Source: Ferrovibrio terrae (GTDB lineage: Bacteria > Pseudomonadota > Alphaproteobacteria > Ferrovibrionales > Ferrovibrionaceae). Taken from it: DNA of 64,000 nucleotides. This document shows positions 1 through 64,000 of the stretch, one piece after another; within the stretch, counting starts at the first letter, position 1; each line of letters opens with the position of its first letter. Location: contig NZ_CP041636.1 in the NCBI RefSeq assembly GCF_007197755.1, positions 1,338,001-1,402,000 of the forward strand, in the 5' to 3' direction. The notes below the pieces were generated by a model. It was not told the origin of the DNA and ran no database searches. It saw nothing but the letters and a program-made list of their open reading frames with translations. The position numbers and the translations under genes were made by a program.

Positions 1-527
1 AGGCCGGCGCCTTCCTGCAGCTGTCGGAAGAATTCGGCTACAGCCAGGACCAGATCGCCCAGGTGATCGGCAAGAGCCGCAGCCATGTCACCAATATCCT
101 GCGCCTGCTGCAGCTGCCGAAATCGGTGATCACGCTGGTCATCACCGGCAAGCTGACAGCCGGCCAGGCCCGCCCGCTGATCGGCCATCCGCTCGCCGAG
201 CAGCTCGCCCAGCGCATCATCGAGGGCCAGCTCACCGCGCGTCAGGTGGAAAAGCTGGTCGCGGTCGGCCGTGAGGTCGGCACGCCGCAGGCCGCGAAGA
301 AGGGCGGCCGTCCCGCCGGTGCCGCCAAGCCCAAGGCGGCGAACGAGTCCGCGCCGGCGCGCAAGGATGCCGACACGCTGGCGTTTGAGCGCGGAATGGC
401 GGCGGCGCTTGGCATGAAGGTCGAGATCGAGGCCGAGCCCGGCAACCCGGAAGCCGGCCGGCTGGTGGTGCATTACCGCAAGCTCGAACAGCTGGATGAG
501 CTGGCCAAGAAACTGAGCCGGCGCTGA
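1..527 (+). CDS. parB: Chromosome-partitioning protein ParB (C-terminal part)
   Basis: This is the 3' end of parB, cut by the window edge, with 174 codons visible from base 3. ParB binds parS sites near the origin, spreads along DNA as a CTP-dependent clamp and works with ParA in chromosome segregation. The visible part opens in the helix-turn-helix (SQDQIAQVIGKSRSHVTNIL), which reads DNA in this family. It continues through a basic, Ala/Lys-rich linker and ends in the C-terminal dimerisation segment (VVHYRKLEQLDELAKKL). The CTP-binding N-domain lies outside the window. ParB genes usually sit near oriC, so this end of the window is probably origin-proximal. Confidence 0.92.
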   Translation, partial: AGAFLQLSEEFGYSQDQIAQVIGKSRSHVTNILRLLQLPKSVITLVITGKLTAGQARPLIGHPLAEQLAQRIIEGQLTARQVEKLVAVGREVGTPQAAKKGGRPAGAAKPKAANESAPARKDADTLAFERGMAAALGMKVEIEAEPGNPEAGRLVVHYRKLEQLDELAKKLSRR

Positions 528-538
528 CCCGAGCGAAG

Positions 539-1600
539 ATGCAGCCGCCGTCCCGACAGCCCCTTGCCCTCCTGACCCGGCTGTTCGGCGGCGGCGATGC
601 GCTGGCCGGCCATCGCGAGAAAATCCTCTACCGTATCGCCATTGCCAGCGCGGTGCTGCTGACGCCATTCGGCATTTTCAATCTGTTCATCGACCGTCTG
701 CCGCTCGGCCTCGCCATCCTCGCCACCGTGGGCGTCCTGGCGGTTGATGCCCAGGCAATCCGGCGCGGCCGCAAGCCGCCGGTGCCGTTCGCGCTGCTGC
801 TGGTGCCGACGGCGGCGGCCGTGGCCATTCTGCTTTTGCTGCAGCCGGCCTATGGCGTGCTGTGGACCTATCCGGTGCTGCTGTTCTGCTATTTCGTGCT
901 GACGCGCGGCCTCGCCGTGATGGTCAGCCTCGGCCTGCTGATCGGCACGGTGCTGCTGGTTTATGTGAATGTCGATGCGGCGACAGCGATCCGCGTCTTC
1001 GCCTCGCTGCTGCTCACCATCGTGATCGTCAACATCATCCTCGGCGTGATCAACGACCTGCATGACCGGCTGGTGGCGCAGACCATCACCGATCCGCTGA
1101 CCGGCGCCTATAACCGCCGCCATATGGAAACCTGCCTGGATGAAGTGATCGAGCGGCAGCGCCGCAGCCGGGCCAGCGCCGCGCTGCTGGTGATCGACAT
1201 CGACCAGTTCAAGCCGGTCAACGACCGGCTGGGCCACGCCGCCGGTGATATCGTGCTGCGCACCGTTGTCGCTCTGGTCGCCGACCGCGTGCGGCGGCTT
1301 GATCGCGTGTTCCGCATCGGCGGCGATGAATTCCTGCTGCTGCTTCCGGATACCGATTTGGCTGCAGCACAAACAGTGGCGGAAGACCTGCGCAGCCGCA
1401 TCGCCGCCGCCGCGATGCCCAGTGCGGCGTCTGATGCCGCGCCCGTCACGGTCAGCATCGGCCTGGCCGTGCTGCAGCCCGGCCAGCAGATGGATGCCTG
1501 GATGCACGCGGCCGATGCCGCGCTCTACCGCGCCAAGCAGCAGGGCCGCAATCGCGTGGTGAGTGCGGCGGTTGAAGCAGCGGCGCAACGCACTAGTTAG
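539..1600 (+). CDS. Membrane-anchored GGDEF diguanylate cyclase
   Basis: The product is predicted to make cyclic di-GMP from two GTP at the inner membrane. Residues about 40-180 are a run of hydrophobic segments, probably five or six membrane spans, with no recognised sensor domain. The GGDEF domain follows and starts near DPLTGAYNRRH. The active-site motif GGDEF is intact at residues 261-265. An inhibitory I-site of RxxD form (RRLD, residues 252-255) lies at the spacing seen in PleD-type enzymes, so product inhibition is likely. There is no EAL domain. The gene starts 11 bases after parB and may be co-transcribed with it, although a functional link is not evident. Confidence 0.9.
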   Translation: MQPPSRQPLALLTRLFGGGDALAGHREKILYRIAIASAVLLTPFGIFNLFIDRLPLGLAILATVGVLAVDAQAIRRGRKPPVPFALLLVPTAAAVAILLLLQPAYGVLWTYPVLLFCYFVLTRGLAVMVSLGLLIGTVLLVYVNVDAATAIRVFASLLLTIVIVNIILGVINDLHDRLVAQTITDPLTGAYNRRHMETCLDEVIERQRRSRASAALLVIDIDQFKPVNDRLGHAAGDIVLRTVVALVADRVRRLDRVFRIGGDEFLLLLPDTDLAAAQTVAEDLRSRIAAAAMPSAASDAAPVTVSIGLAVLQPGQQMDAWMHAADAALYRAKQQGRNRVVSAAVEAAAQRTS

Positions 1601-1623
1601 TCGCCTGCCAAGGAGTGATCGCC

Positions 1624-1992
1624 ATGACCGACACCAAATCCCTCTCCCCCGAAGCCGCGCGCGTGCTGCGCGACCACGGCACCGAGCGGCCCGGCTCCAG
1701 CCAGCTCAACAAGGAATACCGCGCGGGCCGCTATTTCTGTGCCGGCTGCGGCACCGAGGTGTTTTCGTCCGACACCAAATACGACAGCGGCAGCGGCTGG
1801 CCCAGCTTCTATGCCCCGGTGGGCGAGAATGTCGCCGCCACCGTCGACACCAGCCATGGCATGCACCGCGTCGAGGTGCACTGCGCCAAATGCCAGGGCC
1901 ATCTTGGCCATGTTTTCGAGGACGGGCCGGAGCCGACCGGCCTGCGCTACTGCATCAACGGCGTGGCGCTCGATTTCAAGCCGCAGGACTGA
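1624..1992 (+). CDS. msrB: Peptide-methionine (R)-S-oxide reductase MsrB
   Basis: MsrB reduces the R-epimer of methionine sulfoxide in oxidised proteins, using thioredoxin. The 122-residue length is normal for a single-domain MsrB. Two CxxC pairs (C39/C42 and C87/C90) form the structural zinc site. The catalytic cysteine is C110 in RYCIN, and the family signature around SGSGWPSFYAP is present. The ATG at 1624 is chosen because an AAGGAG ribosome-binding site lies 8 bases upstream; an in-frame GTG at 1615 overlaps that site and is less likely. No msrA is adjacent. Confidence 0.95.
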   Translation: MTDTKSLSPEAARVLRDHGTERPGSSQLNKEYRAGRYFCAGCGTEVFSSDTKYDSGSGWPSFYAPVGENVAATVDTSHGMHRVEVHCAKCQGHLGHVFEDGPEPTGLRYCINGVALDFKPQD

Positions 1993-2020
1993 GTGTAGGG
2001 TCCGGGCCCTGCATCGCCAT

Positions 2021-2049
2021 TTGCGACAGGCCCCCGCATGTGCTATAAT
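2021..2049 (+). promoter_or_regulatory. Sigma-70-type promoter upstream of the repeat array
   Basis: TTGCGA (2021-2026) and TATAAT (2044-2049) are separated by exactly 17 bases, with a TG one base upstream of the -10 hexamer (extended -10). Transcription would begin near 2056 and run into the repeat array and towards amtB. It could give a long amtB leader, a small RNA, or the message for the doubtful small reading frame at 2168. Confidence 0.55.
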
Positions 2050-2167
2050 TCCCATATTCGGAACATTTGTCGTATGCGCTGGCGCGCGTGTTGGCGCGGC
2101 GTTTGACCAAGTGGCGCGTTGTCGGACATCGTTCAGCAGGAAAATCAAAGGCTTGAGGTGAAAACCG

Positions 2168-2404
2168 ATGGCTGGAGCGGGATTGAACGGGACGAAACAG
2201 GACGAAACAGGACGAAACGGGACGGAACGGGACGGAACTGGCTCTAACTGGCCCAAACTGGACGGAACTGGCTGCCAACCGGCCGCCAACTGGCTCCCTC
2301 CCGGAATAGAGGCGGCTAAAAAAACACCAGATTGGCCACATTCGCCTAAAAACTGGTCACGCTCCCGCCCGGCTGCGGGCGGAATAGCCAAGCTATTGGG
2401 CTGA
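2168..2404 (+). CDS. Doubtful small reading frame over the repeat array
   Basis: A 78-codon frame starts at an ATG with a good GAGGTG ribosome-binding site 7 bases upstream, and a sigma-70-like promoter lies about 120 bases before it. The first half is encoded by the 10-bp tandem repeat and gives a low-complexity Gly/Thr/Asn/Asp-rich peptide with no known family. The repeat unit is not a multiple of three, which argues that selection acts on DNA or RNA and not on protein. It is listed because signals for expression exist, but it may not be a gene. Confidence 0.2.
   Translation: MAGAGLNGTKQDETGRNGTERDGTGSNWPKLDGTGCQPAANWLPPGIEAAKKTPDWPHSPKNWSRSRPAAGGIAKLLG
2181..2290 (+). repeat. 10-bp phased tandem repeat array upstream of amtB
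   Basis: About eleven consecutive units of exactly 10 bp fit the pattern GGACGRAACN. The first five are nearly identical (GGACGAAACA, then GGACGGAACG types), and later units decay while keeping the GG and the AAC in register. No unit gains or loses a base until the last two. A 10-bp period puts each GG..AAC on nearly the same face of the helix. The array lies about 165-275 bases upstream of the sigma-54 promoter of amtB. Confidence 0.8.
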
Positions 2405-2453
2405 TTCCCTGATTCCGACCCTGATTCCGCCTCTGTGCCGCAGTGCAACCAGC

Positions 2454-2469
2454 TGGCACGCTTCTTGTA
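2454..2469 (+). promoter_or_regulatory. Sigma-54 (RpoN) promoter of amtB
   Basis: The sequence TGGCACGCTTCTTGTA matches the -24/-12 consensus TGGCACG-N4-TTGCA with one difference in the -12 element. It lies 150 bases before the amtB start. RpoN with NtrC is the usual nitrogen-limitation control of ammonium transporters. A clear pair of NtrC sites was not identified by eye. Confidence 0.65.
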
Positions 2470-2618
2470 ACTCCGTAGTCAGAGGTATGCGCCAGGGGTG
2501 GGCCTTGTCCGGGATTCTCAATGGGGGGAACCGGGTCAGGTCTGCCGGCAGCCGGGAGCGATCCCGGACCCGGTCCGGAAACTGGCGCGGCCTTCCCTGA
2601 CAGGAGGATTAAAACGTC

Positions 2619-3986
2619 ATGCAACTCTCCACCGTCTCGACGGCCAAACTCGTCGACCAGCGGCAGCCCGGCTGGCTCAGCTACGTTATGTTCGGTCTTG
2701 TGCTGGCCGCACTCTTCGCAATGATTCCCTCGCTCGGTTTCGCGCAGGCTGCGGCCGAAGCGCCGAAGCTCGATACCGGCGACACCGCCTGGATGCTGAC
2801 CTCGACCGCGCTGGTCCTGCTCATGACCATCCCGGGCCTCGCCCTCTTCTATGGCGGCATGGTGCGCAAGCAGAACGTGCTCACCATCATGATGCAGAGC
2901 TTCGCCATCACCTGCCTGATCTCGATCCTCTGGATGGTCGTCGGCTACAGCCTGGTCTTCTCGGAAGGCAACGCGATCATCGGCGGCTTCGGCAACCTGT
3001 TCCTCGCGAACGTTGCCATCGACAGCGTCAATGATCTGGCCAAGACCATTCCGGAAACCGTCTTCCTGACCTTCCAGATGACCTTCGCCATCATCACCCC
3101 GGCGCTGATCACCGGCGCCTTCGCCGACCGCATGAAGTTCTCGGCCCTGCTGTGGTTCATGGGTCTGTGGGTCATCTTCGTCTATGCGCCGGTTGCCCAT
3201 ATGGTCTGGGGCGGCGGTCTGATGGGCGAGATGGGCGTGCTCGACTTCGCTGGCGGCACCGTGGTGCACATCAACGCTGGCGTGGCCGGCCTCGTCGCCT
3301 GCCTCGTGCTCGGCAAGCGCCATGGCTACGGCAAGGTTGCCCATGCGCCGCATAACCTGACGCTCTCGATCATCGGCGCCTCGCTGCTGTGGGTCGGCTG
3401 GTTCGGCTTCAATGCCGGCTCCGCCGTCACCGCCGGTCCGAATGCAGGCATGGCCATGCTGGTCACGCAGATCGCCACGGCGGCTGCCGCGCTGGCCTGG
3501 ATGTTCGCGGAATGGCTCGCCCGCGGCAAGCCGAGCGTGCTCGGTGTCGTCTCGGGTGCGGTTGCTGGCCTCGTCGCCATCACCCCGGCCTCGGGCTTTG
3601 TCGATCCGATGGGCGCGCTGATCATCGGTATCGTCGCCGGCATCGTCTGCTTCGTGGCCTCCACCACGGTGAAGAACGCGCTGGGCTACGATGACAGTCT
3701 CGATGTCTGGGGCGTGCATGGTGTCGGCGGCATCGTCGGTGCGGTGCTGACCGGTGTGTTCGCCAAGGCGGCGATTGCCGGCAAGGACGCTCCGCTCGGC
3801 CTGATCGACGGCAATGCCGGCCAGGTCCTGACCCAGATCTACGGTGTGCTCATCACCATCGTCTTCACGGCGATCGTGAGCCTGATCATCCTGAAGATCA
3901 TCGACTGGACCATCGGTCTGCGCGTCGATGAGGCCACCGAGCGCGATGGTCTCGACCTGAACCTGCACGGCGAGACGGTGCAGTAA
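2619..3986 (+). CDS. amtB: Ammonium transporter AmtB
   Basis: The product is an Amt/Mep/Rh-family channel that brings ammonium across the inner membrane. The 455 residues begin with a cleavable signal-peptide-like segment ending near GFAQA, followed by about eleven membrane helices. The twin pore histidines are present at H217 (VVHINAG) and H367 (WGVHGVGG), 150 residues apart as in E. coli AmtB, and the early signature GLALFYGGMVR is intact. The start has an AGGAGG ribosome-binding site 11 bases upstream. A sigma-54 promoter precedes the gene and a strong hairpin follows it. The usual partner glnK is not adjacent on either side, which is unusual. Confidence 0.95.
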   Translation: MQLSTVSTAKLVDQRQPGWLSYVMFGLVLAALFAMIPSLGFAQAAAEAPKLDTGDTAWMLTSTALVLLMTIPGLALFYGGMVRKQNVLTIMMQSFAITCLISILWMVVGYSLVFSEGNAIIGGFGNLFLANVAIDSVNDLAKTIPETVFLTFQMTFAIITPALITGAFADRMKFSALLWFMGLWVIFVYAPVAHMVWGGGLMGEMGVLDFAGGTVVHINAGVAGLVACLVLGKRHGYGKVAHAPHNLTLSIIGASLLWVGWFGFNAGSAVTAGPNAGMAMLVTQIATAAAALAWMFAEWLARGKPSVLGVVSGAVAGLVAITPASGFVDPMGALIIGIVAGIVCFVASTTVKNALGYDDSLDVWGVHGVGGIVGAVLTGVFAKAAIAGKDAPLGLIDGNAGQVLTQIYGVLITIVFTAIVSLIILKIIDWTIGLRVDEATERDGLDLNLHGETVQ

Positions 3987-4004
3987 CAGGAGTACGCGAA
4001 GGCA

Positions 4005-4036
4005 CCCGGGCCGGCATTCCCACCCGCCGGCCCGGG
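4005..4036 (+). terminator. Hairpin terminator after amtB
   Basis: A perfect 11-bp GC stem (CCCGGGCCGGC with GCCGGCCCGGG) encloses a 10-base loop 18 bases after the amtB stop. Only a weak T-rich stretch follows, so termination may be partly Rho-assisted. Confidence 0.65.
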
Positions 4037-4189
4037 TTGCTTCGTCTCAGGAGTATCATGGTGGGGATATCCGGCCCCCTCGTTCCATCCGCATTCTTCG
4101 ACCGGCCGGCGTAAGTCGCTTTTCTCTCCGCCATTTTTCCGATTAAATCGAACGGAACCTCTTCCCGCTCGTTCTCGTCGCGGAGACCA

Positions 4190-5698
4190 ATGCCCTTGAC
4201 CGCTTTTGACGAGATGGACCTCGGTCCCGCTGCCAGCCAGACACAGAGCCAGTCCCAATCCGGGCAGGCTCAGTCCCAGGGAAGCAGCGTCCGCGCCCCC
4301 TATCGCGACTACAAGCGCTGGCTCGATGCCGCGCCCGGCGACATGCTGGCCCGCCGCCGCCAGGAAGCCGACCTGCTGTTCCGCCGGCTCGGCATCACGT
4401 TTGCCGTCTATGGCGAGGGCGGCGACACCGAACGCCTGATCCCCTTCGATGTTGTGCCGCGCATTATCGCCGCCAAGGAATGGAAGCGCCTGCGCCGCGG
4501 GTTGAAGCAGCGCGTGAAAGCGCTGAACGCGTTTTTGGACGACATCTACCACAAGCGCGAGATCCTGCGTGCCGGCACGATCCCTGAGGACCTGATCCTC
4601 AAGAATGCGGCTTACGTGAATCACATGCGCGACGTTACCATCGCGCGCCAGACCTACACGCATATCGCCGGCATCGACCTGGTGCGCACGGCGGAAAACG
4701 AATTCTACGTGCTGGAAGACAACTGCCGGACGCCGTCGGGTGTCTCCTACATGCTGGAGAACCGCGAGGCGATGATGCGCCTCTTCCCCGATCTGTTCGC
4801 GCAGGTGCGCGTGGCGCCCGTGGGCCATTATCCCGATGCGCTGCTGCAGACGCTGCGCGATTCCGCGCCACCCAACTGCGATGCCGAGCCCACCGTCGCG
4901 CTGTTGACGCCCGGCGTCTACAACTCGGCCTATTTCGAACATGTCTTCCTGGCCGAGCAGATGGGCATCGAGCTGGTCGAGGGCGGCGATCTCGTGGTGA
5001 AGGATGATATCGTCTACATGCGCACGGTCGGCGGGCTGAAGCGCGTCGACGTGCTGTATCGCCGCCTGGATGACGACTTCCTCGATCCGAAAGTGTTCCG
5101 CAAGGATTCGATGATCGGCGTGCCCGGCATCTTCGCGGCGTATAAAGCCGGCAATATCACGCTGTCGAATGCAGTCGGCACCGGCGTGGCCGACGACAAG
5201 TCGATTTACCCTTACGTGCCCGACATGGTGCGCTTCTATCTCGGCGAGGAACCGATCCTCGCCAATGTGCCGACCTATGTGCTGCGCCGGCCCGACGATC
5301 TGAAATACACGCTGGAACACCTCGGCGAGCTGGTGGTGAAAGAGGTGCATGGCTCCGGCGGCTACGGCATGCTGGTCGGGCCGAAATCGACCGCGGCCGA
5401 GATCGAGACTTTCCGCGCCAAGATCATCGCCAAGCCGGAAGCCTATATCGCGCAGCCCACACTGGCGCTCAGCACCTGCCCCACCTTTGTCGAGAGCGGC
5501 ATCGCGCCGCGCCATGTCGACCTGCGGCCCTTTGTGCTGTCAGGGGAGACCATGCGCGTCGTTCCGGGCGGTTTAACCCGCGTTGCCCTGAGGGAGGGCT
5601 CGCTGGTGGTGAATTCCAGCCAGGGCGGCGGCACCAAGGATACCTGGGTGCTGGAGGAAGATGAGTCCGACGACATCGCGGCCGGTGAGGACGACTGA
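4190..5698 (+). CDS. Circularly permuted ATP-grasp protein (Anbu operon)
   Basis: This 502-residue protein belongs to the circularly permuted ATP-grasp family (former DUF404/DUF407), predicted ATP-dependent carboxylate-amine ligases with unknown substrate. Recognisable parts are the EDNCRTPSGVSYMLENRE block and the Gly-rich nucleotide-binding stretch VKEVHGSGGYGML near residue 390. The first 40 residues are a Gln/Ser-rich tail (QSQSQSGQAQSQ) outside the domain. Its stop overlaps the start of the alpha-E gene (TGATG), which indicates translational coupling. Together with the Anbu peptidase downstream it forms the operon described for Anbu genomes. The natural product of the ligase has not been established. 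Confidence 0.85.
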   Translation: MPLTAFDEMDLGPAASQTQSQSQSGQAQSQGSSVRAPYRDYKRWLDAAPGDMLARRRQEADLLFRRLGITFAVYGEGGDTERLIPFDVVPRIIAAKEWKRLRRGLKQRVKALNAFLDDIYHKREILRAGTIPEDLILKNAAYVNHMRDVTIARQTYTHIAGIDLVRTAENEFYVLEDNCRTPSGVSYMLENREAMMRLFPDLFAQVRVAPVGHYPDALLQTLRDSAPPNCDAEPTVALLTPGVYNSAYFEHVFLAEQMGIELVEGGDLVVKDDIVYMRTVGGLKRVDVLYRRLDDDFLDPKVFRKDSMIGVPGIFAAYKAGNITLSNAVGTGVADDKSIYPYVPDMVRFYLGEEPILANVPTYVLRRPDDLKYTLEHLGELVVKEVHGSGGYGMLVGPKSTAAEIETFRAKIIAKPEAYIAQPTLALSTCPTFVESGIAPRHVDLRPFVLSGETMRVVPGGLTRVALREGSLVVNSSQGGGTKDTWVLEEDESDDIAAGEDD

Positions 5699-6645
5699 TG
5701 CTCAGCCGCGCCGCCGATAATCTCTACTGGCTCAACCGCTATGTCGAACGCGCGGAATCGATGGCGCGCATCCTCGGCGTGGCGCATCGCATGAGCATGC
5801 AGTCGACCCATGGCGGCACGCGCAACGACGAATGGGAAGCAGCATTGATCATTGCCGGCTGCGACAAGTCGTTTGCGCTGCATGGCGGTCCGCCGACGCG
5901 GCGCGCGGTGATCGACTTCCTGGCCTTCGCGCCCGACAATCCGTCCTCCATTCACGCCTGCCTGAAAGCCGGCCGCGAGAATGCGCGCGCCATGCGGGCG
6001 CAGATCACCTCGGAAGCCTGGGAAAGCATCAACGCCGCCTGGCTCGAGATGCGGACTTTCTCGATGGCCAAGGTGGAAGCCGACGGCTTCAACACCTTCT
6101 TCGACTGGGTGCGCGAACGCAGCCAGCTGTTCCGCGGCGTCGCCGAAGGCACCATGCAGCGCGACGACGCGTATCGCTTCATGCGGCTGGGCACCTTGCT
6201 GGAACGCGCCGATTCGACGGCGCGCATCCTCGATGTGAAATACCACGTGCTGCTGCCCTCGGCGGCCGATATCGGCGGCGCGGTCGATTACTACCAGTGG
6301 GGCGCGCTGCTGCGCTCGGTCTCGGCCTTCCGCATCTACCGCCAGATCTACCGCGACAGCATCCGGCCGCTGAAAGTCGCCGAGCTGCTGGTGCTGCGCG
6401 AGGATTTCCCGCGCAGCCTGCATGCCTGTTTCGCCGAGATCGTGCAGATCCTGCAATACCTGCGCGAAAGCTATCGCCGCGACTATCCCTCCGTGCGGCT
6501 GGCTGAAAGCATGCTGCTGAAACTGCGCTACGACGACATCGATTCGATTTTCACACGCGGGCTGCACGAATACCTGACCAGCCTGATCGATACCAATATC
6601 GAGCTGGGCGCGGCGATTGCCCACGATTTCATGCAGCCGAACTAA
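5698..6645 (+). CDS. Alpha-E domain protein (DUF403, Anbu operon)
   Basis: The product is a 315-residue, mostly helical alpha-E domain protein. The family almost always accompanies the permuted ATP-grasp protein and is predicted to act with it in a peptide-ligation pathway. The N-terminal signature MLSRAADNLYWLNRYVERAE is typical. There is no signal peptide or membrane segment. The start codon shares a base with the preceding stop, so the two proteins are probably made in equal amounts. The biochemical role is unknown. Confidence 0.85.
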   Translation: MLSRAADNLYWLNRYVERAESMARILGVAHRMSMQSTHGGTRNDEWEAALIIAGCDKSFALHGGPPTRRAVIDFLAFAPDNPSSIHACLKAGRENARAMRAQITSEAWESINAAWLEMRTFSMAKVEADGFNTFFDWVRERSQLFRGVAEGTMQRDDAYRFMRLGTLLERADSTARILDVKYHVLLPSAADIGGAVDYYQWGALLRSVSAFRIYRQIYRDSIRPLKVAELLVLREDFPRSLHACFAEIVQILQYLRESYRRDYPSVRLAESMLLKLRYDDIDSIFTRGLHEYLTSLIDTNIELGAAIAHDFMQPN

Positions 6646-6667
6646 GCTGGGTTTCGGCCGTTAGGTC

Positions 6668-6683
6668 TGGCAGGAGACTGCCA
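6668..6683 (+). promoter_or_regulatory. Hairpin presenting the ribosome-binding site of the small membrane gene
   Basis: TGGCAG and CTGCCA form a 6-bp stem around a GAGA loop, and the ribosome-binding site (GGAGA) spans stem and loop just before the ATG at 6685. Folding of this short element would affect initiation of the next gene. No ligand or pairing partner is suggested by the sequence. Confidence 0.35.
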
Positions 6684-6684
6684 T

Positions 6685-6870
6685 ATGCTCGACTTCCTCA
6701 GGCGTTTCGCCATTGCCGCCACACTCGTGATCGGACTCAGCTTTGCCGGCTGGGTGACGCATCTCTATACCTGCTTCACCCAGGGCGAATGGGGCTTCCT
6801 GATTGCTGGCGCGCTCTTCTTCCCGATCGGCGTGATCCATGGCTGGGGCGTCTGGTTCGGTGCCTGGTAG
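6685..6870 (+). CDS. Small membrane protein inside the Anbu operon
   Basis: This 61-residue protein has two hydrophobic helices (about residues 8-28 and 37-57), separated by a short turn containing YTCFTQGEWG. It ends in an aromatic tail (WGVWFGAW). I do not recognise the family. The start has AGGAGA 8 bases upstream. It lies 39 bases after the alpha-E gene and 86 bases before the peptidase, in the place where many related operons carry a transglutaminase-like gene. A role beside the operon is inferred from position only. Confidence 0.6.
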   Translation: MLDFLRRFAIAATLVIGLSFAGWVTHLYTCFTQGEWGFLIAGALFFPIGVIHGWGVWFGAW

Positions 6871-6956
6871 GTCTATTACCGCCTGAATACCTTGACCGGA
6901 GCTGTAACCGCTTGCTTTGATGCGGGCGGGTTTCCTGTCTGGGGCGGATTTTCATT

Positions 6957-7694
6957 ATGACCTATTGCGTCGGTCTTCTGCTGGATGACGGCATCGTCAT
7001 GCTGTCCGACAGCCGCACCAATGCCGGCGTCGATTCCATCTCCACCTTCGGCAAGATGCATGCCTGGCAGAAAGACGGCGACCGCGCGCTGGTGCTGACC
7101 ACGGCCGGCAACCTGTCGCTCAGCCAGTCGGTCGTCACCCTGCTGAAAGACGGCTTTGCCGATGAAGACGGCAAAGCCTGCGACCTGATGCAGGCGACCA
7201 GCATGTTCGAGGCTGCCGGCATGGTGGGTGCGGCGATCCGCGAAGTGGCACGGCGCGACGGCGAGGGTCTGAAGGAACAGGGTGTTGAACCTAACCTGTC
7301 CATGCTGCTCGGCGGCCAGATCGGCAACCGGCCGCATGAACTTTACCTGCTGTACTATGCAGGGAATTTCATCAAGGCGACGGAAGACACGCCGTTCCTG
7401 CAGATCGGCGAGATCAAATACGGCAAGCCGATCCTGGATCGTGTGATCACGCCGGCCACGCCGCTGGTGCAGGCGGCGAAATGCGCGCTGGTTTCGATGG
7501 ACTCAACGCTGCGCTCGAATATCTCGGTCGGCCTGCCGCTCGATCTGGCGATCCTGCCGAAGGGCGCGCTGAAGTTCGCCCTTAAAAAACGCATCACCGA
7601 TCAGGAGCCCTACTTCGCCAGCATCCGCGGTTTGTGGGGCGAAGGCCTGCGCAAGGTATTCCAGACCATCCCGGACCCCGACTGGGGGGTGTGA
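6957..7694 (+). CDS. Anbu, proteasome-type N-terminal nucleophile peptidase
   Basis: Anbu is the ancestral beta-subunit relative of HslV and the 20S proteasome and forms open-ring assemblies. The protein begins Met-Thr-Tyr-Cys-Val-Gly, so removal of the initiator Met exposes Thr1, the expected nucleophile. The block LLDDGIVMLSDSRTNAG carries the conserved Asp of the fold and is characteristic of the family. The 245-residue length is normal. It closes an operon with the ATP-grasp and alpha-E proteins. Anbu has shown little classical protease activity, so the substrate is probably an unusual peptide linked to the ligase pair. Confidence 0.88.
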   Translation: MTYCVGLLLDDGIVMLSDSRTNAGVDSISTFGKMHAWQKDGDRALVLTTAGNLSLSQSVVTLLKDGFADEDGKACDLMQATSMFEAAGMVGAAIREVARRDGEGLKEQGVEPNLSMLLGGQIGNRPHELYLLYYAGNFIKATEDTPFLQIGEIKYGKPILDRVITPATPLVQAAKCALVSMDSTLRSNISVGLPLDLAILPKGALKFALKKRITDQEPYFASIRGLWGEGLRKVFQTIPDPDWGV

Positions 7695-7703
7695 AGAAAG
7701 GTC

Positions 7704-7735
7704 GTCATGGCCGGACTTGTTCCGGCCCTCCACGC
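7704..7735. repeat. Short GTCAT-type palindromic repeat between convergent genes
   Basis: A GTCATGGCCGGA start and a 7-bp stem (GGCCGGA with TCCGGCC, 5-base loop) lie between the convergent Anbu and exonuclease III genes. It resembles the other GTCAT-ended elements at 10559, 11443 and 28966 and may also end transcription from both sides. Confidence 0.5.
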
Positions 7736-7737
7736 CT

Positions 7738-8571
7738 TCACCCAAGCTTCAAGGTCACGATGATCGGCACGTGGTCGGACGCCTTGTCGCGACCGCGCAT
7801 GTCTTTCACGATCTTCACGCCCGCCAGACTGTCTTTCAGCTGCGGACTGACCCAGACATGGTCGAGCCGGCGGCCCTTGTCGGCCGTGGCCCAGTCGGGC
7901 GAGCGATAGCTCCACCAGCTGTAGATTTTTTCGCTCGGCGGCACGAAATGACGCACGGCGTCGACCCAGTCGCGAGCTGCCTGCATCTTCAGCATGCCCT
8001 CGGTTTCGATCGGCGTATGGCTGACGATCTTGAGCAGCGGCTTGTGGGCCCAGACATCGGTTTCCAGCGGCGCGATGTTGAGATCGCCGACCAGAATTTC
8101 CTTACCACCCTTTTTCTTGAGTGCGGCCGACCATTTGGTCATCCCGGCCAGCACATCCAGCTTGTGTTGGAACTTGTCGTTCACTTTCGGATCGGGAATA
8201 TCGCCACCGGCAGGCACATAATAATTGTGCAGGATGGTGCCGTCGGCCAGTTCGGCGGCGATATGCCGGCGGTCGTCGCGGCCGGCCAGGTTCAGCTTTT
8301 CCTTCAGCGTGATCGCCGTCTTGGCAAAGATCGCCACGCCGTTATAGCCGGGCTGGCCATGGATCAGACGGTGGGTATAGCCGCGCTGCTCGAACAGCTC
8401 ATGCGGAAAATCGACATCCTTCACCTTGGTTTCCTGCAGGCAGAGGATGTCGGGATTGTGCTCGGACAGGAAGCCGGCCATCAGGTCGAGCCGGGCGCGG
8501 ACCGAGTTGATGTTCCAGGTCGCCAGGGTGATCGGGCGGGATGGAGCTTTTTTCGCGGGTGCTTTTGCCAT
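7738..8571 (-). CDS. xth: Exodeoxyribonuclease III (AP endonuclease)
   Basis: This 277-residue enzyme of the exonuclease III/APE1 family cleaves DNA at abasic sites and removes 3' blocks during base-excision repair. The domain begins at residue 13 (ITLATWNINSVRARL). The metal-binding Glu is in LQETK, the catalytic Asp-Asn pair in GDLNIAP, and the terminal Asp-His pair in SDHVPI. The first 12 residues are a Lys/Ala/Pro-rich tail not needed by the fold. The gene faces the Anbu gene. Confidence 0.95.
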   Translation of the reverse strand: MAKAPAKKAPSRPITLATWNINSVRARLDLMAGFLSEHNPDILCLQETKVKDVDFPHELFEQRGYTHRLIHGQPGYNGVAIFAKTAITLKEKLNLAGRDDRRHIAAELADGTILHNYYVPAGGDIPDPKVNDKFQHKLDVLAGMTKWSAALKKKGGKEILVGDLNIAPLETDVWAHKPLLKIVSHTPIETEGMLKMQAARDWVDAVRHFVPPSEKIYSWWSYRSPDWATADKGRRLDHVWVSPQLKDSLAGVKIVKDMRGRDKASDHVPIIVTLKLG

Positions 8572-8617
8572 GTCGCTTTTCTAGCCCAGTCCGGCCCTAT
8601 GTTCCAGACGGCAGCGT

Positions 8618-9826
8618 TTACTCGGCAGGTACGGCCTGCTTGCCGCTGCCACGCAAGGTCAGCAGGGCCACGGCCAGCGTTGCCACCGCGCAGAGTGCGA
8701 TGCCGCCGGTCATGGCGGTACCGGCGCCGTTGATGAACTTGCCGCTCACCCCGATCACCACCGCGCCGATCGCCAGCTGCAGCGTCGCCATCAGCGACGC
8801 GGCCATGCCGGCCGCTTCGCCATAGGCTTCCAGCGCCAGCACGGAGGCCGTGGGCAGCAGGAAGCCGAGACAGCTATAGCCGAGCAGCAGCAGGGCCATG
8901 GTGAGATAGAGGTTGTTGAACCCGATGGCATTCAGTGCAAAGACCAGCACCATCATCGCCGCGAAGCCGAAGATCGAGGGCATCACCAGTGCGCGCAGGC
9001 CGAAGCGCGCGCCCAGGCGGCCACAGAACTGTGCGGCGAAGAAGAAGGCGGCGGCGTTCAGCGAAAAGGTGATGCTGAAGCCGATCGGCGACAGGCCGTA
9101 CTGCCCCATCATCACGAAGGGTGCATTGGCCAGGAAGACGAAGAAGCCGCAGATGGCAAAGCTGCTCGCCAGCGTGAGGCCCATGAAGGTCCTGTCGGTG
9201 AACAGATGGCCGCAGGTGCGGATCATGCCGCCCAGGCTGGTCTCGGCGCGTTGCGCGGCCGAGCGCGTCTCCGGCACCAGCAGCAGCCCGAGAATGCTGG
9301 CGAAGACCGCGATGCCGGCGACGAACCAGAAGATCATGCGCCAGCCCAGCGCCTCGATGATCACGCTGCCGAACAGCGGCGCCAGCAGCGGCGACACGCT
9401 GAACACCAGCATCAGCAGGCCGAGCAGTTTGGCCTCTTCCACGCCGCTATGCAGGTCACGCACGATGGCGCGCGGGATGACGATACCGGCAGCGCCCCCC
9501 AGGCCCTGCAGCAGGCGGAAGGCGATCAGCGTCTCGACGGTTTCGGCCAGCGCGCAGCCCACGCTGGCGCCGATGAACAAAGCCACGCCGAAATACAGCG
9601 GCAGCCGCCGGCCGAACAGGTCGGAGATCGGGCCGAAGACCAGCTGGCCGAGCGCGAAGGTGATGAAGAAAGCCGTCAGGCTCATCAGCACCTTGTCGGG
9701 GTCGGCATTCAGGTTGCTGCCGATGAATGGCAGCGAGGGCAGATACATGTCGATGGCGAACGGGCCGATCGCGGTCAGCAGGCCGAGGATCAGGGCGTTG
9801 CGCAGGAAATGCGTTTGGGTGGTCAT
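8618..9826 (-). CDS. Bcr/CflA family multidrug exporter (MFS)
   Basis: The product is a 12-helix major facilitator protein of the Bcr/CflA (DHA1) drug-proton antiporter group. It has the early signature AIDMYLPSLPFI in helix 1, the motif-A loop FGPISDLFGRRLP and the conserved GGAAGIVIPRAIVRDL segment in helix 4. The start at 9826 (MTTQTHF) gives 402 residues, the usual length; a longer reading frame upstream adds a non-membrane tail with no family match. Substrates are unknown. No dedicated regulator is adjacent. Confidence 0.9.
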   Translation of the reverse strand: MTTQTHFLRNALILGLLTAIGPFAIDMYLPSLPFIGSNLNADPDKVLMSLTAFFITFALGQLVFGPISDLFGRRLPLYFGVALFIGASVGCALAETVETLIAFRLLQGLGGAAGIVIPRAIVRDLHSGVEEAKLLGLLMLVFSVSPLLAPLFGSVIIEALGWRMIFWFVAGIAVFASILGLLLVPETRSAAQRAETSLGGMIRTCGHLFTDRTFMGLTLASSFAICGFFVFLANAPFVMMGQYGLSPIGFSITFSLNAAAFFFAAQFCGRLGARFGLRALVMPSIFGFAAMMVLVFALNAIGFNNLYLTMALLLLGYSCLGFLLPTASVLALEAYGEAAGMAASLMATLQLAIGAVVIGVSGKFINGAGTAMTGGIALCAVATLAVALLTLRGSGKQAVPAE

Positions 9827-10035
9827 GGAAAGACTGCCTTGAATTGCAAAAGAAGGAGAGCGCCCCGGAACTGGAGCGTGCATATATGATTTGGGGTGAA
9901 GGCGCCGCCGGCCGGTCCGCAGAAGCGGACGAGCGGTGGTTATATAAAGCGGCCGCGCCGCGCTGGCTACCGCAGAATTGCCATGGTGCAATCTGCGACG
10001 TTTCTGTTGCAGCCAAACAACACCGGGTCACTGCC

Positions 10036-10536
10036 ATGCCGATGCATCTTGAAGGGTCCTGCCGCTGCGGTGCCGTCGTGTTCGAACTCGACAGTCACAC
10101 GCCGGTACCCTACCAGCTTTGCTATTGCACGATCTGCCGGAAAACCGCGGGCGGTGGCGGATTCGCCATCAATCTCGGCGGTGTCTCTGCCAGCCTCCAT
10201 ATCAAAAAAGGAAAACGCAGCCTCGGCGTCTATCGTGCCGAAATCTGCGACGACGATGGTAAAAATTGCGAGGTCAGTTCGGGTGAGCGCAATTTCTGCA
10301 AAGGCTGTGGCACGGCGCTCTGGCTCTACGATCCGCGCTGGCCCGAGCTGGTCCACCCCTTTGCCTCCGCCATCGACACCGACCTGCCGAAGCCGAAAGC
10401 GAAAGTGCATCTGATGCTGCGCTACAAGGCGAACTGGGTGAAGCCGCAGATCGGCCGGTCAGACGAGCGCTATGAGCTGTATCCGAAACTGTCGCTCGAG
10501 GCCTGGCATAAGAAGCACAAGGTTTGGGTCAGATAG
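10036..10536 (+). CDS. GFA-family zinc protein (formaldehyde-activating-like)
   Basis: This 166-residue protein has the cysteine pattern of the glutathione-dependent formaldehyde-activating (GFA) fold: SCRCGAVVF near the N-terminus, CYCTICRKTAG about 30 residues later, and CKGCGTALW after residue 85. These cysteines bind structural and substrate-related zinc ions. Most family members have no proven substrate, so formaldehyde activity should not be assumed. The ATG at 10036 is chosen because homologous proteins begin just before the first Cys motif; a second ATG two codons later is possible. The ribosome-binding site is weak. Confidence 0.8.
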   Translation: MPMHLEGSCRCGAVVFELDSHTPVPYQLCYCTICRKTAGGGGFAINLGGVSASLHIKKGKRSLGVYRAEICDDDGKNCEVSSGERNFCKGCGTALWLYDPRWPELVHPFASAIDTDLPKPKAKVHLMLRYKANWVKPQIGRSDERYELYPKLSLEAWHKKHKVWVR

Positions 10537-10558
10537 ATACCTCTATCCATTACAATAA

Positions 10559-10591
10559 TTGTCATGCCCGGCCTTGTGCAGGGCATGACAA
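10559..10591. repeat. Perfect palindromic GTCATG element between convergent genes
   Basis: TTGTCATGCCC and GGGCATGACAA form a perfect 11-bp stem with an 11-base loop. The element sits between the GFA gene and the NTF2-like gene, which converge, and can serve as a two-way terminator. It shares its GTCAT ends with three other elements in the window. Confidence 0.65.
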
Positions 10592-10626
10592 CTTGTGTGG
10601 TGCGGGGTGATGTGAGTTGGGTGCGA

Positions 10627-11001
10627 TTACGCCTCCACCTTCATCTGCGCCGGGTCGTAATAGAAGCGTTCGCGCCACACTTTGTCGCCCTTCCAGGTCT
10701 GGTGCGCCAGTTCCTCGATGCGGCGTTTGCTGCCATCCTTGAACTCGAAGCGGAAGATCCAGTGGATCACCACGGTGTCGCCGTCGATCAGCACCGGGCG
10801 CACGCATTCGGTTTCCACCGTTTTGGCTCGCGCCAGCACGGCGCGCTCATGCGCCACCAGCGTGTCGCGGCCCTGGCGCGGCGGGGCGTTCAGGTTTTCC
10901 TGCATGGTGGCGTCTTCGGCATAGAATTGCGCGATGGCTTGGTCATGCTGGTTGGATTCCACCATGGCGACAAAGGCTTCCACGGTTTCGCGACTGGGCA
11001 T
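10627..11001 (-). CDS. NTF2/SnoaL-like fold protein
   Basis: This 124-residue protein has the NTF2/SnoaL cone-shaped fold, recognised from FVAMVESNQHDQAIAQFYAEDATMQEN near the start and the aromatic strand VVIHWIFRFEFKDG later. The family includes small-molecule isomerases, cyclases and many proteins without known function. The start at 11001 is favoured by a strong AGGAGG site 9 bases upstream. No catalytic Asp/His pair can be assigned with confidence, so the role is open. Confidence 0.75.
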   Translation of the reverse strand: MPSRETVEAFVAMVESNQHDQAIAQFYAEDATMQENLNAPPRQGRDTLVAHERAVLARAKTVETECVRPVLIDGDTVVIHWIFRFEFKDGSKRRIEELAHQTWKGDKVWRERFYYDPAQMKVEA

Positions 11002-11140
11002 CGGGGCTTTCCTCCTGTCTTTTGTTCTGTGGCAGCATGACAGAATGCCGCAGGCCAAGCGCGGCCATTCGTCACATTACTTGCCAATTGCCTGTGAGGC
11101 GCAATCTGGTGTCTGGTGAATGTATAAAAGGAGCATAACC

Positions 11141-11422
11141 ATGCCCGCCTCGCCACTACGCCAAGACAGTCCGCCGTCCGTCGCGCCGAAACACAGCCGC
11201 GCCGACAAGATTTTCGCCATCGTGATCACCGCCGCCCTGGTCGGCGCGCTCGGCGGCGCAGCCTTCATGGCGGTGCGCTTCTGGACCGGCATGCGCGCCG
11301 ATTTCGATCCGGCCGCCACCTGGCCGCTGATCTGGGGCGTGCTGCTCAGTCTGGTGCTGGGCGGTGCCGTGGTCGGCGTCTTCCTCTACGGCCGCAGGAA
11401 AGAGATCCGCGAAGAAGGGTGA
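11141..11422 (+). CDS. Small two-helix membrane protein
   Basis: This 93-residue protein has a polar N-terminal tail of about 25 residues, a first membrane helix (FAIVITAALVGALGGAAFMA), a short loop, a second helix (WPLIWGVLLSLVLGGAVVGV) and a charged C-terminus (GRRKEIREEG). No family was recognised. The start is fixed by AAAAGGAG 7 bases upstream of the ATG. It stands alone, followed by a palindromic repeat. Confidence 0.65.
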   Translation: MPASPLRQDSPPSVAPKHSRADKIFAIVITAALVGALGGAAFMAVRFWTGMRADFDPAATWPLIWGVLLSLVLGGAVVGVFLYGRRKEIREEG

Positions 11423-11442
11423 GGCGAACTCCACCCCTTTTC

Positions 11443-11567
11443 GTCATTCCCGCGAAAGCAGGAATCCAGACGACAGGCGAGATTTTTCAGGTGGCCCTGG
11501 GTCCCCGCCCGTCGCGCTAACGCGACAGTATATGTGAGGCGGCAAAGCCGCCGGGCGCGGGGACGAC
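11443..11567. repeat. MITE-like element with GTCAT terminal inverted repeats
   Basis: A 125-bp intergenic element begins GTCATTCCCGCG and ends CGCGGGGACGAC, so its termini are 12-bp inverted repeats with two mismatches. Inside is a second hairpin, GTCGCG-CTAA-CGCGAC. There is no open frame of note. Its ends match the 90-bp element at 28966, suggesting a dispersed non-coding family. Confidence 0.6.
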
Positions 11568-11573
11568 GAAACT

Positions 11574-12263
11574 TCAAAACAGATTGAACGTGCTGCCGGT
11601 CGCGCCGAGCGGCAGGCGCCCCGCCTCGAAGAGGCGGAACTTGATGGCGAAGGGGTGCTCGTCCTCGGCGTCGTCCGCCACTTCATCCTCGGCGCCACGC
11701 GCCGCCAGCACCAAAGCCGCCTGATAGGCCGCCTGCGCGGCGGCGCCCGCCGCCACTTTCAGCAGGGCCGGATCGGTCACGCCCTGGCGCGCCGCCATCT
11801 TGGCGGCATGGTCATGCGCCACTTCGCCGGCGCGCGTCGACACATGCGTCAGCGCTACTTCCAGATCATGTTCGTCGATGCGGGTCAGCGCCTGCTCCAG
11901 CAGCGCATTCTGCATCTGCTGCTCGGCCTGCCACCAGTCGTCGTCCCAGTCGGGCGCCTGCGCCGCGCCTGAGGCAGCGAGCCAGTTCTCGACCCCGGCC
12001 ACCTGCATCTCGGCAAAGCCGATGCCGGCGATATAGGCCTCGGCGTCGTTGATCTCGGTGGCGGTCAGCTTGCGGCCGACGGCGGAGAACCACGGCAGGC
12101 TGCCGACCAGTTTCGCCAGCCGGGCGACGGCGCGCAGGCTGCTGTGGTCGTCATCCTCGTCGAGCGCCATGCCGGTCAGCGCATCGATGCCCTCATCGCC
12201 GAAGATGTCGTCGTCGTCTTCGTCGTCATTGGCGATCTCGACGATCTTGGTCACTTTCGCCAT
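11574..12263 (-). CDS. Conserved-looking hypothetical protein with acidic N-terminus
   Basis: The product has 229 residues and no family that I recognise. Residues 10-42 are strongly acidic (runs such as NDDEDDDDIFGDE and LDEDDDHSS), and two further acidic patches occur near DWDDDWW and EDEVADDAEDEH. The middle is helical and Ala/Gln-rich. There is no signal peptide, membrane helix or Cys cluster, so a soluble cytoplasmic protein is likely. Codon use resembles that of its neighbours. It lies downstream of the gentisate dioxygenase on the same strand with a 25-base gap and may be co-transcribed. Confidence 0.65.
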   Translation of the reverse strand: MAKVTKIVEIANDDEDDDDIFGDEGIDALTGMALDEDDDHSSLRAVARLAKLVGSLPWFSAVGRKLTATEINDAEAYIAGIGFAEMQVAGVENWLAASGAAQAPDWDDDWWQAEQQMQNALLEQALTRIDEHDLEVALTHVSTRAGEVAHDHAAKMAARQGVTDPALLKVAAGAAAQAAYQAALVLAARGAEDEVADDAEDEHPFAIKFRLFEAGRLPLGATGSTFNLF

Positions 12264-12288
12264 GGCTCTCTACTCTCTACTGAATGCA

Positions 12289-13359
12289 TCAACGATTGCC
12301 GCGGCTTTCGCGCCACAGGCCCAGCACCTTCTGCACCGGCCGGTCCGAGAAGCTGAACAGCACGGCGTCTCCATCCGGCGCATGATGCCGGTGCGGCACC
12401 CAGCTCGGAATCACAAAGGTGTCGCGCCGGCCCCAGTCAAAACGCTCTGCCGTCGAACCTTCACCCACCATGGTATGGCCCTTGCCCTCCACCACGCTGA
12501 ACACGGTGGCATCCGAACTGCGATATGCCTCGCCGGTAAAACCCTTCGGCAGCAGCTGCATGTAGGTGCCGATGGTCGGCATCGCGCTCTGGCCGGTGGC
12601 CGGATTGACATATTGCAGCTTCAGACCGTGGCACGGATCCCATTCATCGGCGCGGCGCATGGTCTCCAGCGCCTCGCGCGTGCGGCTGTAGGGATAGTTG
12701 AAGACCGGCGAGGTCGGTGTGCGCACCTCGTGGTCGACCGGCAGCAGACCGGCGCCGTAGCGCGCCAGCGCGTCGCCGGTCGGTCGCGCCAGTGGCTGGC
12801 TGTCTTCCGGCAGGCGTTCCATGAAGGAACAGTCGAGTGCCTGCACCAGCGGAATATCCAGGCCGTCCATCCATACCATCGGGTGGTCGCTGTCGTTGCC
12901 GTGGTCGTGCCAGGTCCAGCTCGGTGTGATAACGAAATCGCCTTCGCGCATGATGGTCTTTTCGCCATCCACTGCCGTGTAGGCGCCGTTGCCTTCGACG
13001 ATGAAGCGCAAGGCGGATTGCGTATGGCGATGCGCCGGCGCGACTTCGCCCGGCAGGATCAGCTGCAGCCCGGCATAGAGCGAGGTGGTGATGCGCGACT
13101 GGCCCGGCATGCCGGGGTTTTCCAGGATCAGCACGCGCCGCTCGGCTTCCTTCGCCGTGATCAGGCGGCCGGCTTCCATGATGTCGTCGCGCAGCTCGTC
13201 GTAGCGCCACAGCGCCGGCTGACAGGCGCTTTTCGGCTGCGGGATCACCAGCGCATGCAGCACTTCCCACAGCGGCGCCAGCTTGCGGCTGCCGATCTTG
13301 TCGTAATAGGCCTTGCGCTGCTGCATCACGGCAGGGTCGATGGCGGAGTGCTGTGTCAT
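12289..13359 (-). CDS. Gentisate 1,2-dioxygenase (bicupin)
   Basis: This Fe(II) bicupin enzyme opens the ring of gentisate to maleylpyruvate. The 356-residue length and two cupin domains fit the family. The N-terminal cupin carries the metal-binding HRH (GEVAPAHRHTQSALRFIVEG) and the later WTWHDHG; the C-terminal cupin has SVVEGKGHTMVGEG and WVPHRHHA. The start at 13359 has GAGG 6 bases upstream. Maleylpyruvate isomerase and fumarylpyruvate hydrolase genes are not adjacent, so the rest of the pathway must lie elsewhere. A related activity, such as salicylate or 1-hydroxy-2-naphthoate dioxygenase, cannot be excluded. Confidence 0.85.
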   Translation of the reverse strand: MTQHSAIDPAVMQQRKAYYDKIGSRKLAPLWEVLHALVIPQPKSACQPALWRYDELRDDIMEAGRLITAKEAERRVLILENPGMPGQSRITTSLYAGLQLILPGEVAPAHRHTQSALRFIVEGNGAYTAVDGEKTIMREGDFVITPSWTWHDHGNDSDHPMVWMDGLDIPLVQALDCSFMERLPEDSQPLARPTGDALARYGAGLLPVDHEVRTPTSPVFNYPYSRTREALETMRRADEWDPCHGLKLQYVNPATGQSAMPTIGTYMQLLPKGFTGEAYRSSDATVFSVVEGKGHTMVGEGSTAERFDWGRRDTFVIPSWVPHRHHAPDGDAVLFSFSDRPVQKVLGLWRESRGNR

Positions 13360-13444
13360 GGTTTCCTCATTTCCGCGCATATTATCAGACGGCGGAGGAA
13401 ACCCAATCGTCACGAGCAAAGCCGCGCGAACCGGAGCCGTGGAC

Positions 13445-13485
13445 AAAAAAAGAAACGCCCGGTCGGGGGGCGAGCCGGGCGTTTC
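13445..13485 (-). terminator. Rho-independent terminator, minus strand
   Basis: GAAACGCCCGG and CCGGGCGTTTC form an 11-bp perfect stem with a 12-base loop. On the minus strand the stem is followed by seven T residues. It lies 280 bases beyond the response-regulator gene and before the dioxygenase promoter, so it may end a separate non-coding transcript. Confidence 0.8.
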
Positions 13486-13655
13486 GCGCAATAAACTCTG
13501 CGCCATTGTGGCAGTCGGAAGGGGGGATCTTCCGGTGCCGGCAACAGCTATGTGCCGTCGCCATGACGGAGATATGGGTACCGGAACGCGATTTGCCAAG
13601 GGGTGCGCCTGCGACATTCTCCCACTTTTCCGTGAAGCGAAGCGCGGCATTTTGT
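13445..13655 (-). ncRNA. Candidate structured small RNA
   Basis: No convincing gene lies between the response-regulator stop (13764) and the terminator at 13445. On the minus strand a promoter-like pair, TTGTTG and TATCCT (18-base spacer, -10 at 13661-13666), would start a transcript near 13653 and give an RNA of about 210 bases ending in the strong terminator. The RNA can fold locally, for example CCTGCG with CGCAGG near its 5' end. The size is in the range of 6S and similar RNAs, but no conserved core that I know was recognised. The rest of the 404-base gap holds nothing identifiable. Confidence 0.3.
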
Positions 13656-13763
13656 CCCGCAGGATACAAACCGCTGGGCTGCAACAACAATTCAGACGGC
13701 GCGCGCAAGCCATGCAGCGCGCGCAAATCTGGGGCGCGAAATCAGCAGCGGTGCTGTCGCGCT

Positions 13764-14468
13764 TCAGGCCGTTGCGGGCTCGGGATTGATCAGGCGATAG
13801 CCCAGCCGCGGCTCGGTGAGCAGGAAGCGCGGCGCATCCGGATCTTTCTCCAGCTTGCAGCGCACCTTGCGCGCCAGCACGCGCAACGCCTGGCGCATCT
13901 CGGCATTGTCGTTGCCCCAGAGCGTGATCGTCAGCTGCTTGGTGCCGACCGGCTGCCCGCTTTTCTGCGCCAGCATCTTCACGAAGCGCGCTTCCATCGG
14001 CGACAGCCGCACCGGGCGGTCTTCCCTGCGCGTGTCGCCGGTGAGGGCGTCGATCACGAAGGGCCCGACGGTGACGATGGTGGTGGCGTTCTTCGCCGCG
14101 TTTTCCTGCGCGCGACGCAAGGCGGCTCGCACGCGCGCCAGCAGTTCGCCGGCATCGAAGGGCTTGGTGACGTAATCGTCGGCGCCAAGATCAAGGGCGC
14201 GGATTTTCGCGTCCACCTCTTCCTGGCCCGACAGCACGATCACCGGCTGGGCGGAGGTCTTGCGCAGGGTTTCCAGCACCTCGAAGCCGCTGATGCCCGG
14301 CAGGCCAAGGTCGAGCACGATCAGGCCGGCCTGCGCCGCCTTCTTCAGGCCGTCCTCGCCATCCGGCGCTTCGATCACTTTGTATGAGGCTGCCTCCAGC
14401 GCGGCCTTCAGGGCCTGCCGCACGGGCATCGAGTCCTCGATCAACAGGATGGTGGCTTGCTCCGTCAT
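13764..14468 (-). CDS. OmpR/PhoB-family response regulator (orphan)
   Basis: This 234-residue regulator has an N-terminal receiver domain and a C-terminal winged-helix DNA-binding domain. The acidic pocket is E11/D12, the phosphorylated Asp is D53 (LIVLDLGLPG), and the conserved Lys lies in DDYVTKPF. The effector domain spans about residues 130-228 and ends LGYRLINPE. The organisation is similar to KdpE. No histidine kinase gene is adjacent, so the partner is unknown. It is divergent from the PilZ chemoreceptor gene across 416 bases. Confidence 0.88.
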   Translation of the reverse strand: MTEQATILLIEDSMPVRQALKAALEAASYKVIEAPDGEDGLKKAAQAGLIVLDLGLPGISGFEVLETLRKTSAQPVIVLSGQEEVDAKIRALDLGADDYVTKPFDAGELLARVRAALRRAQENAAKNATTIVTVGPFVIDALTGDTRREDRPVRLSPMEARFVKMLAQKSGQPVGTKQLTITLWGNDNAEMRQALRVLARKVRCKLEKDPDAPRFLLTEPRLGYRLINPEPATA

Positions 14469-14884
14469 CAGTACGCTACTCCGGGCTGACCCTGCCTTTA
14501 GCGGCCGGCATCAATCGCCAGCCAAACTCGCCTGCCGATTAAGTTACCGAAAAATAATCTATTCGCCCAGCGTGAAGATATGCCCCGCCATGCAGGGCAA
14601 GATTGTGCAGTATCGGCAGCCCTGACGGCACGCGGGATAACACGATGATCGGCATGGGATTGTTTGTATGCAGCCGATGCCCGTTTCGCGTCGGGGCAAC
14701 GGCGATACCGCAATGCCGGGGCGAGATTGCGGGCGGCACGGTAGCGATTCGCTGCTTAAATCCGCCGATAAACAGCCAATAACATTACCGCATCATAACT
14801 TCAGCTTGGCTGCGGTACTGGAGTATTCCGGCAGCGAGCACACGGCCGGCCGGTCGTGGCCGCCTGGAAAAGGACGCCCCTGTC
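14469..14884. other. Divergent intergenic region
   Basis: This 416-base gap separates the response regulator (minus) from the chemoreceptor (plus). It must hold both promoters, but no clear sigma-70, sigma-54, flagellar or EcfG element was found by eye. There is no credible coding frame. An imperfect inverted repeat (GGCAT and ATGCC, about 14650-14690) is the only structure noted. Confidence 0.5.
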
Positions 14885-17815
14885 ATGGATACCCCGACCA
14901 TTCGCCGCAGTCTCCCGGTTCGCGCCAAGATCGTGACCGCGCTGGTTGCCTTCGCCGTTTTGCCCCTGCTTGTACTAGGTGGCGCGCTTTGGTTCGAGGT
15001 TGATGAGATTCAGCACACGCAGACTAGCCGCGTGGAGATGGCGGCGCACCAGATCAACGATGTGATCGACCGCAATCTGTTCGAACGCTATGGCGATGTG
15101 CAGGCCTTCGGCTACAACGCCGCTGCCATCGATCCGCAGAACTGGAGTAAGCCTGGCACCGGCAATCCGCTGGTGGTGGCGATGAACCGCTACATGGCGA
15201 ATTATGGCATCTACAAGCTGATGCTGCTGGTCAGCCCCGAGGGCAAGGTGCTGGCCGTGAATTCCAAGGATTCCGGCGGCAAGACACTGGCCACCGATGC
15301 GCTGTACCAGAAAAGCTATGCCAACGCCTCATGGCTCAAGGCCGCGCTGGAAGACAAATTCCTCAAGGGTAAAAACGGTTTTACCGGCACAGTGGTGGAG
15401 CAGCCAGCACGCCATCCTGAACTTGCCAGCTTATATGGCGGTGACGACTATGCGCTGGTCTTCGCCGCACCGGTGACGGATGAAACGGATAAGACGATCG
15501 GCGTCTGGGTAAATTTCGCCGGTTTCGATCTGGTCGAACAGATCATCCAGCAGTCGAGCGAAAGCCTCGCCATCGCCGGTCTGCCGGGTGCCGAGATCAC
15601 GCTGCTGGATTCGCGCGGTGTTGTGATCGTCGATTACGATACCGAAACTCTCAAGGGTAAAACCTACAGCCGCGACTGGTCCGTGCTTGGCAAGCTCAAC
15701 CTCGCCGATGCCGGCGTCGAGGCCGCGAAGCGGGCGCTGACTGGCAAAGCCGGCGGTATCGAATCGATGCATGCGCGCAAGCAGATCGTGCAGGTTGCCG
15801 GCTATCATCAGAGCACTGGTGCCTATGACTATCCCGGCCTGAAATGGTCTGCCCTGGTCCGCGTGCCGACCTCGGTGGCCTACGCGGCGATCAATGCGGC
15901 CATCTTCCAGGTCGTTGCCGTGCTGGTGGTCGCGATTGCGGCTGCTACGATTATCGGCCTGTGGTTCGGCAATGTGCTGGCCAAGCCGATCCGCCGCGTC
16001 ACTACTGCGCTCACCGACCTCACCTTGGGCAAGGTGGATATCGATACCACAGGCAAGAACGCTGGCGACGAACTCGGTGCGGCTTTGCGCGCGTCGGAAG
16101 AAATCCGCGACCGCATCGTCAGCGGCCTGCAGACCGGCGAGACGCTGAAAAGCATCACTGCCTCGGTCATGCTGGCCGATGCCGACAACAACATCGTCTT
16201 CGTCAATCGTACGGCACAGGAACTGTTCAAGGAAGCCGGGGACGACATCCGCAGGGAACTGCCGCAGTTCGATCCGAATGCCATGATCGGCAAGAAGATC
16301 GATATTTTTCACAAGAATCCGGTGCACCAGCACCGCATGATTGCCGCGCTCGACAAGCCCTACAACACCACGATCACCGTCGGGGTCCGCCGCTTCGACC
16401 TGACCGCGGTGCCGGTCTTCGATGTAACCGGCAAGCGGCTGGGCACGGCCGTGGAATGGCGCGACATGACGCAGCAGCATGCCGTGCAGATTGAAGTTTC
16501 CAGCCTGGTCGAGGCCGCGCAGCAGGGCGATCTGGCGCGTCGCGTCAATCTTGACGGCAAGAGCGGCTTCATGCGCGAAATCGCCACAGGCATCAACGGT
16601 CTGCTGGAAACTGTCTCGGTTGCGGTGAACGACGTGGACAGCGTGCTGTCGGCATTGTCGGAAGGCGATCTCGGCCGCCGGATGGACGGCAGCTATCACG
16701 GCCAGTTCCGGAACCTGCAGGAGAATTGCAACACCACGATCGAGCGCCTGCGCGACATCACTGGCAAGATCGGAGAAACGGCACTGAATGTGAACAGCGC
16801 TTCCACCGAGATCGCCACCGGAGCGCAGGATCTGGCGCAGCGCACCGAAAGCCAGGCCGCCAGCCTGGAACAGACCGCTGCCGCCATGCATGAAGTGACT
16901 GAGACAGTGCGGCAGAATGCCGCTAACGCCAGTGCCGCCGATCAGAAGGCGAGTGCCGCGCGCGAGACTGCGGCCAAGGGCGGGGCGGTGGTCAACGAGG
17001 CCGTGGCCGCGATGGGCGAAATCGAACAGAGCGCGCAGAAGATCGGCGACATCATCGGCCTGATCGACGAGATCGCCTTCCAGACCAACCTGCTTGCACT
17101 GAATGCCTCGGTAGAAGCGGCCCGGGCCGGTGAAGCCGGCAAGGGCTTTGCCGTGGTGGCGCAGGAAGTGCGCGCCCTGGCGCAGCGGTCTGCCAATGCC
17201 TCGAAGGACATCAAGGCGCTGATCCAGTCTTCCAACGCCCAGGTCAAGACCGGCGTGCAGCTGGTCAACCAGACCGGCCAGTCGCTGCAGGAGATTCTGG
17301 TGGCAGTGAAGCAGGTCAACGACATCGTGGCCGAGATCGCGACCGCCAGCAGCGAACAGGCGCGGGCGATGCAGGAGATCAACACCGCCGTCGGGCAGAT
17401 GGACGAGATGACCCAGCGCAACGGCGCCTTGGTCGAGGAGACCAGTGCGGCGACCCAGACGCTGGCGCATCAGGCGCGCGACCTTTCTGACCTGATCAGC
17501 TTCTTCCGCGATGGCGGCGAGACCACGGCTGAACGGCGTCGGGAGACACGCTTCGACTGCAGCCAGGAAGACAGTCTCGAGATCGGCGGCAATGCCATTG
17601 GCCTGAAGAACTGGAGCATCAATGGCCTGCTCGCCGGTCCGTTCGACCATCCGCCGCCGATCGGTCAGCGCTTTCCGGTTCAGGCGGATCTGCGCCGCGC
17701 CGGGCTGCGTTTCAAGGCGGAAGCCGAAGTGGTGCGCATCGACGGCAATTTCGTGGCGCTCAAGTATCGGGCCGCCAATGACGACAAGCGCAAGATTGCG
17801 GCCTATTTCGCATGA
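14885..17815 (+). CDS. Chemoreceptor with Cache, HAMP, PAS and C-terminal PilZ domain
   Basis: This large (976-residue) methyl-accepting chemotaxis protein has a membrane helix at about 15-35, a periplasmic Cache-type sensor (about 40-330), a second membrane helix (about 338-362), a HAMP linker, a PAS-like domain (about 415-530), further HAMP-like helices, and the signalling domain with its conserved hairpin tip near residues 725-760 ([20 protein letters not shown]). The final 95 residues are a PilZ domain: RRETR near 884 and NWSING near 910 match the RxxxR and (D/N)xSxxG motifs that bind cyclic di-GMP. This points to a receptor whose output is tuned by c-di-GMP. A CheR-docking pentapeptide is absent. 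Confidence 0.9.
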
Positions 17816-18255
17816 GTGCACTGGCCGTTCGGGCGCGGCCGGAACCGGGGGCCGCTGCACTTGTGGTGGTCTTCCCGGGTTTGGCGATGCTGCCATGCGG
17901 AATGTCGGATTGCACCGTAGATTTCCGCGGCGAGCATATTGTCGTTGTCAACGGGACGACCCGGGAAATAGCCGGCATGCCGCTCGAATTGCGTGGCCAC
18001 CTGCGGCAGCAGTCGCAACGGGCTAAAGTTCAGACGCTTTATTCAGATATGTTCGGTAATCGGCGCGGCCTCATCCTGCCGGTCGATCTTGCTGTGAAGA
18101 TCGTCGCGGGTGCAGGACTGCTGCCCGATCAAGATCGCATTCTGCTCACCGGTTGTTATCGCGGCTGGCTGCCCGGTAGTATTGATGTCCTGGCAGAAGC
18201 ACTGGCCGCGTTGCGTTATCATGTGGAAGTCGACGCGCGTGTGCCGCGTCGCTGA
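17812..18255 (+). CDS. Unknown protein translationally coupled to the PilZ chemoreceptor
   Basis: The ATG overlaps the chemoreceptor stop (ATGA), so translation is probably coupled. The 147-residue product has no recognised domain. It begins with a hydrophobic stretch ([17 protein letters not shown]) that looks more like a buried beta-strand than a membrane anchor, and has alternating strands and helices ending in a basic tail (RVPRR). Two cysteines lie at about residues 29 and 34. The coupling suggests a partner of the receptor, but this is inference. The gene converges on the PAS gene with only 5 bases between the stops. Confidence 0.65.
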
Positions 18256-18260
18256 ACGCC

Positions 18261-18869
18261 TCAGGCCGGAATGCCGCCGCCGAGATCGAGGAAATGCTGC
18301 GTCGCGCCGGCGAATTCCAGCGGCCGTGTCACATGCGAGCCGACTTCCAGCACCGGCAGGCCGGCGGCCAGGCCGATCAGCTGGGTGGGAGCTTCTGCGC
18401 TATCGGGCAGGATCGGCAGCACGAAGGTCTCGATCTGGTGCAGCCGGCCGTTGTCGGGATGCGTGACAATGTGGAAGGCGAGCGCACCGCAGGGCTGCGT
18501 TGCCGCGCCCCAGAGCAGGCGGCTGCGTGAGGCGCGCTGATCGGGCTGCGCCATCAGGATATGGTCGCGGCCGGTCAGGCGCATCCCGGCGATGCTTTCG
18601 ATCTCGGTGCCGGCAAGACGGAAGATCACGCGCTGCGGGCTGAAGACATCGAGCAGCACAAGACGCGGCATCAGGCGCGCGATCGACACCAGATCCATGT
18701 CGCGCCGGTGTGGCAGCAGACGCTCGCCGCGCCAGCGTTTCCACGCTGCGAGAAGATGCCGGCTGTCACCCGACATCAGGGCTTCCACATCCGTGGCGGG
18801 CGCTTTGCCGTAGCTGGCTTCCAGAGTCGGCAGCTGCGGATGCAGATAGGCGCGGTGCTGCAAGGTCAT
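18261..18869 (-). CDS. PAS_5-type PAS domain protein (first of tandem pair)
   Basis: This 202-residue protein resembles the stand-alone PAS_5 family common in Rhodospirillales. Typical features are the LLAAWKRWRGERLLPHRRDMD segment before the core and the strand FRLAGTEIESIAGMRLTGRD inside it. There is no output domain, so it may bind a ligand and signal by contact, or be a simple sensor module. Its start lies 4 bases from the end of a paralogous gene, and the two form one transcription unit. Confidence 0.7.
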   Translation of the reverse strand: MTLQHRAYLHPQLPTLEASYGKAPATDVEALMSGDSRHLLAAWKRWRGERLLPHRRDMDLVSIARLMPRLVLLDVFSPQRVIFRLAGTEIESIAGMRLTGRDHILMAQPDQRASRSRLLWGAATQPCGALAFHIVTHPDNGRLHQIETFVLPILPDSAEAPTQLIGLAAGLPVLEVGSHVTRPLEFAGATQHFLDLGGGIPA

Positions 18870-18872
18870 TGG

Positions 18873-19469
18873 CTACTGCACCCGTTGGGCGACATGGATG
18901 TCGGGCCCGACCGGCGGCAGGCCGGCGCCGATGTCGATGAAGCGCAGGCCTTCGCCTTCGGCATAAGACTCAGGTTCGACACTGTTGGCCTGGTCGCCGT
19001 TCCTGACCAGCGGCGTGGCGCAGGCCAGCACCAGCGATGGCGTGGTTTCGCCATCGGCGCAGAGCGGCGCAGAGACCAGTTCAACCGGCACCACCGCGCC
19101 ATTGGGCGTACGAAGCCAGTAATAGATGACGGCGGCGCAGGGCTGCGCCACTTCGGCAAACAGCAGGGCGGCGCGACGCGTGCGGTTCTCGGGTTCGGTC
19201 AGGTCGAGATAATTGCGGCCCATCAGGCTGGCGCCCAGCATTTCGCCGACCATCGATCCGGCGAAGCGGATCGGGATCGCGTCGCGGCCACGGATCTCCA
19301 GCAGCAGGCAACGCAGCAGCAGCTCGCCCAGCTTGTCGGTGTTCAGCACGCTGTGCTGCGGCACCAGGCCCAGGTCGCGCCAGCCCGGACCGCGCCAACG
19401 ATGCCATTCGGCGAAGAATCGCCGGCTTGGCTCGGTCAGGGCGCTGGGCAGGGAAGTGACGAAATCCAT
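18873..19469 (-). CDS. PAS_5-type PAS domain protein (second of tandem pair)
   Basis: This 198-residue paralogue of the next gene on the same strand has the same order of elements: RRFFAEWHRWRGPGWRDLGLVP, then IRFAGSMVGEMLGASLMGRNYLDL, then the strand CAAVIYYWLRTPNGAVVPVEL. Sequence identity to its neighbour appears low, so the duplication is probably old. No catalytic or DNA-binding domain is present. It is the first gene of the two-gene unit. The biological role is unknown. Confidence 0.7.
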   Translation of the reverse strand: MDFVTSLPSALTEPSRRFFAEWHRWRGPGWRDLGLVPQHSVLNTDKLGELLLRCLLLEIRGRDAIPIRFAGSMVGEMLGASLMGRNYLDLTEPENRTRRAALLFAEVAQPCAAVIYYWLRTPNGAVVPVELVSAPLCADGETTPSLVLACATPLVRNGDQANSVEPESYAEGEGLRFIDIGAGLPPVGPDIHVAQRVQ

Positions 19470-19634
19470 GTCGAAACAGTACCAAACACGCTGTTGCTCC
19501 GTCGCGTTATGATTCGGTAATCGCCGGAAAACGCTGCGAAAATCAGAATTGATCAGTTTTTATGCAACCTCCGGAAGTCAACCGGTTGGTTGACAGAGAC
19601 CTCCGCCTGCATTGGCGCAGTCATAGACCGCACC

Positions 19635-19665
19635 TTGACCTTCCCATCATGGGAAGCCTTATCTG
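19635..19665 (+). promoter_or_regulatory. CueR-type operator and promoter of copA
   Basis: A -35 element TTGACC (19635-19640) and a -10 element TATCTG (19660-19665) are 19 bases apart, the stretched spacing used by MerR-family activators. Within the spacer lies a perfect palindrome, CTTCCCAT-C-ATGGGAAG (19640-19656), matching the CCTTCC/GGAAGG half-sites of CueR. This predicts copper-induced transcription of copA and cueR. Confidence 0.8.
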
Positions 19666-19701
19666 ATACGGCAGGTTCGATCCTTTTTGAAAGCTTCAGT
19701 C

Positions 19702-22167
19702 ATGTCGATCTCGCAAAGCCTCGATCTGCCGGTCACCGGAATGAGCTGCGCCTCCTGCGCCGGCCGGGTGGAAAAAGCGCTGCGCGCTTTGCCCGGTGTG
19801 CAGAGCGCCAGCGTCAATCTTGCCTCTGAATCCGCGCATGTGGTGTTCGAAGGCGCCGCCCAAGATACTCTCATGGCGGCGGCGGCGATGCAGGCGGTGA
19901 AGAAAGCCGGCTATGCCGTGCCGCAGGAACGCTTTCGTCTCGGCATCAGCGGCATGAGCTGCGCCTCCTGTGTCGGTCGCGTCGAGAAAGCGCTGCGGTC
20001 CGTGCCGGGCGTCGCCAGTGCTGCCGTCAATCTCGCCGGTGAAAGCGCTGAGGTGTCTGCCCCGCTCGGCAGCGTTGATGCCGCGCAGCTGATCGCTGCG
20101 TTGCGCAAGGCGGGCTATGAGGCACGCCCGTTTGACGATGCCGGCACCGATGCCGCGCCGGCGATCGCGCAGCGTGCCGAGGCAACAGCGAAGGCATTGG
20201 CGCGCGAACGCAATCTCGCGCTGCTGACACTGGCGCTCGCAGCACCTTTCGTGGGCGGCATGATCGCCAGCCTGCTCGGCCACCATGATCTGATGCTGTC
20301 GCCGCTTGTGCAGTTCCTGATCGCTACGCCGGTGCAGTTCGTGCTTGGCTGGCGCTTTTATCGTGCGGGCTGGAGCGCGCTACGGGCAGGCACCGGCAAC
20401 ATGGATCTTCTGGTGGCGCTCGGCACCACGGCGGCCTGGGGCCTGAGCACCTGGCTTTGGATCGCGGGGTTGCCGCATATCGAGCATGGTGTGGTCCCGC
20501 ATCTCTATTACGAAGGTTCGATCGCCATCATTGCGTTTGTGCGGCTCGGCAAATGGCTGGAGGCGCGTGCGCGCGGCCAGACGGCCGCGGCGCTGCAGGC
20601 GCTACTACGGTTGCGGCCGACCACAGCGCGGCGACGTCGCGCCGATGGCAGTGAGGAAACCGTCGAGACCGCGCTGCTGCAGCCGGGCGACCTGCTGCTG
20701 CTGCGGGCTGGCGAGGCCTTTGCCGCCGACGGCATCGTGGTGGAAGGCCATGGCAGCGTCGATGAATCGATGCTGACGGGCGAATCCCTGCCGGTCGACA
20801 AGCAGCCGGGCGATACGGTGCGCGCCGGCACGATCAACCGCGACGGCCTGCTGGTGGTGCAGATCGAAGCTATCGCCGGGGAAACCATGCTGGCGCGCAT
20901 CCTGCGCCTGGTTGAAAGTGCGCAGATGGCCAAGCCACCGGTGCAGCAGCTGGTCGACCGCATCAGCAGCATCTTCGTGCCGGTCGTGCTGTTCATCGCG
21001 CTGGTCACCTTTGCCCTCACCTTCACGCTGAACGGCGGCAATGTTGAAATTGCCCTGCTGCATGCCATTGCCGTGCTGGTGATCGCCTGTCCCTGCGCGC
21101 TCGGCCTGGCCACGCCGGCGGCGCTGATGGTCGGCACCGGTGTGGCAGCAAAGCATGGCATCCTGATCCGCGATGCCGGCGCACTGGAACAGGCGCGCGA
21201 CCTGCGGCTGGTTGCCTTCGACAAGACCGGCACGCTGACCGAAGGCCGGCCGGTGGTCGCCGCATTACATGCGATGAATGGTGACGTGGCCGCGTTGCTG
21301 CGTTTCGCCGCCGCCCTGCAGGTCGGCTCGCAGCATCCGCTCGCGGCCGCCATCCGTGCGCGCGCCGGCACTGTCGCGCTGCCACCGGTGCAGGACTTCC
21401 GCGATTTCGCTGGGCGCGGTGTCTGCGGCACCGTTGAGGGTCGTCATCTGCTGCTAGGTAATGTGCGGCTGCTGCAGGAGCATGGCATCGATGCCGCGCC
21501 ATTGCGCGCACAGGCCGAGGAACAGGCCGGTCAGGGCCGCACGGTGTCCTGGCTCGCCGACGACCACAGCAAGCAGTTGCTCGGGCTGTTTGCCTTCGGT
21601 GACGAACCCCGGGCGACATCAGCCGCCGCCATCGCGCGCCTCAAACAGATGGGCCTGCGCGTCGCCATGCTGTCGGGCGACAGTTTTGCGGCCGCCAATG
21701 CCGTAGCCGCACGCCTTGGCATCGACGAGGTGCGCGCCGGCCTGCTGCCGGAAGACAAGGCTGCGGTGCTGGCGCAGCTGCGCAACGATATCGGCGGCGA
21801 TATCGCCATGGTCGGCGACGGCGTCAACGATGCGCCGGCGCTGGCGGCCAGCGACCTGGGCATTGCCATGGGCAGTGGAACAGACGCGGCGATGCAGACG
21901 GCGGGCATCACGCTGATGCGTGGTGATCCGCTGCTGGTGGCCGATGCGATTGACATCGCGCGCGCGACCGATACGCGCATCCGCCAGAATCTTGGCTGGG
22001 CGTTTGCCTACAACGTCATCGGCATTCCGCTGGCTGCCTTCGGTCTGCTCGATCCGGTGCTGGCCGGCGGCGCCATGGCATTCAGTTCGGTATCGGTGCT
22101 GGCCAATGCGCTGCTGCTGCGGCGCTGGCGGCCCACGACCATCGTCCGTCAGGAGGCGCGGCCATGA
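19702..22167 (+). CDS. copA: Copper-exporting P1B-type ATPase CopA
   Basis: CopA pumps Cu(I) out of the cytoplasm using ATP. The 821-residue protein has two N-terminal metal-binding domains, each with CASC (C16/C19 and C87/C90). The transport-site motif CPC is at residues 463-465 and the phosphorylated Asp is D507 in DKTGTLTEG. The phosphatase loop (LTGES) and the hinge GDGVNDAPAL are intact. The ATG at 19702 is used; an in-frame TTG lies five codons earlier. The operator upstream and the regulator gene downstream support copper as the substrate. Confidence 0.95.
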   Translation: MSISQSLDLPVTGMSCASCAGRVEKALRALPGVQSASVNLASESAHVVFEGAAQDTLMAAAAMQAVKKAGYAVPQERFRLGISGMSCASCVGRVEKALRSVPGVASAAVNLAGESAEVSAPLGSVDAAQLIAALRKAGYEARPFDDAGTDAAPAIAQRAEATAKALARERNLALLTLALAAPFVGGMIASLLGHHDLMLSPLVQFLIATPVQFVLGWRFYRAGWSALRAGTGNMDLLVALGTTAAWGLSTWLWIAGLPHIEHGVVPHLYYEGSIAIIAFVRLGKWLEARARGQTAAALQALLRLRPTTARRRRADGSEETVETALLQPGDLLLLRAGEAFAADGIVVEGHGSVDESMLTGESLPVDKQPGDTVRAGTINRDGLLVVQIEAIAGETMLARILRLVESAQMAKPPVQQLVDRISSIFVPVVLFIALVTFALTFTLNGGNVEIALLHAIAVLVIACPCALGLATPAALMVGTGVAAKHGILIRDAGALEQARDLRLVAFDKTGTLTEGRPVVAALHAMNGDVAALLRFAAALQVGSQHPLAAAIRARAGTVALPPVQDFRDFAGRGVCGTVEGRHLLLGNVRLLQEHGIDAAPLRAQAEEQAGQGRTVSWLADDHSKQLLGLFAFGDEPRATSAAAIARLKQMGLRVAMLSGDSFAAANAVAARLGIDEVRAGLLPEDKAAVLAQLRNDIGGDIAMVGDGVNDAPALAASDLGIAMGSGTDAAMQTAGITLMRGDPLLVADAIDIARATDTRIRQNLGWAFAYNVIGIPLAAFGLLDPVLAGGAMAFSSVSVLANALLLRRWRPTTIVRQEARP

Positions 22168-22595
22168 ATATTGGACAGGCCAGCAATCATTCCGGCGTCA
22201 GCGCCAAGATGATCCGCTATTACGAAAGCATCGGCCTGATGCCCGAGGCCGGTCGCACGCAGGCCGGCTATCGCGTCTACAGCGAACGCGACGTGCATCT
22301 GCTGCGCTTCGTGCGCCGCTCCCGCGACCTCGGCTTCGCGCTGGAAGATATCCGCATGCTGCTCGGCCTGTGGCAGGATGATGAACGGCCGTCCGCGGCG
22401 GTGAAAGATATCGCGATGAAGCATATCGACGAGCTGACGCGCAAGATCGCCGAACTGCAGGCGATGAAGCGCAGCCTGCAGCATCTGGCCGAGGCCTGCC
22501 ACGGCGACGATCGGCCCGACTGCCCCATTCTTGATGACCTGAGCGGGCCGATACAGACGGATGGCGAAGACGCAGCCTGCTGTGCCAAGAAATAA
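22164..22595 (+). CDS. cueR: Cu(I)-responsive MerR-family regulator CueR
   Basis: CueR senses Cu(I), Ag(I) or Au(I) and activates efflux genes by untwisting a 19-base spacer promoter. The 143-residue protein has the winged-helix N-domain and the diagnostic residues at the same numbers as E. coli CueR: C112 and C120 in the metal loop (CHGDDRPDC) and S77, typical of monovalent-metal sensors. A Cys pair at the very end (DAACCAKK) is extra. Its ATG overlaps the copA stop (ATGA), so the regulator and pump are co-translated under the operator at 19640. Confidence 0.95.
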   Translation: MNIGQASNHSGVSAKMIRYYESIGLMPEAGRTQAGYRVYSERDVHLLRFVRRSRDLGFALEDIRMLLGLWQDDERPSAAVKDIAMKHIDELTRKIAELQAMKRSLQHLAEACHGDDRPDCPILDDLSGPIQTDGEDAACCAKK

Positions 22596-22628
22596 AAAAA
22601 GAACGGCGGGAATTGCTCCCCGCCGTTC
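22594..22628 (-). terminator. Rho-independent terminator of the outer-membrane protein gene
   Basis: GAACGGCGGG and CCCGCCGTTC form a 10-bp stem with an 8-base loop. Seven A residues lie on the plus-strand 5' side, which read as a T-tract on the minus strand after the stem. It ends the beta-barrel gene transcribed from the right and can also block copA-cueR transcripts. Confidence 0.8.
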
Positions 22629-22691
22629 CGGCAAAGCGACCGCAGCTGGCCCCCCGCTATACGGCCATCTTCCCGTGACTCAGGTCAGGTC

Positions 22692-23339
22692 TCAGAACCA
22701 GCTGCGGAAACCGACGCGGGCGACATGCTGCGTGCTGTCGTCCAGGCCCTGTGCGCCGTCATTGATCCACTGGTAGCGATAGCTCGGTACGATTTCGAGG
22801 CCATCCGACAGCTTGTAGGCGACGCCGGCTTCACCAAAGGCGGTGAAGTCAGTGGCGCTGCCGTCGTTGCCGCCGAGCGTCGAGCCGTTCGAGGTAACGG
22901 CCGGGCGGTCATGACGCTGGTGCACGATGCCGGCGCCACCGCCGAAATACGGCGTCAGCGGCGTTCCGGTGGCGACGTCGTAATAGGCTGCGCCGGTCAG
23001 CGAATACTGGTCGGTGTCGCCGCCGACGCCGGCGCTGCCGCCATTGGCATGATAGCGCTCGTTGTCGATATTGCCGTAACCCAGGTCGCCTTCAAGGCGG
23101 AGGTTGTTGCGGAAGCGATGGCCATACTGGGCGGAGATGCCGGCACCGTGGTCGCGCTCCAGATAGCCGCCGCCGGAGCGGTCGGTATCCTGCGGCATCA
23201 GATAGCCGCCGGTGATGCCGGCGTAGGAACCATAATTCAGCTTGTTGTCCTGGGCCCGGGACGACGGTGCGATGGCCGTGGTGGCGAGCAGTGCAGCCGC
23301 AACAGCGGCAAGGGTAGCGGTGGGGGCGAGGCGGATCAT
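22692..23339 (-). CDS. Outer-membrane beta-barrel protein
   Basis: This 215-residue precursor has a signal peptide ending near SSRAQ and a mature domain of alternating amphipathic strands (GSYAGITGGYLMP, GAGISAQYGHRF, LEIVPSYRYQW). It ends in a C-terminal Trp-Phe, the usual signal for outer-membrane assembly. It resembles OmpW/Omp25-type eight-stranded barrels. The start at 23339 has AGGAG 9 bases upstream. No pore substrate can be assigned. Confidence 0.8.
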   Translation of the reverse strand: MIRLAPTATLAAVAAALLATTAIAPSSRAQDNKLNYGSYAGITGGYLMPQDTDRSGGGYLERDHGAGISAQYGHRFRNNLRLEGDLGYGNIDNERYHANGGSAGVGGDTDQYSLTGAAYYDVATGTPLTPYFGGGAGIVHQRHDRPAVTSNGSTLGGNDGSATDFTAFGEAGVAYKLSDGLEIVPSYRYQWINDGAQGLDDSTQHVARVGFRSWF

Positions 23340-23587
23340 GTGTTTAAACTCCTGTACCAAGTTTGACGAGGCGGGGGCGCCCGCCCTGTTGTGCCGTCTT
23401 GTGCGGCCGGGCGGTGCTGCATAAATGGGACTCGATTCTGGGCAGAAAAATGGCGTGTGACGCCGCTCCGTCACGGCAAGCTCTGCCATGGTATTTTCGC
23501 AACACTGCCAAGGGCCTGCTTGAGCGAAGCGCGGCAATGCCCTAATTGAGAAAGCCTTGGTGCTCCGTTCTTTTCCGGCTCTCATTC

Positions 23588-23896
23588 ATGTCATCGAAAA
23601 AATCCGTTCTCGAAACCGCAGAGCAGCCGTGGTCAACCGCGCTGGTGCTGGTGTGTTCAGAATGTGACGGCGGCCACGGTGTCGAACTGACGAACAGACT
23701 GAAGGACAGCATGAAAGCGGCCGGCCACAAGAAGGATGTGCGGGTGGCGCGCGTGCGCTGCCTCGGCATCTGCCCCAAGCGCGGCGTCGCGGTGACGGTC
23801 ACCGGCATCGAGCGCACGGCCTGCAGCTACGTGGTGCATGGCAAGGGCGATGACGCGGTGGACGCGCTGCGCGACGCTATCTTGCCGCAGAGGTGA
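23588..23896 (+). CDS. DUF1636-like cysteine-rich metal-binding protein
   Basis: This 102-residue protein has four cysteines in a pattern like thioredoxin-fold [2Fe-2S] or DUF1636 proteins: CSECDGGHG near residue 23 and RCLGICPKRG near residue 57. A further cysteine lies in TACSYVVHG. DUF1636 members are predicted metal or cluster binders of unknown role. The start (MSSKKSV) is chosen because the longer upstream frame lacks a ribosome-binding site. It converges on a lipoprotein gene with 12 bases between them. Confidence 0.65.
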   Translation: MSSKKSVLETAEQPWSTALVLVCSECDGGHGVELTNRLKDSMKAAGHKKDVRVARVRCLGICPKRGVAVTVTGIERTACSYVVHGKGDDAVDALRDAILPQR

Positions 23897-23908
23897 CGCT
23901 TCGTCGCG

Positions 23909-25027
23909 TCAACGCGACAGGGTAATTCTGTAGAGCCGCAGGCCGCGCGCGGGAATGCTGTCGCGAAACAGGCCGCGTTCCGGGTCGACCGCGACGGCTT
24001 CGGCATCATCGACGCGACTGACGGCGCGGAGCGCACGCGAAAAGCCGACGCGGAATTCTTCCGCCTGTGCGGCTTCATTCAGCACGATCAGCAGCAGGCC
24101 GCCATTTTCGGCGGGCTTCAGCAGGCTGCGCAGGCGCGGTGGCGCTTCGGATGAGCGCCTGCCGCCGATGGCCAGCGTATAGGGATCGGCTGCATCGGGC
24201 TGCAGCAGGGCGGGCACCAGTTTCGCGATACGGCGATTGAGCTGCATCACGGCGGTCCATAACCGGCGCGAGGCGGCGACATCGCCGGGGGTGGCTTTCA
24301 GCGCCGGCAGGCCGGTGCCGGTCTGGACGCCGTAATCCGATTGCGGCGCCGGCGCGATGCCCAGCATGCCGGCATTGCGTGCGGCGTAATTGTCTTCGCC
24401 ATGCCAGATCAGGCCGGTGGCGCCAGCCATCAGCGCGGTAAAAGCCATCACCTGCACCTCGGCCGGATCAGGCAGCGTCTCGCCGTTGCCGGTGCGCGCG
24501 CTCACTGGCAGCAAAGCCCAGACCGGACGGCCGCTATGCTGACGCAGGCTGCGCGCGAAGGCCGCGCCGCCATCCGGTCCACGCGGCATCGGCACCACGG
24601 CAATGTCGCTGGCATCCAGCAGGGCGGCATGCTGCAGCCTGCCCCAGGTGTCGCTCGGCGTGGCGCGCAGCAGTTGCAGCCGCGAGCGGTCGGCGGCGGC
24701 GAGCTGCGCTTCCAGCGGCTGTTCCGGATCGGCAGTGACGGAATTGAAGTCCGCCATCAGTACGGTGTGGAAGCCGCGCCCGGCATCGCGATCGTAATCG
24801 ACCAGCGCGCCGCTCAGGGCCAGCGGAAAGAACGAGCGCGCGACATCGTAGCCCGGCAGGATGTCGCCCTCGCGCGAGGCCTGCGGTACCCCACGAGATG
24901 AGCTTGCCGGGTGCGGGCTCTGGATCGCGCCATCGAGTGGCGCATACTCGGCAAAGGGATCGCTGGCGCAGCCGGCCAGCGCGAAAAGAACACCGAACAG
25001 CAGCGCCTTCATGCCGCGCTGCCGCAT
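23909..25027 (-). CDS. Lipoprotein of unknown function, possible TIM-barrel hydrolase fold
   Basis: The precursor begins with a lipoprotein signal (KALLFGVLFALAGC) whose lipobox Cys would be acylated. The 372-residue product contains DYDRDAGRGFHTVLMADFNSV, a central AFTALMAGATGLIWHGEDNY strand-loop and a C-terminal beta-rich domain (LLLIVLNEAAQAEEFRVGF), an arrangement like glycosidase-type TIM barrels with a C-terminal sandwich. No catalytic pair can be assigned. The start could instead be the ATG at 25012. The upstream gene ends 10 bases before, so the two are probably co-transcribed. Confidence 0.55.
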   Translation of the reverse strand: MRQRGMKALLFGVLFALAGCASDPFAEYAPLDGAIQSPHPASSSRGVPQASREGDILPGYDVARSFFPLALSGALVDYDRDAGRGFHTVLMADFNSVTADPEQPLEAQLAAADRSRLQLLRATPSDTWGRLQHAALLDASDIAVVPMPRGPDGGAAFARSLRQHSGRPVWALLPVSARTGNGETLPDPAEVQVMAFTALMAGATGLIWHGEDNYAARNAGMLGIAPAPQSDYGVQTGTGLPALKATPGDVAASRRLWTAVMQLNRRIAKLVPALLQPDAADPYTLAIGGRRSSEAPPRLRSLLKPAENGGLLLIVLNEAAQAEEFRVGFSRALRAVSRVDDAEAVAVDPERGLFRDSIPARGLRLYRITLSR

Positions 25028-25037
25028 CGGATTGCGG

Positions 25038-25664
25038 TCAGCTCTTCTTGCCGCCGCTTTTGCTGGCCGCCTTCTTGCCGTCCGGCTTATCGCCATGCTC
25101 GATCACCGTGCCATCCTCGACATCCGTGTCATGCGGGATATGCGGATCCTTGCCGTGGCCGGCAGCGGATTCGGTCAGCCGGTCCATCAGGGCCAGCAGC
25201 ACGCCCGAGACCACGAAGGTGAGGTGGATGCCGACCAGCCAGGCCAGTTCGATATTGTCGCGGTTCTCGATATTCATGAAGGCGCGCAACAGCTGGATGG
25301 CGGAAATGGCGACGATGCTGGCCACCAGTTTCAGCTTCATGCCGGAATAGTCGATCTTGCCCATCCATTCCGGACGGTCCTTGTGATCGGCATTGTCGAT
25401 CTTGGAGACGAAATTCTCGTAGCCGGAGAAGATCACCAGCAGCAGCAGGTTGCCGGCCAGCGACAGGTCTATCAGCGACAGGATCGAGAGCACCAGCTGC
25501 GCCTCGGTCATGGCGAAGACGTTGGGCACCGTATGGAAAAGCTCCTGCATGAACTTGACCAGCAGCAGCACCAGCGCCACGGCGAGGCCCAGATAGAAGG
25601 GCGCCATGACCCAGCGGCTGGCAAACAGGATGCGTTCGATCAGGCGCTCAAGCATCACGAGCAT
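25038..25664 (-). CDS. UPF0114 (YqhA/TIGR00645) family membrane protein
   Basis: The 208-residue product has three to four membrane helices and the family opening LERLIERILFASRWVMAPFY. Later blocks such as LSLIDLSLAGNLLLLVIFSGYENFVS also match UPF0114. The C-terminal 45 residues are a Lys/Gly-rich soluble tail (DGKKAASKSGGKKS) not seen in short members. The GTG/ATG choices near the start are resolved by GGAG before the ATG at 25664. The molecular function of the family is unknown. Confidence 0.85.
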   Translation of the reverse strand: MLVMLERLIERILFASRWVMAPFYLGLAVALVLLLVKFMQELFHTVPNVFAMTEAQLVLSILSLIDLSLAGNLLLLVIFSGYENFVSKIDNADHKDRPEWMGKIDYSGMKLKLVASIVAISAIQLLRAFMNIENRDNIELAWLVGIHLTFVVSGVLLALMDRLTESAAGHGKDPHIPHDTDVEDGTVIEHGDKPDGKKAASKSGGKKS

Positions 25665-25909
25665 TGCAGGACTCCGGCAAATCGCAGCGGGGAAAATCGC
25701 TCGCGGCAAGCTAGCCGAAGCGGGGCCACGGAGCCAGAGACTGGACCCGGGCGGGCCGGACCAATCTGCGGCTTTGGTTTCTGCCCCGGCCGGCGCGATC
25801 CCGTCTTGTCAGCCCTGCGACACGGGTCTAGGTAGATTCGCACGACCGTTTCCGGCGCCGCAGCCTCCCGCACCCTGCTTCTGGCGCGCCGCCCTGCCCG
25901 TTGAGCGTC

Positions 25910-27550
25910 ATGACATTGCCATCTGCATCGGCTTCCCCGGAGGCCAATTTGCCTGTTTCCGGGCCTCTTGTTTTCAGCCACCAGGAAAAGATCGCCATTG
26001 TCGCCGGCCTGATGCTCGGCATGTTTCTGGCCGCGCTGGAACAGACGATCGTCACCACTGCCCTGCCGGGCATCGCCGCCGAACTGAAGACCGCCGAGCA
26101 TATGTCCTGGGTGGTGTCGGCCTATCTGCTGACCTCGACGGCGGCGACGCCGATTTACGGCAAGCTGTCCGATCTCTACGGCCGCAAGCTGATGCTGCAG
26201 ATCGCGATCGGGATTTTCCTCCTCACCTCGCTGCTCTGCGGCCTGGCCCAGACAATGACCGAGCTGATCATCTACCGCGCGCTGCAGGGCTTGGGCGGCG
26301 GCGGCCTGCTGGCGATGGCGCATGCAACGATTGCCGATGTGGTCAGCCCGCGCGAACGCGGCCGCTACCAGGGCTATATCGCCGCCGTCTTCGCGACGGC
26401 CAGCGTGGCCGGCCCGGTGCTGGGCGGCGTGTTTACCACGCATCTCGGCTGGCAGTGGATCTTCTGGATCAACCTGCCTTTTGGTCTGGCCGCGCTGGTG
26501 GCGGCGGAACGCACGCTGAAACGCCTGCATGTCAAACGCCTGCGCCACAGGATCGACTATGCCGGCGCGGTGCTGATCGTCTCGGCGGTCTGCTGTATCC
26601 TGCTGATCACCACGATGGGCGGCAACGATGTCGCCTGGGGGTCGCCGATCATCGCCGGCCTCGCCGTCGCTTCGGTCGTGCTGTTCGGGCTCAGCATCTG
26701 GCAGGAGCGCCGGGCGCCCGAGCCGATCCTGCCGCCCCGGCTGTTCCGCAACCGCAATTACGTCATCGCCATGTCGTCCAGCCTGCTGCTCGCCATGATC
26801 ATGATCGGCGGTCTGGTCTTCATGCCGCTGTTCCTGCAGATGGTCTACCGGCTGCCGGCCGACCAGGCCGGTCTGCTGATGATACCGCTGACCCTCACGG
26901 CCGTCCTGGGCGCCATCACCGCCGGCCAGATGGTCACCCGCACCGGACGCTACAAACATTTCCCGCTGATCGGCCTGACGCTGCAGATTGTCTCCATGCT
27001 GCTGCTCGGCACAGTCGATGCCGCGACACCGCACTGGCAGAGCGCCATGTATATGGGCCTGTCCGGCTATGGCATCGGGCTGTTCATGCCGGTGATCCTG
27101 ATCTCGGTGCAGAATACAGTCGAGCCGCGCGATCTCGGCGTCGGCACGGCGTCGGTCTCCTTCTTCCGCTCGATGGGCGGCTCCTTCGGCGTGGCGCTGT
27201 TCAGCGCCGTGCTGGTCGCCATGCTCGATCGGCTGATCGCGGCGCTGCCAGGTGCCGCCGCTCTGGGTCCGCAGCCTGCGGTGCAGCTGCTGCGCGCCGG
27301 CCCGGCGGGGCTGGATTCCGCGCCGGCTGGCTTGCGCGACGGTGTGCTGCTGGCGATGACCGATGCCTTCCAGATCGTATTCTGGCTTGCCGCGGCCATT
27401 GCGGTACTGGCGCTGGGCATCATCGCCTTCCTGCGTGAGATCCCGCTGCGCACCAGCGCGGGCGCAACCGGCGCCTCGCCGGCAGAGACGGCCGTCGCAA
27501 CGGCCGAGAAAACCAGCCCGGGCACCAGCGTCGGCGCTCCGGCCGACTGA
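25910..27550 (+). CDS. DHA2-family 14-helix drug exporter (MFS)
   Basis: This EmrB/QacA-type major facilitator protein has 546 residues and fourteen predicted membrane helices. Helix 1 carries LAALEQTIVTTALPGI, and the first cytoplasmic loop the motif GKLSDLYGRK. Helix 5 has the motif-C-like VAGPVLGGVF of exporters. The C-terminal 40 residues are a soluble Ala/Thr-rich tail. There is no EmrA-type membrane fusion protein beside it, so it probably works alone in the inner membrane. The substrate is unknown. Confidence 0.88.
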   Translation: MTLPSASASPEANLPVSGPLVFSHQEKIAIVAGLMLGMFLAALEQTIVTTALPGIAAELKTAEHMSWVVSAYLLTSTAATPIYGKLSDLYGRKLMLQIAIGIFLLTSLLCGLAQTMTELIIYRALQGLGGGGLLAMAHATIADVVSPRERGRYQGYIAAVFATASVAGPVLGGVFTTHLGWQWIFWINLPFGLAALVAAERTLKRLHVKRLRHRIDYAGAVLIVSAVCCILLITTMGGNDVAWGSPIIAGLAVASVVLFGLSIWQERRAPEPILPPRLFRNRNYVIAMSSSLLLAMIMIGGLVFMPLFLQMVYRLPADQAGLLMIPLTLTAVLGAITAGQMVTRTGRYKHFPLIGLTLQIVSMLLLGTVDAATPHWQSAMYMGLSGYGIGLFMPVILISVQNTVEPRDLGVGTASVSFFRSMGGSFGVALFSAVLVAMLDRLIAALPGAAALGPQPAVQLLRAGPAGLDSAPAGLRDGVLLAMTDAFQIVFWLAAAIAVLALGIIAFLREIPLRTSAGATGASPAETAVATAEKTSPGTSVGAPAD

Positions 27551-27668
27551 CCTGTCTGTGACCATGCCCTGTGATCATCCGGAGAGATTGTCGCGGGCGA
27601 CGAGGCTTATCCACACCGTAGATCACCCTGCGGCTTCAAAGCGCTTGCATGAGCAAGGGCTTCCCGGC

Positions 27669-28931
27669 ATGAGTCACGCCATGCTCCGCTCCGCGTTCAC
27701 TGCCGCCCTGTTCGCCCTTTCCGTTGCCGCCGCCCTGCTTCCGGCCGCCTCGCCTGTCTCTGCCGCCACGGTGGAGGTGCAGGGCGATGCCATCACGGTC
27801 GGCGGCAAACCGTTTGCCGTCGTGGGGGCCGCCGGCCAGACCCGCTTTGGCCTGCTCAAGCAGCTCGGCGCCACCACGGTGCGCACCTATGGCGACGAAA
27901 CCGGCTTTGTGCTCGATGAAGCGCAGAAGGCCGGCCTGAAGGTGATCGCCGGCTTCTGGCTCGAACATCCCCGCCGCGGCTTCAGCTACACCGATCTTGC
28001 CAAAGTGGGCCCGCAGCTGCAGCGCCTCACCGAATTCGTCAACCGCCACAAGAACCATCCCGCGCTGCTGATGTGGGGTCTGGGCAACGAGGTCGAGGCC
28101 GATGTGGCCGACGACGCGCATGTCTGGTCCGGCATCGAAGAGGCCGCCAAGGTGGTGCGCCGGCTCGATCCGAACCACCCGACCATGGCGGTGCTGGCCG
28201 AGGCCGGCAATGAGAAGGTCGTGCGCTTCCGTCGTCATGCGCCCAGCATCCAGGTGCTCGGCGTCAATTCCTATGGCGAGGCGCTGCCCTCGCTGCCGGA
28301 TCGCGTGCGCGCGCAAGGCTGGAAGGGCCCGCTGATCATCACCGAGATGGGCCCGATCGGCCAGTGGCAGGCGCCGCGTACACCTTGGGGTGCCGCGATC
28401 GAGCCTAGCAGCGACGAGAAGGCGGCAATGCTGTCACGCTGGTTCAGCGCGCTGCAGCCCAAGGTGCAGGGCTATATCGTGTTCTACTGGGGCCAGAAGC
28501 AGGAAGTGACGCCGACCTGGCACAGCCTGCTGCTGCAGGGCGGCGAGTATACGAGAACGGCCGAGGCGATGGCGGCGGCCTGGGGCGGCAACACGCCGCA
28601 GGGCAATCGTGCGCCGCGCATCTCTTTGTTCCGCCTGCCGCAGGGCAATGAATGGAATCGCGACCAGAGCATCCGCGCCGAGATCGCGGTGGACGACCCC
28701 GACAACGATCCCTTCGGCGTGGTCTGGCAGGTGATGGCAGAAAGCAGCGACCTGAAAACCTGGGGCGACGCTGAACAGCCGCCGCCGGTCTTCCCGCAGG
28801 CGGTGCGCGATCCCGGTCCGAAGGGCGCCACCATCGCGGGGCTGCAGCCGGGCAACTACCGCCTGTTCGTCACCGCGCGCGATGGCAAGGGCGCGGCAGC
28901 CACGGCGAATTTGCCATTCCGGGTGAGATAA
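27669..28931 (+). CDS. Secreted glycoside hydrolase (GH2-like TIM barrel)
   Basis: The 420-residue precursor starts with a signal peptide ending near SPVSAA. A TIM-barrel domain (about residues 35-310) has the Asn-Glu pair WGLGNEVE, typical of the acid/base in clan GH-A, and a candidate nucleophile Glu in LIITEMGP. A C-terminal domain (about 320-420) looks like a beta-sandwich (NRAPRISLFRLPQG to the end). The start has AAGGG 10 bases upstream. The substrate cannot be told from the sequence; an envelope or extracellular beta-glycan is likely. Confidence 0.72.
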   Translation: MSHAMLRSAFTAALFALSVAAALLPAASPVSAATVEVQGDAITVGGKPFAVVGAAGQTRFGLLKQLGATTVRTYGDETGFVLDEAQKAGLKVIAGFWLEHPRRGFSYTDLAKVGPQLQRLTEFVNRHKNHPALLMWGLGNEVEADVADDAHVWSGIEEAAKVVRRLDPNHPTMAVLAEAGNEKVVRFRRHAPSIQVLGVNSYGEALPSLPDRVRAQGWKGPLIITEMGPIGQWQAPRTPWGAAIEPSSDEKAAMLSRWFSALQPKVQGYIVFYWGQKQEVTPTWHSLLLQGGEYTRTAEAMAAAWGGNTPQGNRAPRISLFRLPQGNEWNRDQSIRAEIAVDDPDNDPFGVVWQVMAESSDLKTWGDAEQPPPVFPQAVRDPGPKGATIAGLQPGNYRLFVTARDGKGAAATANLPFRVR

Positions 28932-28965
28932 GATTGGCCGGCTGAAGTGACGGCCCAGTCAGACC

Positions 28966-29055
28966 GTCATCCCGGGCGAAGACCCGGAATCCTATTTTCT
29001 CTGCAATCGCAAAACAAATGCGACCCCGGCTCGCGTTGCGCTTGGCCGGGATGAC
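28966..29055. repeat. MITE-like element with perfect 10-bp terminal inverted repeats
   Basis: The 90-bp element begins GTCATCCCGG and ends CCGGGATGAC, perfect inverted repeats. Just inside is a second pair, GGGCGAAGACCC. It lies between the glycosidase and the extensin-like gene and carries no reading frame. The ends match those of the 125-bp element at 11443. Confidence 0.65.
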
Positions 29056-29064
29056 GAGTGCGTT

Positions 29065-29748
29065 TCACCTGCACAACCCGAATCTTCCGCCCATACCGAA
29101 ATGGAAGTGGTTGTGGTGCGCTGCATCGTAAGCGGGGCCGAGCGCCATGGTGAAGACGTCGCAGCTGCGTCTGTGCAGCGCGCGTAAGAAAGCGCCCGCC
29201 GCGCCGTTCTCCGTCCAGTGTTTCTCCACGCTGAGGATGCGGCCGTCGGTCAGTGCAATCGCACTGATGTCGATGGCATTCGCGCCGGCATGTTCGCTCT
29301 GCCGCGTGCCGCCGCGCACATTGCGGCAGGCATAGCTGCCCAGATGCGTCACACGGCGAATGCCCTGGCCGAAATGCTGCTGCGCCAGCGGCTGCAGCAC
29401 ATGGCTCTCCCACAGCGCGTAAGACACGGCCAATGGACAGCTGGCAAGGAAACTGCTGCTCAGCGGAATGACGGCGGACTGCACCCGCACGGCGCCCGGC
29501 AGCGGACACTCGGCGCTGCCGGCATCCGGACTTGGTACGGTACGCAGGGGCGCGGTCAGAAGCGCTGCGCTGCAGTATCCGGCATTGTTGCGTAGTCGCC
29601 GCAGCTTGAATTCCGTCATCAGCGTCAACGGATCGGCGACATGCAGCGGTGCGAAAGGGTTGTACTGGCGCGGCAGATAGCGCCAGCCGACCACCGCCGA
29701 GACGGCGATCAGCGCAAGGACGGTGAGCCAGAGCAGGCGACGCAGCAT
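29065..29748 (-). CDS. Extensin-like C-terminal domain protein, envelope-anchored
   Basis: This 227-residue protein has one N-terminal membrane helix (LLWLTVLALIAVSAVVGW) and an extensin-like C-terminal domain. The domain contains HAGANAIDIS and AHHNHFHFG, a His/Asp arrangement like the LAS zinc peptidases that cut peptidoglycan peptides. A cell-wall role is therefore plausible but unproven. Eight cysteines in the periplasmic part could form disulfides. The start at 29748 is chosen because a terminator lies just upstream at 29795; longer frames would begin before it. Confidence 0.75.
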   Translation of the reverse strand: MLRRLLWLTVLALIAVSAVVGWRYLPRQYNPFAPLHVADPLTLMTEFKLRRLRNNAGYCSAALLTAPLRTVPSPDAGSAECPLPGAVRVQSAVIPLSSSFLASCPLAVSYALWESHVLQPLAQQHFGQGIRRVTHLGSYACRNVRGGTRQSEHAGANAIDISAIALTDGRILSVEKHWTENGAAGAFLRALHRRSCDVFTMALGPAYDAAHHNHFHFGMGGRFGLCR

Positions 29749-29794
29749 TCTCCGGCTGTACCGGACAGACAAGGCGTAAAAATGGCAAGGCATG

Positions 29795-29826
29795 AAAAAG
29801 GCGGGCGCCATGACCTGACGCCCGCC
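29795..29826 (-). terminator. Rho-independent terminator of the mcp-cheW unit
   Basis: GGCGGGCG and CGCCCGCC make an 8-bp stem with an 11-base loop. On the minus strand the stem is followed by five T residues. It lies 88 bases downstream of the cheW stop and separates this unit from the extensin-like gene. Confidence 0.7.
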
Positions 29827-29851
29827 CACTGGATGCCGTACGCGATACTGA

Positions 29852-29919
29852 ACTCTACTCTGTACCCTACGCTACGCGGTACTTACGCAACTTTACTCTA
29901 CTCTGTACTCACTCTACTC
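29852..29919. repeat. Short direct repeats after cheW
   Basis: The 14-base sequence ACTCTACTCTGTAC occurs at 29852-29865 and 29895-29908, and its first nine bases recur at 29911-29919 across the cheW stop codon. A similar CTCTACTC run lies just before the gene starting at 12263. The meaning is unknown. Confidence 0.5.
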
Positions 29920-30387
29920 AGCGGCATCCAGCAATGGTGTTTCAGGTGCATTCAGCGCGGCAACAGTCCGCGCCTCAACGAGACGATCGAGATCGAGCAG
30001 CGACACCATGCGGTCGCTGTAGGTGGCGAGCGCGGTGAGGAAGCCATGTTCGGCATCGGCCACCGTCTCGGGCACCGGCTGCAGTTCGGTCTCGTCCAGC
30101 GACACGATGTCGGAGACCGAGTCGACCAGCAGGCCGTAGATACCGGCGCGGGCCTCCACGATGATCACCACATGGTTTGCCGTCGGCGGTGTCGCCTCGG
30201 CGTTGAGACGGATACGCAGGTCGAAGATCGGGATCACCTGGCCGCGCAGGTTGATCACGCCACGCACGCCGCCCGCGGTATTGGGCAATGGCGTTTCCCT
30301 GGTCCAGCCGCGAATCTCGCGCACGCTCAGGATATCGACGCCATAATCCTGACCCGAGATGGCGAAGGTGAGATATTCGCGCTGCAT
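29914..30387 (-). CDS. cheW: Chemotaxis adaptor CheW
   Basis: CheW couples chemoreceptors to the kinase CheA. The 157-residue protein has the typical order of two small beta-barrels: FAISGQDYGVDILSVREIRG, then TAGGVRGVINLRGQVIPIFDL, then GLLVDSVSDIVSLDETE. A Gly/Ala-poor acidic tail (ETPLLDAAE) follows. Its ATG overlaps the stop of the upstream chemoreceptor (TGATG), so receptor and adaptor are co-translated. No cheA, cheR or cheB lies in the window. Confidence 0.95.
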   Translation of the reverse strand: MQREYLTFAISGQDYGVDILSVREIRGWTRETPLPNTAGGVRGVINLRGQVIPIFDLRIRLNAEATPPTANHVVIIVEARAGIYGLLVDSVSDIVSLDETELQPVPETVADAEHGFLTALATYSDRMVSLLDLDRLVEARTVAALNAPETPLLDAAE

Positions 30388-32474
30388 CAGAATTCCTCCC
30401 AGGTGTCGTCTTGGGCCTTCAGCGCGGTATTGCCGACAACAACGGCTGACTTGGTGCGCACAGCCGGCTTTGCAACCGGGCGAATTGTCGCAGCCGGCAC
30501 AACCTTGGTTTTTGCGCGCGGCGTCACTGCCGCCACGTTCGTGGCGGCGGTCGCGACCTCACCGGTACGGAAGAAGCCGACCAGTTCGTTCAGCTCATGC
30601 GCCTGGCCCGACAGCGCCTGTGCGGCAGCCGAGGTCTCTTCCACCAGCGCGCCGTTGCGCTGCGTGGTCTCGTCCATGCTGGCGACAGCGGTGTTGATCT
30701 GGTCGAGGCCGGTAGCCTGCTCGCGCGAGGCCGCCGCAATCTCGGCGACGATATCCGCCACCTTCTTCACGGCATTGACGATCTCGTCCAGGCTGGACCC
30801 GGTCTGCTGCACCAGGCCGGCGCCGCTGCGCACCTGCGCATTGGATTCCTGGATCAGGCCCTTGATGTCCTTCGATGCCGACGCCGAACGCTGCGCCAGC
30901 GCACGCACTTCCTGGGCGACGACGGCAAAGCCCTTGCCGGCTTCACCCGCACGCGCGGCTTCGACCGAGGCATTCAGCGCAAGGAGATTCGTCTGGAAGG
31001 CGATCTCGTCGATCAGGCCAACGATGTCGCTGATCTTCTGGGCGCTCTGCTCGATGCCGTTCATGGCGGTGACAGCATCGGTCACGATGCGGCCACCCTT
31101 CTCGGCGGTCTGTCGCGCCGCACCGGCCAGCTGGTTGGCGGCCTGGGCGTTGTCGGCATTCTGCTTCACGGTCGCCGTGATCTCGTGCATCGAGGCGGCC
31201 GTCTCTTCAATCGACGCGGCCTGCGATTCAGTGCGCTGTGCCAGATCCTGGCTGCCCGCAGAGATTTCGCCCGAGGCGTCGCGCACCGCCGACGAGGCAT
31301 TGCGCAGCCGGCCGGCGAAATCCTTCAGCGTGTCGGCCATGCGGTTGACGCTGTCCTTCAGCGTGCCGAACACGCCGGCATAGTCGCCTTCCACATGTTT
31401 GGTCACGTCGCCATCGGCCAGCGCCGTGGTGATGGTGGCCAGTTCGCCGGTCATTGCCTGCAGCATGCCAGCCAGGCCGTTCAGCTTCTGGCTCATGGTC
31501 AGCAGGAAGCCGTCCTTGTCGCTCTCGTTCAGGCGCTTTTCCAGATCGCCGGCGGCCATGGTGTCGCACAGGTCGGAGATTTCAGCGATAGCGGCGCGCT
31601 CGCGGGCCTCGCGGGCCTCACGTTCGGCGGCCTGTTTCTGGCGATCGGACTCGATCTGGGCCTCGGCTTCGGCACGGGCCACCATGTTGTCCTTGAACAC
31701 CTGCACGGTCTTGGCCATGGCACCGATCTCGTCGGTGCGCTGCGCGCCGTCGACATTCACGCCCAGGTCGCCCTCGGCCAGCTTGCCCATGGTGCCGGTG
31801 ATGCGTGTGATCGGCCGCGTGATGGTCAGCACGACGATCAATGCGGCGAGTACGATGGCAGCCAGCAGGCCGAGCGCTGTGGACCAGATCATGGTCGGAC
31901 GCTGCACGGTATAGAAGTCGGTCAGCTTGTCGTTCATTTCGTCGACAGCCTTGGAATTGCGCTCAGACGCGGTGCGCAAGGTTTCGATCACGTCGTCACG
32001 CTGCTTCAGCACGGCGGGCGCGCGGCCGATTTCGCGGGCGGCTTCCACGCCGTCGCTCTGCACGGTGGCCATGATGGCGCGGCGGTTGGTGAAATAGGCC
32101 TGCAGCGGCTTCTTCACGCTCTCGATGAAGGTCTTCTGCGTTTCCGGCGGCAGCATGCCTTCCCAGCGCACCATGACCTGCTCGACGCTGATGATTTCGG
32201 CATTCATCGCCGCGATAAGCGCCTTCAGGCGCTCGCCATCCTCGGCGACGTAGATTTCCTGGGTCAGGCCACGGGTATTGACGATGCTGGACACGACGCG
32301 CTGGCTGATCAGCGCACGCTCGGCCAGCGCAGACATCTGGTTGCTCTGGGTCTCGTAGCGGTCCATCGAGAAGATGCCCATCCAGCCGATACCGACGGTG
32401 AGCAGCGCCATAATGGCGATGACGAGATAAATGCGGGGGCCGATTTTCAGCCACGAGAGAAGGCGGCGACGCAT
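30387..32474 (-). CDS. Chemoreceptor with CheR-docking C-terminal pentapeptide
   Basis: This 695-residue methyl-accepting protein has membrane helices at about 15-38 and 195-220, bracketing a four-helix-bundle type periplasmic domain. A HAMP domain, a charged coiled coil (about 270-300), HAMP-like helices and the signalling domain follow, with its tip [20 protein letters not shown]. The C-terminus ends in TWEEF, matching the NWETF-type xWxxF tether that recruits CheR and CheB. An Ala/Val/Lys-rich flexible linker of about 50 residues precedes it. The stop overlaps the cheW start. Confidence 0.93.
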
Positions 32475-32834
32475 GGCAAAAGTCTCCTGTGCGCGCGGGC
32501 GGCATGGCCCGGGCGGCGTTCGAGTCCGATCTGGATCAGAAGACCGCTGCGCTCTGGCGATACCGGTAGCACTGCATCGGCGCGGCAGCGATCAATGGAG
32601 ACTTCCCCTTCCCGCGGGAAAGTGCCGCACAACTTGTTACGCTGCGACGCGGGGGTTATGCCGCAGGCGGAGGGTTTTTACACGTGCAAATAGCGCGATC
32701 CCGCTATGCAAGGGCTGCATATAAAGAGGCGAGCCATTCCCGGACCATTCTTCCGGCACTGGCTTTGCCTTTATGGAGGCGGCATATATTGGCGCGACGT
32801 CTCCAATTGTAAGAATTGAACAGAAAGCGTCCTC
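32475..32834. other. Divergent intergenic region
   Basis: This 360-base gap lies between the chemoreceptor (minus) and the oxidoreductase (plus). It holds an AGGAGA site for the receptor and an inverted repeat TAGCG-N6-CGCTA near 32690, a possible operator. No clear promoter hexamers and no credible small gene were found. Confidence 0.5.
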
Positions 32835-33815
32835 ATGACCCCGGCATCCGTGCGTCTCGGTTTCATCGGCTACGGCATCATGGGCGAGCGTTTGTTGCGC
32901 GCCGCCCTCGATCACGATCCGGCGGTGCTGACGGTGACCGGGGTGTGGGATCCGTCGGCGCCGGCGATGACGCGACTGCAGGCCGATCTGCCGCAGGTGA
33001 CGCGGCTCGCGTCATCGGATGCCGTGATCGCCGCCAGCGACTGCCTCTACATCGCGTCGCCACCGGCCTCGCATCTGGCCTATGCGCGGGCTGCGTTTGC
33101 CAAGGGTCTCGCCGTCTTCTGCGAAAAGCCGCTCGCCGTCGATGTGGCGGATGCCGAGGCCTTTGTTGCCGAGGCGCAGAAGAGCCAGGCGCGCTGCGGG
33201 GTCAATTTCCCCTTCGCCTCGTCGTTTGCGGTCGATCAGCTGCGCGCCTGGATGGCGGAAGGCGTCACTGGTGACGTGCAGCGCATCGATATCGAGATCG
33301 GTTTCGCCGCCTGGCCGCGGCCCTGGCAGGTCGATGCGGCCAGCTGGCTGGATGCGCGCGCGCAGGGCGGCTTCACGCGCGAAGTGGGATCGCATTTCCT
33401 GTTCCTGGCGCGCCGGCTGTTCGGGCCGCTCAGCCTGTTGTCTCACAGCGTCGCATATCCAGAAGCCGGCAAATCCGAGCGCAGCATTGCCGCCGCGCTG
33501 ACGGCGGGCAGCCTGCCGGTCGCCCTGAGTGGCATGGTCGGCGACACGGATAAACCCGACCATAATATCTTCCGCATCACTGGCCCGAACGGCGCGATCC
33601 GCCTGCGCGACTGGTCGATTGCGGAAAAGCAGGAGAAAGACGGCAGCTGGCGCGAGGCGCCCGATGCCCTCCCGAACGAGAAAATGCGGCCGCTGGTGCT
33701 CAGGCGTCAGCTGGATAAAGTTGCCGCGCTGACCCGTGGCACCGATCAGGATCTGGCGAAAGTTTCGGAAGCCGCCGAGGTCCAGCGCGTGGTGGAAACC
33801 GTCCTGAAGGTCTGA
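32835..33815 (+). CDS. Gfo/Idh/MocA family oxidoreductase
   Basis: The product is a 326-residue NAD(P)-dependent oxidoreductase with an N-terminal Rossmann fold (LGFIGYGIMGERLLRAA) and the family's catalytic-site motif CEKPLAVD near residue 99. The C-terminal alpha/beta domain forms the substrate site. Members act on sugars, inositols or related polyols. The neighbourhood gives no clue to the substrate, and the gene stands alone. Confidence 0.82.
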   Translation: MTPASVRLGFIGYGIMGERLLRAALDHDPAVLTVTGVWDPSAPAMTRLQADLPQVTRLASSDAVIAASDCLYIASPPASHLAYARAAFAKGLAVFCEKPLAVDVADAEAFVAEAQKSQARCGVNFPFASSFAVDQLRAWMAEGVTGDVQRIDIEIGFAAWPRPWQVDAASWLDARAQGGFTREVGSHFLFLARRLFGPLSLLSHSVAYPEAGKSERSIAAALTAGSLPVALSGMVGDTDKPDHNIFRITGPNGAIRLRDWSIAEKQEKDGSWREAPDALPNEKMRPLVLRRQLDKVAALTRGTDQDLAKVSEAAEVQRVVETVLKV

Positions 33816-33928
33816 GAACCGGCGGGCCCTCCGGATTTTATTGGAAAACCAATCTATTCGGCAGCACGCGGGCATGGCTGTGACATTCCCTGTCACAGCT
33901 TTCTCGCGGTTTTCTAGCGGTCCTGCGC

Positions 33929-33954
33929 TGAACTGAATCCCCATCAAGCCCGTT
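33929..33954 (+). promoter_or_regulatory. EcfG-type promoter before the DUF1328 gene
   Basis: TGAAC and CGTT are separated by 17 bases. This matches the general-stress consensus GGAAC-N16/17-CGTT with one change in the -35 element. The element is 93 bases upstream of the small membrane gene. Confidence 0.5.
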
Positions 33955-34046
33955 TCTTTCCCGACTGCACGGCCGGTGCAGACCACGAGCGCCCCTCCCC
34001 CCGCGTTAATCGTGGTCTGTGCCGGCCAATCAGAAAGGACGCCGTC

Positions 34047-34226
34047 ATGCTCTATTGGGCCCTGATTTTCTTCGTTCTGGCGCTGATCGCCGGTCTGTTC
34101 GGTTTCGGCGGCATTGCCGCGGCCTCGGCCAGCATTGCCCAGATTCTCTTCTTCATCTTCCTGGTGGTCTTCGTGATCAGTCTGATCGCGCATCTGATCA
34201 CCGGTCGCCGGCCTCCGACGGTCTAG
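34047..34226 (+). CDS. DUF1328 (UPF0391) small membrane protein
   Basis: This 59-residue protein has two hydrophobic helices and reads [20 protein letters not shown] at its start, the signature of the DUF1328/YtjA family. It ends in a short basic tail (TGRRPPTV). The start has AAAGGA about 8 bases upstream. Members are widespread in proteobacteria, often stress-inducible, and without known mechanism. The EcfG-like promoter upstream and the hairpin terminator downstream make it a one-gene unit. Confidence 0.88.
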
Positions 34227-34281
34227 GCGCCCAGAGTTTAGTACCGCGTACTTTTCCTCTGTAGGTCCTTCCCCCCAACTC

Positions 34282-34310
34282 GGCGGATGCCTCGGCATCC
34301 GCCAATTTTT
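34282..34310 (+). terminator. Rho-independent terminator after the DUF1328 gene
   Basis: GGCGGATGC and GCATCCGCC form a perfect 9-bp stem with a CTCG tetraloop, followed by AA and seven T residues. It is the clearest intrinsic terminator on the plus strand in this window. Confidence 0.9.
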
Positions 34311-34341
34311 TTGCGCGAATTATTTTTGCGCCTGCACAAGC

Positions 34342-34366
34342 GGAACAGGCGGGCCTCTGGGGTGTT
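34342..34366 (+). promoter_or_regulatory. EcfG-type promoter before the KGG gene
   Basis: A perfect GGAAC -35 element (34342-34346) is followed after 16 bases by TGTT (34363-34366), one change from CGTT. It lies 34 bases before the start codon of the KGG gene. Confidence 0.65.
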
Positions 34367-34399
34367 TGGACTGGGTGAGAATGGAAAAGGAGGACCGAA

Positions 34400-34735
34400 A
34401 TGGCTGAGAACCCGAATTCCCCGCCGTATCCGCAGGGCCCGACGCAGAGCCCACAGCACTACGGCCCCCAGACGAACGGGGATGGGCAGACTGAAACCCG
34501 TCAGCCTGAAGCCAAGCCTCGCTCGGGCCGTGGCTTTGCGGCAATGGACCCCGAACGCCAGCGGGAGATCGCGCGTAAGGGCGGCCGCTCGGTGCCTGAC
34601 GAGAAACGCAGTTTTTCGCAGAACCGGGAATTGGCAGCCGCAGCCGGCCGCAAGGGCGGCCAGGAGAGCGGCGGCAATTTCGCGCATGATCGTGAGCGTG
34701 CTGCGGCCGCGGGCCGCAAGGGCGGTCAGCACTAA
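34400..34735 (+). CDS. KGG-motif stress protein
   Basis: This 111-residue hydrophilic protein has three KGG motifs in its second half (ARKGGRSVPDE, GRKGGQESGG, GRKGGQH), as in the YciG/con-10 stress-induced family. The first 45 residues are Pro/Gln/Asn-rich and probably disordered. The start has AAGGAGG 6 bases upstream. It follows an EcfG-type promoter and precedes the EcfG-type sigma gene. The molecular role of the family is not settled; protection during desiccation or other stress is the usual proposal. Confidence 0.88.
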   Translation: MAENPNSPPYPQGPTQSPQHYGPQTNGDGQTETRQPEAKPRSGRGFAAMDPERQREIARKGGRSVPDEKRSFSQNRELAAAAGRKGGQESGGNFAHDRERAAAAGRKGGQH

Positions 34736-34756
34736 CCTCTATCGGTACCGGCGCAG

Positions 34757-34792
34757 CGACGGCAAATCGTGGGAAACCGCGATTTGCCGTCG
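34757..34792 (+). terminator. Strong hairpin between the KGG and sigma-factor genes
   Basis: CGACGGCAAATCG and CGATTTGCCGTCG form a perfect 13-bp stem with a 10-base loop, 22 bases after the KGG stop. There is no T-tract, so it may be a Rho-linked terminator, an mRNA 3' protector or a partial attenuator. Confidence 0.6.
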
Positions 34793-34849
34793 GCTTGCGT
34801 TATGCCTGCGCAAAACGTGCAGCAGCGCTGTGACAAGCGGCCCGGAATC

Positions 34850-34875
34850 GGAACCCCGCCGTGAAAGGGTCCGTT
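34850..34875 (+). promoter_or_regulatory. EcfG-type promoter of the sigma-factor gene
   Basis: GGAAC (34850-34854) and CGTT (34872-34875) match the general-stress consensus exactly, with a 17-base spacer. The element is 40 bases before the start of the EcfG-like gene, which suggests autoregulation. Confidence 0.75.
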
Positions 34876-34914
34876 CGGTTGGGTGTGTTCCGTACATCCA
34901 AGCGATGAGGCGTC

Positions 34915-35451
34915 ATGAATTTCGAGCGTTATTTCCGATTGCACCTGCTGCGTGAAATGCCGGTGGTGCGGCGTTGGTCCTATGTCCTGTGCCGCAATCC
35001 CAGCCTGGCCGAAGACATGATGCAGGAGACCCTCACCAAGGCCTGGGCCAATCGCGGCAGTTTCGCGCGCGGCACCAATATGCGGGCCTGGCTCTATCGC
35101 ATCCTGCGCAACACCTATTTCAATCATCTGCGCCAGCGCCGCCGCGAAGTGCCAGATCCCGATGGCGCGCTGACGGCCACCTTGCGCACGCCGGCTGAGC
35201 AGACCGGCAAGATCGAGCTGCGCGAGGTGACGGAAGCCATGCAGGATCTGTCGCCGGCACAACGCGAAGCGATGATCCTGATCGGCGCACAGGGCATGTC
35301 GTATAAACAGGTGGCGCGATTGCAGCGCGTGAATATCGGCACGGTGAAAAGCCGGCTGGCGCGTGCGCGCCAGGCGGTGGCGCGCATCATGGGCTATGAT
35401 TCCATCAGCCGCCGCGGCGATACGTTCGGCGATATGGCGTCACGCCACTAG
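34915..35451 (+). CDS. ecfG: EcfG-type general stress response sigma factor
   Basis: This 178-residue ECF sigma factor has region 2 (VVRRWSYVLCRNPSLAEDMM, then QETLTKAWAN) and region 4 (LSPAQREAMILIGAQGMSYK, then NIGTVKSRLARARQ). The linking segment NMRAWLYRILRNTYFNHLRQ followed by REVPDPDG is typical of the alphaproteobacterial EcfG (ECF15) group that directs the general stress response. These factors are held by NepR and released by phosphorylated PhyR; neither gene is in the window, so this may be a second EcfG copy. The three GGAAC promoters nearby fit its known specificity. Confidence 0.85.
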   Translation: MNFERYFRLHLLREMPVVRRWSYVLCRNPSLAEDMMQETLTKAWANRGSFARGTNMRAWLYRILRNTYFNHLRQRRREVPDPDGALTATLRTPAEQTGKIELREVTEAMQDLSPAQREAMILIGAQGMSYKQVARLQRVNIGTVKSRLARARQAVARIMGYDSISRRGDTFGDMASRH

Positions 35452-36263
35452 GGGTTTGCGATGTAACCCAGCTGTTCCGACAGGCGGCGCGTAAACGCCA
35501 GCAATGCTGCGGCATGTCCACCCTGCAGCGAAACGTCGATCTTGGGCGTCGGGCCGATCACGGTGATGGCAAGCTGCAGGTGGCCGCTGTGATTGAAGAC
35601 CGGCGCGCTCAACGCGCTGATGCCCGGCACCGGCAGGTCGGTCGTCGCGGCGATGCCGTCCTGCCGCACCTTGTCGATCTCGCGATCCAGCGCGGTGCCC
35701 GACAGCGCGCCTACATCGCTCCAGCCTTTCTGCACCGCCTGCATTTCTTCGGCGATCACCGGCTCGACCAGCTTGCGTGGCAGCCAGGCGGCGAACACCT
35801 TGCCGGTCGCCGTGCCGGTGACGGTGAACATGCCGCCGGGGCGGACGTTGGCGTGAATGTAGTTGGACGATTCCTGCACCAGCACGATGGTCGGGCCATG
35901 CGTGCCCCAGACCGTGATCGCCACCATCAGGTTCAGCTGCTCGGCCAGACGGGCCACCTGTTCGGCAGCCAGGCGATACGGATCGCTGCCGCGCAGCCGC
36001 GCCAGACCCAGCATCAATGCGAAAGGTCCCAGACGGTAGCGGCCCGAAGCGGCGTCCTGCTCAACCAGGTCGAGTTTGCGGAAGCTGGTCAGATAAGCAT
36101 GCGTCTGGCCCGGCGTCAGTTCGGCGCCGACGGCAAGGTCGCGCAGCATCATCGGCTGCTGTGCTTGCGCCAGCAGGTTCAGCAACCGGCCGCCGATCTC
36201 GACCGACTGGACACTGCGCCCCCCGGAAGCCGGACTTCTGGTTTCTTGCTCTTTATCCGCCAT
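35448..36263 (-). CDS. IclR-family transcriptional regulator
   Basis: This 271-residue regulator has an N-terminal winged helix-turn-helix (about 20-85) and a C-terminal effector-binding domain (about 100-265), with blocks such as GPTIVLVQESSN and PGISALSAPVFNHSG. IclR regulators commonly control catabolism of small acids and aromatics. It is the last gene of the SDR-FAD unit and probably governs that unit and the divergent TRAP operon. Its stop codon overlaps the sigma-factor stop on the other strand (bases CTAG). Confidence 0.9.
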   Translation of the reverse strand: MADKEQETRSPASGGRSVQSVEIGGRLLNLLAQAQQPMMLRDLAVGAELTPGQTHAYLTSFRKLDLVEQDAASGRYRLGPFALMLGLARLRGSDPYRLAAEQVARLAEQLNLMVAITVWGTHGPTIVLVQESSNYIHANVRPGGMFTVTGTATGKVFAAWLPRKLVEPVIAEEMQAVQKGWSDVGALSGTALDREIDKVRQDGIAATTDLPVPGISALSAPVFNHSGHLQLAITVIGPTPKIDVSLQGGHAAALLAFTRRLSEQLGYIANP

Positions 36264-36298
36264 GCCCGGCCATCCTTAGCCGGAGAGTGCTGCGCTGT

Positions 36299-38008
36299 CT
36301 ATGCAACACCGGCGGCATGACGGCCGGCGATATAGCCAAAGGTCATGGCGGGCCCGAGCGTGATGCCACCGCCGGGATAGTTGCCGCCCATGATGCTGGC
36401 CATGTCGTTGCCGGCCGCATACAGCCCCGGTACCGGCCGGCCTTCGCCATCCAGTACGCGCGCCTGCGCATCGGTCTTCAGGCCGGCGAAGCTGCCCAGA
36501 TCGCCGATCACGACCTGCACCGCATAGAACGGTCCGGTCTGGATCGGCGCGAGACAGGGATTGGGCGTGACGGAGGGATCGCCGAGATAGCGGTTATAGG
36601 CCGTGCTGCCCTTGTGGAATTCCGGATCCTCGCCGCGTTCGGCATGGCGGTTGTAGCTGGCCACCGTGCGCTCGAATTCGGCAGCATCAACACCGCATTC
36701 CGCCGCCAGCTCTGCCAGCGTGCGGCCGCGTTTCAGATAGCCGCTGCGCAGCTGGTGCGCCAGCGGCACCGGGAACGGCTTCACATGGCCAAGGCCGTAA
36801 CGGCGGAGCGTCGGATGATCGGCCACCAGCCAGGCGCAGATTTCGCCGGGCAGGTTTTTCGTCGCCTTCACCAGCGCCTGGCAGAAATCGTGATAGCAGT
36901 CGCCTTCATTCACGAAACGCCTGCCGGCATTGGTCACCGCGATCACGCCGGGTTTGGCGCGGTCGATGAAATGCGGAAAGGTCCCGGGCGTGCCGTCAGA
37001 GCGCCGCGGCCGGCTGACCGGCACCCAGGCGGCGGCATTGGGCAGTTCATCGGCAGTGGTCGCGCCGACGGCTTTCATCGCCAGCTTGATACCGTCGCCG
37101 GTATTGCTCTCTGTGGCCGGCGACCAGTGTTCGTGGCCGCTCGGCGCATGCGGATAGAGTTTGGCACGGCGCGCGATGTCATGCGGAAAGCCGCCGGTGG
37201 CCAGCACCACGCCTTTCGTCGCGCGCACTTCCACTGCGCCGTCTTTCGTGTTGATGATCGCGCCGGTCACGCTGTCGCCCTCGCGCAGCAACTCGCCGGC
37301 CGGCGCATTCAGCCAGAGCGGAATGCCGAGATCGGTGGCGGATTTCGCCAGCCGTCCGGCCAGCGCATTGCCATTGGTCAGCCGCATGCCGCGGCCATGC
37401 AGCGCCAGGTCGCGCAGGTATTTCGCCAGCAGTTTGGCCACGTAGGCTGCCGAGACCACGCTGCGCGTGACATTGAAGAAATGCAGCAATTCTTTGCCCG
37501 AGCCGATCATCATGCCGACGAAGGTGATCTCCTCCAGCGGCGGACGCAGCGTCTTGATCTGCGCGCCCAGTTCGCGGCCATCGTAAGGGGCCGCGCAGAT
37601 CGAACGGCCGCCGGTCAGTGCGCCGGGCTGGTTCGGGTGATAGTCGGAAAACTGCGGCCCGAGCACGAACTGCACGTCCGTCTTGCTCTCAAAGAACTCA
37701 ACCATCTGCGGACCGTTGTCGAGAAAGGCATCGACACGCGCGGCATCGAAATGGTTGCCGGCTTCGGCCTGCAGATAGGTGCGGCCCTGTTCCTTGCTGT
37801 CCTTGAAGCCTTCGCGCGCCGCCAGCGGATTGCCCGGAATCCACAGCCAGCCGCCGCTGCGTGCGGTCGTGCCGCCGTAGACGGCCTCTTTCTCGACCAC
37901 CAGCACATTCAGGCCATGCAGTTTCGCGGTGATCGCCGCCGCCATGCCGCCGGCACCCGAGCCCACCACCAGAAGATCGCACTCGTAGGTTTTCATCGCA
38001 GAGCTCAT
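36299..38008 (-). CDS. FAD-dependent dehydrogenase (ketosteroid/fumarate-reductase type)
   Basis: The 569-residue flavoprotein belongs to the FAD_binding_2 superfamily, which includes 3-ketosteroid-delta-1-dehydrogenases and fumarate reductase flavoproteins. The N-terminal dinucleotide motif is DLLVVGSGAGGMAAAITA, and the C-terminal FAD motif is LYAAGNDMASIMGGNYPGGG. No signal peptide is present. Its ATG overlaps the stop of the upstream SDR gene, so the two are co-translated. The pair would oxidise and desaturate a common substrate, but the substrate is not identified. Confidence 0.85.
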   Translation of the reverse strand: MSSAMKTYECDLLVVGSGAGGMAAAITAKLHGLNVLVVEKEAVYGGTTARSGGWLWIPGNPLAAREGFKDSKEQGRTYLQAEAGNHFDAARVDAFLDNGPQMVEFFESKTDVQFVLGPQFSDYHPNQPGALTGGRSICAAPYDGRELGAQIKTLRPPLEEITFVGMMIGSGKELLHFFNVTRSVVSAAYVAKLLAKYLRDLALHGRGMRLTNGNALAGRLAKSATDLGIPLWLNAPAGELLREGDSVTGAIINTKDGAVEVRATKGVVLATGGFPHDIARRAKLYPHAPSGHEHWSPATESNTGDGIKLAMKAVGATTADELPNAAAWVPVSRPRRSDGTPGTFPHFIDRAKPGVIAVTNAGRRFVNEGDCYHDFCQALVKATKNLPGEICAWLVADHPTLRRYGLGHVKPFPVPLAHQLRSGYLKRGRTLAELAAECGVDAAEFERTVASYNRHAERGEDPEFHKGSTAYNRYLGDPSVTPNPCLAPIQTGPFYAVQVVIGDLGSFAGLKTDAQARVLDGEGRPVPGLYAAGNDMASIMGGNYPGGGITLGPAMTFGYIAGRHAAGVA

Positions 38009-38763
38009 ACTGTGAGGAAGCCGCCATCAACCGGCAGCATCGCGCCGGTGACGTAGCTCGACATGCTGGAGGCCAGGAATACGACAGGCCCGACGAGTTC
38101 TTCCGGCTTGCCGGTGCGTCCCATCGGCGTATGCGCCATGAAGCGGCCGATAGCATTCGGATCGCCGCGCGTCGCTTCAGTCATCGGCGTGTCGATCACG
38201 CCCGGTGCGATGCCGTTGACGCGGATGCCTTCGGCGGCCAGTTCGGCGGCGAGCGACCGTGTCAGCTGCAGCACCGCGCCCTTGCTGGCCGTATAGGTGC
38301 TGCTGCGCGGGCCGGTGGCAAAGGAATTGATCGAGCCGAGATTGACCACGCGGCCTTTGGTCCGGCGCAACTGCGGCAGCAAGGCGCGCACCATGTTCTT
38401 CATGCCGGTGGCGTTCACGCGCAAGGTCATGTCCCATTGCGCGTCGTAGTCGGCGTCATCAATGGCGATACGCCGGATAATGCCGGCATTGTTGACCAGC
38501 ACCGAGCAGGCGCCGCCGAGTTCGCGCTCGACCGCTGCCGCGAAAACCGCGCATTGCGCCGCTTCGCCGACATCCAGCCCGGTGGCGAAGGCCTGGCCAC
38601 CGGCGCGCCGGATTTCGTCGGCCACCGCTGCGGCGCCGGCCGCATTCACATCGCCCAGCGCCACCCGGGCGCCTTCAGCGGCCAGGCCGAGCGCGATCGC
38701 CCGGCCATTGCCTTGGGCCGCACCGGTGATGACGGCGATATCGCCTTGAAGCAGCTGGCTCAT
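38005..38763 (-). CDS. Short-chain dehydrogenase/reductase
   Basis: This 252-residue classical SDR has the cofactor motif TGAAQGNG, the NNAG segment (VLVNNAGII), the catalytic Tyr-Lys in YTASK and the Ser in NLGSINS. Asp in LGDVNAAG after the second strand favours NAD over NADP. It is the first gene of the SDR-FAD-IclR unit. The start lies just right of a palindromic intergenic region shared with the TRAP operon. Confidence 0.92.
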   Translation of the reverse strand: MSQLLQGDIAVITGAAQGNGRAIALGLAAEGARVALGDVNAAGAAAVADEIRRAGGQAFATGLDVGEAAQCAVFAAAVERELGGACSVLVNNAGIIRRIAIDDADYDAQWDMTLRVNATGMKNMVRALLPQLRRTKGRVVNLGSINSFATGPRSSTYTASKGAVLQLTRSLAAELAAEGIRVNGIAPGVIDTPMTEATRGDPNAIGRFMAHTPMGRTGKPEELVGPVVFLASSMSSYVTGAMLPVDGGFLTV

Positions 38764-38798
38764 TTTTAGCCTCCGGGTATTACGTTTCCATCCCGTAA

Positions 38799-38821
38799 TT
38801 CGCTTATTGCGAACTTGTTCG
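38799..38821. promoter_or_regulatory. Candidate IclR operator in the divergent region
   Basis: Two overlapping inverted repeats, TTCGC-N5-GCGAA (38799-38813) and CGAAC-N2-GTTCG (38810-38821), lie 36 bases before the SDR start. The rest of this 199-base gap also holds the ribosome-binding site of dctP. A position between divergent operons with an IclR gene in one arm suits an operator. Confidence 0.45.
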
Positions 38822-38962
38822 TTATTTCATATAGTCGAGGCGACGCGATTGCAAGCGATCCGTTTGCGCGGCCTGCCTGTATCGCCGTCATTGGAGGAAA
38901 CGCCCCGTCCACTTAAGGACGGGTCATTCGGTCGGTTCGCAAAACCCCGAAGGGAGGGATTC

Positions 38963-40018
38963 ATGCGTCAGCTTATTCTCAAGGCGGCAGCGGTCGCGGC
39001 ACTGGGCCTTGGCCTCGCCGCGCCTCAGCCGGTTCTGGCCCAGGCCAAGAGCTTCGATCTGCAGAGCGTGTTCGGCCTGCAGGTGCCCTCGATCGGTCCG
39101 AGCCCGGTGAAATGGGCCGAGCGCGTCGCGCTGATGACCAACAACGAGGTCAAGATCAAGGTGCATGGCGCCGGCGAATTCGTGCCGCCCTTCGAGGTGT
39201 TCGGCGCGGTCTCCAACGGTTCGATCCCGATGGGGTTCGACTGGGTTGGCTACTGGGCCGGCAAGATTCCGGTCGCCAATCTGGTCGGCTCGATGCCCTT
39301 CGGCCCGAACCCGGAACTGTTCCTTGGCTGGATGTTCCAGGGCGGCGGTCTGGAGATCATCCAGAAAGCCTACGATCCGCATAACGTGAAAATCATTCCC
39401 TGCCATCTGGTGGTGCCGGAAGCCGGCGGCTGGTTCAACAAGGAGATCAAGTCGGTTGACGATCTCAAGGGTCTCAACATGCGTATCGCCGGCCTGGGCG
39501 CCAAGGCGATGGCCAAGCTGGGTGCCAATGTGCAGCTCGTGCCGGCCGGCGAAATCTTCGTCTCGCTGGAACGCGGCCGCATCGAGGCGGCGGAATTCTC
39601 CGCCCCGCAGCTCGATCTCGGCCTCGGCCTGCAGAAGATCGCCAAGCATTACTACTTCCCGGGCTGGCATCAGCCGGCGAGCTGGGACACCATCATCGTC
39701 AACATGAATGTGTGGAAGGCGCTGCCCGAGAAGCACCAGAAGGCGATGATCGAGGCCTGCTACGCCAATATCACCTTCAACACCTTCGACCAGATCAATG
39801 CGCAGATCGACGCGATCGAGAAGATCGAGGCGGCCGGCGTGAAGATCCAGCGCTTCCCCGATGCGGTGCTGGCCGCGCTGCAGAAGGCCTCGACCGAGGT
39901 GATGGAAGAAGAGGCGAAGAACGATGCGCTGTTCGCCGAAGCCTACAAGTCGCTGACCGCCTATACCAAGCGCGTCGGCCGCTGGGGCGACCTGCAGGCC
40001 CTGCCGCGCAGCAAGTAA
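38963..40018 (+). CDS. dctP: TRAP transporter substrate-binding protein DctP (alpha-keto-acid type)
   Basis: This 351-residue precursor has a signal peptide ending near PVLAQA. The segment YYFPGWHQPAS and the RIEAAEFSAP block with its carboxylate-binding Arg (VSLERGRIEAAEF) resemble the TakP subgroup, which binds 2-oxo acids or related molecules. A strong GGGAGGG site lies upstream of the ATG. It opens an operon with dctQ, dctM and an MBL hydrolase. The precise ligand is inferred only at subgroup level. Confidence 0.88.
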   Translation: MRQLILKAAAVAALGLGLAAPQPVLAQAKSFDLQSVFGLQVPSIGPSPVKWAERVALMTNNEVKIKVHGAGEFVPPFEVFGAVSNGSIPMGFDWVGYWAGKIPVANLVGSMPFGPNPELFLGWMFQGGGLEIIQKAYDPHNVKIIPCHLVVPEAGGWFNKEIKSVDDLKGLNMRIAGLGAKAMAKLGANVQLVPAGEIFVSLERGRIEAAEFSAPQLDLGLGLQKIAKHYYFPGWHQPASWDTIIVNMNVWKALPEKHQKAMIEACYANITFNTFDQINAQIDAIEKIEAAGVKIQRFPDAVLAALQKASTEVMEEEAKNDALFAEAYKSLTAYTKRVGRWGDLQALPRSK

Positions 40019-40035
40019 CCCGCGCATAAAGTAGC

Positions 40036-40063
40036 GGCGCCGCCGGCATGGACCGGCGGCGCC
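40036..40063 (+). terminator. Hairpin between dctP and dctQ (first TRAP operon)
   Basis: GGCGCCGCCGG and CCGGCGGCGCC form a perfect 11-bp stem with a 6-base loop, followed by CGTTTTC. It lies in the 65-base gap between dctP and dctQ and could end part of the transcripts, leaving more message for the binding protein. Confidence 0.65.
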
Positions 40064-40083
40064 CGTTTTCTGGGAGGCCACCG

Positions 40084-40659
40084 GTGATCGTCCTGCTGCA
40101 ACGGATCGAGCATGCCTGCGCCTGGTTCGGCCGAGCCATCGGCTGGGCCACGCCGCTGCTGGTGCTCAGCGTCTGCCTCAGCGTTCTGATGGTGCATCTG
40201 CGCATCAACACGCTGTTCGCCTGGGATTTCAGCCTGCCGCTGTTCGGCAGCAAGATCACCATGAACGGCCTGACCGACCTGCAATGGCATCTGTTCGCCG
40301 TGATGGTGATGCTGGGCGGCGTCTATGCCCTGCATACCGATGGCCATGTCAGCGTCGATTTCATCGCCAACAATTTCACCGAGCGCACGCGGCGGATCGT
40401 CATCATCCTCGGCGACATCGTCTTCCTGCTGCCCTTTGCCGCCGTGATGACTTGGTTCGCCTGGAAATTCATGATGTCGGCCTATACCTCGAACGAAGGC
40501 TCGCCCTATGGCGGCCTCAACAATGCTTGGATCATCAAGGCGGTGATGCCGCTCGGCTTCGGCCTGCTCGGCCTGCTGGGCCTGGCGCGTACGCTACGCC
40601 TGATCATCCAGCTCATCCTGACCCGCGGCGCCGTCGCGGACCGCCAGCTCGGCGCCTGA
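40084..40659 (+). CDS. dctQ: TRAP transporter small membrane subunit DctQ
   Basis: The DctQ subunit has four predicted membrane helices and pairs with DctM to form the sodium-coupled permease. This protein has 191 residues and a larger loop between helices 1 and 2 (LRINTLFAWDFSLPLFGSK) than the minimal family form. The start is a GTG with GGGAGG 6 bases upstream; a longer frame has no ribosome-binding site. It follows a hairpin after dctP and ends 13 bases before dctM. Confidence 0.85.
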   Translation: MIVLLQRIEHACAWFGRAIGWATPLLVLSVCLSVLMVHLRINTLFAWDFSLPLFGSKITMNGLTDLQWHLFAVMVMLGGVYALHTDGHVSVDFIANNFTERTRRIVIILGDIVFLLPFAAVMTWFAWKFMMSAYTSNEGSPYGGLNNAWIIKAVMPLGFGLLGLLGLARTLRLIIQLILTRGAVADRQLGA

Positions 40660-40672
40660 GGAGTCTGGCATC

Positions 40673-42025
40673 ATGGAATATTTCTGGCCGCTCCTGATGT
40701 GCGCCGCTCTGCTGCTCGGCATCTTCACCGGCTATCCGGTGGCGATCGTGCTGGCCGGCATCGGTGTGATCTTCACCTTTGCCGCCGACGTGCCGATCCT
40801 GTTCCTCTCCACCGGTGTGTCGCGCACCTTCTCAGGGATTCTCAGCAACTGGCTGCTGATTGCCGTGCCGCTGTTCGTCTTCATGGGCCTGATGCTGGAA
40901 AAATCCGGTATCGCCGAGCGGCTGCTGCGCTCGCTCGCTGGCCTGCTCGGTCCGTTGCCCGGCGGCTATGCCTTCGCCGTTGCCATCATCGGCATCGTCA
41001 TGGCGGCCTCCACCGGCATCATCGGCGCATCCGTGGTGCTGATGGGCGTGCTGGCCCTGCCGGTGATGCTGGAAAGCCGCTACGACCCCAAACTCGCCAC
41101 CGGCATTATCGCCTCCACCGGCACGCTGGGCATCCTGATCCCGCCCAGCATCATGCTGGTGGTGCTGGGCGACACCATGCGCATTTCGGTCGGTGACCTG
41201 TTCGCCGGTGCGATGATCCCGGGCCTGATGCTCGGCGCGCTGTACATCGTCTATCTGGTCTTCATCGCGATCTTCAAACCAGAGGCGATGCCGCCGCTGC
41301 CGGCCCGCGACCGCCTGCCGTTCGCCCAGGCGATGACGCGGCTGGCACGCGACCTGGTGGCGCCGATGCTTCTGATCCTGGTCGTGCTCGGCTCGATCAT
41401 CGCCGGCATCGCCACGCCCACCGAAGCGGCCGCACTGGGCGCACTCGGCGCCTTCCTGCTGGCGCTCGCCTCGCGCCAGCTCAGCTGGAAGCAGTTTCTG
41501 GCCGTGCTGAACGAAACCACGCGCACCACGGCGATGATCATGTTCGTGATGATCGGTGCCACCATCTTCAGCGTGATCTTCCGCAAGCTGGGCGGCGATA
41601 CCATGATCGCCGATGCGCTCGGCGTGGACGAGGCCGGCACCAATCCCTACTGGGTCATGTTCGTGATCATGGCCTTCATTTTCGTGCTCGGCATGTTCCT
41701 TGACTGGGTCGAGATCACCTTCATCGTCATGCCGATCATCGCGCCGATCATCGCCGGGCTCGACTTCGGTGGCGGGCTCGACAAGGACCAGATCCTGCTC
41801 TGGTTCGCCATCCTGTTCGCCGTCAACCTGCAGACTTCCTTCCTCACGCCGCCGTTCGGCTATGCGCTGTTCTACATCCGCGGGGTCGCGCCGGCCGAGA
41901 TCGGTACGCGGATCATCTATCGCGGCATCGTGCCTTTCGTGATCATCCAGCTTATTGCATTGTTACTGTGCATCATGTTCCCGCAGCTCGCGCTCTGGCT
42001 GCCGGAAACCCTGCTCGGCAAATAA
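40673..42025 (+). CDS. dctM: TRAP transporter large permease subunit DctM
   Basis: This 450-residue protein is the large TRAP permease with twelve or so membrane helices and the conserved loops GIIASTGTLGILIPPSIML and TPTEAAALGALGA, which line the sodium and substrate path. It has DWVEITFIVMPI in the second half, as in the family. It is translated from an ATG 11 bases after GAGG and is followed by an MBL hydrolase gene 11 bases later, so the four genes form one operon. Confidence 0.92.
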   Translation: MEYFWPLLMCAALLLGIFTGYPVAIVLAGIGVIFTFAADVPILFLSTGVSRTFSGILSNWLLIAVPLFVFMGLMLEKSGIAERLLRSLAGLLGPLPGGYAFAVAIIGIVMAASTGIIGASVVLMGVLALPVMLESRYDPKLATGIIASTGTLGILIPPSIMLVVLGDTMRISVGDLFAGAMIPGLMLGALYIVYLVFIAIFKPEAMPPLPARDRLPFAQAMTRLARDLVAPMLLILVVLGSIIAGIATPTEAAALGALGAFLLALASRQLSWKQFLAVLNETTRTTAMIMFVMIGATIFSVIFRKLGGDTMIADALGVDEAGTNPYWVMFVIMAFIFVLGMFLDWVEITFIVMPIIAPIIAGLDFGGGLDKDQILLWFAILFAVNLQTSFLTPPFGYALFYIRGVAPAEIGTRIIYRGIVPFVIIQLIALLLCIMFPQLALWLPETLLGK

Positions 42026-42036
42026 GGAGTATCTCC

Positions 42037-42990
42037 ATGTCCGCCCCCAAATTCGCCTCCACCGCCGACACCGAAGAAAAGGTCGTCACCTTCAGCCAGC
42101 TCGGCGAGGGGCTGTATGCCTTTACCGCACAGGGCGATCCCAATACCGGCGTGATCGTCGGCGATGACGGCGTGATGGTGATCGACACCCAGGCGACGCC
42201 CAGGATGGCGAACCAGGTGATCGACTTCATCCGCAAGGTGACCGACAAGCCGATCAAATATGTGCTGTTGACGCATTACCATGCCGTGCGCGTGCTGGGC
42301 GCCTCGGCCTACCAGCCGGAACAGATCCTCGCCTCGGATGCCACACGCAGTCTTATTGTTGAGCGCGGCAAGGAAGACTGGGACTCGGAATACGGCCGCT
42401 TCCCGCGCCTGTTCCGTTCGGCCGAAAGCATTCCCGGCCTGACCTGGCCGACCATGACCTTCCCGCAGAAATTCACGCTCTACATGGGCAAGCGCCGCGT
42501 CGAGATCATGCATCTCGGCCGTGGTCACACGGCGGGCGACACGGTCGCCTGGGTGCCCGATGCCGGTGTGCTGTTCTCGGGCGACCTGGTGGAATACCAC
42601 TCGGCCTGCTATTGCGGCGACGCGCATTTCAAGGACTGGCCGAAGACGCTGGATGCGATTGGCGACTTCAATGCGAAAGCTCTCGTGCCCGGTCGCGGCG
42701 ATGCGCTGGGCAATCCGAAGGAAGTTTCCGACGGGCTTCAACTGACCCGCGATTTCCTCACGACGCTCTATGGTTCGGTGTCAGAGTCAGCGGCGAAAGG
42801 CCTGTCGCTCAAGGAAGCCTTTGATCGCTGCAACGACGCGATGCGGCCGCGCTTCGGCAACTTCGCCATCTTCGACCACTGCCAGCCCTTCAACGTGGCG
42901 CGCGCCTATGACGAGGCGATGGGCCTCGATCATCCGCGTATCTGGACGGCGGAACGCGACCAGCAGATGTGGGCGAGCCTGAACGGGTGA
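42037..42990 (+). CDS. MBL-fold hydrolase with incomplete zinc motif
   Basis: This 317-residue metallo-beta-lactamase-fold protein has the usual GHTAGDT, SGDLVEYHS and terminal His elements. The first metal motif, normally HxHxDH, reads H-Y-H-A-V-R (THYHAVRVLG), so the Asp and second His that bind the second zinc are missing. It may bind one zinc or work on a different substrate class. The start has AAGGAG 8 bases upstream. It is the last gene of the TRAP operon and may hydrolyse an ester or thioester of the imported acid. Confidence 0.8.
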   Translation: MSAPKFASTADTEEKVVTFSQLGEGLYAFTAQGDPNTGVIVGDDGVMVIDTQATPRMANQVIDFIRKVTDKPIKYVLLTHYHAVRVLGASAYQPEQILASDATRSLIVERGKEDWDSEYGRFPRLFRSAESIPGLTWPTMTFPQKFTLYMGKRRVEIMHLGRGHTAGDTVAWVPDAGVLFSGDLVEYHSACYCGDAHFKDWPKTLDAIGDFNAKALVPGRGDALGNPKEVSDGLQLTRDFLTTLYGSVSESAAKGLSLKEAFDRCNDAMRPRFGNFAIFDHCQPFNVARAYDEAMGLDHPRIWTAERDQQMWASLNG

Positions 42991-43035
42991 GACAAAGAGT
43001 TGCCAAGGCCGAGGTTGTGTCCTAGCTAGGCTGCC

Positions 43036-44046
43036 ATGACCCAGCCGAAACTCACGCTCTCCGTCCTCGATCAGTCCACCGTTTCGCATGGCACGCCGGA
43101 AGACCAGGCGATCCGCGACACCGTCAGCCTCGCGCAGCACACCGAGGCGCTGGGCTACAGCCGCTTCTGGATCGCCGAGCATCACAACCACGCCTCCATC
43201 GCCGGCTCCTCGCCCGAGGTGCTGCTCGCCGCCCTGGCGGTGAAGACCGAGCGCATCCGTCTCGGTTCGGCCGGCGTGATGCTGCCGCATTATTCCGCGC
43301 TGCATGTCGCCGAGCAGTTCCGGGTGCTGGATGCGCTGGCGCCCGGCCGCATCGATCTCGGTGTTGGCCGCGCGCCGGGCTCGGATGGCCGGACCGCCCA
43401 TGCGCTCAATCCGCACAACGACCATGCCGACAATTTTCCGGCGCAGGTCCGCGACCTGCTGCATTGGGTGAATGGCCTGGAGATGCCGGAAGGCCACAGC
43501 TTCCGTTCGGTGACGGCGCATCCGATGAGCGAGGCCTCGGCGCCGGATGTCTGGATGCTGGGCAGTTCGGACTATGGCGCGCAGCTGGCGGCGCATTTCG
43601 GCCTGCCGTATTCCTTCGCGCATTTCATCACCGACGGGCGCGGTGCCGGACAGGCGCTCGATCTCTATCGCCGTAACTTCAAGCCCTCGTTCTTCCTGAA
43701 AGAGCCCAAGGCCAATCTCTGCGTCTGGGCGCTGGCGGCCGAAACCGAGGACGAGGCGCGGCACTGGTTCCGCAGCCGGGCACGCTGGCGCATCGACCGC
43801 AACCGCGGCCGGCTCGGGCCCCTGCTGGCGCCGGATGACCTGCCGCCGTTCAGCCGCGACGAAGAGGTGGAAGCCGAAAATCTCTGGGCGCAGTCCTATG
43901 CCGGCTCGGCCGCCCAGGTGGCGGACAAGCTGCGCAAGCTGGCGCAGGAGCAGGGCCTGGATGAGATCGTCATCCTGACCTGGACGCACAGCCGCGAGGT
44001 GAAGCGGCGTTCCTACGAATTGCTGGCGGCCGAATTCGGTCTGTAG
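43036..44046 (+). CDS. Luciferase-like flavin-dependent oxidoreductase (LLM class)
   Basis: This 336-residue bacterial-luciferase-like protein has the opening SVLDQSTVSHG, the HHNHASIAGSSPEVLLAALA block and the phosphate-binding GVGRAPGSD segment of the MsnO8-type subgroup. Such enzymes use reduced FMN to oxidise small organic molecules. A perfect 10-bp palindrome lies just before the start. There is no good ribosome-binding site. It may share transcription with the upstream operon, from which it is separated by 45 bases. Confidence 0.85.
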   Translation: MTQPKLTLSVLDQSTVSHGTPEDQAIRDTVSLAQHTEALGYSRFWIAEHHNHASIAGSSPEVLLAALAVKTERIRLGSAGVMLPHYSALHVAEQFRVLDALAPGRIDLGVGRAPGSDGRTAHALNPHNDHADNFPAQVRDLLHWVNGLEMPEGHSFRSVTAHPMSEASAPDVWMLGSSDYGAQLAAHFGLPYSFAHFITDGRGAGQALDLYRRNFKPSFFLKEPKANLCVWALAAETEDEARHWFRSRARWRIDRNRGRLGPLLAPDDLPPFSRDEEVEAENLWAQSYAGSAAQVADKLRKLAQEQGLDEIVILTWTHSREVKRRSYELLAAEFGL

Positions 44047-44084
44047 GCTGAATTTGGAGTACCGCTACGGAATTCCTATATACA

Positions 44085-44107
44085 TAGGGCGAATACCCTA
44101 GTATAAT
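44085..44107 (+). promoter_or_regulatory. Promoter and palindrome of the HTH cassette
   Basis: A perfect TATAAT (44102-44107) lies 7 bases before the ATG of the next gene. Immediately upstream is TAGGG-N6-CCCTA (44085-44100), an inverted repeat that would overlap the promoter. Transcription would start at about 44114-44115, on or next to the start codon. Confidence 0.55.
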
Positions 44108-44114
44108 CCCGGGC

Positions 44115-44498
44115 ATGACACCTGCCCAGCTTGAAAAGATCGGCATCGATAATTTTGGACCGCAGTGGCAGTCGCCGCTCGCACGAGTCCTGCGCGTCGA
44201 TGCACGCACGGTGCGCGCCTGGATCAGCGGACAGAACAAAATTCCAGTAACAGCATCGAGCATCCTTCTGATGCTGGAAGAACTGGCCGAATTCGCCGCC
44301 AGCGATGCGGTCCACAGTCGCCACCTCGTGTTCCGCCTGACTTTCGACGGCTTTGTTTTTCCGGCATTGCATGCGCGATCCCAAGCCTCGATCGTTCTGA
44401 TGGGCGTGCCCGATGTGCCAATTCTGCAGATCCTTAATCGCTTTCTGCTGCGCTATCCCAAGCCGAAGGCCGGCACGTATCACTGGAGAGACCTATGA
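44115..44498 (+). CDS. HTH-like protein, probably leaderless
   Basis: This 127-residue protein begins with a helix-turn-helix-like region, WQSPLARVLRVDARTVRAWI, similar to Xre-type phage repressors, and continues into a mixed alpha/beta part I do not recognise. No ribosome-binding site precedes the ATG, and a TATAAT lies only 7 bases upstream, so the message is probably leaderless. The 16-base inverted repeat at the promoter suggests autorepression. It overlaps the next gene by 4 bases (ATGA). Confidence 0.65.
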   Translation: MTPAQLEKIGIDNFGPQWQSPLARVLRVDARTVRAWISGQNKIPVTASSILLMLEELAEFAASDAVHSRHLVFRLTFDGFVFPALHARSQASIVLMGVPDVPILQILNRFLLRYPKPKAGTYHWRDL

Positions 44499-44770
44499 GC
44501 CATTCACAGAACGGCGAGACATTCTCCGTGAAATTCCGGGTGCGCTCGACGAATGTCGATCCGGAGATGATGCTTGATGCCGCAAGGCGCCAAGGCGATC
44601 TGATGGGCGATTTCTGCCTTAAGCGCGGTCAGACCAATGCGCGCTACAAGCGGCATGGCTACCTGGAATTCTTCTTTCCAACGCGGCAGACGGCGCGGGA
44701 ATTCCAGAATCGCGTCGAACAGCTTTGCGGCACTGCAGTTGAAACGAAACGCTTACGCCACGAAGCGTGA
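44495..44770 (+). CDS. Unknown small protein coupled to the HTH gene
   Basis: The 91-residue product has no recognised family. It shows a strand-helix-strand pattern (FSVKFRVRST, then DPEMMLDAARRQGDL, then GYLEFFFPTRQTAREFQNRVEQL) that could be a ferredoxin-like fold. It is basic overall. The start overlaps the HTH stop (ATGA), so the two are co-translated. The 3' end overlaps the convergent gene by 18 bases. A toxin-antitoxin pair is possible from size and order, but no toxin active site was found. Confidence 0.6.
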   Translation: MSHSQNGETFSVKFRVRSTNVDPEMMLDAARRQGDLMGDFCLKRGQTNARYKRHGYLEFFFPTRQTAREFQNRVEQLCGTAVETKRLRHEA

Positions 44771-45001
44771 AAATGCTGAGGCCCGCTGCTGCCGCATGGC
44801 CAGGTTGAAGGCAACACGCGCATCGCGCATCGCGGCACGTTCCAGCGCTGGTGTCATGCGCTGCACCTGCTTGGCACGCATATAGGCGATATCGTAGTCG
44901 CCATCTTCGCCATCATAGAAAGACACGACGTAGTCGTCGTTCTCGACGATCTTGGCGGAAGCATCGATGGTCCAGTCGAGGATCTGGAGATTGGTCTGCA
45001 T
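44753..45001 (-). CDS. Unknown small acidic protein
   Basis: This 82-residue protein contains the acidic stretch VENDDYVVSFYDGEDGDYDI near the N-terminus, with aromatic residues between the acids, and a basic helical C-terminal half. No family was recognised. The start at 45001 is favoured by AAGGAG 8 bases upstream; a GTG at 45010 lacks such spacing. Its 3' end overlaps that of the plus-strand gene by 18 bases. Confidence 0.55.
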   Translation of the reverse strand: MQTNLQILDWTIDASAKIVENDDYVVSFYDGEDGDYDIAYMRAKQVQRMTPALERAAMRDARVAFNLAMRQQRASAFSRFVA

Positions 45002-45118
45002 GGGAGGCACTCCTTGGTTTCCTGATCCGACGCACTGATTCGTTTTTTCAATATAACGAACCTACACTACGGCCGGAATAAGTCAGGACAGGGTTCGGCC
45101 ATTCATATAACGCGCCAG

Positions 45119-46270
45119 CTACGGCTGCGTTCCGCTCGCCATCACAGTTTCGCTTCTTTCACGCAGAATCTTTTTGGCGATTGTTTTGCGTCCGGGTTTG
45201 GCTGCAACCGATGCGCGCGGTTCGCTGCGGGGTCCGGGGCGTGGCTTGCGCATGATATGCCGTAGAACCGCGATTTCTTCCGGCTGCAGTCCGGTGATAT
45301 CGGCTTTGGTCGGCATGCGCAGGCGATGCTCTCCGGCCATATATCGCTCGATCACCACCGGATGGATGTAACATTTCCGGCAGATCGTCACGGTATTGCC
45401 GAGCTTGCCGCTCACTTCGGTGATCGCCGCTTTCAGATTGCGTTTGGCTTCGCGCTGGCTTTGCGGCGCGGCAAAGGCCTGCAGCGCCAGGGCGGCCATC
45501 ACCGTGCCGGCCCAGGTGCGGAAGTCTTTCGCCGTCACCTCGCTGCCGCTGACGGTGCGCAGATACTCATTCACGTCGGCTGAGCTGACCGCCAGCACCG
45601 CGCCGTCCTCGGTGCGATAGCGGAACAGCTCCTGGCCCGGCAGGTCCTGACAGGCGCGGATCACTTTCAGCACGCGACGATCATGCAGCTGCAGATCCCA
45701 GCTCTTGCCGCTCTTGCCGGTGAAACGAAACCGCAGCGCGCCGCCTTCCACCTTCACATGCCGGCGCGTCAGCGTGGTCAGGCCACGACTGCCATTCTGC
45801 TCGGCGTAATCGGCATTGCCGATGCGGATCAGGGTGCGTTCCAGCAGGTAGACGATGGCGGCCAGCACCTTTTCGCGCGGCAGGCCGTTCAGCGCCATGT
45901 CGGTGGCAACCTGCGCGCGGATCGCCGGCAGCAGCCGCGCGAAACCCGGCAGCGCGGCGTATTTGCCGCTCTCGCGCAAGGCGCGGAATTCCGGGTGATA
46001 GATATACTGCTTGCGGTCGCGCGCATCGCGCCCGGTGGCCTGGATATGGCCGTCTTCGCGCGGGCAGATCCACACAGCCGTCCAGGCCGGCGGGATCGCC
46101 AGACTGCGCAGGCGTTTGAGCGTGGCGGCATCGCGCACGAGGCTGCCGTCAGGCAGCCGATAAGAGAAGCCCGTGCCGCTGCGCTGGCGGCGGATGCCGG
46201 GGGCGGCATCCGTGACGTAACGCAGGCCGGCTTCGCGCGCGGCGGCTTCAGGCGACAGGGGCTGCAGCAT
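45119..46270 (-). CDS. DNA topoisomerase IB (poxvirus type)
   Basis: The enzyme relaxes supercoils through a 3'-phosphotyrosine intermediate. The 383-residue protein has the N-terminal clamp (GTGFSYRLPDGSLV), the catalytic core with RKQYIYHP and FRTWAGT, and the active-site Tyr in CYIHPVVIERY. Basic patches at both ends (RKPRPGPRSEPRA) may aid DNA binding. The start at 46270 is used because the upstream gene ends at 46272. Topoisomerase IB is common in bacteria as an addition to topoisomerase IA. Its need in this strain is unknown. Confidence 0.93.
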   Translation of the reverse strand: MLQPLSPEAAAREAGLRYVTDAAPGIRRQRSGTGFSYRLPDGSLVRDAATLKRLRSLAIPPAWTAVWICPREDGHIQATGRDARDRKQYIYHPEFRALRESGKYAALPGFARLLPAIRAQVATDMALNGLPREKVLAAIVYLLERTLIRIGNADYAEQNGSRGLTTLTRRHVKVEGGALRFRFTGKSGKSWDLQLHDRRVLKVIRACQDLPGQELFRYRTEDGAVLAVSSADVNEYLRTVSGSEVTAKDFRTWAGTVMAALALQAFAAPQSQREAKRNLKAAITEVSGKLGNTVTICRKCYIHPVVIERYMAGEHRLRMPTKADITGLQPEEIAVLRHIMRKPRPGPRSEPRASVAAKPGRKTIAKKILRERSETVMASGTQP

Positions 46271-46271
46271 G

Positions 46272-46718
46272 TCAGGCCGCGGCTTTCTTTTTCTGCTGAG
46301 TGGCCCGTGCTTTTTCAGCCAGCTTCTCATAAGTGTTGCGGAATTTGTCCAGCTCCTCCTCGGTCAGTTCCTCGAGGTCGAGCAGGGAATTCTCGGCAGT
46401 GCGCGTGGCGCGGATCAGTTCGTCCAGCTTGATCTGCATGGCGACCGCATCGCGGTTCTGCGTGTTCTGGATCAGGAACACCATCAGGAAGGTGATGATG
46501 GTCGTGCCGGTATTCACGGTCAGCTGCCAGACTTCGGAGAATCCCAACAGCGGGCCTGTTGCGGCCCAGGCCACGATGCTCAGCAGCGCGGCGGCAAACA
46601 CCCACGGCGTGCCAGCGATATGCGCGGCACGACCGGCGAAACGGGTGAACCACAGATTGGGCCCCGGCTTGGCCGGGAGACTCTTCCGGGGCTGGTTCTG
46701 AAGCGGCGATCTCGGCAT
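46272..46718 (-). CDS. Low-affinity iron permease family protein
   Basis: This 148-residue protein has two membrane helices (WVFAAALLSIVAWAATGPLL and a second at TGTTIITFLMVFLIQNTQNR) and a cytoplasmic helix-rich tail, as in the bacterial Fet4-like family (PF04120). Despite the name, iron transport is unproven for most members. Its stop lies one base from the topoisomerase start, so the two are probably co-transcribed. Confidence 0.85.
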   Translation of the reverse strand: MPRSPLQNQPRKSLPAKPGPNLWFTRFAGRAAHIAGTPWVFAAALLSIVAWAATGPLLGFSEVWQLTVNTGTTIITFLMVFLIQNTQNRDAVAMQIKLDELIRATRTAENSLLDLEELTEEELDKFRNTYEKLAEKARATQQKKKAAA

Positions 46719-46799
46719 GACGGGGATCTCAATGCTTTGCCCCCTCTAAACGACGCCACGAAAGCGACGGTTCCGGCTCGCCGTTTTCCGCAGTTTTTC

Positions 46800-48665
46800 T
46801 TACTGGAAGCAGGGATTGGCGCGCGCCAGCAAAGCCTGGGCCGGAGGCAACTCGGGTAGCGTCTGGCTGGGCAGCGCGGCCTGGCGATCCGGTTTCGCCG
46901 AGATATTGTTCAGCGGCCCCTGCAGCTGAAGTGGGATGTCGAGCGCCAGGAAGCCGGTGGTTTTCGGGTCGGAGCGCAGCACGAGGTCGAGATGCTGGCG
47001 GCCCAGATCGATGCCGCCGCCGCCACGGATCGTGCCGTCGTCGCTGCGGAGCGTGAGCGGCCCTAGCGCCACCACGCCATTCCTGATCTCGGCGATCCCC
47101 AGCAGGCAGCGCAATGCCGTGCTGTCGCCGCGGTTGCGGAAGATGGCGCTCAGATCGGCCGAGGCGGCCTCCACCAGGCTGCGCGCAATGCGGCCCCGCT
47201 GCATGGCGATCACGGCATGGCCGCGCGTGGTCTTCAGGGCCTCGCCCAGCACTGCGCCGCGCATGCTCACATTGGCGCGGCCTTCCACCGCACCGGCAAT
47301 CTGCGTGGCGCCGTCGCGCAGGCCGAGTGCCTGCAGCACCGTGCCGGCCTCGGCGCGATCGAGCTGCAAATTGGCGGTCAGGCTGGCGCTGTCGCTGTCG
47401 ACGGCCCGCAGCTCGCCGTTCAGGCGCAGATGCCCGGCCTGCTCGGGGGTACCCAGATTGGCGGTGGCGCCATGCAGGCGGATCAGGCCACGTGCCACTT
47501 CGACGGCGACCGCCACCTGCTTCAGGCTGTGGTCATGGTAGTGCAGCGCGTCAGCGCTGATTTGAAGATCGAGATGCGCGGCATCCTGCGCCGTGTCGGG
47601 CCGCAGCTTCGCCTTGCGCCAGTCGTCGTTGTTGTTGCCTTTCGGCATCACGCTGGGCAGGTCCAGCTTGTCGAAGTCGAGGCGGAACTGCAGGTCGTCG
47701 GCCTCGCCGCGATTGCCTTCGTCCAGCGCGATGCGACCGGTGAAAGCATTGCCGCCGATGTCGCCGCGCGCATCTTCCAGCCGCCAGGCATCGCCGTAGC
47801 GGGTCAGGCCACCGGCCAGTTTCAGCGGCGCGGCGATGCCGGTCGGCGTGTCGAAAGCACCGATCAGGTCATCCAGCCGTCGTGCCTCCAGCGCCAGCCG
47901 GCCTTCGACATTGTCGAAATCCAGCGGAAGTCCCAGCACGCCCTTGAAGTCCAGCCTGACGCCCGGCGTGGCGATGCTGAAACCGGCATCGAAGGGTTTC
48001 GACGCATCGCGGAAGGCATTGAACGACGCCGTCGTGGCGGTCAGCTGCGCATCGGTGTCGTTGTAACCGCCGTCCAACACCAGACTGACCGGCGCATCCT
48101 CGTCGGCGGCCTGGATCGTCAGGTCGTCCAGCGGGAGGCGCAGCCATTTGCCCGACGAGGTCCGGAACCGCACTTCGCCGCCGGTCAGGCGGAAATTCAG
48201 CAGGCTGGGAAACTGCTGGCGATTTTTCGGCACCAGCACCAGCCGGCTGTCCGACGTCGCGGCGCCTGCACTGCCGCCACCGCTGCCGAATTCCCAGTTG
48301 CCCTTGCCGCGCGCATCGCGTTCCAGTGCAATGCGCGGCCGCGTCACCTGCAGGCGTTCATAGACCAGCTTGCCCTGCAGCAGCGCGGCGCGATCCAGGG
48401 CCGCGTCAATCGCCTCGATGGCGATCATGTCGGCGCTGCTGCCATTTGGCATGTTGGCGATCTGCAGCCCGCGCACGGTCAGGAGCACCGGATCGCCCAG
48501 CGTGATCGAGAGTTCGGTGACATGAACGCGACGATCCAGCAGGTGGCTCGCCAGCATCTGTCCGGCGGCGCGCGGCCAGGCCAGCAGCGCGGCGGCGGCA
48601 CCAACGGCCAGCACCAACAGGGCAGCGACCAGCGCTGCAAGGTATTTCGGGCGGAAAATCATCAT
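46800..48665 (-). CDS. AsmA-family protein
   Basis: The 621-residue protein has one N-terminal membrane helix (LAALVAALLVLAVGAAAALLA), a long periplasmic region and an AsmA-like C-terminal half with a repeated amphipathic strand pattern. AsmA-like proteins are thought to carry phospholipids between inner and outer membranes, or to affect outer-membrane assembly. Short motifs such as LHLDLQISADALHYHDHS fit the family. The ends are not part of a clear operon. Confidence 0.78.
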   Translation of the reverse strand: MMIFRPKYLAALVAALLVLAVGAAAALLAWPRAAGQMLASHLLDRRVHVTELSITLGDPVLLTVRGLQIANMPNGSSADMIAIEAIDAALDRAALLQGKLVYERLQVTRPRIALERDARGKGNWEFGSGGGSAGAATSDSRLVLVPKNRQQFPSLLNFRLTGGEVRFRTSSGKWLRLPLDDLTIQAADEDAPVSLVLDGGYNDTDAQLTATTASFNAFRDASKPFDAGFSIATPGVRLDFKGVLGLPLDFDNVEGRLALEARRLDDLIGAFDTPTGIAAPLKLAGGLTRYGDAWRLEDARGDIGGNAFTGRIALDEGNRGEADDLQFRLDFDKLDLPSVMPKGNNNDDWRKAKLRPDTAQDAAHLDLQISADALHYHDHSLKQVAVAVEVARGLIRLHGATANLGTPEQAGHLRLNGELRAVDSDSASLTANLQLDRAEAGTVLQALGLRDGATQIAGAVEGRANVSMRGAVLGEALKTTRGHAVIAMQRGRIARSLVEAASADLSAIFRNRGDSTALRCLLGIAEIRNGVVALGPLTLRSDDGTIRGGGGIDLGRQHLDLVLRSDPKTTGFLALDIPLQLQGPLNNISAKPDRQAALPSQTLPELPPAQALLARANPCFQ

Positions 48666-48734
48666 GGAAGGAACGCCGGGGCAGTATACCCGTTCCGGCC
48701 GCCTGCAACAGGCCGGTCGGGGCCACTCGCTTTA

Positions 48735-49988
48735 TTAATGCCTGTCTGGTGTCTGGATATGCTCGCGACGCGGGCCCAGCGCCACCAGCCGCGGCCCCAG
48801 CCCGCGCAGGATCGGGATGCGGTTGATGATCCGCAGCAGCAGCGGCGGTTTGACCGGGCCGGTGGCGTTGAAAACGCGGTCGGTCAGGAAATCCTGCACG
48901 CGCACCTGGAAGCCCTGGATGAATCTGGTCGGCCAGTCACGGCGTTTCTGCACCTGATCCAGCAGGCCGTCGTTCACCGCCGTGCCGTCGGTCTGCGCCT
49001 GCAGCAGCGCATCCTGCAGGATATTGGCCGTCGCGACCGCATCCTGGATCGCCAGGTTGATGCCGACGCCGCCGGCCGGCGACATCGCATGTGCCGCGTC
49101 GCCGATGCACAGCAGTCCCGGGGCATGCCAGCGATGCAGGCGGTTGATCTGCACCGACAGCAGTTTCAGCCTGTCCCAGCTGTCGAGCGCGGCCTCGAAT
49201 CTTCCGGCAGCAAACGGCGCGATACGGGCGAGATCGATGCGCAGGGCCGGCAGGCCGCGCTGCTTCAGGGCGTCGAAACCGTCCTTGCGGATCAGATAGG
49301 CGCATTGCCAGTAATCGCCGCGGTCGATCATCACCAGCGCCTGGCCGGTATCGATGCGGCCGAGCAGGTCCTGCGGATCCTCCTCGGCGCGCTCCATGCG
49401 GAACCACAGCACGTCGATGGGTGCGCCGATATCGATCACCGGCAGGCCGCTCTGATGCCGCAGTGTGGAGTCGCGCCCGTCGCAGGCCACCACCAGATGC
49501 GCCTCGATCTCGTGTTCCGCTTCGCCGGCATCGCGCCAGCGCAGGCCGCTGACCCGGCCGCGGTCGCGCAGCAATGCGATGGCCTCGGCCTGCATCAGCA
49601 GGGTGAATTCGGGATAGCGCGATGCCTGTCGTTTCAGGAAATCCAGAAAGTCCCATTGCGGCATGAAGGCGACGAACTTGCACGGTGTCGGCAGATATCT
49701 GAATTCGCCGAACGTAATGCTCTCGCCACTGAAGCTGCCGCCGATGCTGTGGACCTTGTGATGCGGCAGGCGCAGGAAGTCTTCCAGCAGGCCGAGTTCG
49801 CGCATCAGCTCAAGCGTCGAGGTGTGAATGGTGTCGCCGCGGAAGTCGCGGAAGAAATCCTGATGCTTCTCCAGTACGGTGACATGGATGCCGGCGCGCG
49901 CCAGCAGCAGGCCCAGCATCATGCCGGCCGGCCCGCCACCGCTGATGCAGACAGTGGTGCGGGCGGTGGGGGTTGCGGATTCCGTCAT
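48735..49988 (-). CDS. FAD-dependent monooxygenase (PHBH/UbiH type)
   Basis: This 417-residue flavoprotein has the N-terminal GxGxxG-type motif CISGGGPAGMMLGLLLARAG, the DG motif in VVACDGRDSTLRHQSG, and GDAAHAMSPAGGVGINLAIQDA, all typical of single-component aromatic hydroxylases. The start at 49988 is chosen to give the normal distance to the FAD motif. The substrate is not known, and the neighbours do not help. It is divergent from the O-GlcNAc-transferase-like gene. Confidence 0.85.
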   Translation of the reverse strand: MTESATPTARTTVCISGGGPAGMMLGLLLARAGIHVTVLEKHQDFFRDFRGDTIHTSTLELMRELGLLEDFLRLPHHKVHSIGGSFSGESITFGEFRYLPTPCKFVAFMPQWDFLDFLKRQASRYPEFTLLMQAEAIALLRDRGRVSGLRWRDAGEAEHEIEAHLVVACDGRDSTLRHQSGLPVIDIGAPIDVLWFRMERAEEDPQDLLGRIDTGQALVMIDRGDYWQCAYLIRKDGFDALKQRGLPALRIDLARIAPFAAGRFEAALDSWDRLKLLSVQINRLHRWHAPGLLCIGDAAHAMSPAGGVGINLAIQDAVATANILQDALLQAQTDGTAVNDGLLDQVQKRRDWPTRFIQGFQVRVQDFLTDRVFNATGPVKPPLLLRIINRIPILRGLGPRLVALGPRREHIQTPDRH

Positions 49989-50136
49989 GGCGGCACTCGA
50001 CCCGGGCGGCAAAAAACGGTGCGGACGTGCAGCGTAATCAGCCAGTCGAGTAGGGTCAAATTATGGCGAGCAGGACTGTGGCGACCGTCACGGTGCCCCG
50101 ATATGCTCCGTGCACAGGGGTTTTGCAGGCAAGAAC

Positions 50137-52326
50137 ATGGCGATCGACAAGGTTCTCGTCCAGGCGGTTGAGGCGCACCAGGCCGGCCGGCGCGAAGAGG
50201 CGGAAAAGCTCTACCGTAAGATCCTGCTCAAACGCCCCCGCGACCAGCTTGCGGTACAGAATCTGGGTGCCCTGCTGTATGAGCGCGGCGAACTGGACGA
50301 AGCCGCCAAGCTGCTGCGCCGGGCCCTGAGCATCGACCCGCGCGATACCGATGCGCTGAACAATCTCGGCAATACCCTGCGGGCCCAGGGCCAGCCGGCT
50401 GAGGCCGAGGCGAACTTTCGCAAGGCCATCGCCATCCGGCCCAATGCCATGGTGCTCAACAGTTTCGGCAATCTGCTGCGCAGCCGCGGCGACTATGCGG
50501 AGGCCATCGCCTGCTACGAACAGGCACTGCAGCTGCAGCCGGACTACCTGCATTCGCATTACCATCTCGCCATGACCTACCGGCTGACCGGGCGACTGGC
50601 GGAAGCCGTCGCCATCCAGGAAAAGGCGCTGGCGATCAATCCGCGCTTCCCGCAGGTGCTGATGCAGCTCGGGCTGTGCCTGTCCGAACTGGGTCGCATC
50701 GCGGAAGCGATTGTGCGGTATCGCGAAGCCCTCGCGATCGCACCGCAGTTCTACGAAGCCTGGAGCAACCTGGGCAACGCGCTGCAGCGGACCAGGGATC
50801 TGGCCGGCGCTGAAACCGCCTATCGTGAAGCGCTGCGCCTGAAGCCGGACTTTCCCAATGCGCTTGGCAATCTCGGTACGCTGCTGGCGGAAAGCAATCG
50901 TCGCCGCGAAGCCATTGCCCTGTTCGAGCGCGTCGCAGCCCTTAATCCAGATCATGATGGTATCTGGGGCAAGCTCTCCTTCGAGAAGCGGAATCTCTGC
51001 GATTGGCGCGACTATGACAGCCTGGTGGATGGCAGGGTGCGCGAACAGGTGCGGGCCGGCTCCAGGAAAACCACGGCCTTCTCGCTGCTCACGCTGTCCT
51101 CCACGCCGCAGGAACAGCTGCTCGTCGCCCGCGCCTATGCGGAGGCCACAGGCGCATCCGCCATCGCCCTGCCGCAACGCGCGCCGCAGCAACGCGCGCG
51201 ACTCCGCATTGGCTATCTTTCGGCCGATTTCCATCCGCATGCCACGGCCTATCTGATCGCCGAGCTGATGGAGCGGCACGACCGCAACCGGTTCGAGATC
51301 GTGGCCTATTCCATCGGCCCGGACTCCGACACTGCAATGCGCCGCCGCCTGGTGGCAGCGTTCGACAGCTTCGTCGACCTGCGGCCGTTGTCGCATGACG
51401 CGGCGGCGCAGCGCATCCATGCCGATGATCTGGATATCCTGGTCGACCTGAAGGGCTACACGCAGAATGCGCGGTCCGAAATCCTCGCCCGCCGTCCGGC
51501 GCCGATCCAGGTCAACTATCTCGGCTACCCCGGCACGATGGGCGCCTCTTTCATCGATTATGTCATAGCCGACGCCTTCATCATTCCGCCGGCGCAGCAT
51601 GCCTTCTACGACGAGAAGGTGGTGACATTGCCACATTGCTACCAGCCCAACGACACACGCCGCCCGATTTCAGATCAGCGGCCGACACGCGCCGCCTGCG
51701 GTCTTCCGGAAAACGGCTTCGTCTTCGCCAGCTTCAACAATTCCTACAAGATCACGCCGCTGATCTTCGATATCTGGATGCGGTTGCTGGACCAGGTGCC
51801 GGGCAGTGTGCTGTGGCAGCTGGAGGCCGAGCCGGACGCCGTCGAAAACCTGCGCCGCGAAACGCAGGCGCGCGGCGTTGACCCGGCGCGCCTGGTCTTT
51901 GCCCCGCCGCTGGAACTGGCCGATCATCTGGCGCGCCAGTCGCTGGCCGACCTGTTCCTCGATACCCTGCCGGTGAATGCGCATACCACAGCGTCCGACG
52001 CGCTCTGGGCCGGCCTGCCGGTGCTGACCTGCGCCGGCGATACCTTCATCAGCCGCGTCGCCGGCAGCGTGCTGACCACGATCGGCCTGCCCGAGCTGAT
52101 CACCACCAGCCTGCAGGATTACGAAGCGCTGGCCCTGGCCCTGGCGCGCGATCCGGCGCGCCTGGCCGCGCTGCGCCAGCGACTGGCGGCCAATCGCCAG
52201 ACCTCGCCGCTCTTCGACATCGCGCGCTTCACGCGCAATCTGGAAGGCGCCTATCTGCAGATGCAGGAACGGCGGCTCGCCGGTCAGCCGCCGGCGGCCC
52301 TGACGGTGGAAGATCGCCCAGGCTAA
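50137..52326 (+). CDS. TPR and O-GlcNAc-transferase-like protein (SPINDLY type, GT41)
   Basis: This 729-residue protein has about eight tetratricopeptide repeats (residues 1-290) and a C-terminal GT41 domain (about 355-700). Family marks are SADFHPHATAYLIAELMERH with its catalytic-type His, NYLGYPGTMGASFIDYVIAD, and HTTASDALWAGLPVLTCAGD with the UDP-binding site region. Bacterial relatives glycosylate proteins, often flagellins or cell-surface proteins. The start at 50137 has a moderate ribosome-binding site. The stop overlaps the aroQ stop on the other strand (bases CTAA). Confidence 0.9.
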   Translation: MAIDKVLVQAVEAHQAGRREEAEKLYRKILLKRPRDQLAVQNLGALLYERGELDEAAKLLRRALSIDPRDTDALNNLGNTLRAQGQPAEAEANFRKAIAIRPNAMVLNSFGNLLRSRGDYAEAIACYEQALQLQPDYLHSHYHLAMTYRLTGRLAEAVAIQEKALAINPRFPQVLMQLGLCLSELGRIAEAIVRYREALAIAPQFYEAWSNLGNALQRTRDLAGAETAYREALRLKPDFPNALGNLGTLLAESNRRREAIALFERVAALNPDHDGIWGKLSFEKRNLCDWRDYDSLVDGRVREQVRAGSRKTTAFSLLTLSSTPQEQLLVARAYAEATGASAIALPQRAPQQRARLRIGYLSADFHPHATAYLIAELMERHDRNRFEIVAYSIGPDSDTAMRRRLVAAFDSFVDLRPLSHDAAAQRIHADDLDILVDLKGYTQNARSEILARRPAPIQVNYLGYPGTMGASFIDYVIADAFIIPPAQHAFYDEKVVTLPHCYQPNDTRRPISDQRPTRAACGLPENGFVFASFNNSYKITPLIFDIWMRLLDQVPGSVLWQLEAEPDAVENLRRETQARGVDPARLVFAPPLELADHLARQSLADLFLDTLPVNAHTTASDALWAGLPVLTCAGDTFISRVAGSVLTTIGLPELITTSLQDYEALALALARDPARLAALRQRLAANRQTSPLFDIARFTRNLEGAYLQMQERRLAGQPPAALTVEDRPG

Positions 52327-52760
52327 CGCTTCAGCTTCTGCAGTACGGCCTGGATGGCGAGGATATAGCCATGCGGCCCAAGGCCGCAGATCACGCCGGT
52401 GACGGCGGCCGAGAGTTTGGAATGCCGGTGCATCTCGTCACGCGCATGAATGTTCGAGATATGCACCTCGAGGATCGGACCCTCGAAGGTCTTCAGCGCA
52501 TCGTAAAGCGCCACGGACGTGAAGGAGTAGCCGGCGGGATTGAAGATGATCGCTGAGGCCGTGTCACGCGCCTGCTGGATCGCATCGACCAGCACGCCCT
52601 CATGGTTGGACTGGCGGAAGTCGATGCTGGCCTTGTTGTCGGCGGCAAAGGCCTCGCAGCTCTGCCGTATCTCGTCCAGCGTAGTGGAGCCATAGATATG
52701 CGGCTCGCGGATGCCCAGCATGTTCAGGTTGGGGCCGTTGAGGATAAGAATCTTCGTCAT
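52323..52760 (-). CDS. aroQ: Type II 3-dehydroquinate dehydratase AroQ
   Basis: AroQ interconverts 3-dehydroquinate and 3-dehydroshikimate. The 145-residue length is usual. Active-site residues are the Tyr in HIYGSTT, the Asn in NPAGYSFTSVAL and the His in EVHISNIHARDE; the RQSNHEG block is intact. It is the last gene of the aroE-dctPQM-aroQ unit, 14 bases after dctM, which suggests a catabolic role rather than the biosynthetic one. Type II enzymes serve both directions. Confidence 0.93.
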   Translation of the reverse strand: MTKILILNGPNLNMLGIREPHIYGSTTLDEIRQSCEAFAADNKASIDFRQSNHEGVLVDAIQQARDTASAIIFNPAGYSFTSVALYDALKTFEGPILEVHISNIHARDEMHRHSKLSAAVTGVICGLGPHGYILAIQAVLQKLKR

Positions 52761-52774
52761 TGTCTTTCCTTGTC

Positions 52775-54076
52775 TCAGCCGCCGTAGCCCATCTGTCTGG
52801 GCAGCCACAGCACGACCTCGGGGAAGAAGGTGATCAGCGCCAGCGAAGCGATCATCGCCCACAGGAACGGCAGCGTATCCTTTACGATATCGCGGATCGG
52901 CACTTCGGCAATCCGCGTCATCACGAAGAGCAGCAGGCCATAGGGCGGCGTGATCAGGCCCAGCATGATGTTGACCACCACCACGATGCCGAAATGCACC
53001 ATGTCGATGCCCAGCGCCTGTGCGGCGGGGATCAGCACCGGCACGATCACCAGCAGGATCGTGGTGCCCTCCAGCAGGCAGCCGAGCAGCAGCAGCAGGA
53101 TGTTGACCAGGATCAGGAAACCGACCGGCGACAGCTCCCAGCCGGCCAGCAGCACCTTGATGCCTTCGGGGATATTCTCCACGGTGACGACATAGTTGAA
53201 GACCAGCGCGCCGGCGATCAGCATGCCGATCGAGGCCGAGGTGCGCGCGCTCGCCAGCACCGAGCGATAAAAGTCGCGGAAGCTGACGCTGCGATACAGC
53301 ACCACCGAGATGATCAGCGCATAGGCGGCGGCCACGGCGGCGGCTTCTGTAGGGGTTGTTATGCCACTATAAATGCCGCCCAGCAGCACCACGGGCATCA
53401 TCAGGCTGGGAAAAGCCTGCCAGGTGATCCGTGGCAGGTCGCGCAGCGGCGCCGGTTTCTCGACCGGGAAATTCTCGCGCCGCGCGCCCCAGGCGACAAT
53501 GCCCATCTGCGCGCCTGCCATCAGCAGGCCGGGGATCACGCCGCCGAGGAACAGGTAGCCGATCGAGGCATCCGAGACGAGCGCGAACAGGATCATCGGG
53601 ATCGACGGCGGAATAATCGGGCCGATCACCGAGGTGACGGCGGTGAGGGCTGCGGCATAGCTGGCGCGGTATTTGCCGTCGGCCGTCATCATGTTCTGCA
53701 TCATCTTGCCGGTGCCGGCGGCATCGGCGATGGCCGACCCCGACATGCCGGCGAAGATGATGCTCTGCACGACATTCACCTGCGCCAGGCCGCCGCGGAA
53801 ACGGCCGACGATGGCGTTGCAGAAATTCAGCAGGCGTTCGGTCATCGAGCCGATATTCATCAGCTCGGCGGCCAGGATGAACAACGGCACCGCGAGGATG
53901 ACGTAGTTGGTGAACATGCCGTTCAGCAGCTGCTCGGCGGCGGTGCCCAGGTCGAGCCCGGCGATCCACAGATACAGGATCGAGCCGGCGATCATGGCAT
54001 GGCCGATCGGCAGGCCGAGGAAGGCCAGCGCCGTCATCACGACGATGGCGATGGAAAACGGACTTGCGAAACTCAT
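52775..54076 (-). CDS. dctM: TRAP large permease subunit DctM (quinate/shikimate locus)
   Basis: This 433-residue TRAP large subunit has the conserved FAGMSGSAIADAAGTGKMM, GPIIPPSIPMILFA and GITTPTEAAAVAAAYA loops and about twelve helices. Its start overlaps the dctQ stop (ATGA). It is followed 14 bases later by aroQ, and the position between two shikimate-pathway enzymes suggests that the carried acid is quinate, shikimate or a close relative. Substrate specificity itself cannot be read from this subunit. Confidence 0.9.
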   Translation of the reverse strand: MSFASPFSIAIVVMTALAFLGLPIGHAMIAGSILYLWIAGLDLGTAAEQLLNGMFTNYVILAVPLFILAAELMNIGSMTERLLNFCNAIVGRFRGGLAQVNVVQSIIFAGMSGSAIADAAGTGKMMQNMMTADGKYRASYAAALTAVTSVIGPIIPPSIPMILFALVSDASIGYLFLGGVIPGLLMAGAQMGIVAWGARRENFPVEKPAPLRDLPRITWQAFPSLMMPVVLLGGIYSGITTPTEAAAVAAAYALIISVVLYRSVSFRDFYRSVLASARTSASIGMLIAGALVFNYVVTVENIPEGIKVLLAGWELSPVGFLILVNILLLLLGCLLEGTTILLVIVPVLIPAAQALGIDMVHFGIVVVVNIMLGLITPPYGLLLFVMTRIAEVPIRDIVKDTLPFLWAMIASLALITFFPEVVLWLPRQMGYGG

Positions 54077-54591
54077 ACGCCGGACGCCGCCTTTGTCGGA
54101 TCGATATCCTCGGCAGTCTTGCCGCGCAGGGCCTGCCAGGAGAGCCAGAGATAGCGCACCAGCACGGCCGCCACGAAAACGATGTAGATGGAATAGACCC
54201 AGTTCATGCGGATCTTCAGATAGGCGGCTTTTTCCACCTTCATGAAGGTGACGTAGTCGATGGTGGCGGGGAAGGAGACGGCATAGAGCAGTACGGTGGA
54301 CAGGCAGGCGATAGCCATCATCACGCGGCGCGTTTTCGGCTTCACGGCGCCATAGATCAGGTCGAAGCGGATTTCCTCTTCCTCGCGGATCACGAAGGCG
54401 GCGCCCCACAGCACCAGCCAGACCCAGAGAATCGTGCTGACCTCGTTGGTCCAGCCGATGGGAAGATTCAACAGGTAGCGGAAGACGATCTGCAGGATGA
54501 AGACGGCGAACATGCTGGCCAGCATCGCCATCAGCACGTTTTCGGCGCGGCGATAAAGCCACCCGCCCCAGAATGTAAGTGTCTGCTGCAC
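54073..54591 (-). CDS. dctQ: TRAP small permease subunit DctQ (quinate/shikimate locus)
   Basis: This 172-residue protein has four membrane helices and the RxExxxRFDLIYGAVKP segment (REEEEIRFDLIYGAVKP) found in DctQ subunits, plus LNLPIGWTNEVSTILWVWL before it. It begins with a GTG preceded by a G-rich ribosome-binding site. A strong hairpin lies between it and dctP. The stop overlaps the dctM start. Confidence 0.88.
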   Translation of the reverse strand: MQQTLTFWGGWLYRRAENVLMAMLASMFAVFILQIVFRYLLNLPIGWTNEVSTILWVWLVLWGAAFVIREEEEIRFDLIYGAVKPKTRRVMMAIACLSTVLLYAVSFPATIDYVTFMKVEKAAYLKIRMNWVYSIYIVFVAAVLVRYLWLSWQALRGKTAEDIDPTKAASGV

Positions 54592-54619
54592 GGCGCCCCC
54601 GTCAATTGCACTATACTCG

Positions 54620-54657
54620 AAAAAATTGCGGCGGGCGCCTGGAAAGGCGCCCGCCGC
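54620..54657 (-). terminator. Hairpin with T-tract between dctP and dctQ (second TRAP operon)
   Basis: GCGGCGGGCGCC and GGCGCCCGCCGC form a perfect 12-bp stem with a 6-base loop. On the minus strand AA and six T residues follow, so this is a full intrinsic terminator inside the operon. Read-through would be needed for dctQ, dctM and aroQ. Confidence 0.75.
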
Positions 54658-54663
54658 TGATAC

Positions 54664-55662
54664 TCAGAGCGCGTTGATCTTCTCGACCATGCCCTTCGGC
54701 CAGTCCTTGGCCAGATCCGAGGCCAGGTACTTGGCCTGCGCATGCTTGCGGAAGGCAGCCTGGTCCGGTTCGTAGATATTCAGACCCTTGGCCTTGAACA
54801 GGTCGAGCAGTTCCTTCTCGCGCGCCTGGTGTTTCTTCTGCGAGAAGTCGATGGCGGAGTTGGCAGCCGCCTGGACACGCTTCTGCTGGTCGGCATTCAT
54901 GGCCTTCCAGGTCTTGCTCGAGATGGTGAGCAGGTCGAAGCCGACCAGATGCGAGGTCAGGACGATCTGCGTCATCACTTCATAGAACTTCATGTTCTCG
55001 ACGTTCGGCAGCGGATTGTCCTGGCCGTCGATCGCACCAGTCTGCAGGCCGGTATAAACCTCGGCATAGGCCATCGCGGTCGGGTTGGCGCCGATGGATT
55101 CGCCCAGGAACTGCCAGGCCTCGCCCGGTGGCATGCGCAGCTTGATGCCGGCCATGTCGGCAGGAGTGTTGATCTTCTTGTTCGGCTTCAGGCCGACCTG
55201 GCGCGCGCCGAAATAGGTCGGGCCGAGGATATGCACGCCGAGCTGGTCGTCGGCCAGCTTCTTCATTTCCGCGCCGGCCGGGCTGGCGAAGAATTTGGTC
55301 AGGTGGTCGGCGTCGCGGAACAGATAGGCGGCGGTCAGGATCGACCAGGCCGGAATCTGCTTCGAGATATCCTGCGGCGCGATGTTGCCCATTTCCAGGT
55401 TGCCGCGCTGGATCGCCACCAGTTCGGTGCCCTGCTTGAACAGGTTGCCGCCGTAATAGCCCTCGAACGTGAAGTCATTCGCCGTCGCGTCGGCAAACTT
55501 CTTCATCATCTCGGCGCGGATATCCTGCTCCGAGAAGACCGCCGAGAAGCGCAGCTTCGGCTTGGCCTGTGCCAGCGTCGGCAGACTGAAGCCGGCAGTG
55601 GCAGCCGCAGCGGCCATGCCGGTGCCGGCCAGGAAGCGGCGACGTGTGGTGTTGATGCTCAT
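54664..55662 (-). CDS. dctP: TRAP substrate-binding protein DctP (quinate/shikimate locus)
   Basis: The 332-residue precursor has a twin-arginine-type signal (TTRRRFLAGTG, then AAAAATAGFSLPTLAQA). The carboxylate-clamping Arg is in GIKLRMPPGEAW, and the YTGLQTGAIDGQDNPLPN segment matches C4-dicarboxylate-type binding proteins. The start has AGGAGG 8 bases upstream. Context suggests quinate or shikimate as ligand, which are ring hydroxyacids with one carboxylate; direct evidence is absent. Confidence 0.9.
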   Translation of the reverse strand: MSINTTRRRFLAGTGMAAAAATAGFSLPTLAQAKPKLRFSAVFSEQDIRAEMMKKFADATANDFTFEGYYGGNLFKQGTELVAIQRGNLEMGNIAPQDISKQIPAWSILTAAYLFRDADHLTKFFASPAGAEMKKLADDQLGVHILGPTYFGARQVGLKPNKKINTPADMAGIKLRMPPGEAWQFLGESIGANPTAMAYAEVYTGLQTGAIDGQDNPLPNVENMKFYEVMTQIVLTSHLVGFDLLTISSKTWKAMNADQQKRVQAAANSAIDFSQKKHQAREKELLDLFKAKGLNIYEPDQAAFRKHAQAKYLASDLAKDWPKGMVEKINAL

Positions 55663-55743
55663 TTTTGTTTCCTCCTGATTGAACATTTTAAACGCAGGTT
55701 TCTTGGTTACTGTAATTCTCGGTGTTTCCCTCAGGCTGCTCCA

Positions 55744-56685
55744 TCACGCGGCAGCCGCGAAATGCCCGGCCATCGCGGCCATGTCCGACTTGCGGCCGGT
55801 GAAGAGTTCAAAGGCGCGCACCGCCTGGCCGATCGCCATACCGGTGCCGGCCAGATTGCGGCAGCCCAGCCCGCGCGCCACGCGCAAAAGCTCCGTTTCC
55901 TCAGGGAAATAGATGATCTCCGCCACCCAATGCTGGCGCCGCAGCGCCTCGGCCGGAAACGGCATGCCGGGATATTTCGCCATGCCGACCGGCGTGGTGT
56001 TGACGATGCCGTCGGTCCACGACAGCGCATCCGCGACTTCGGCGGTCGCCTGCACGCGTTCGCCCCATTCGGCCCGCATCTGCGTGGCCAGCGCTTCGGC
56101 GCGGGCGGCATCGCTGTCGATGATGGCCAGATTCTCGACGCCGAGCTGCATCAGCGCATAGGCTACGGCAGCACCGGCGCCGCCGGCGCCGAACTGCACC
56201 ACCTGGCGCAACGGCACGCCAGCCAGTCCTTGGCGGAAACTCTCGGCGAAGCCCCAGCAGTCGGTGTTATGCCCGGTGGTGCTGGCAGTTGGGGTGCGGC
56301 CGGCGTCATACACCACGGTATTCACCGCGCCGATGGCGGCGGCTTCGGGCGCGATCCTGTCCAGCAGCGGGATCACCTGCTGCTTGAAGGGATGCGTGAC
56401 GTTGAAACCCTGAAACCCCAGCGCCGCGCCGGCCGACAGGATGCCGGGCAGCGCATCGTCCTTCAGGCCCAATTGGTCAAAATCCACCAGCATATAGGCG
56501 TAGTCGAGGCCGAAACGGGCCGCTTCGCGTTCATGCATCGCCGGGGTGCGCGACAGCTGGATGCCACGGCCGATCAGCCCGACCAGCAGCGGCCGGCCAG
56601 AGGACGCAACGCCCGCCAGATCGGACCGCGCCGCCATCACGGCGCGCAGCTTGTCCACGCAGATATCGTGCAGGGTCTGCACCAT
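55744..56685 (-). CDS. AroE-like shikimate/quinate dehydrogenase
   Basis: This 313-residue protein has the shikimate dehydrogenase order: the substrate loop GRGIQLSRTPAMHE with its Ser/Thr pair, the catalytic Lys in FNVTHPFKQ, the TGHNTDCWGF segment and the nucleotide motif GAGGAGAAVAYAL. It is about 40 residues longer than a biosynthetic AroE, and Asp in IIDSDAARA suggests NAD preference, as in YdiB-type quinate/shikimate dehydrogenases. It is the first gene of the aroE-dctPQM-aroQ unit. A start at 56715 is an alternative. Confidence 0.85.
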   Translation of the reverse strand: MVQTLHDICVDKLRAVMAARSDLAGVASSGRPLLVGLIGRGIQLSRTPAMHEREAARFGLDYAYMLVDFDQLGLKDDALPGILSAGAALGFQGFNVTHPFKQQVIPLLDRIAPEAAAIGAVNTVVYDAGRTPTASTTGHNTDCWGFAESFRQGLAGVPLRQVVQFGAGGAGAAVAYALMQLGVENLAIIDSDAARAEALATQMRAEWGERVQATAEVADALSWTDGIVNTTPVGMAKYPGMPFPAEALRRQHWVAEIIYFPEETELLRVARGLGCRNLAGTGMAIGQAVRAFELFTGRKSDMAAMAGHFAAAA

Positions 56686-56740
56686 CTCGCCTTTCGCGTC
56701 CTCCCCAGGACACATCCGCCTCGAACTTTCTGGCTGGCAC

Positions 56741-56761
56741 TTTGTACGAAATAGTTAGTAT
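56741..56761. promoter_or_regulatory. Operator-like site, copy 1 (aroE/tetR region)
   Basis: GTACGAA-ATAG-TTAGTAT (56744-56761) is an imperfect palindrome whose halves approach GTACGAA and TTCGTAC. It lies between the divergent aroE unit and tetR gene. The first 15 bases, TTTGTACGAAATAGT, match copy 2 at 57724 in 14 positions. The remainder of this 258-base gap shows no small gene. Confidence 0.6.
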
Positions 56762-56943
56762 AGTCAAATCCGGAAACGCCGAGGCCCGGTTTCGTCCCGT
56801 TCCGGGCGCAGCAGCTGAGAAAAATCTCTTTGATTCTGGCCGCGTTAGCTATTTGAAATGCAACCGACCGAGGGCAGTATGCAGCAGAGTCCACCACCTG
56901 CGCGCTGGGGCAGCCCCGCCGCGCCGGCAAGAAAAACCAACCC

Positions 56944-57675
56944 ATGACCCCCTCTGCAAAGCAACGCGCTGCCAAGAAGAAACCTGCAAAGAAAGCAGCG
57001 CCGCCCAGGAAGGCTGCCGAGCCCGCTCCTGCGCCGCGCCATGCCGGCGCCAAGGCGCGCGCGCCCGAGGCGACCAAGCAGGACATCATCGACGTGGCGA
57101 CGCGCGAATTCGCGCAGAACGGCCTGTCGGGCGCGCGCGTCGACGAGATCGCCGCCAAGACCGGCTCCAGCAAGCGGATGATCTATTACTATTTCGGCGA
57201 CAAGGACGGTCTGTACCTTGCCGTGCTGGAAGAAGCCTATCGCAAGGTGCGCACCACCGAGGCACAGCTCGATCTCGAACATCTGCGGCCGACGGATGCG
57301 TTGAAAAAGCTGGTCGAATTCACCTTCGATCACCATCATTCCAATGAGGCCTTCATTCGCCTGGTGATGATCGAGAATATCCACCATGGTGAATATCTGG
57401 CGCGTTCGAAGACGATTCAGGATCTCAACGTCTCGGCCATCGGCGAGCTGGAGCGCGTCTATCAGCGCGGCCTGCAGGACGGCATTTTCCGCAAAGGCCT
57501 GAATGCCATCGAACTGCACTGGCAGATCAGCGCGCTGGCCTTCTTCAACGTCTCGAACCGCGCGACGTTTTCGCAGATTTTCCGTGTCGATCTCACGTCG
57601 AAGAAGGCGGTCGCCAGCCTGCGCTCGCAGGTGGTCGACATGGTGTTGCGCAACGTCCTGAAGCATCCGGGCTGA
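56944..57675 (+). CDS. TetR-family regulator of the quinate/shikimate locus
   Basis: This 243-residue TetR regulator has a DNA-binding domain at about residues 46-92 (IIDVATREFAQNGLSGARVD, then SSKRMIYYYFGDKDGLY) and a ligand-binding helical domain behind it. The first 43 residues are Lys/Ala/Pro-rich (AAKKKPAKKAAPP), like histone H1 tails, and lie outside the usual domain. It sits between the two transcription units of the pathway, and both have the same operator-like sequence. 3-Dehydroshikimate, shikimate or protocatechuate are plausible inducers. Confidence 0.85.
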   Translation: MTPSAKQRAAKKKPAKKAAPPRKAAEPAPAPRHAGAKARAPEATKQDIIDVATREFAQNGLSGARVDEIAAKTGSSKRMIYYYFGDKDGLYLAVLEEAYRKVRTTEAQLDLEHLRPTDALKKLVEFTFDHHHSNEAFIRLVMIENIHHGEYLARSKTIQDLNVSAIGELERVYQRGLQDGIFRKGLNAIELHWQISALAFFNVSNRATFSQIFRVDLTSKKAVASLRSQVVDMVLRNVLKHPG

Positions 57676-57723
57676 ACTAAACCGTGGCGGCGGCGTTCTG
57701 CTGCCAGATTCGTCTCGACGTGT

Positions 57724-57744
57724 TTTGTACGAACTAGTCCGCTC
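57724..57744. promoter_or_regulatory. Operator-like site, copy 2 (before the dehydroshikimate dehydratase)
   Basis: GTACGAA-CTAG-TCCGCTC (57727-57744) has one strong half-site and a weaker second half. Together with the preceding TTT it matches copy 1 (TTTGTACGAACTAGT, 14 of 15). It lies 34 bases before the dehydratase start and is well placed for repression. Confidence 0.6.
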
Positions 57745-57777
57745 AAAGGCGGCAAGACCTCTCGAGGAGGCATCCAG

Positions 57778-59667
57778 ATGAAGACATCCATCGCCACCGT
57801 CACGCTCAGCGGCACGCTGGTCGAAAAGCTGCAGGCGATCTCGGCCGCCGGGTTCGACGGCGTGGAGATATTCGAAAACGACTTCCTCGCCTTCGATGGC
57901 AGCCCGCGGGAAGTCGGCCAGATGGTGCGCGATGCCGGGCTGCAGATCACGCTGTTTCAGCCATTCCGCGACTTCGAGGGCATGCCCGAGCCGCAGCGCG
58001 CCCGCACCTTTGACCGCGTCGAGCGCAAGTTCGACATCATGCAGGAACTCGGCACCGACCTGATGCTGGTCTGCTCGAATGTCTCGCCGCTGTCGCTCGG
58101 TGGCATCGACCGCGCCGCCGACGATTTCCGCGAACTGGGTGAGCGCGCCGCCAAACGGGGCCTGCGCGTCGGTTACGAGGCGCTGGCCTGGGGCCGGCAT
58201 ATCCACGATCACCGTGATGCCTGGGAAATCGTGCGCCGCGCCGATCACCCAAATATCGGGCTCATCCTCGACTCCTTCCACACGCTGGCGCGCAAGATCG
58301 ATCCGGCCTCGATCCGCGCCATTCCGAAAGACAAGATTTTCATCGTGCAGTTGGCCGATGCGCCGATGATCGAAATGGAGCTGCTGCACTGGAGCCGGCA
58401 TTACCGCAACATGCCGGGCCAGGGCGACCTGCCGGTGGTGCCGTTCATGCGCGCGGTCGCGGCGACCGGCTATGACGGTCCGCTGTCGCTGGAAATCTTC
58501 AACGACCAGTTCCGCGGCGGCTCGCCCAAGGCGATTGCAGTCGACGGCAAGCGTTCGCTGGTCAACCTGATGGACCGCGTGACGCGCGAGGAACCCGGCA
58601 CGAAAATCGCCGTGCCGGAAATCCCCGACCGTATCCGCGCGACCGGCGTGGAATTCCTCGAATTCGCCGCCAACGAGCAGGAAGCGGCCGAGCTCAGCAC
58701 GCTGTTCCGCACTTTCGGCTTTTCTCGCGCGGCGAAACACAAGTCGAAAGATGTCACGCTGTGGCGTCAGGGCGATATCAATCTCCTGGTCAACACCGAA
58801 CGTGACGGCTTCGCCCATGCCGCCTATCTGATGCATGGCACCAGCGTCTGCGATATCGGGCTTCGCGTGGAAGACGCCGCCGCCACGGTGGCGCGCGCCC
58901 GTGCGATGGGCGCCGATCCCTTCGAGCAGGCGGTCGGTCCCGGTGAACTGAAGATTCCGGCCATCCGCGGCGTCGGCGGCGGCGTGATGCATTTCATCGA
59001 CAGCCGCAGCGATCTGTCGCGGCTGTGGGAGATCGACTTCGAGCCGGTGCGCGATGACGGTGCAGCAATAGACGCCGGCCTCACGCGCGTCGATCATGTG
59101 GCGCAGACCATGAACTATGAGGAAATGCTAACCTGGATCCTGTTCTACACCTCGATCTTCGCCACGCATAAGACGCCGATGGTGGATATCGTCGATCCCG
59201 GCGGGCTGGTGCGCAGCCAGGTGATCGAGAACGCCGAAGGCAGCCTGCGCCTCACGCTCAACGGCGCCGAGAACAGCCGCACTCTAGCCGGCCATTTCAT
59301 CGCCGAAAGCTTCGGCTCGGCCGTGCAGCATCTCGCCTTTGCCAGCGACGATATCTTCAGGACGGTCGCGGCGATGAAGCAGAACGGTTTCCGGCCGCTC
59401 AGCATCTCGCCGAATTACTATGACGATATCGAGGCGCGCTTCGGGCTGGAGCCGGAGCTGCTGGATGCTCTGCGCGACCACAACATCCTGTATGACCGCG
59501 ATTCAGAGGGCGAGTATTTCCAGATCTACAGTCCGAACTACGGCGAGGGATTTTTCTTCGAGGTCGTGCAGCGCCGCAAATACAGCGGCTACGGCGCGCC
59601 GAATGCCACTTTCCGCATCGCCGCGCAGAAACGGCATCTGCGGCCGAAGGACAGAGTTGAGATCTGA
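57778..59667 (+). CDS. quiC: 3-Dehydroshikimate dehydratase with C-terminal HPPD-like domain (QuiC/QsuB type)
   Basis: This 629-residue two-domain enzyme converts 3-dehydroshikimate to protocatechuate. The N-terminal TIM barrel (about 1-270) has metal-ligand candidates in RVGYEALAWG, LILDSFHTL, IVQLADAP and LSLEIFNDQF. The C-terminal half (about 290-620) is a 4-hydroxyphenylpyruvate-dioxygenase-like domain with H (RVDHVAQ), H (VQHLAFA) and E (FFFEVVQRR). The fusion is the same as in Pseudomonas QuiC1 and Corynebacterium QsuB. The start has AGGAGG 7 bases upstream. The function of the HPPD-like half in this family remains unclear. Confidence 0.9.
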   Translation: MKTSIATVTLSGTLVEKLQAISAAGFDGVEIFENDFLAFDGSPREVGQMVRDAGLQITLFQPFRDFEGMPEPQRARTFDRVERKFDIMQELGTDLMLVCSNVSPLSLGGIDRAADDFRELGERAAKRGLRVGYEALAWGRHIHDHRDAWEIVRRADHPNIGLILDSFHTLARKIDPASIRAIPKDKIFIVQLADAPMIEMELLHWSRHYRNMPGQGDLPVVPFMRAVAATGYDGPLSLEIFNDQFRGGSPKAIAVDGKRSLVNLMDRVTREEPGTKIAVPEIPDRIRATGVEFLEFAANEQEAAELSTLFRTFGFSRAAKHKSKDVTLWRQGDINLLVNTERDGFAHAAYLMHGTSVCDIGLRVEDAAATVARARAMGADPFEQAVGPGELKIPAIRGVGGGVMHFIDSRSDLSRLWEIDFEPVRDDGAAIDAGLTRVDHVAQTMNYEEMLTWILFYTSIFATHKTPMVDIVDPGGLVRSQVIENAEGSLRLTLNGAENSRTLAGHFIAESFGSAVQHLAFASDDIFRTVAAMKQNGFRPLSISPNYYDDIEARFGLEPELLDALRDHNILYDRDSEGEYFQIYSPNYGEGFFFEVVQRRKYSGYGAPNATFRIAAQKRHLRPKDRVEI

Positions 59668-59700
59668 GTCTGTACGCCCTATGGGTTATGCCGCTGGTGA

Positions 59701-59721
59701 CCAGTTCTAACTAAGAACTGG
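59701..59721. other. Small inverted repeat between quiC and the next gene
   Basis: CCAGTTCT and AGAACTGG form a perfect 8-bp inverted repeat with a 5-base centre, 34 bases after the quiC stop. There is no T-tract. It may be a weak terminator or an operator for the downstream gene. Confidence 0.4.
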
Positions 59722-59774
59722 AGAGTCACGGCGCGTTGGTCGATTGGAAGGGGTCACTCACTGAGAGAACTCCA

Positions 59775-61136
59775 ATGACCAAACCGAAACGTTTCATTCC
59801 CCTCCTCGTCGCCAGCGCGATCGCTGCGCTCGCACCACTTGCCGCATCTGCTGCCGATATCGCCGGTCTCACGCCGCGCGCCGAAGGCTGGCTGGTCAAG
59901 TCGTCCAGGGATATCGCCATCGATCCCGTGCCTGCCAATCTGCAGGGCGAGACCGACGCGCTGAAGGCCATCGTCGCAAAACGCTCGAAGGAAGATCTTG
60001 CGCGTTTCAAATGGTGGTCGGTCGGCGGCCCGGTCTATCGCTGGAACGAGATCGTCATCGAGGAAGTGCAGGATGCCTTCGTGACCCTGCCGCTGGTCGC
60101 GCGCCATCTTGCGCTGTTCCATGCCGCACTGGATGACGCCATCGCCACCAGCCAGCGGCATCGCGCCGCTGCCTATCGTGTGCGCGGGCAGGCTGTCGAT
60201 GCCGCACTGACAAGCAAGCTCACGCCGGCGGCACTGGCGCCATCCGATTATGCGGCCGTCGCCACCGCCGCCGCCGGGGTGCTGGGGTATCTCTTCCCGG
60301 CACGCGCCGACGTCTACGCCGCGAAGGCCGAAGCCGCGATCCAGTCACGGCTCTCTGCGGGGGTTGAATTCCCCTATGAAGCCAATGCGGGCCGCGCCAT
60401 CGGCAGGCAGGTCGTCGCGCTCGCCATCGCGCGCGGCAAGTCTGACCGGTCGGATGCCAAATGGGATGGTGCCGTGCCCACGATGGACGGCCAGTGGAAA
60501 AGCGCCGCGCCGCCGATCGCGCCGGCGGCGGCAAGCTGGCAGCCCTGGCTGCTCGCGCATCCGAGCGAACTGCGCCCGGCCGCACCGCCGGCTGTTGGCT
60601 CTGATCGGTTCAAGACCGACATGGCTGAGCTGAAGGCCTTCCAGCGCACGCCGAAATCCAACCATCGTGCGACCTACTGGGAAGTGTTCGGTGGCGCGCG
60701 GGCGCATTCGCTGTGGAACGAGGTCACCCGCACCAAGCTGATGGAGTATAACGTTGCCGCGGAAGTGGCGGCGCGGGTGCTCGCCGTGATGAATATCGCC
60801 TTTGCCGATGCCGGCGTGGCCTGCTGGGACGCGAAATACGTTTACTGGTATCCGCGTCCCGGCATGGTGGACCCCGAGTTCAAGTCGGTCTTCCCCTCGC
60901 CGAACCATCCGTCCTATCCGTCGGCGCATAGCTGCTTCTCGACGTCGGCGGCGACGGTGCTGTCGCGTCTCTTCCCCGCCGACGCCGAACGCATTCTCGC
61001 GATTGGCAAGGAAGCCTCGGAGGCCCGCATCTGGGCCGGCATTCACTACCGCTTCGATCTGGAAGCCGGCCAGGAGATCGGCCGCAAGGCCGGCGACAAG
61101 GCGCTGGCGCGCGGCTTTATCGGCCGCACGAACTGA
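59775..61136 (+). CDS. Secreted PAP2 / vanadium-haloperoxidase-like protein
   Basis: The 453-residue precursor has a signal peptide ending near ASAAD. Three family motifs are present in the last third: KYVYWYPRPG, the central PSYPSAHS and EARIWAGIHYRFD. They supply the Lys, Arg, His and Arg-His residues that bind phosphate or vanadate in PAP2 and vanadium haloperoxidases. The long N-terminal helical part resembles the haloperoxidase branch. It is not clearly linked to the quinate/shikimate genes upstream. A terminator follows. Confidence 0.75.
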   Translation: MTKPKRFIPLLVASAIAALAPLAASAADIAGLTPRAEGWLVKSSRDIAIDPVPANLQGETDALKAIVAKRSKEDLARFKWWSVGGPVYRWNEIVIEEVQDAFVTLPLVARHLALFHAALDDAIATSQRHRAAAYRVRGQAVDAALTSKLTPAALAPSDYAAVATAAAGVLGYLFPARADVYAAKAEAAIQSRLSAGVEFPYEANAGRAIGRQVVALAIARGKSDRSDAKWDGAVPTMDGQWKSAAPPIAPAAASWQPWLLAHPSELRPAAPPAVGSDRFKTDMAELKAFQRTPKSNHRATYWEVFGGARAHSLWNEVTRTKLMEYNVAAEVAARVLAVMNIAFADAGVACWDAKYVYWYPRPGMVDPEFKSVFPSPNHPSYPSAHSCFSTSAATVLSRLFPADAERILAIGKEASEARIWAGIHYRFDLEAGQEIGRKAGDKALARGFIGRTN

Positions 61137-61156
61137 TCGCCTGAGTCTGAATGGAG

Positions 61157-61187
61157 AAGCCGCCGGCGTCAGAACCGGCGGCTTTTT
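61157..61187 (+). terminator. Rho-independent terminator after the PAP2-like gene
   Basis: AAGCCGCCGG and CCGGCGGCTT form a 10-bp stem with an 8-base loop, followed by further T residues. It lies just after the stop and also between convergent genes. Confidence 0.85.
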
Positions 61188-61194
61188 CAGCAGC

Positions 61195-62154
61195 TTACCG
61201 GCTGGCGGCGTCGCGGAAGGCCTGCGGCGCCTGCGGGCCCCATTGCGAATGCAGGCCGGTGCTTTTCGGATGCTTGCGGTACTCGTGGCTGTTGTTCAGC
61301 ACATCCGTATCGGTCCAGTGCTCATGCACGCGGCCCCAGGGATCCATCCAGTAGTCGAAAACCTGCGCACCCAGCGTATGGCGGCCCAGACCCCAGAGAT
61401 GCAGGTCGGGATATTTCTGCATCAACGTGTCATGTCCGGTGGCGAGGTCGTCGAAATCCTGCACCTCGAAGGAGACATGATTCATGCCCGAACTGGCGTG
61501 GCGGCCGAACATCATCACATGGTGATCGACATAGTCCGGCCCGGCATCGACGCGGTTGAAGCTGGCCAGCAACGTGTCGGGATCGTCTTCCATATGCACG
61601 TCGTCGGAGGCGACGATGCCGAGATGGCGCTGCGCCCAGGCGACCGATTTCTCGATCTCAGGCGTGCTGATCACCACATGGCCGATGCGCTTGACCAGCG
61701 ACGGGCGATGCTCGACGCGCAACAGCTTGCCCGGCCGCGCGGTCTTGTTCGCACCGAAATTGAAGGCATTGGCTTCGGCCTGCAGCGGCGCGGCGCTTTC
61801 GACGCCCCACACCACTTCCAGCTCCATGCCGTTGTGTTCCCTGATGCGCACGCGCTTGCCGCCGCCGGGCTCATCTAGGTCTTCGACAGCCGAGGCCCCG
61901 TCGCCTTCGCGCGACAGCTTGTGCAGGTCCTCCAGCGACTGCGCCCAGAAGGCGATGCGCAGCACGGCCGGATCGCCCTTCTCGGTGATGTGGATATGGT
62001 GCGACGGGTCGGTGCCGCGCATATACAGCTTGTCGCCGCTGCGCTCGGCGCGCACCAGGCCGAAAGTGGTCAGATATTCCTCGGCCTTGTCGAGGTCGGG
62101 CGAGCGCAGCCTGATCCAGGCGATGTCCTTGATGCGGATGATGGGCGTAACCAT
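61195..62154 (-). CDS. VOC-family extradiol-dioxygenase-like protein
   Basis: This 319-residue protein has two vicinal-oxygen-chelate halves. The second half carries the metal-ligand set of extradiol dioxygenases: His in IGHVVIST, His in MNHVSFE and Glu in RVHEHWTD. The fold and length fit catechol 2,3-dioxygenase-like enzymes. The gene is the third of a three-gene unit with a quinone reductase and a Bug-type binding protein. An aromatic or hydroxy-acid substrate is likely, but not specified. Confidence 0.82.
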   Translation of the reverse strand: MVTPIIRIKDIAWIRLRSPDLDKAEEYLTTFGLVRAERSGDKLYMRGTDPSHHIHITEKGDPAVLRIAFWAQSLEDLHKLSREGDGASAVEDLDEPGGGKRVRIREHNGMELEVVWGVESAAPLQAEANAFNFGANKTARPGKLLRVEHRPSLVKRIGHVVISTPEIEKSVAWAQRHLGIVASDDVHMEDDPDTLLASFNRVDAGPDYVDHHVMMFGRHASSGMNHVSFEVQDFDDLATGHDTLMQKYPDLHLWGLGRHTLGAQVFDYWMDPWGRVHEHWTDTDVLNNSHEYRKHPKSTGLHSQWGPQAPQAFRDAASR

Positions 62155-62169
62155 GCTTGCCTCTACGCT

Positions 62170-63162
62170 TTACGGAACCAGAAGAATCTTGCCGAGTGAA
62201 TCGCCGCGCTCGATCCTGCGATGCGCTTTGGCCGCATCATTCAGCGGCAGCTTCACGGAGACCACCGGGCGAATGGCCCTCTTGCCCAGCATGTCGATCA
62301 CCTCGCTCATGATCTGGCGGCGCAAGGCCGGATCGGCGTCCAGCGTGTGCATCGAGAAGCAGCGCAAGGTCAGGCTTTTGGTCAGCAGGTTGCGCATCTC
62401 GGCGAAAATGTCACCCGGCGGATTGCCCGCCACGGCATTGAACGACACCAGCGTGCCCCAGGGCGCCAGCATTTTCAGCCCGTCGAACAACCCCGCGCCG
62501 CCGACATGATCGAGCACGAGGTCGACACCGCGGCCATCGGTTAATTCCAGCACACGGCCGAGCACGTTTTCGCGTCTGTAATCGATCACATGATCGGCGC
62601 CCTGTTCACGGGCAAAGCGCTCTTTATCAGGCGAGCTGACGCTGCCGATCACCGTGAGGTCGAGATGCCGGGCGATCTGCACGGCGGCAGAGCCGACACC
62701 GCCGGCGGCACCGGCGATGAAAATGCTTTTCAGCTTGCGTGCCTGCAGCACGTCGCGCAGCATCGCCCAGGCCACCTGGTAATTCGGCAGGCAGGCGGCT
62801 TCGTCGAGGTCGACGCTGTCGGGCAGCGCAAACGGCGCGGCCTCGGGCACGACCATGCACTCGGTGTAGCAGCCGCCGCGCTGCGCCAGTTCGCGCGCGG
62901 TGACGAGCACCTTCTGCCCGACCTGCAGTTTGCTCACGCCATCGCCGAGGGCGGCGACGCGCCCGCTCAGGTCGCTGCCCGGGCTGGTGGGCAGTGGCGG
63001 CATCCATTTGTATTTGCCGGTGCGGATCAGGACATCGGGCCAGCCGACGCCAATCGCCTCGGCCCTGACCAGAACTTCTCCCCTGCCCGGCGCGGGAGTG
63101 GCAACATCGGCGGGCTCGAGAACCTCGGGCCCGCCGGTCTTATGAATGACAACGGTCTTCAC
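62170..63162 (-). CDS. Zinc-free quinone oxidoreductase-like MDR protein
   Basis: The 330-residue protein belongs to the quinone oxidoreductase branch of the medium-chain dehydrogenase/reductase superfamily. It has an N-terminal GroES-like domain, the Rossmann motif IAGAAGGVGSAAVQIA and LVLDHVGGAG later. Catalytic and structural zinc cysteines are absent, as in NADPH:quinone reductases. It lies 15 bases before the VOC gene on the same strand and 24 bases after the Bug-type gene. Confidence 0.87.
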   Translation of the reverse strand: MKTVVIHKTGGPEVLEPADVATPAPGRGEVLVRAEAIGVGWPDVLIRTGKYKWMPPLPTSPGSDLSGRVAALGDGVSKLQVGQKVLVTARELAQRGGCYTECMVVPEAAPFALPDSVDLDEAACLPNYQVAWAMLRDVLQARKLKSIFIAGAAGGVGSAAVQIARHLDLTVIGSVSSPDKERFAREQGADHVIDYRRENVLGRVLELTDGRGVDLVLDHVGGAGLFDGLKMLAPWGTLVSFNAVAGNPPGDIFAEMRNLLTKSLTLRCFSMHTLDADPALRRQIMSEVIDMLGKRAIRPVVSVKLPLNDAAKAHRRIERGDSLGKILLVP

Positions 63163-63186
63163 GTTGTTACGCTGCCTGTTTCCGGC

Positions 63187-64000
63187 TCATTCCTGCTGCG
63201 GAATATTCGCCTTCTTGATCACGTCGGTCCAGCGTGCGGCCTCCGAGGCCACCATGGTCTTCATCGCCTCCGGCGTGCTGCCCTGCACATCGCCGCCGAC
63301 CACCTCTTCCAGACGCGCCTTCACCTCAGGCCGCGCCAGCGACTGCTGGATGGCGGCGTTGAGCCTGGCGACAATCGGCGCCGGCGTGCCCTTTGGCGCG
63401 AAGATGCCGGCCCAGGTGCGGACATCGAAGCCCGGCAGCGCGCTTTCGGCCACCGTCGGCACGGTCGGCATATCGCGGAAGCGCGTCGGCGAACTCACCG
63501 CCAGCGCCTTGAGCTTGCCGGCCTTGAGCTGCGGTGCCACCGTCACCGTGGTGGCAATGATGATAGGCAGATCGCCGCTGAGAAGCCCGGTGAAGGCGGC
63601 CGCCTCGCCACGATAGGGCACATGGTTCCACTGGATGCCGGCCACCGAGCCGAGCAGTTCGCCGGTCAGATGATGCGTCGAGCCGACGCCGGCGGAGCCG
63701 TAATCCAGCTTGCCCGGATTGGCCTTGGCGTAGGCGATCAGCCCCTTCATGTCATTGGCGGGGAAATCCGGCTTTGCCGCGATGGAAAACGCGTAATAGA
63801 CGACGGTCGAAACCATCTCGAAACTGTCGACCGGATGGAACGGCAGACTCTTGTATAGGCCGGCCGAGACGGCGTGACCGCCAGTCGGCAGCCCGATCGT
63901 GTAGCCGTCGGGTGCCGCAGTAGCGACCGCGCGCGAGGCATTGTTGCCGCCGGCGCCCGGGCGCTGCTCGACCACGATCGGCTGCTTCAGGATTTCGCCC
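63187..64000 (-). CDS. Bug/TctC-family solute-binding protein (N-terminus beyond window)
   Basis: This Bug-family periplasmic binding protein is cut at its N-terminus by the window edge; at least 270 residues are visible. Family marks are VVEQRPGAGGN, the DYGSAGVGSTHHLTGELL loop and PYRGEAAAFTGLLSGDL, which bind carboxylates through main-chain and water contacts. Bug proteins serve tripartite tricarboxylate transporters or act as sensors. It is probably the first of the genes seen here, followed by the quinone reductase and the VOC protein. Confidence 0.9.
   Translation of the reverse strand, partial: GEILKQPIVVEQRPGAGGNNASRAVATAAPDGYTIGLPTGGHAVSAGLYKSLPFHPVDSFEMVSTVVYYAFSIAAKPDFPANDMKGLIAYAKANPGKLDYGSAGVGSTHHLTGELLGSVAGIQWNHVPYRGEAAAFTGLLSGDLPIIIATTVTVAPQLKAGKLKALAVSSPTRFRDMPTVPTVAESALPGFDVRTWAGIFAPKGTPAPIVARLNAAIQQSLARPEVKARLEEVVGGDVQGSTPEAMKTMVASEAARWTDVIKKANIPQQE

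Follow-up and report, generated by a model that had tools for sequence, protein, structure and literature searches.

The phased array upstream of amtB in Ferrovibrio terrae forms the repeat tail of a dispersed, clade-specific intergenic element

The 10-bp phased array upstream of amtB is not tied to that gene. It forms the repeat tail of an element that belongs to a dispersed, intergenic and clade-specific family. At one orthologous locus the repeated word can change between species while the 10-bp period is kept. Our best reading of the arrays, with a probability of roughly 40%, is that they may be rows of short direct-repeat half-sites read on DNA by a cooperative oligomer.

The window is the whole stretch of 64,000 nucleotides that was analysed. 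The element and its parts lie in it as follows:

1994..2311, + strand: whole element, about 320 bp, ends approximate; the segment missing in G001 and G002 (blastn/MAFFT against the amtB loci of G001, G002 and G005)
2021..2049, + strand: sigma-70-like promoter TTGCGA-17-TATAAT with TG before the -10, element-type TGCTATAATTCCCAT; the same motif occurs in most paralogous elements
2061..2072, no strand assigned: degenerate palindrome GAACATTTGTCG, which reads GAACANNTGTTC in paralogues, where transcription is expected to start (paralogue alignment)
2119..2182, + strand: conserved leader block (TTGGACATCGT..GGAAAATCAANGGCTTG...), a diverged copy with the small hairpin lost (covariance/profile model R1 match, paralogue alignments)
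2179..2293, + strand: 10-bp phased array, 11 AACNGG cores with 8 steps of 10 bp and then 2 of 11 bp (TRF, self-match, pattern search)

The array at the amtB site gave the strongest lag-10 self-match in the 64-kb window (75 matching positions in 100, where none of 61 Markov-shuffled windows exceeded 50) and was also detected by TRF. The pattern AACNGG x3 had 7 matches in the window versus 0 in shuffles. The array that the first-pass annotation had placed at 2181-2290 is thus present there, well above chance. Its AAC cores span 2186-2290 (starts 2186, 2196 ... 2266; steps 10,10,10,10,10,10,10,10,11,11), and the exact 10-bp period described for eleven units holds for nine, the last two steps being 11 bp each. 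The unit GGACGRAACN proposed for all eleven was too narrow: GGACGRAAC matches only 6 of the 11, and the common core is GG-N4(or 5)-AAC-N. The B-DNA turn is 10.5 bp. Because an exact 10.0-bp step drifts by about 17 degrees per unit, GG and AAC can share one face of the helix, as had been suggested, over a few units but not along the whole array, barring overtwisting or wrapping of the DNA. The array does lie between two promoters, the sigma-70-like site at 2021-2049 and a sigma-54 site at 2454-2468. A coding reading of the LLDIV..-array ORFs is tempting, since with a period prime to 3 all frames yield one and the same peptide. It was rejected by indels, missing starts and TAA-containing units: leader indels occur in several paralogues, and the TAAC found in 21% of G002 units introduces stop codons into the frames. 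The earlier statement that the period is not coding-driven is supported.

The element at the amtB site is built in the order promoter, degenerate palindrome, conserved leader and array as the tail. The window copy retains diverged versions of promoter, leader and array, and model R1 matched it at 2119-2214 with an E value of 1e-12 (covariance/profile search). The paralogous elements of G000 and G002 have in common CTTG...TGCTAATATTCCTAT (sigma-70-like) and the palindrome GAACANNTGTTC where the start site is expected; a GCATA...TATGC hairpin is often present, followed by a 65-nt leader (CTGTTGGACATCGTGGATAGGAAAATCAATG-CTTGGCA...TGCCAAG...) with the array after it. Some arrays are preceded by just a short leader (GTTNTTGGACATCGTGAAT) and a TATATGTTCTCAT-like site, and others by neither. 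The pattern ATTCCNA..GAACANNNGTTC was found in three genomes of the genus only, with 0 matches in reversed controls. A model R1 match in G018, whose sequence was read, is without an array. Between imuA and a dapA-like gene in G001 (L180, contig C30), only promoter, palindrome and hairpin are left, and leader and array are gone; both are retained at the same locus in G002 (L149) and in F. terrae (L121).

The arrays are dispersed over the chromosome. The GGNNNNAACNGGNNNNAACNGG pattern, searched over the whole F. terrae chromosome, gave 64 matches that fall on ten array loci, with one marginal two-unit match besides (reversed control, 0). A generic search for AAC every 10 bp revealed CGAAC-N5 as a second word in this genome, with at least 16 loci on the chromosome, all of 10-bp period (CGAA x5 search: 137 matches, 0 reversed). 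In the congener G002, the three-unit AACNGG pattern had 77 matches in about 25 arrays, and AACGA arrays occur besides. AACGA-N5 arrays are found in G001, G002, G005 and G008, and the word GGATCGAAC is carried by G005 and G008. Each carrier genome thus has one to three words out of AACNGG, CGAAC-N5, AACGA-N5 and GGATCGAAC; AAC as their common core was set in part by the search design. Array length is usually 8-12 units. The chain search accepted steps of 10-12 and 20-22 bp only and ended a chain at any other break. Among 385 sampled alphaproteobacterial genomes, AACNGG x4 occurred only in F. terrae, G008 and the sister-genus genome G013, and in the genomes searched the family is limited to the genus of F. 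terrae plus one array in a sister genus. Five species bear arrays, whereas none were detected in G003, G004, G006, G007 and G009. Our literature searches found no description of the family.

Further repeats were seen near the arrays. Another array of about 20-21 bp per unit (GACCTGACTCAGCACCGAATG) lies 3' or 5' of the 10-bp one at L227, L219 and L278 (G001) and at L268 (F. terrae). Runs of GCGATA-like units (GGCGATAAGCCGCGATACGC) stand directly before CGAAC arrays at L277, L276 and L221 (G008) and at L265 (F. terrae); they are possibly another word of the family. In IMG/VR, contigs L282, L285, L290, L313, L324 and L333 carry AACGGG x4 in 10-bp steps and, after it, CACGGAGGACACGGAG repeats; the sites are nearly identical from contig to contig, and 10-bp phased intergenic arrays may be wider than this genus. 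A virus origin was rejected: the IMG/VR matches with AACNGG x4 or CGAAC x5, some of which were read, look like unrelated arrays or simple repeats.

The amtB locus was compared among relatives whose AmtB proteins are 95% (G001) and 91-93% (G002) identical to that of F. terrae. Conservation of the array upstream of amtB, which the first-pass annotation had proposed as a check, was not seen. The site is empty in both genomes, which lack 1994-2311 and have about 21-32 bp in its place, and in G005 the place is taken by another 10-bp array, AACGA-N5. The sigma-54 site TGGCACG-N4-TTGT (2454-2468 in F. terrae) is retained in 7 of 7 genomes checked, with or without the array. A nitrogen-regulatory element specific to amtB between the sigma-70 and sigma-54 promoters is therefore very improbable: the same arrays stand at many unrelated genes (about ten loci in F. 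terrae and two dozen in G002), and the sigma-54 promoter is intact at the empty sites. Its one argument is position, about 160 bp upstream of the -24 site. The first-pass annotation had also said that the same array at many unrelated loci would point to a neutral microsatellite. Such loci were found in F. terrae and G002, but this explanation fits poorly, since the spacers turn over and the core and period stay.

Units and loci were compared for what is kept and what drifts. In chains built on AAC alone, GG beside AAC was kept in 99-100% of 66 F. terrae and 148 G002 AACNGG units. The four spacer positions of AACNGG arrays hold 0.1-0.9 bit versus about 2 bits in the core, which does not fit a simple neutral microsatellite of near-identical units with no privileged positions. 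All steps in the CGAAC arrays of F. terrae (80 of 80) are 10 or 20 bp. In orthologous arrays beside genes of 85-95% identity, the spacers are non-collinear unit by unit, with core and step unchanged. When loci were matched across species by neighbouring genes and grouped by eye, the words themselves differed: trxB has CGAAC in F. terrae and AACGA in G001 and G005; cmk has CGAAC in F. terrae, AACNGG in G002 and AACGA in G001; a GST locus has CGAAC in F. terrae and GGATCGAAC in G005/G008; uppP likewise carries different words in different species. On the sense strand of the arrays T is depleted (1.6-13% versus about 18% in flanks).

The words also differ in their genomic context. Divergent intergenes are avoided by AACNGG and favoured by CGAAC/AACGA (2 of 31 versus 11 of 18 ortholog groups; Fisher p 6e-5), with gene contexts taken from a purpose-written codon-usage ORF caller and orthologs grouped by eye. 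AACNGG groups lie in convergent intergenes in 14 of 31 cases, and many AACNGG copies are at most about 30 bp from a stop codon. A host-gene 3' UTR element was rejected, as codirectional contexts are balanced (14 ++, 11 --). At L120 (F. terrae), L165, L171 and L176 the array enters the 3' end of an ORF, and the point where the ORF stops differs between species.

Several known identities were tried and rejected. The alphaproteobacterial LexA (SOS) box is GAAC-N7-GAAC, the form present at the lexA gene of F. terrae (upstream GAACCTCATTAGAAC), whereas the palindrome of the element is GAAC-N4-GTTC. An excess of C over G, as in Rho sites, is true of CGAAC and AACGA and false for AACNGG. Intrinsic curvature is not shared, AACNGG and CGAAC being curved and AACGA straighter than shuffles in a wedge model. 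G-quadruplexes of the GGGNATC type do not fit the period of 10 and the lack of regular G-runs in the CGAAC and AACGA words.

In the DNA-level reading, the selected property would be identical short half-sites spaced one helical turn apart. A putative oligomer would bind adjacent direct repeats in a cooperative manner. ParR acts in this way on the 10-11-bp repeats of parC on plasmids, and by analogy a DNA-binding oligomer would be the simplest reader. Its preferred word might drift between species, leading to genome-wide rewriting of the spacers, and its binding near the element's own promoter or near gene borders could insulate or repress local transcription. Three findings count against such a reader: the exact 10.0-bp step loses phase with 10.5-bp B-DNA along the whole array, T depletion on the sense strand is not needed by a double-strand reader, and slippage by itself also keeps a period. 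The restricted steps of the chain search and its part in setting the AAC core weigh against it too. A broader version is quite improbable: chromosome-wide multivalent arrays with one site per turn, whose recognition word evolves with a putative trans-acting reader and which use one set of words at gene starts and another at gene ends, as an analogue of plasmid centromere arrays or of the nucleation sites of a nucleoid-organising protein.

The T-poor, weakly folded sense strand is better explained by an RNA function. The element could be a small RNA gene, whose promoter-driven transcript joins a conserved leader to an unstructured U-poor tail, a sponge to which an RNA-binding protein would attach many times over, or it could be the leader of a downstream gene. 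About 24 elements have the sigma-70-like promoter, palindrome and leader before the array in the same orientation, the short hairpin has a compensatory variant in L161 (CTTGCGCATATTCGCAAG), and in 3 of 4 words the sense array folds weakly (-0.08 to -0.23 versus -0.37 kcal/mol/nt in flanks), although composition alone predicts weak folding. Scanning five paralogous loci gave no Rfam match (Rfam 15, E up to 1), and RNAalifold yielded only a 4-bp helix. Promoter or leader is missing from several elements, the hairpin is lost in the window copy, and on single-stranded RNA it is hard to see what an exact 10-nt step would mean. We consider an RNA role unlikely, yet it and oligomer binding, both suggested by the first-pass annotation, stay among the candidates.

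A strong rival to the DNA reader, though still somewhat unlikely, is a dispersed repeat, selfish or neutral, comparable to STAR or GGGNATC repeats. It would be spread by recombination or a mobilising enzyme, grow by slippage and be homogenised by gene conversion, with no host function. Presence is patchy, the amtB site is empty in two close relatives, copy numbers are very different between congeners, and the convergent intergenes where AACNGG copies often lie are tolerant ones. Against this, core and exact step are conserved although the spacers turn over heavily, several species have the same loci filled, with words replaced and not lost, and no terminal repeats or target-site duplication were found at the one empty site examined (amtB).

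The DNA-level reading is preferred. Dispersed intergenic repeats are common and their function is rarely testable. Here evolution has separated a constant part (the core every 10 bp) from a free part (spacers and species-specific word), and sister species offer filled, empty and re-worded versions of one site. If a reader protein exists, it could be searched for directly with two words from one genome.

Three known systems were compared with the family. Proteins of the ParR type show cooperative binding to direct repeats of 10, 11 or 20 bp, and in ParR-parC of R1, pB171 and pSK41 tandem 10-11-bp repeats beside a promoter are read by a ribbon-helix-helix oligomer, at one plasmid locus beside parM/parR (PMC9426499, PMC5016525). 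The family likewise has arrays of direct repeats in the 10-20-bp range with an adjoining promoter, but in dozens of chromosomal copies, and no par genes (parM/parR) were recognised by eye beside the fetched arrays. GGGNATC repeats of Xanthomonas and Nostoc are dispersed intergenic arrays near ORF ends, made of a 7-bp G4-forming unit with four units preferred (PMC4692102). Our arrays are also many, short, tandem, intergenic and near ORF ends, but have a 10-bp unit, usually 8-12 units and two words without regular G-runs. STAR elements of Staphylococcus are intergenic interspersed direct repeats of unknown function and species-dependent copy number, with a constant motif and variable spacers; the 14-bp motif T(G/A/T)TGTTG(G/T)GGCCC(C/A) recurs at least 40 bp apart and at different loci in each species (PMC3532100). 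The family shares the dispersed intergenic direct repeats, constant motif, variable spacers and varying copy number, but falls outside the STAR definition: its 10-bp unit runs head to tail in one-turn steps, it has a promoter-leader module, and several loci are common to species with changed words. On this comparison the family is best read as a dispersed intergenic direct-repeat element of the kind known from STAR or GGGNATC.
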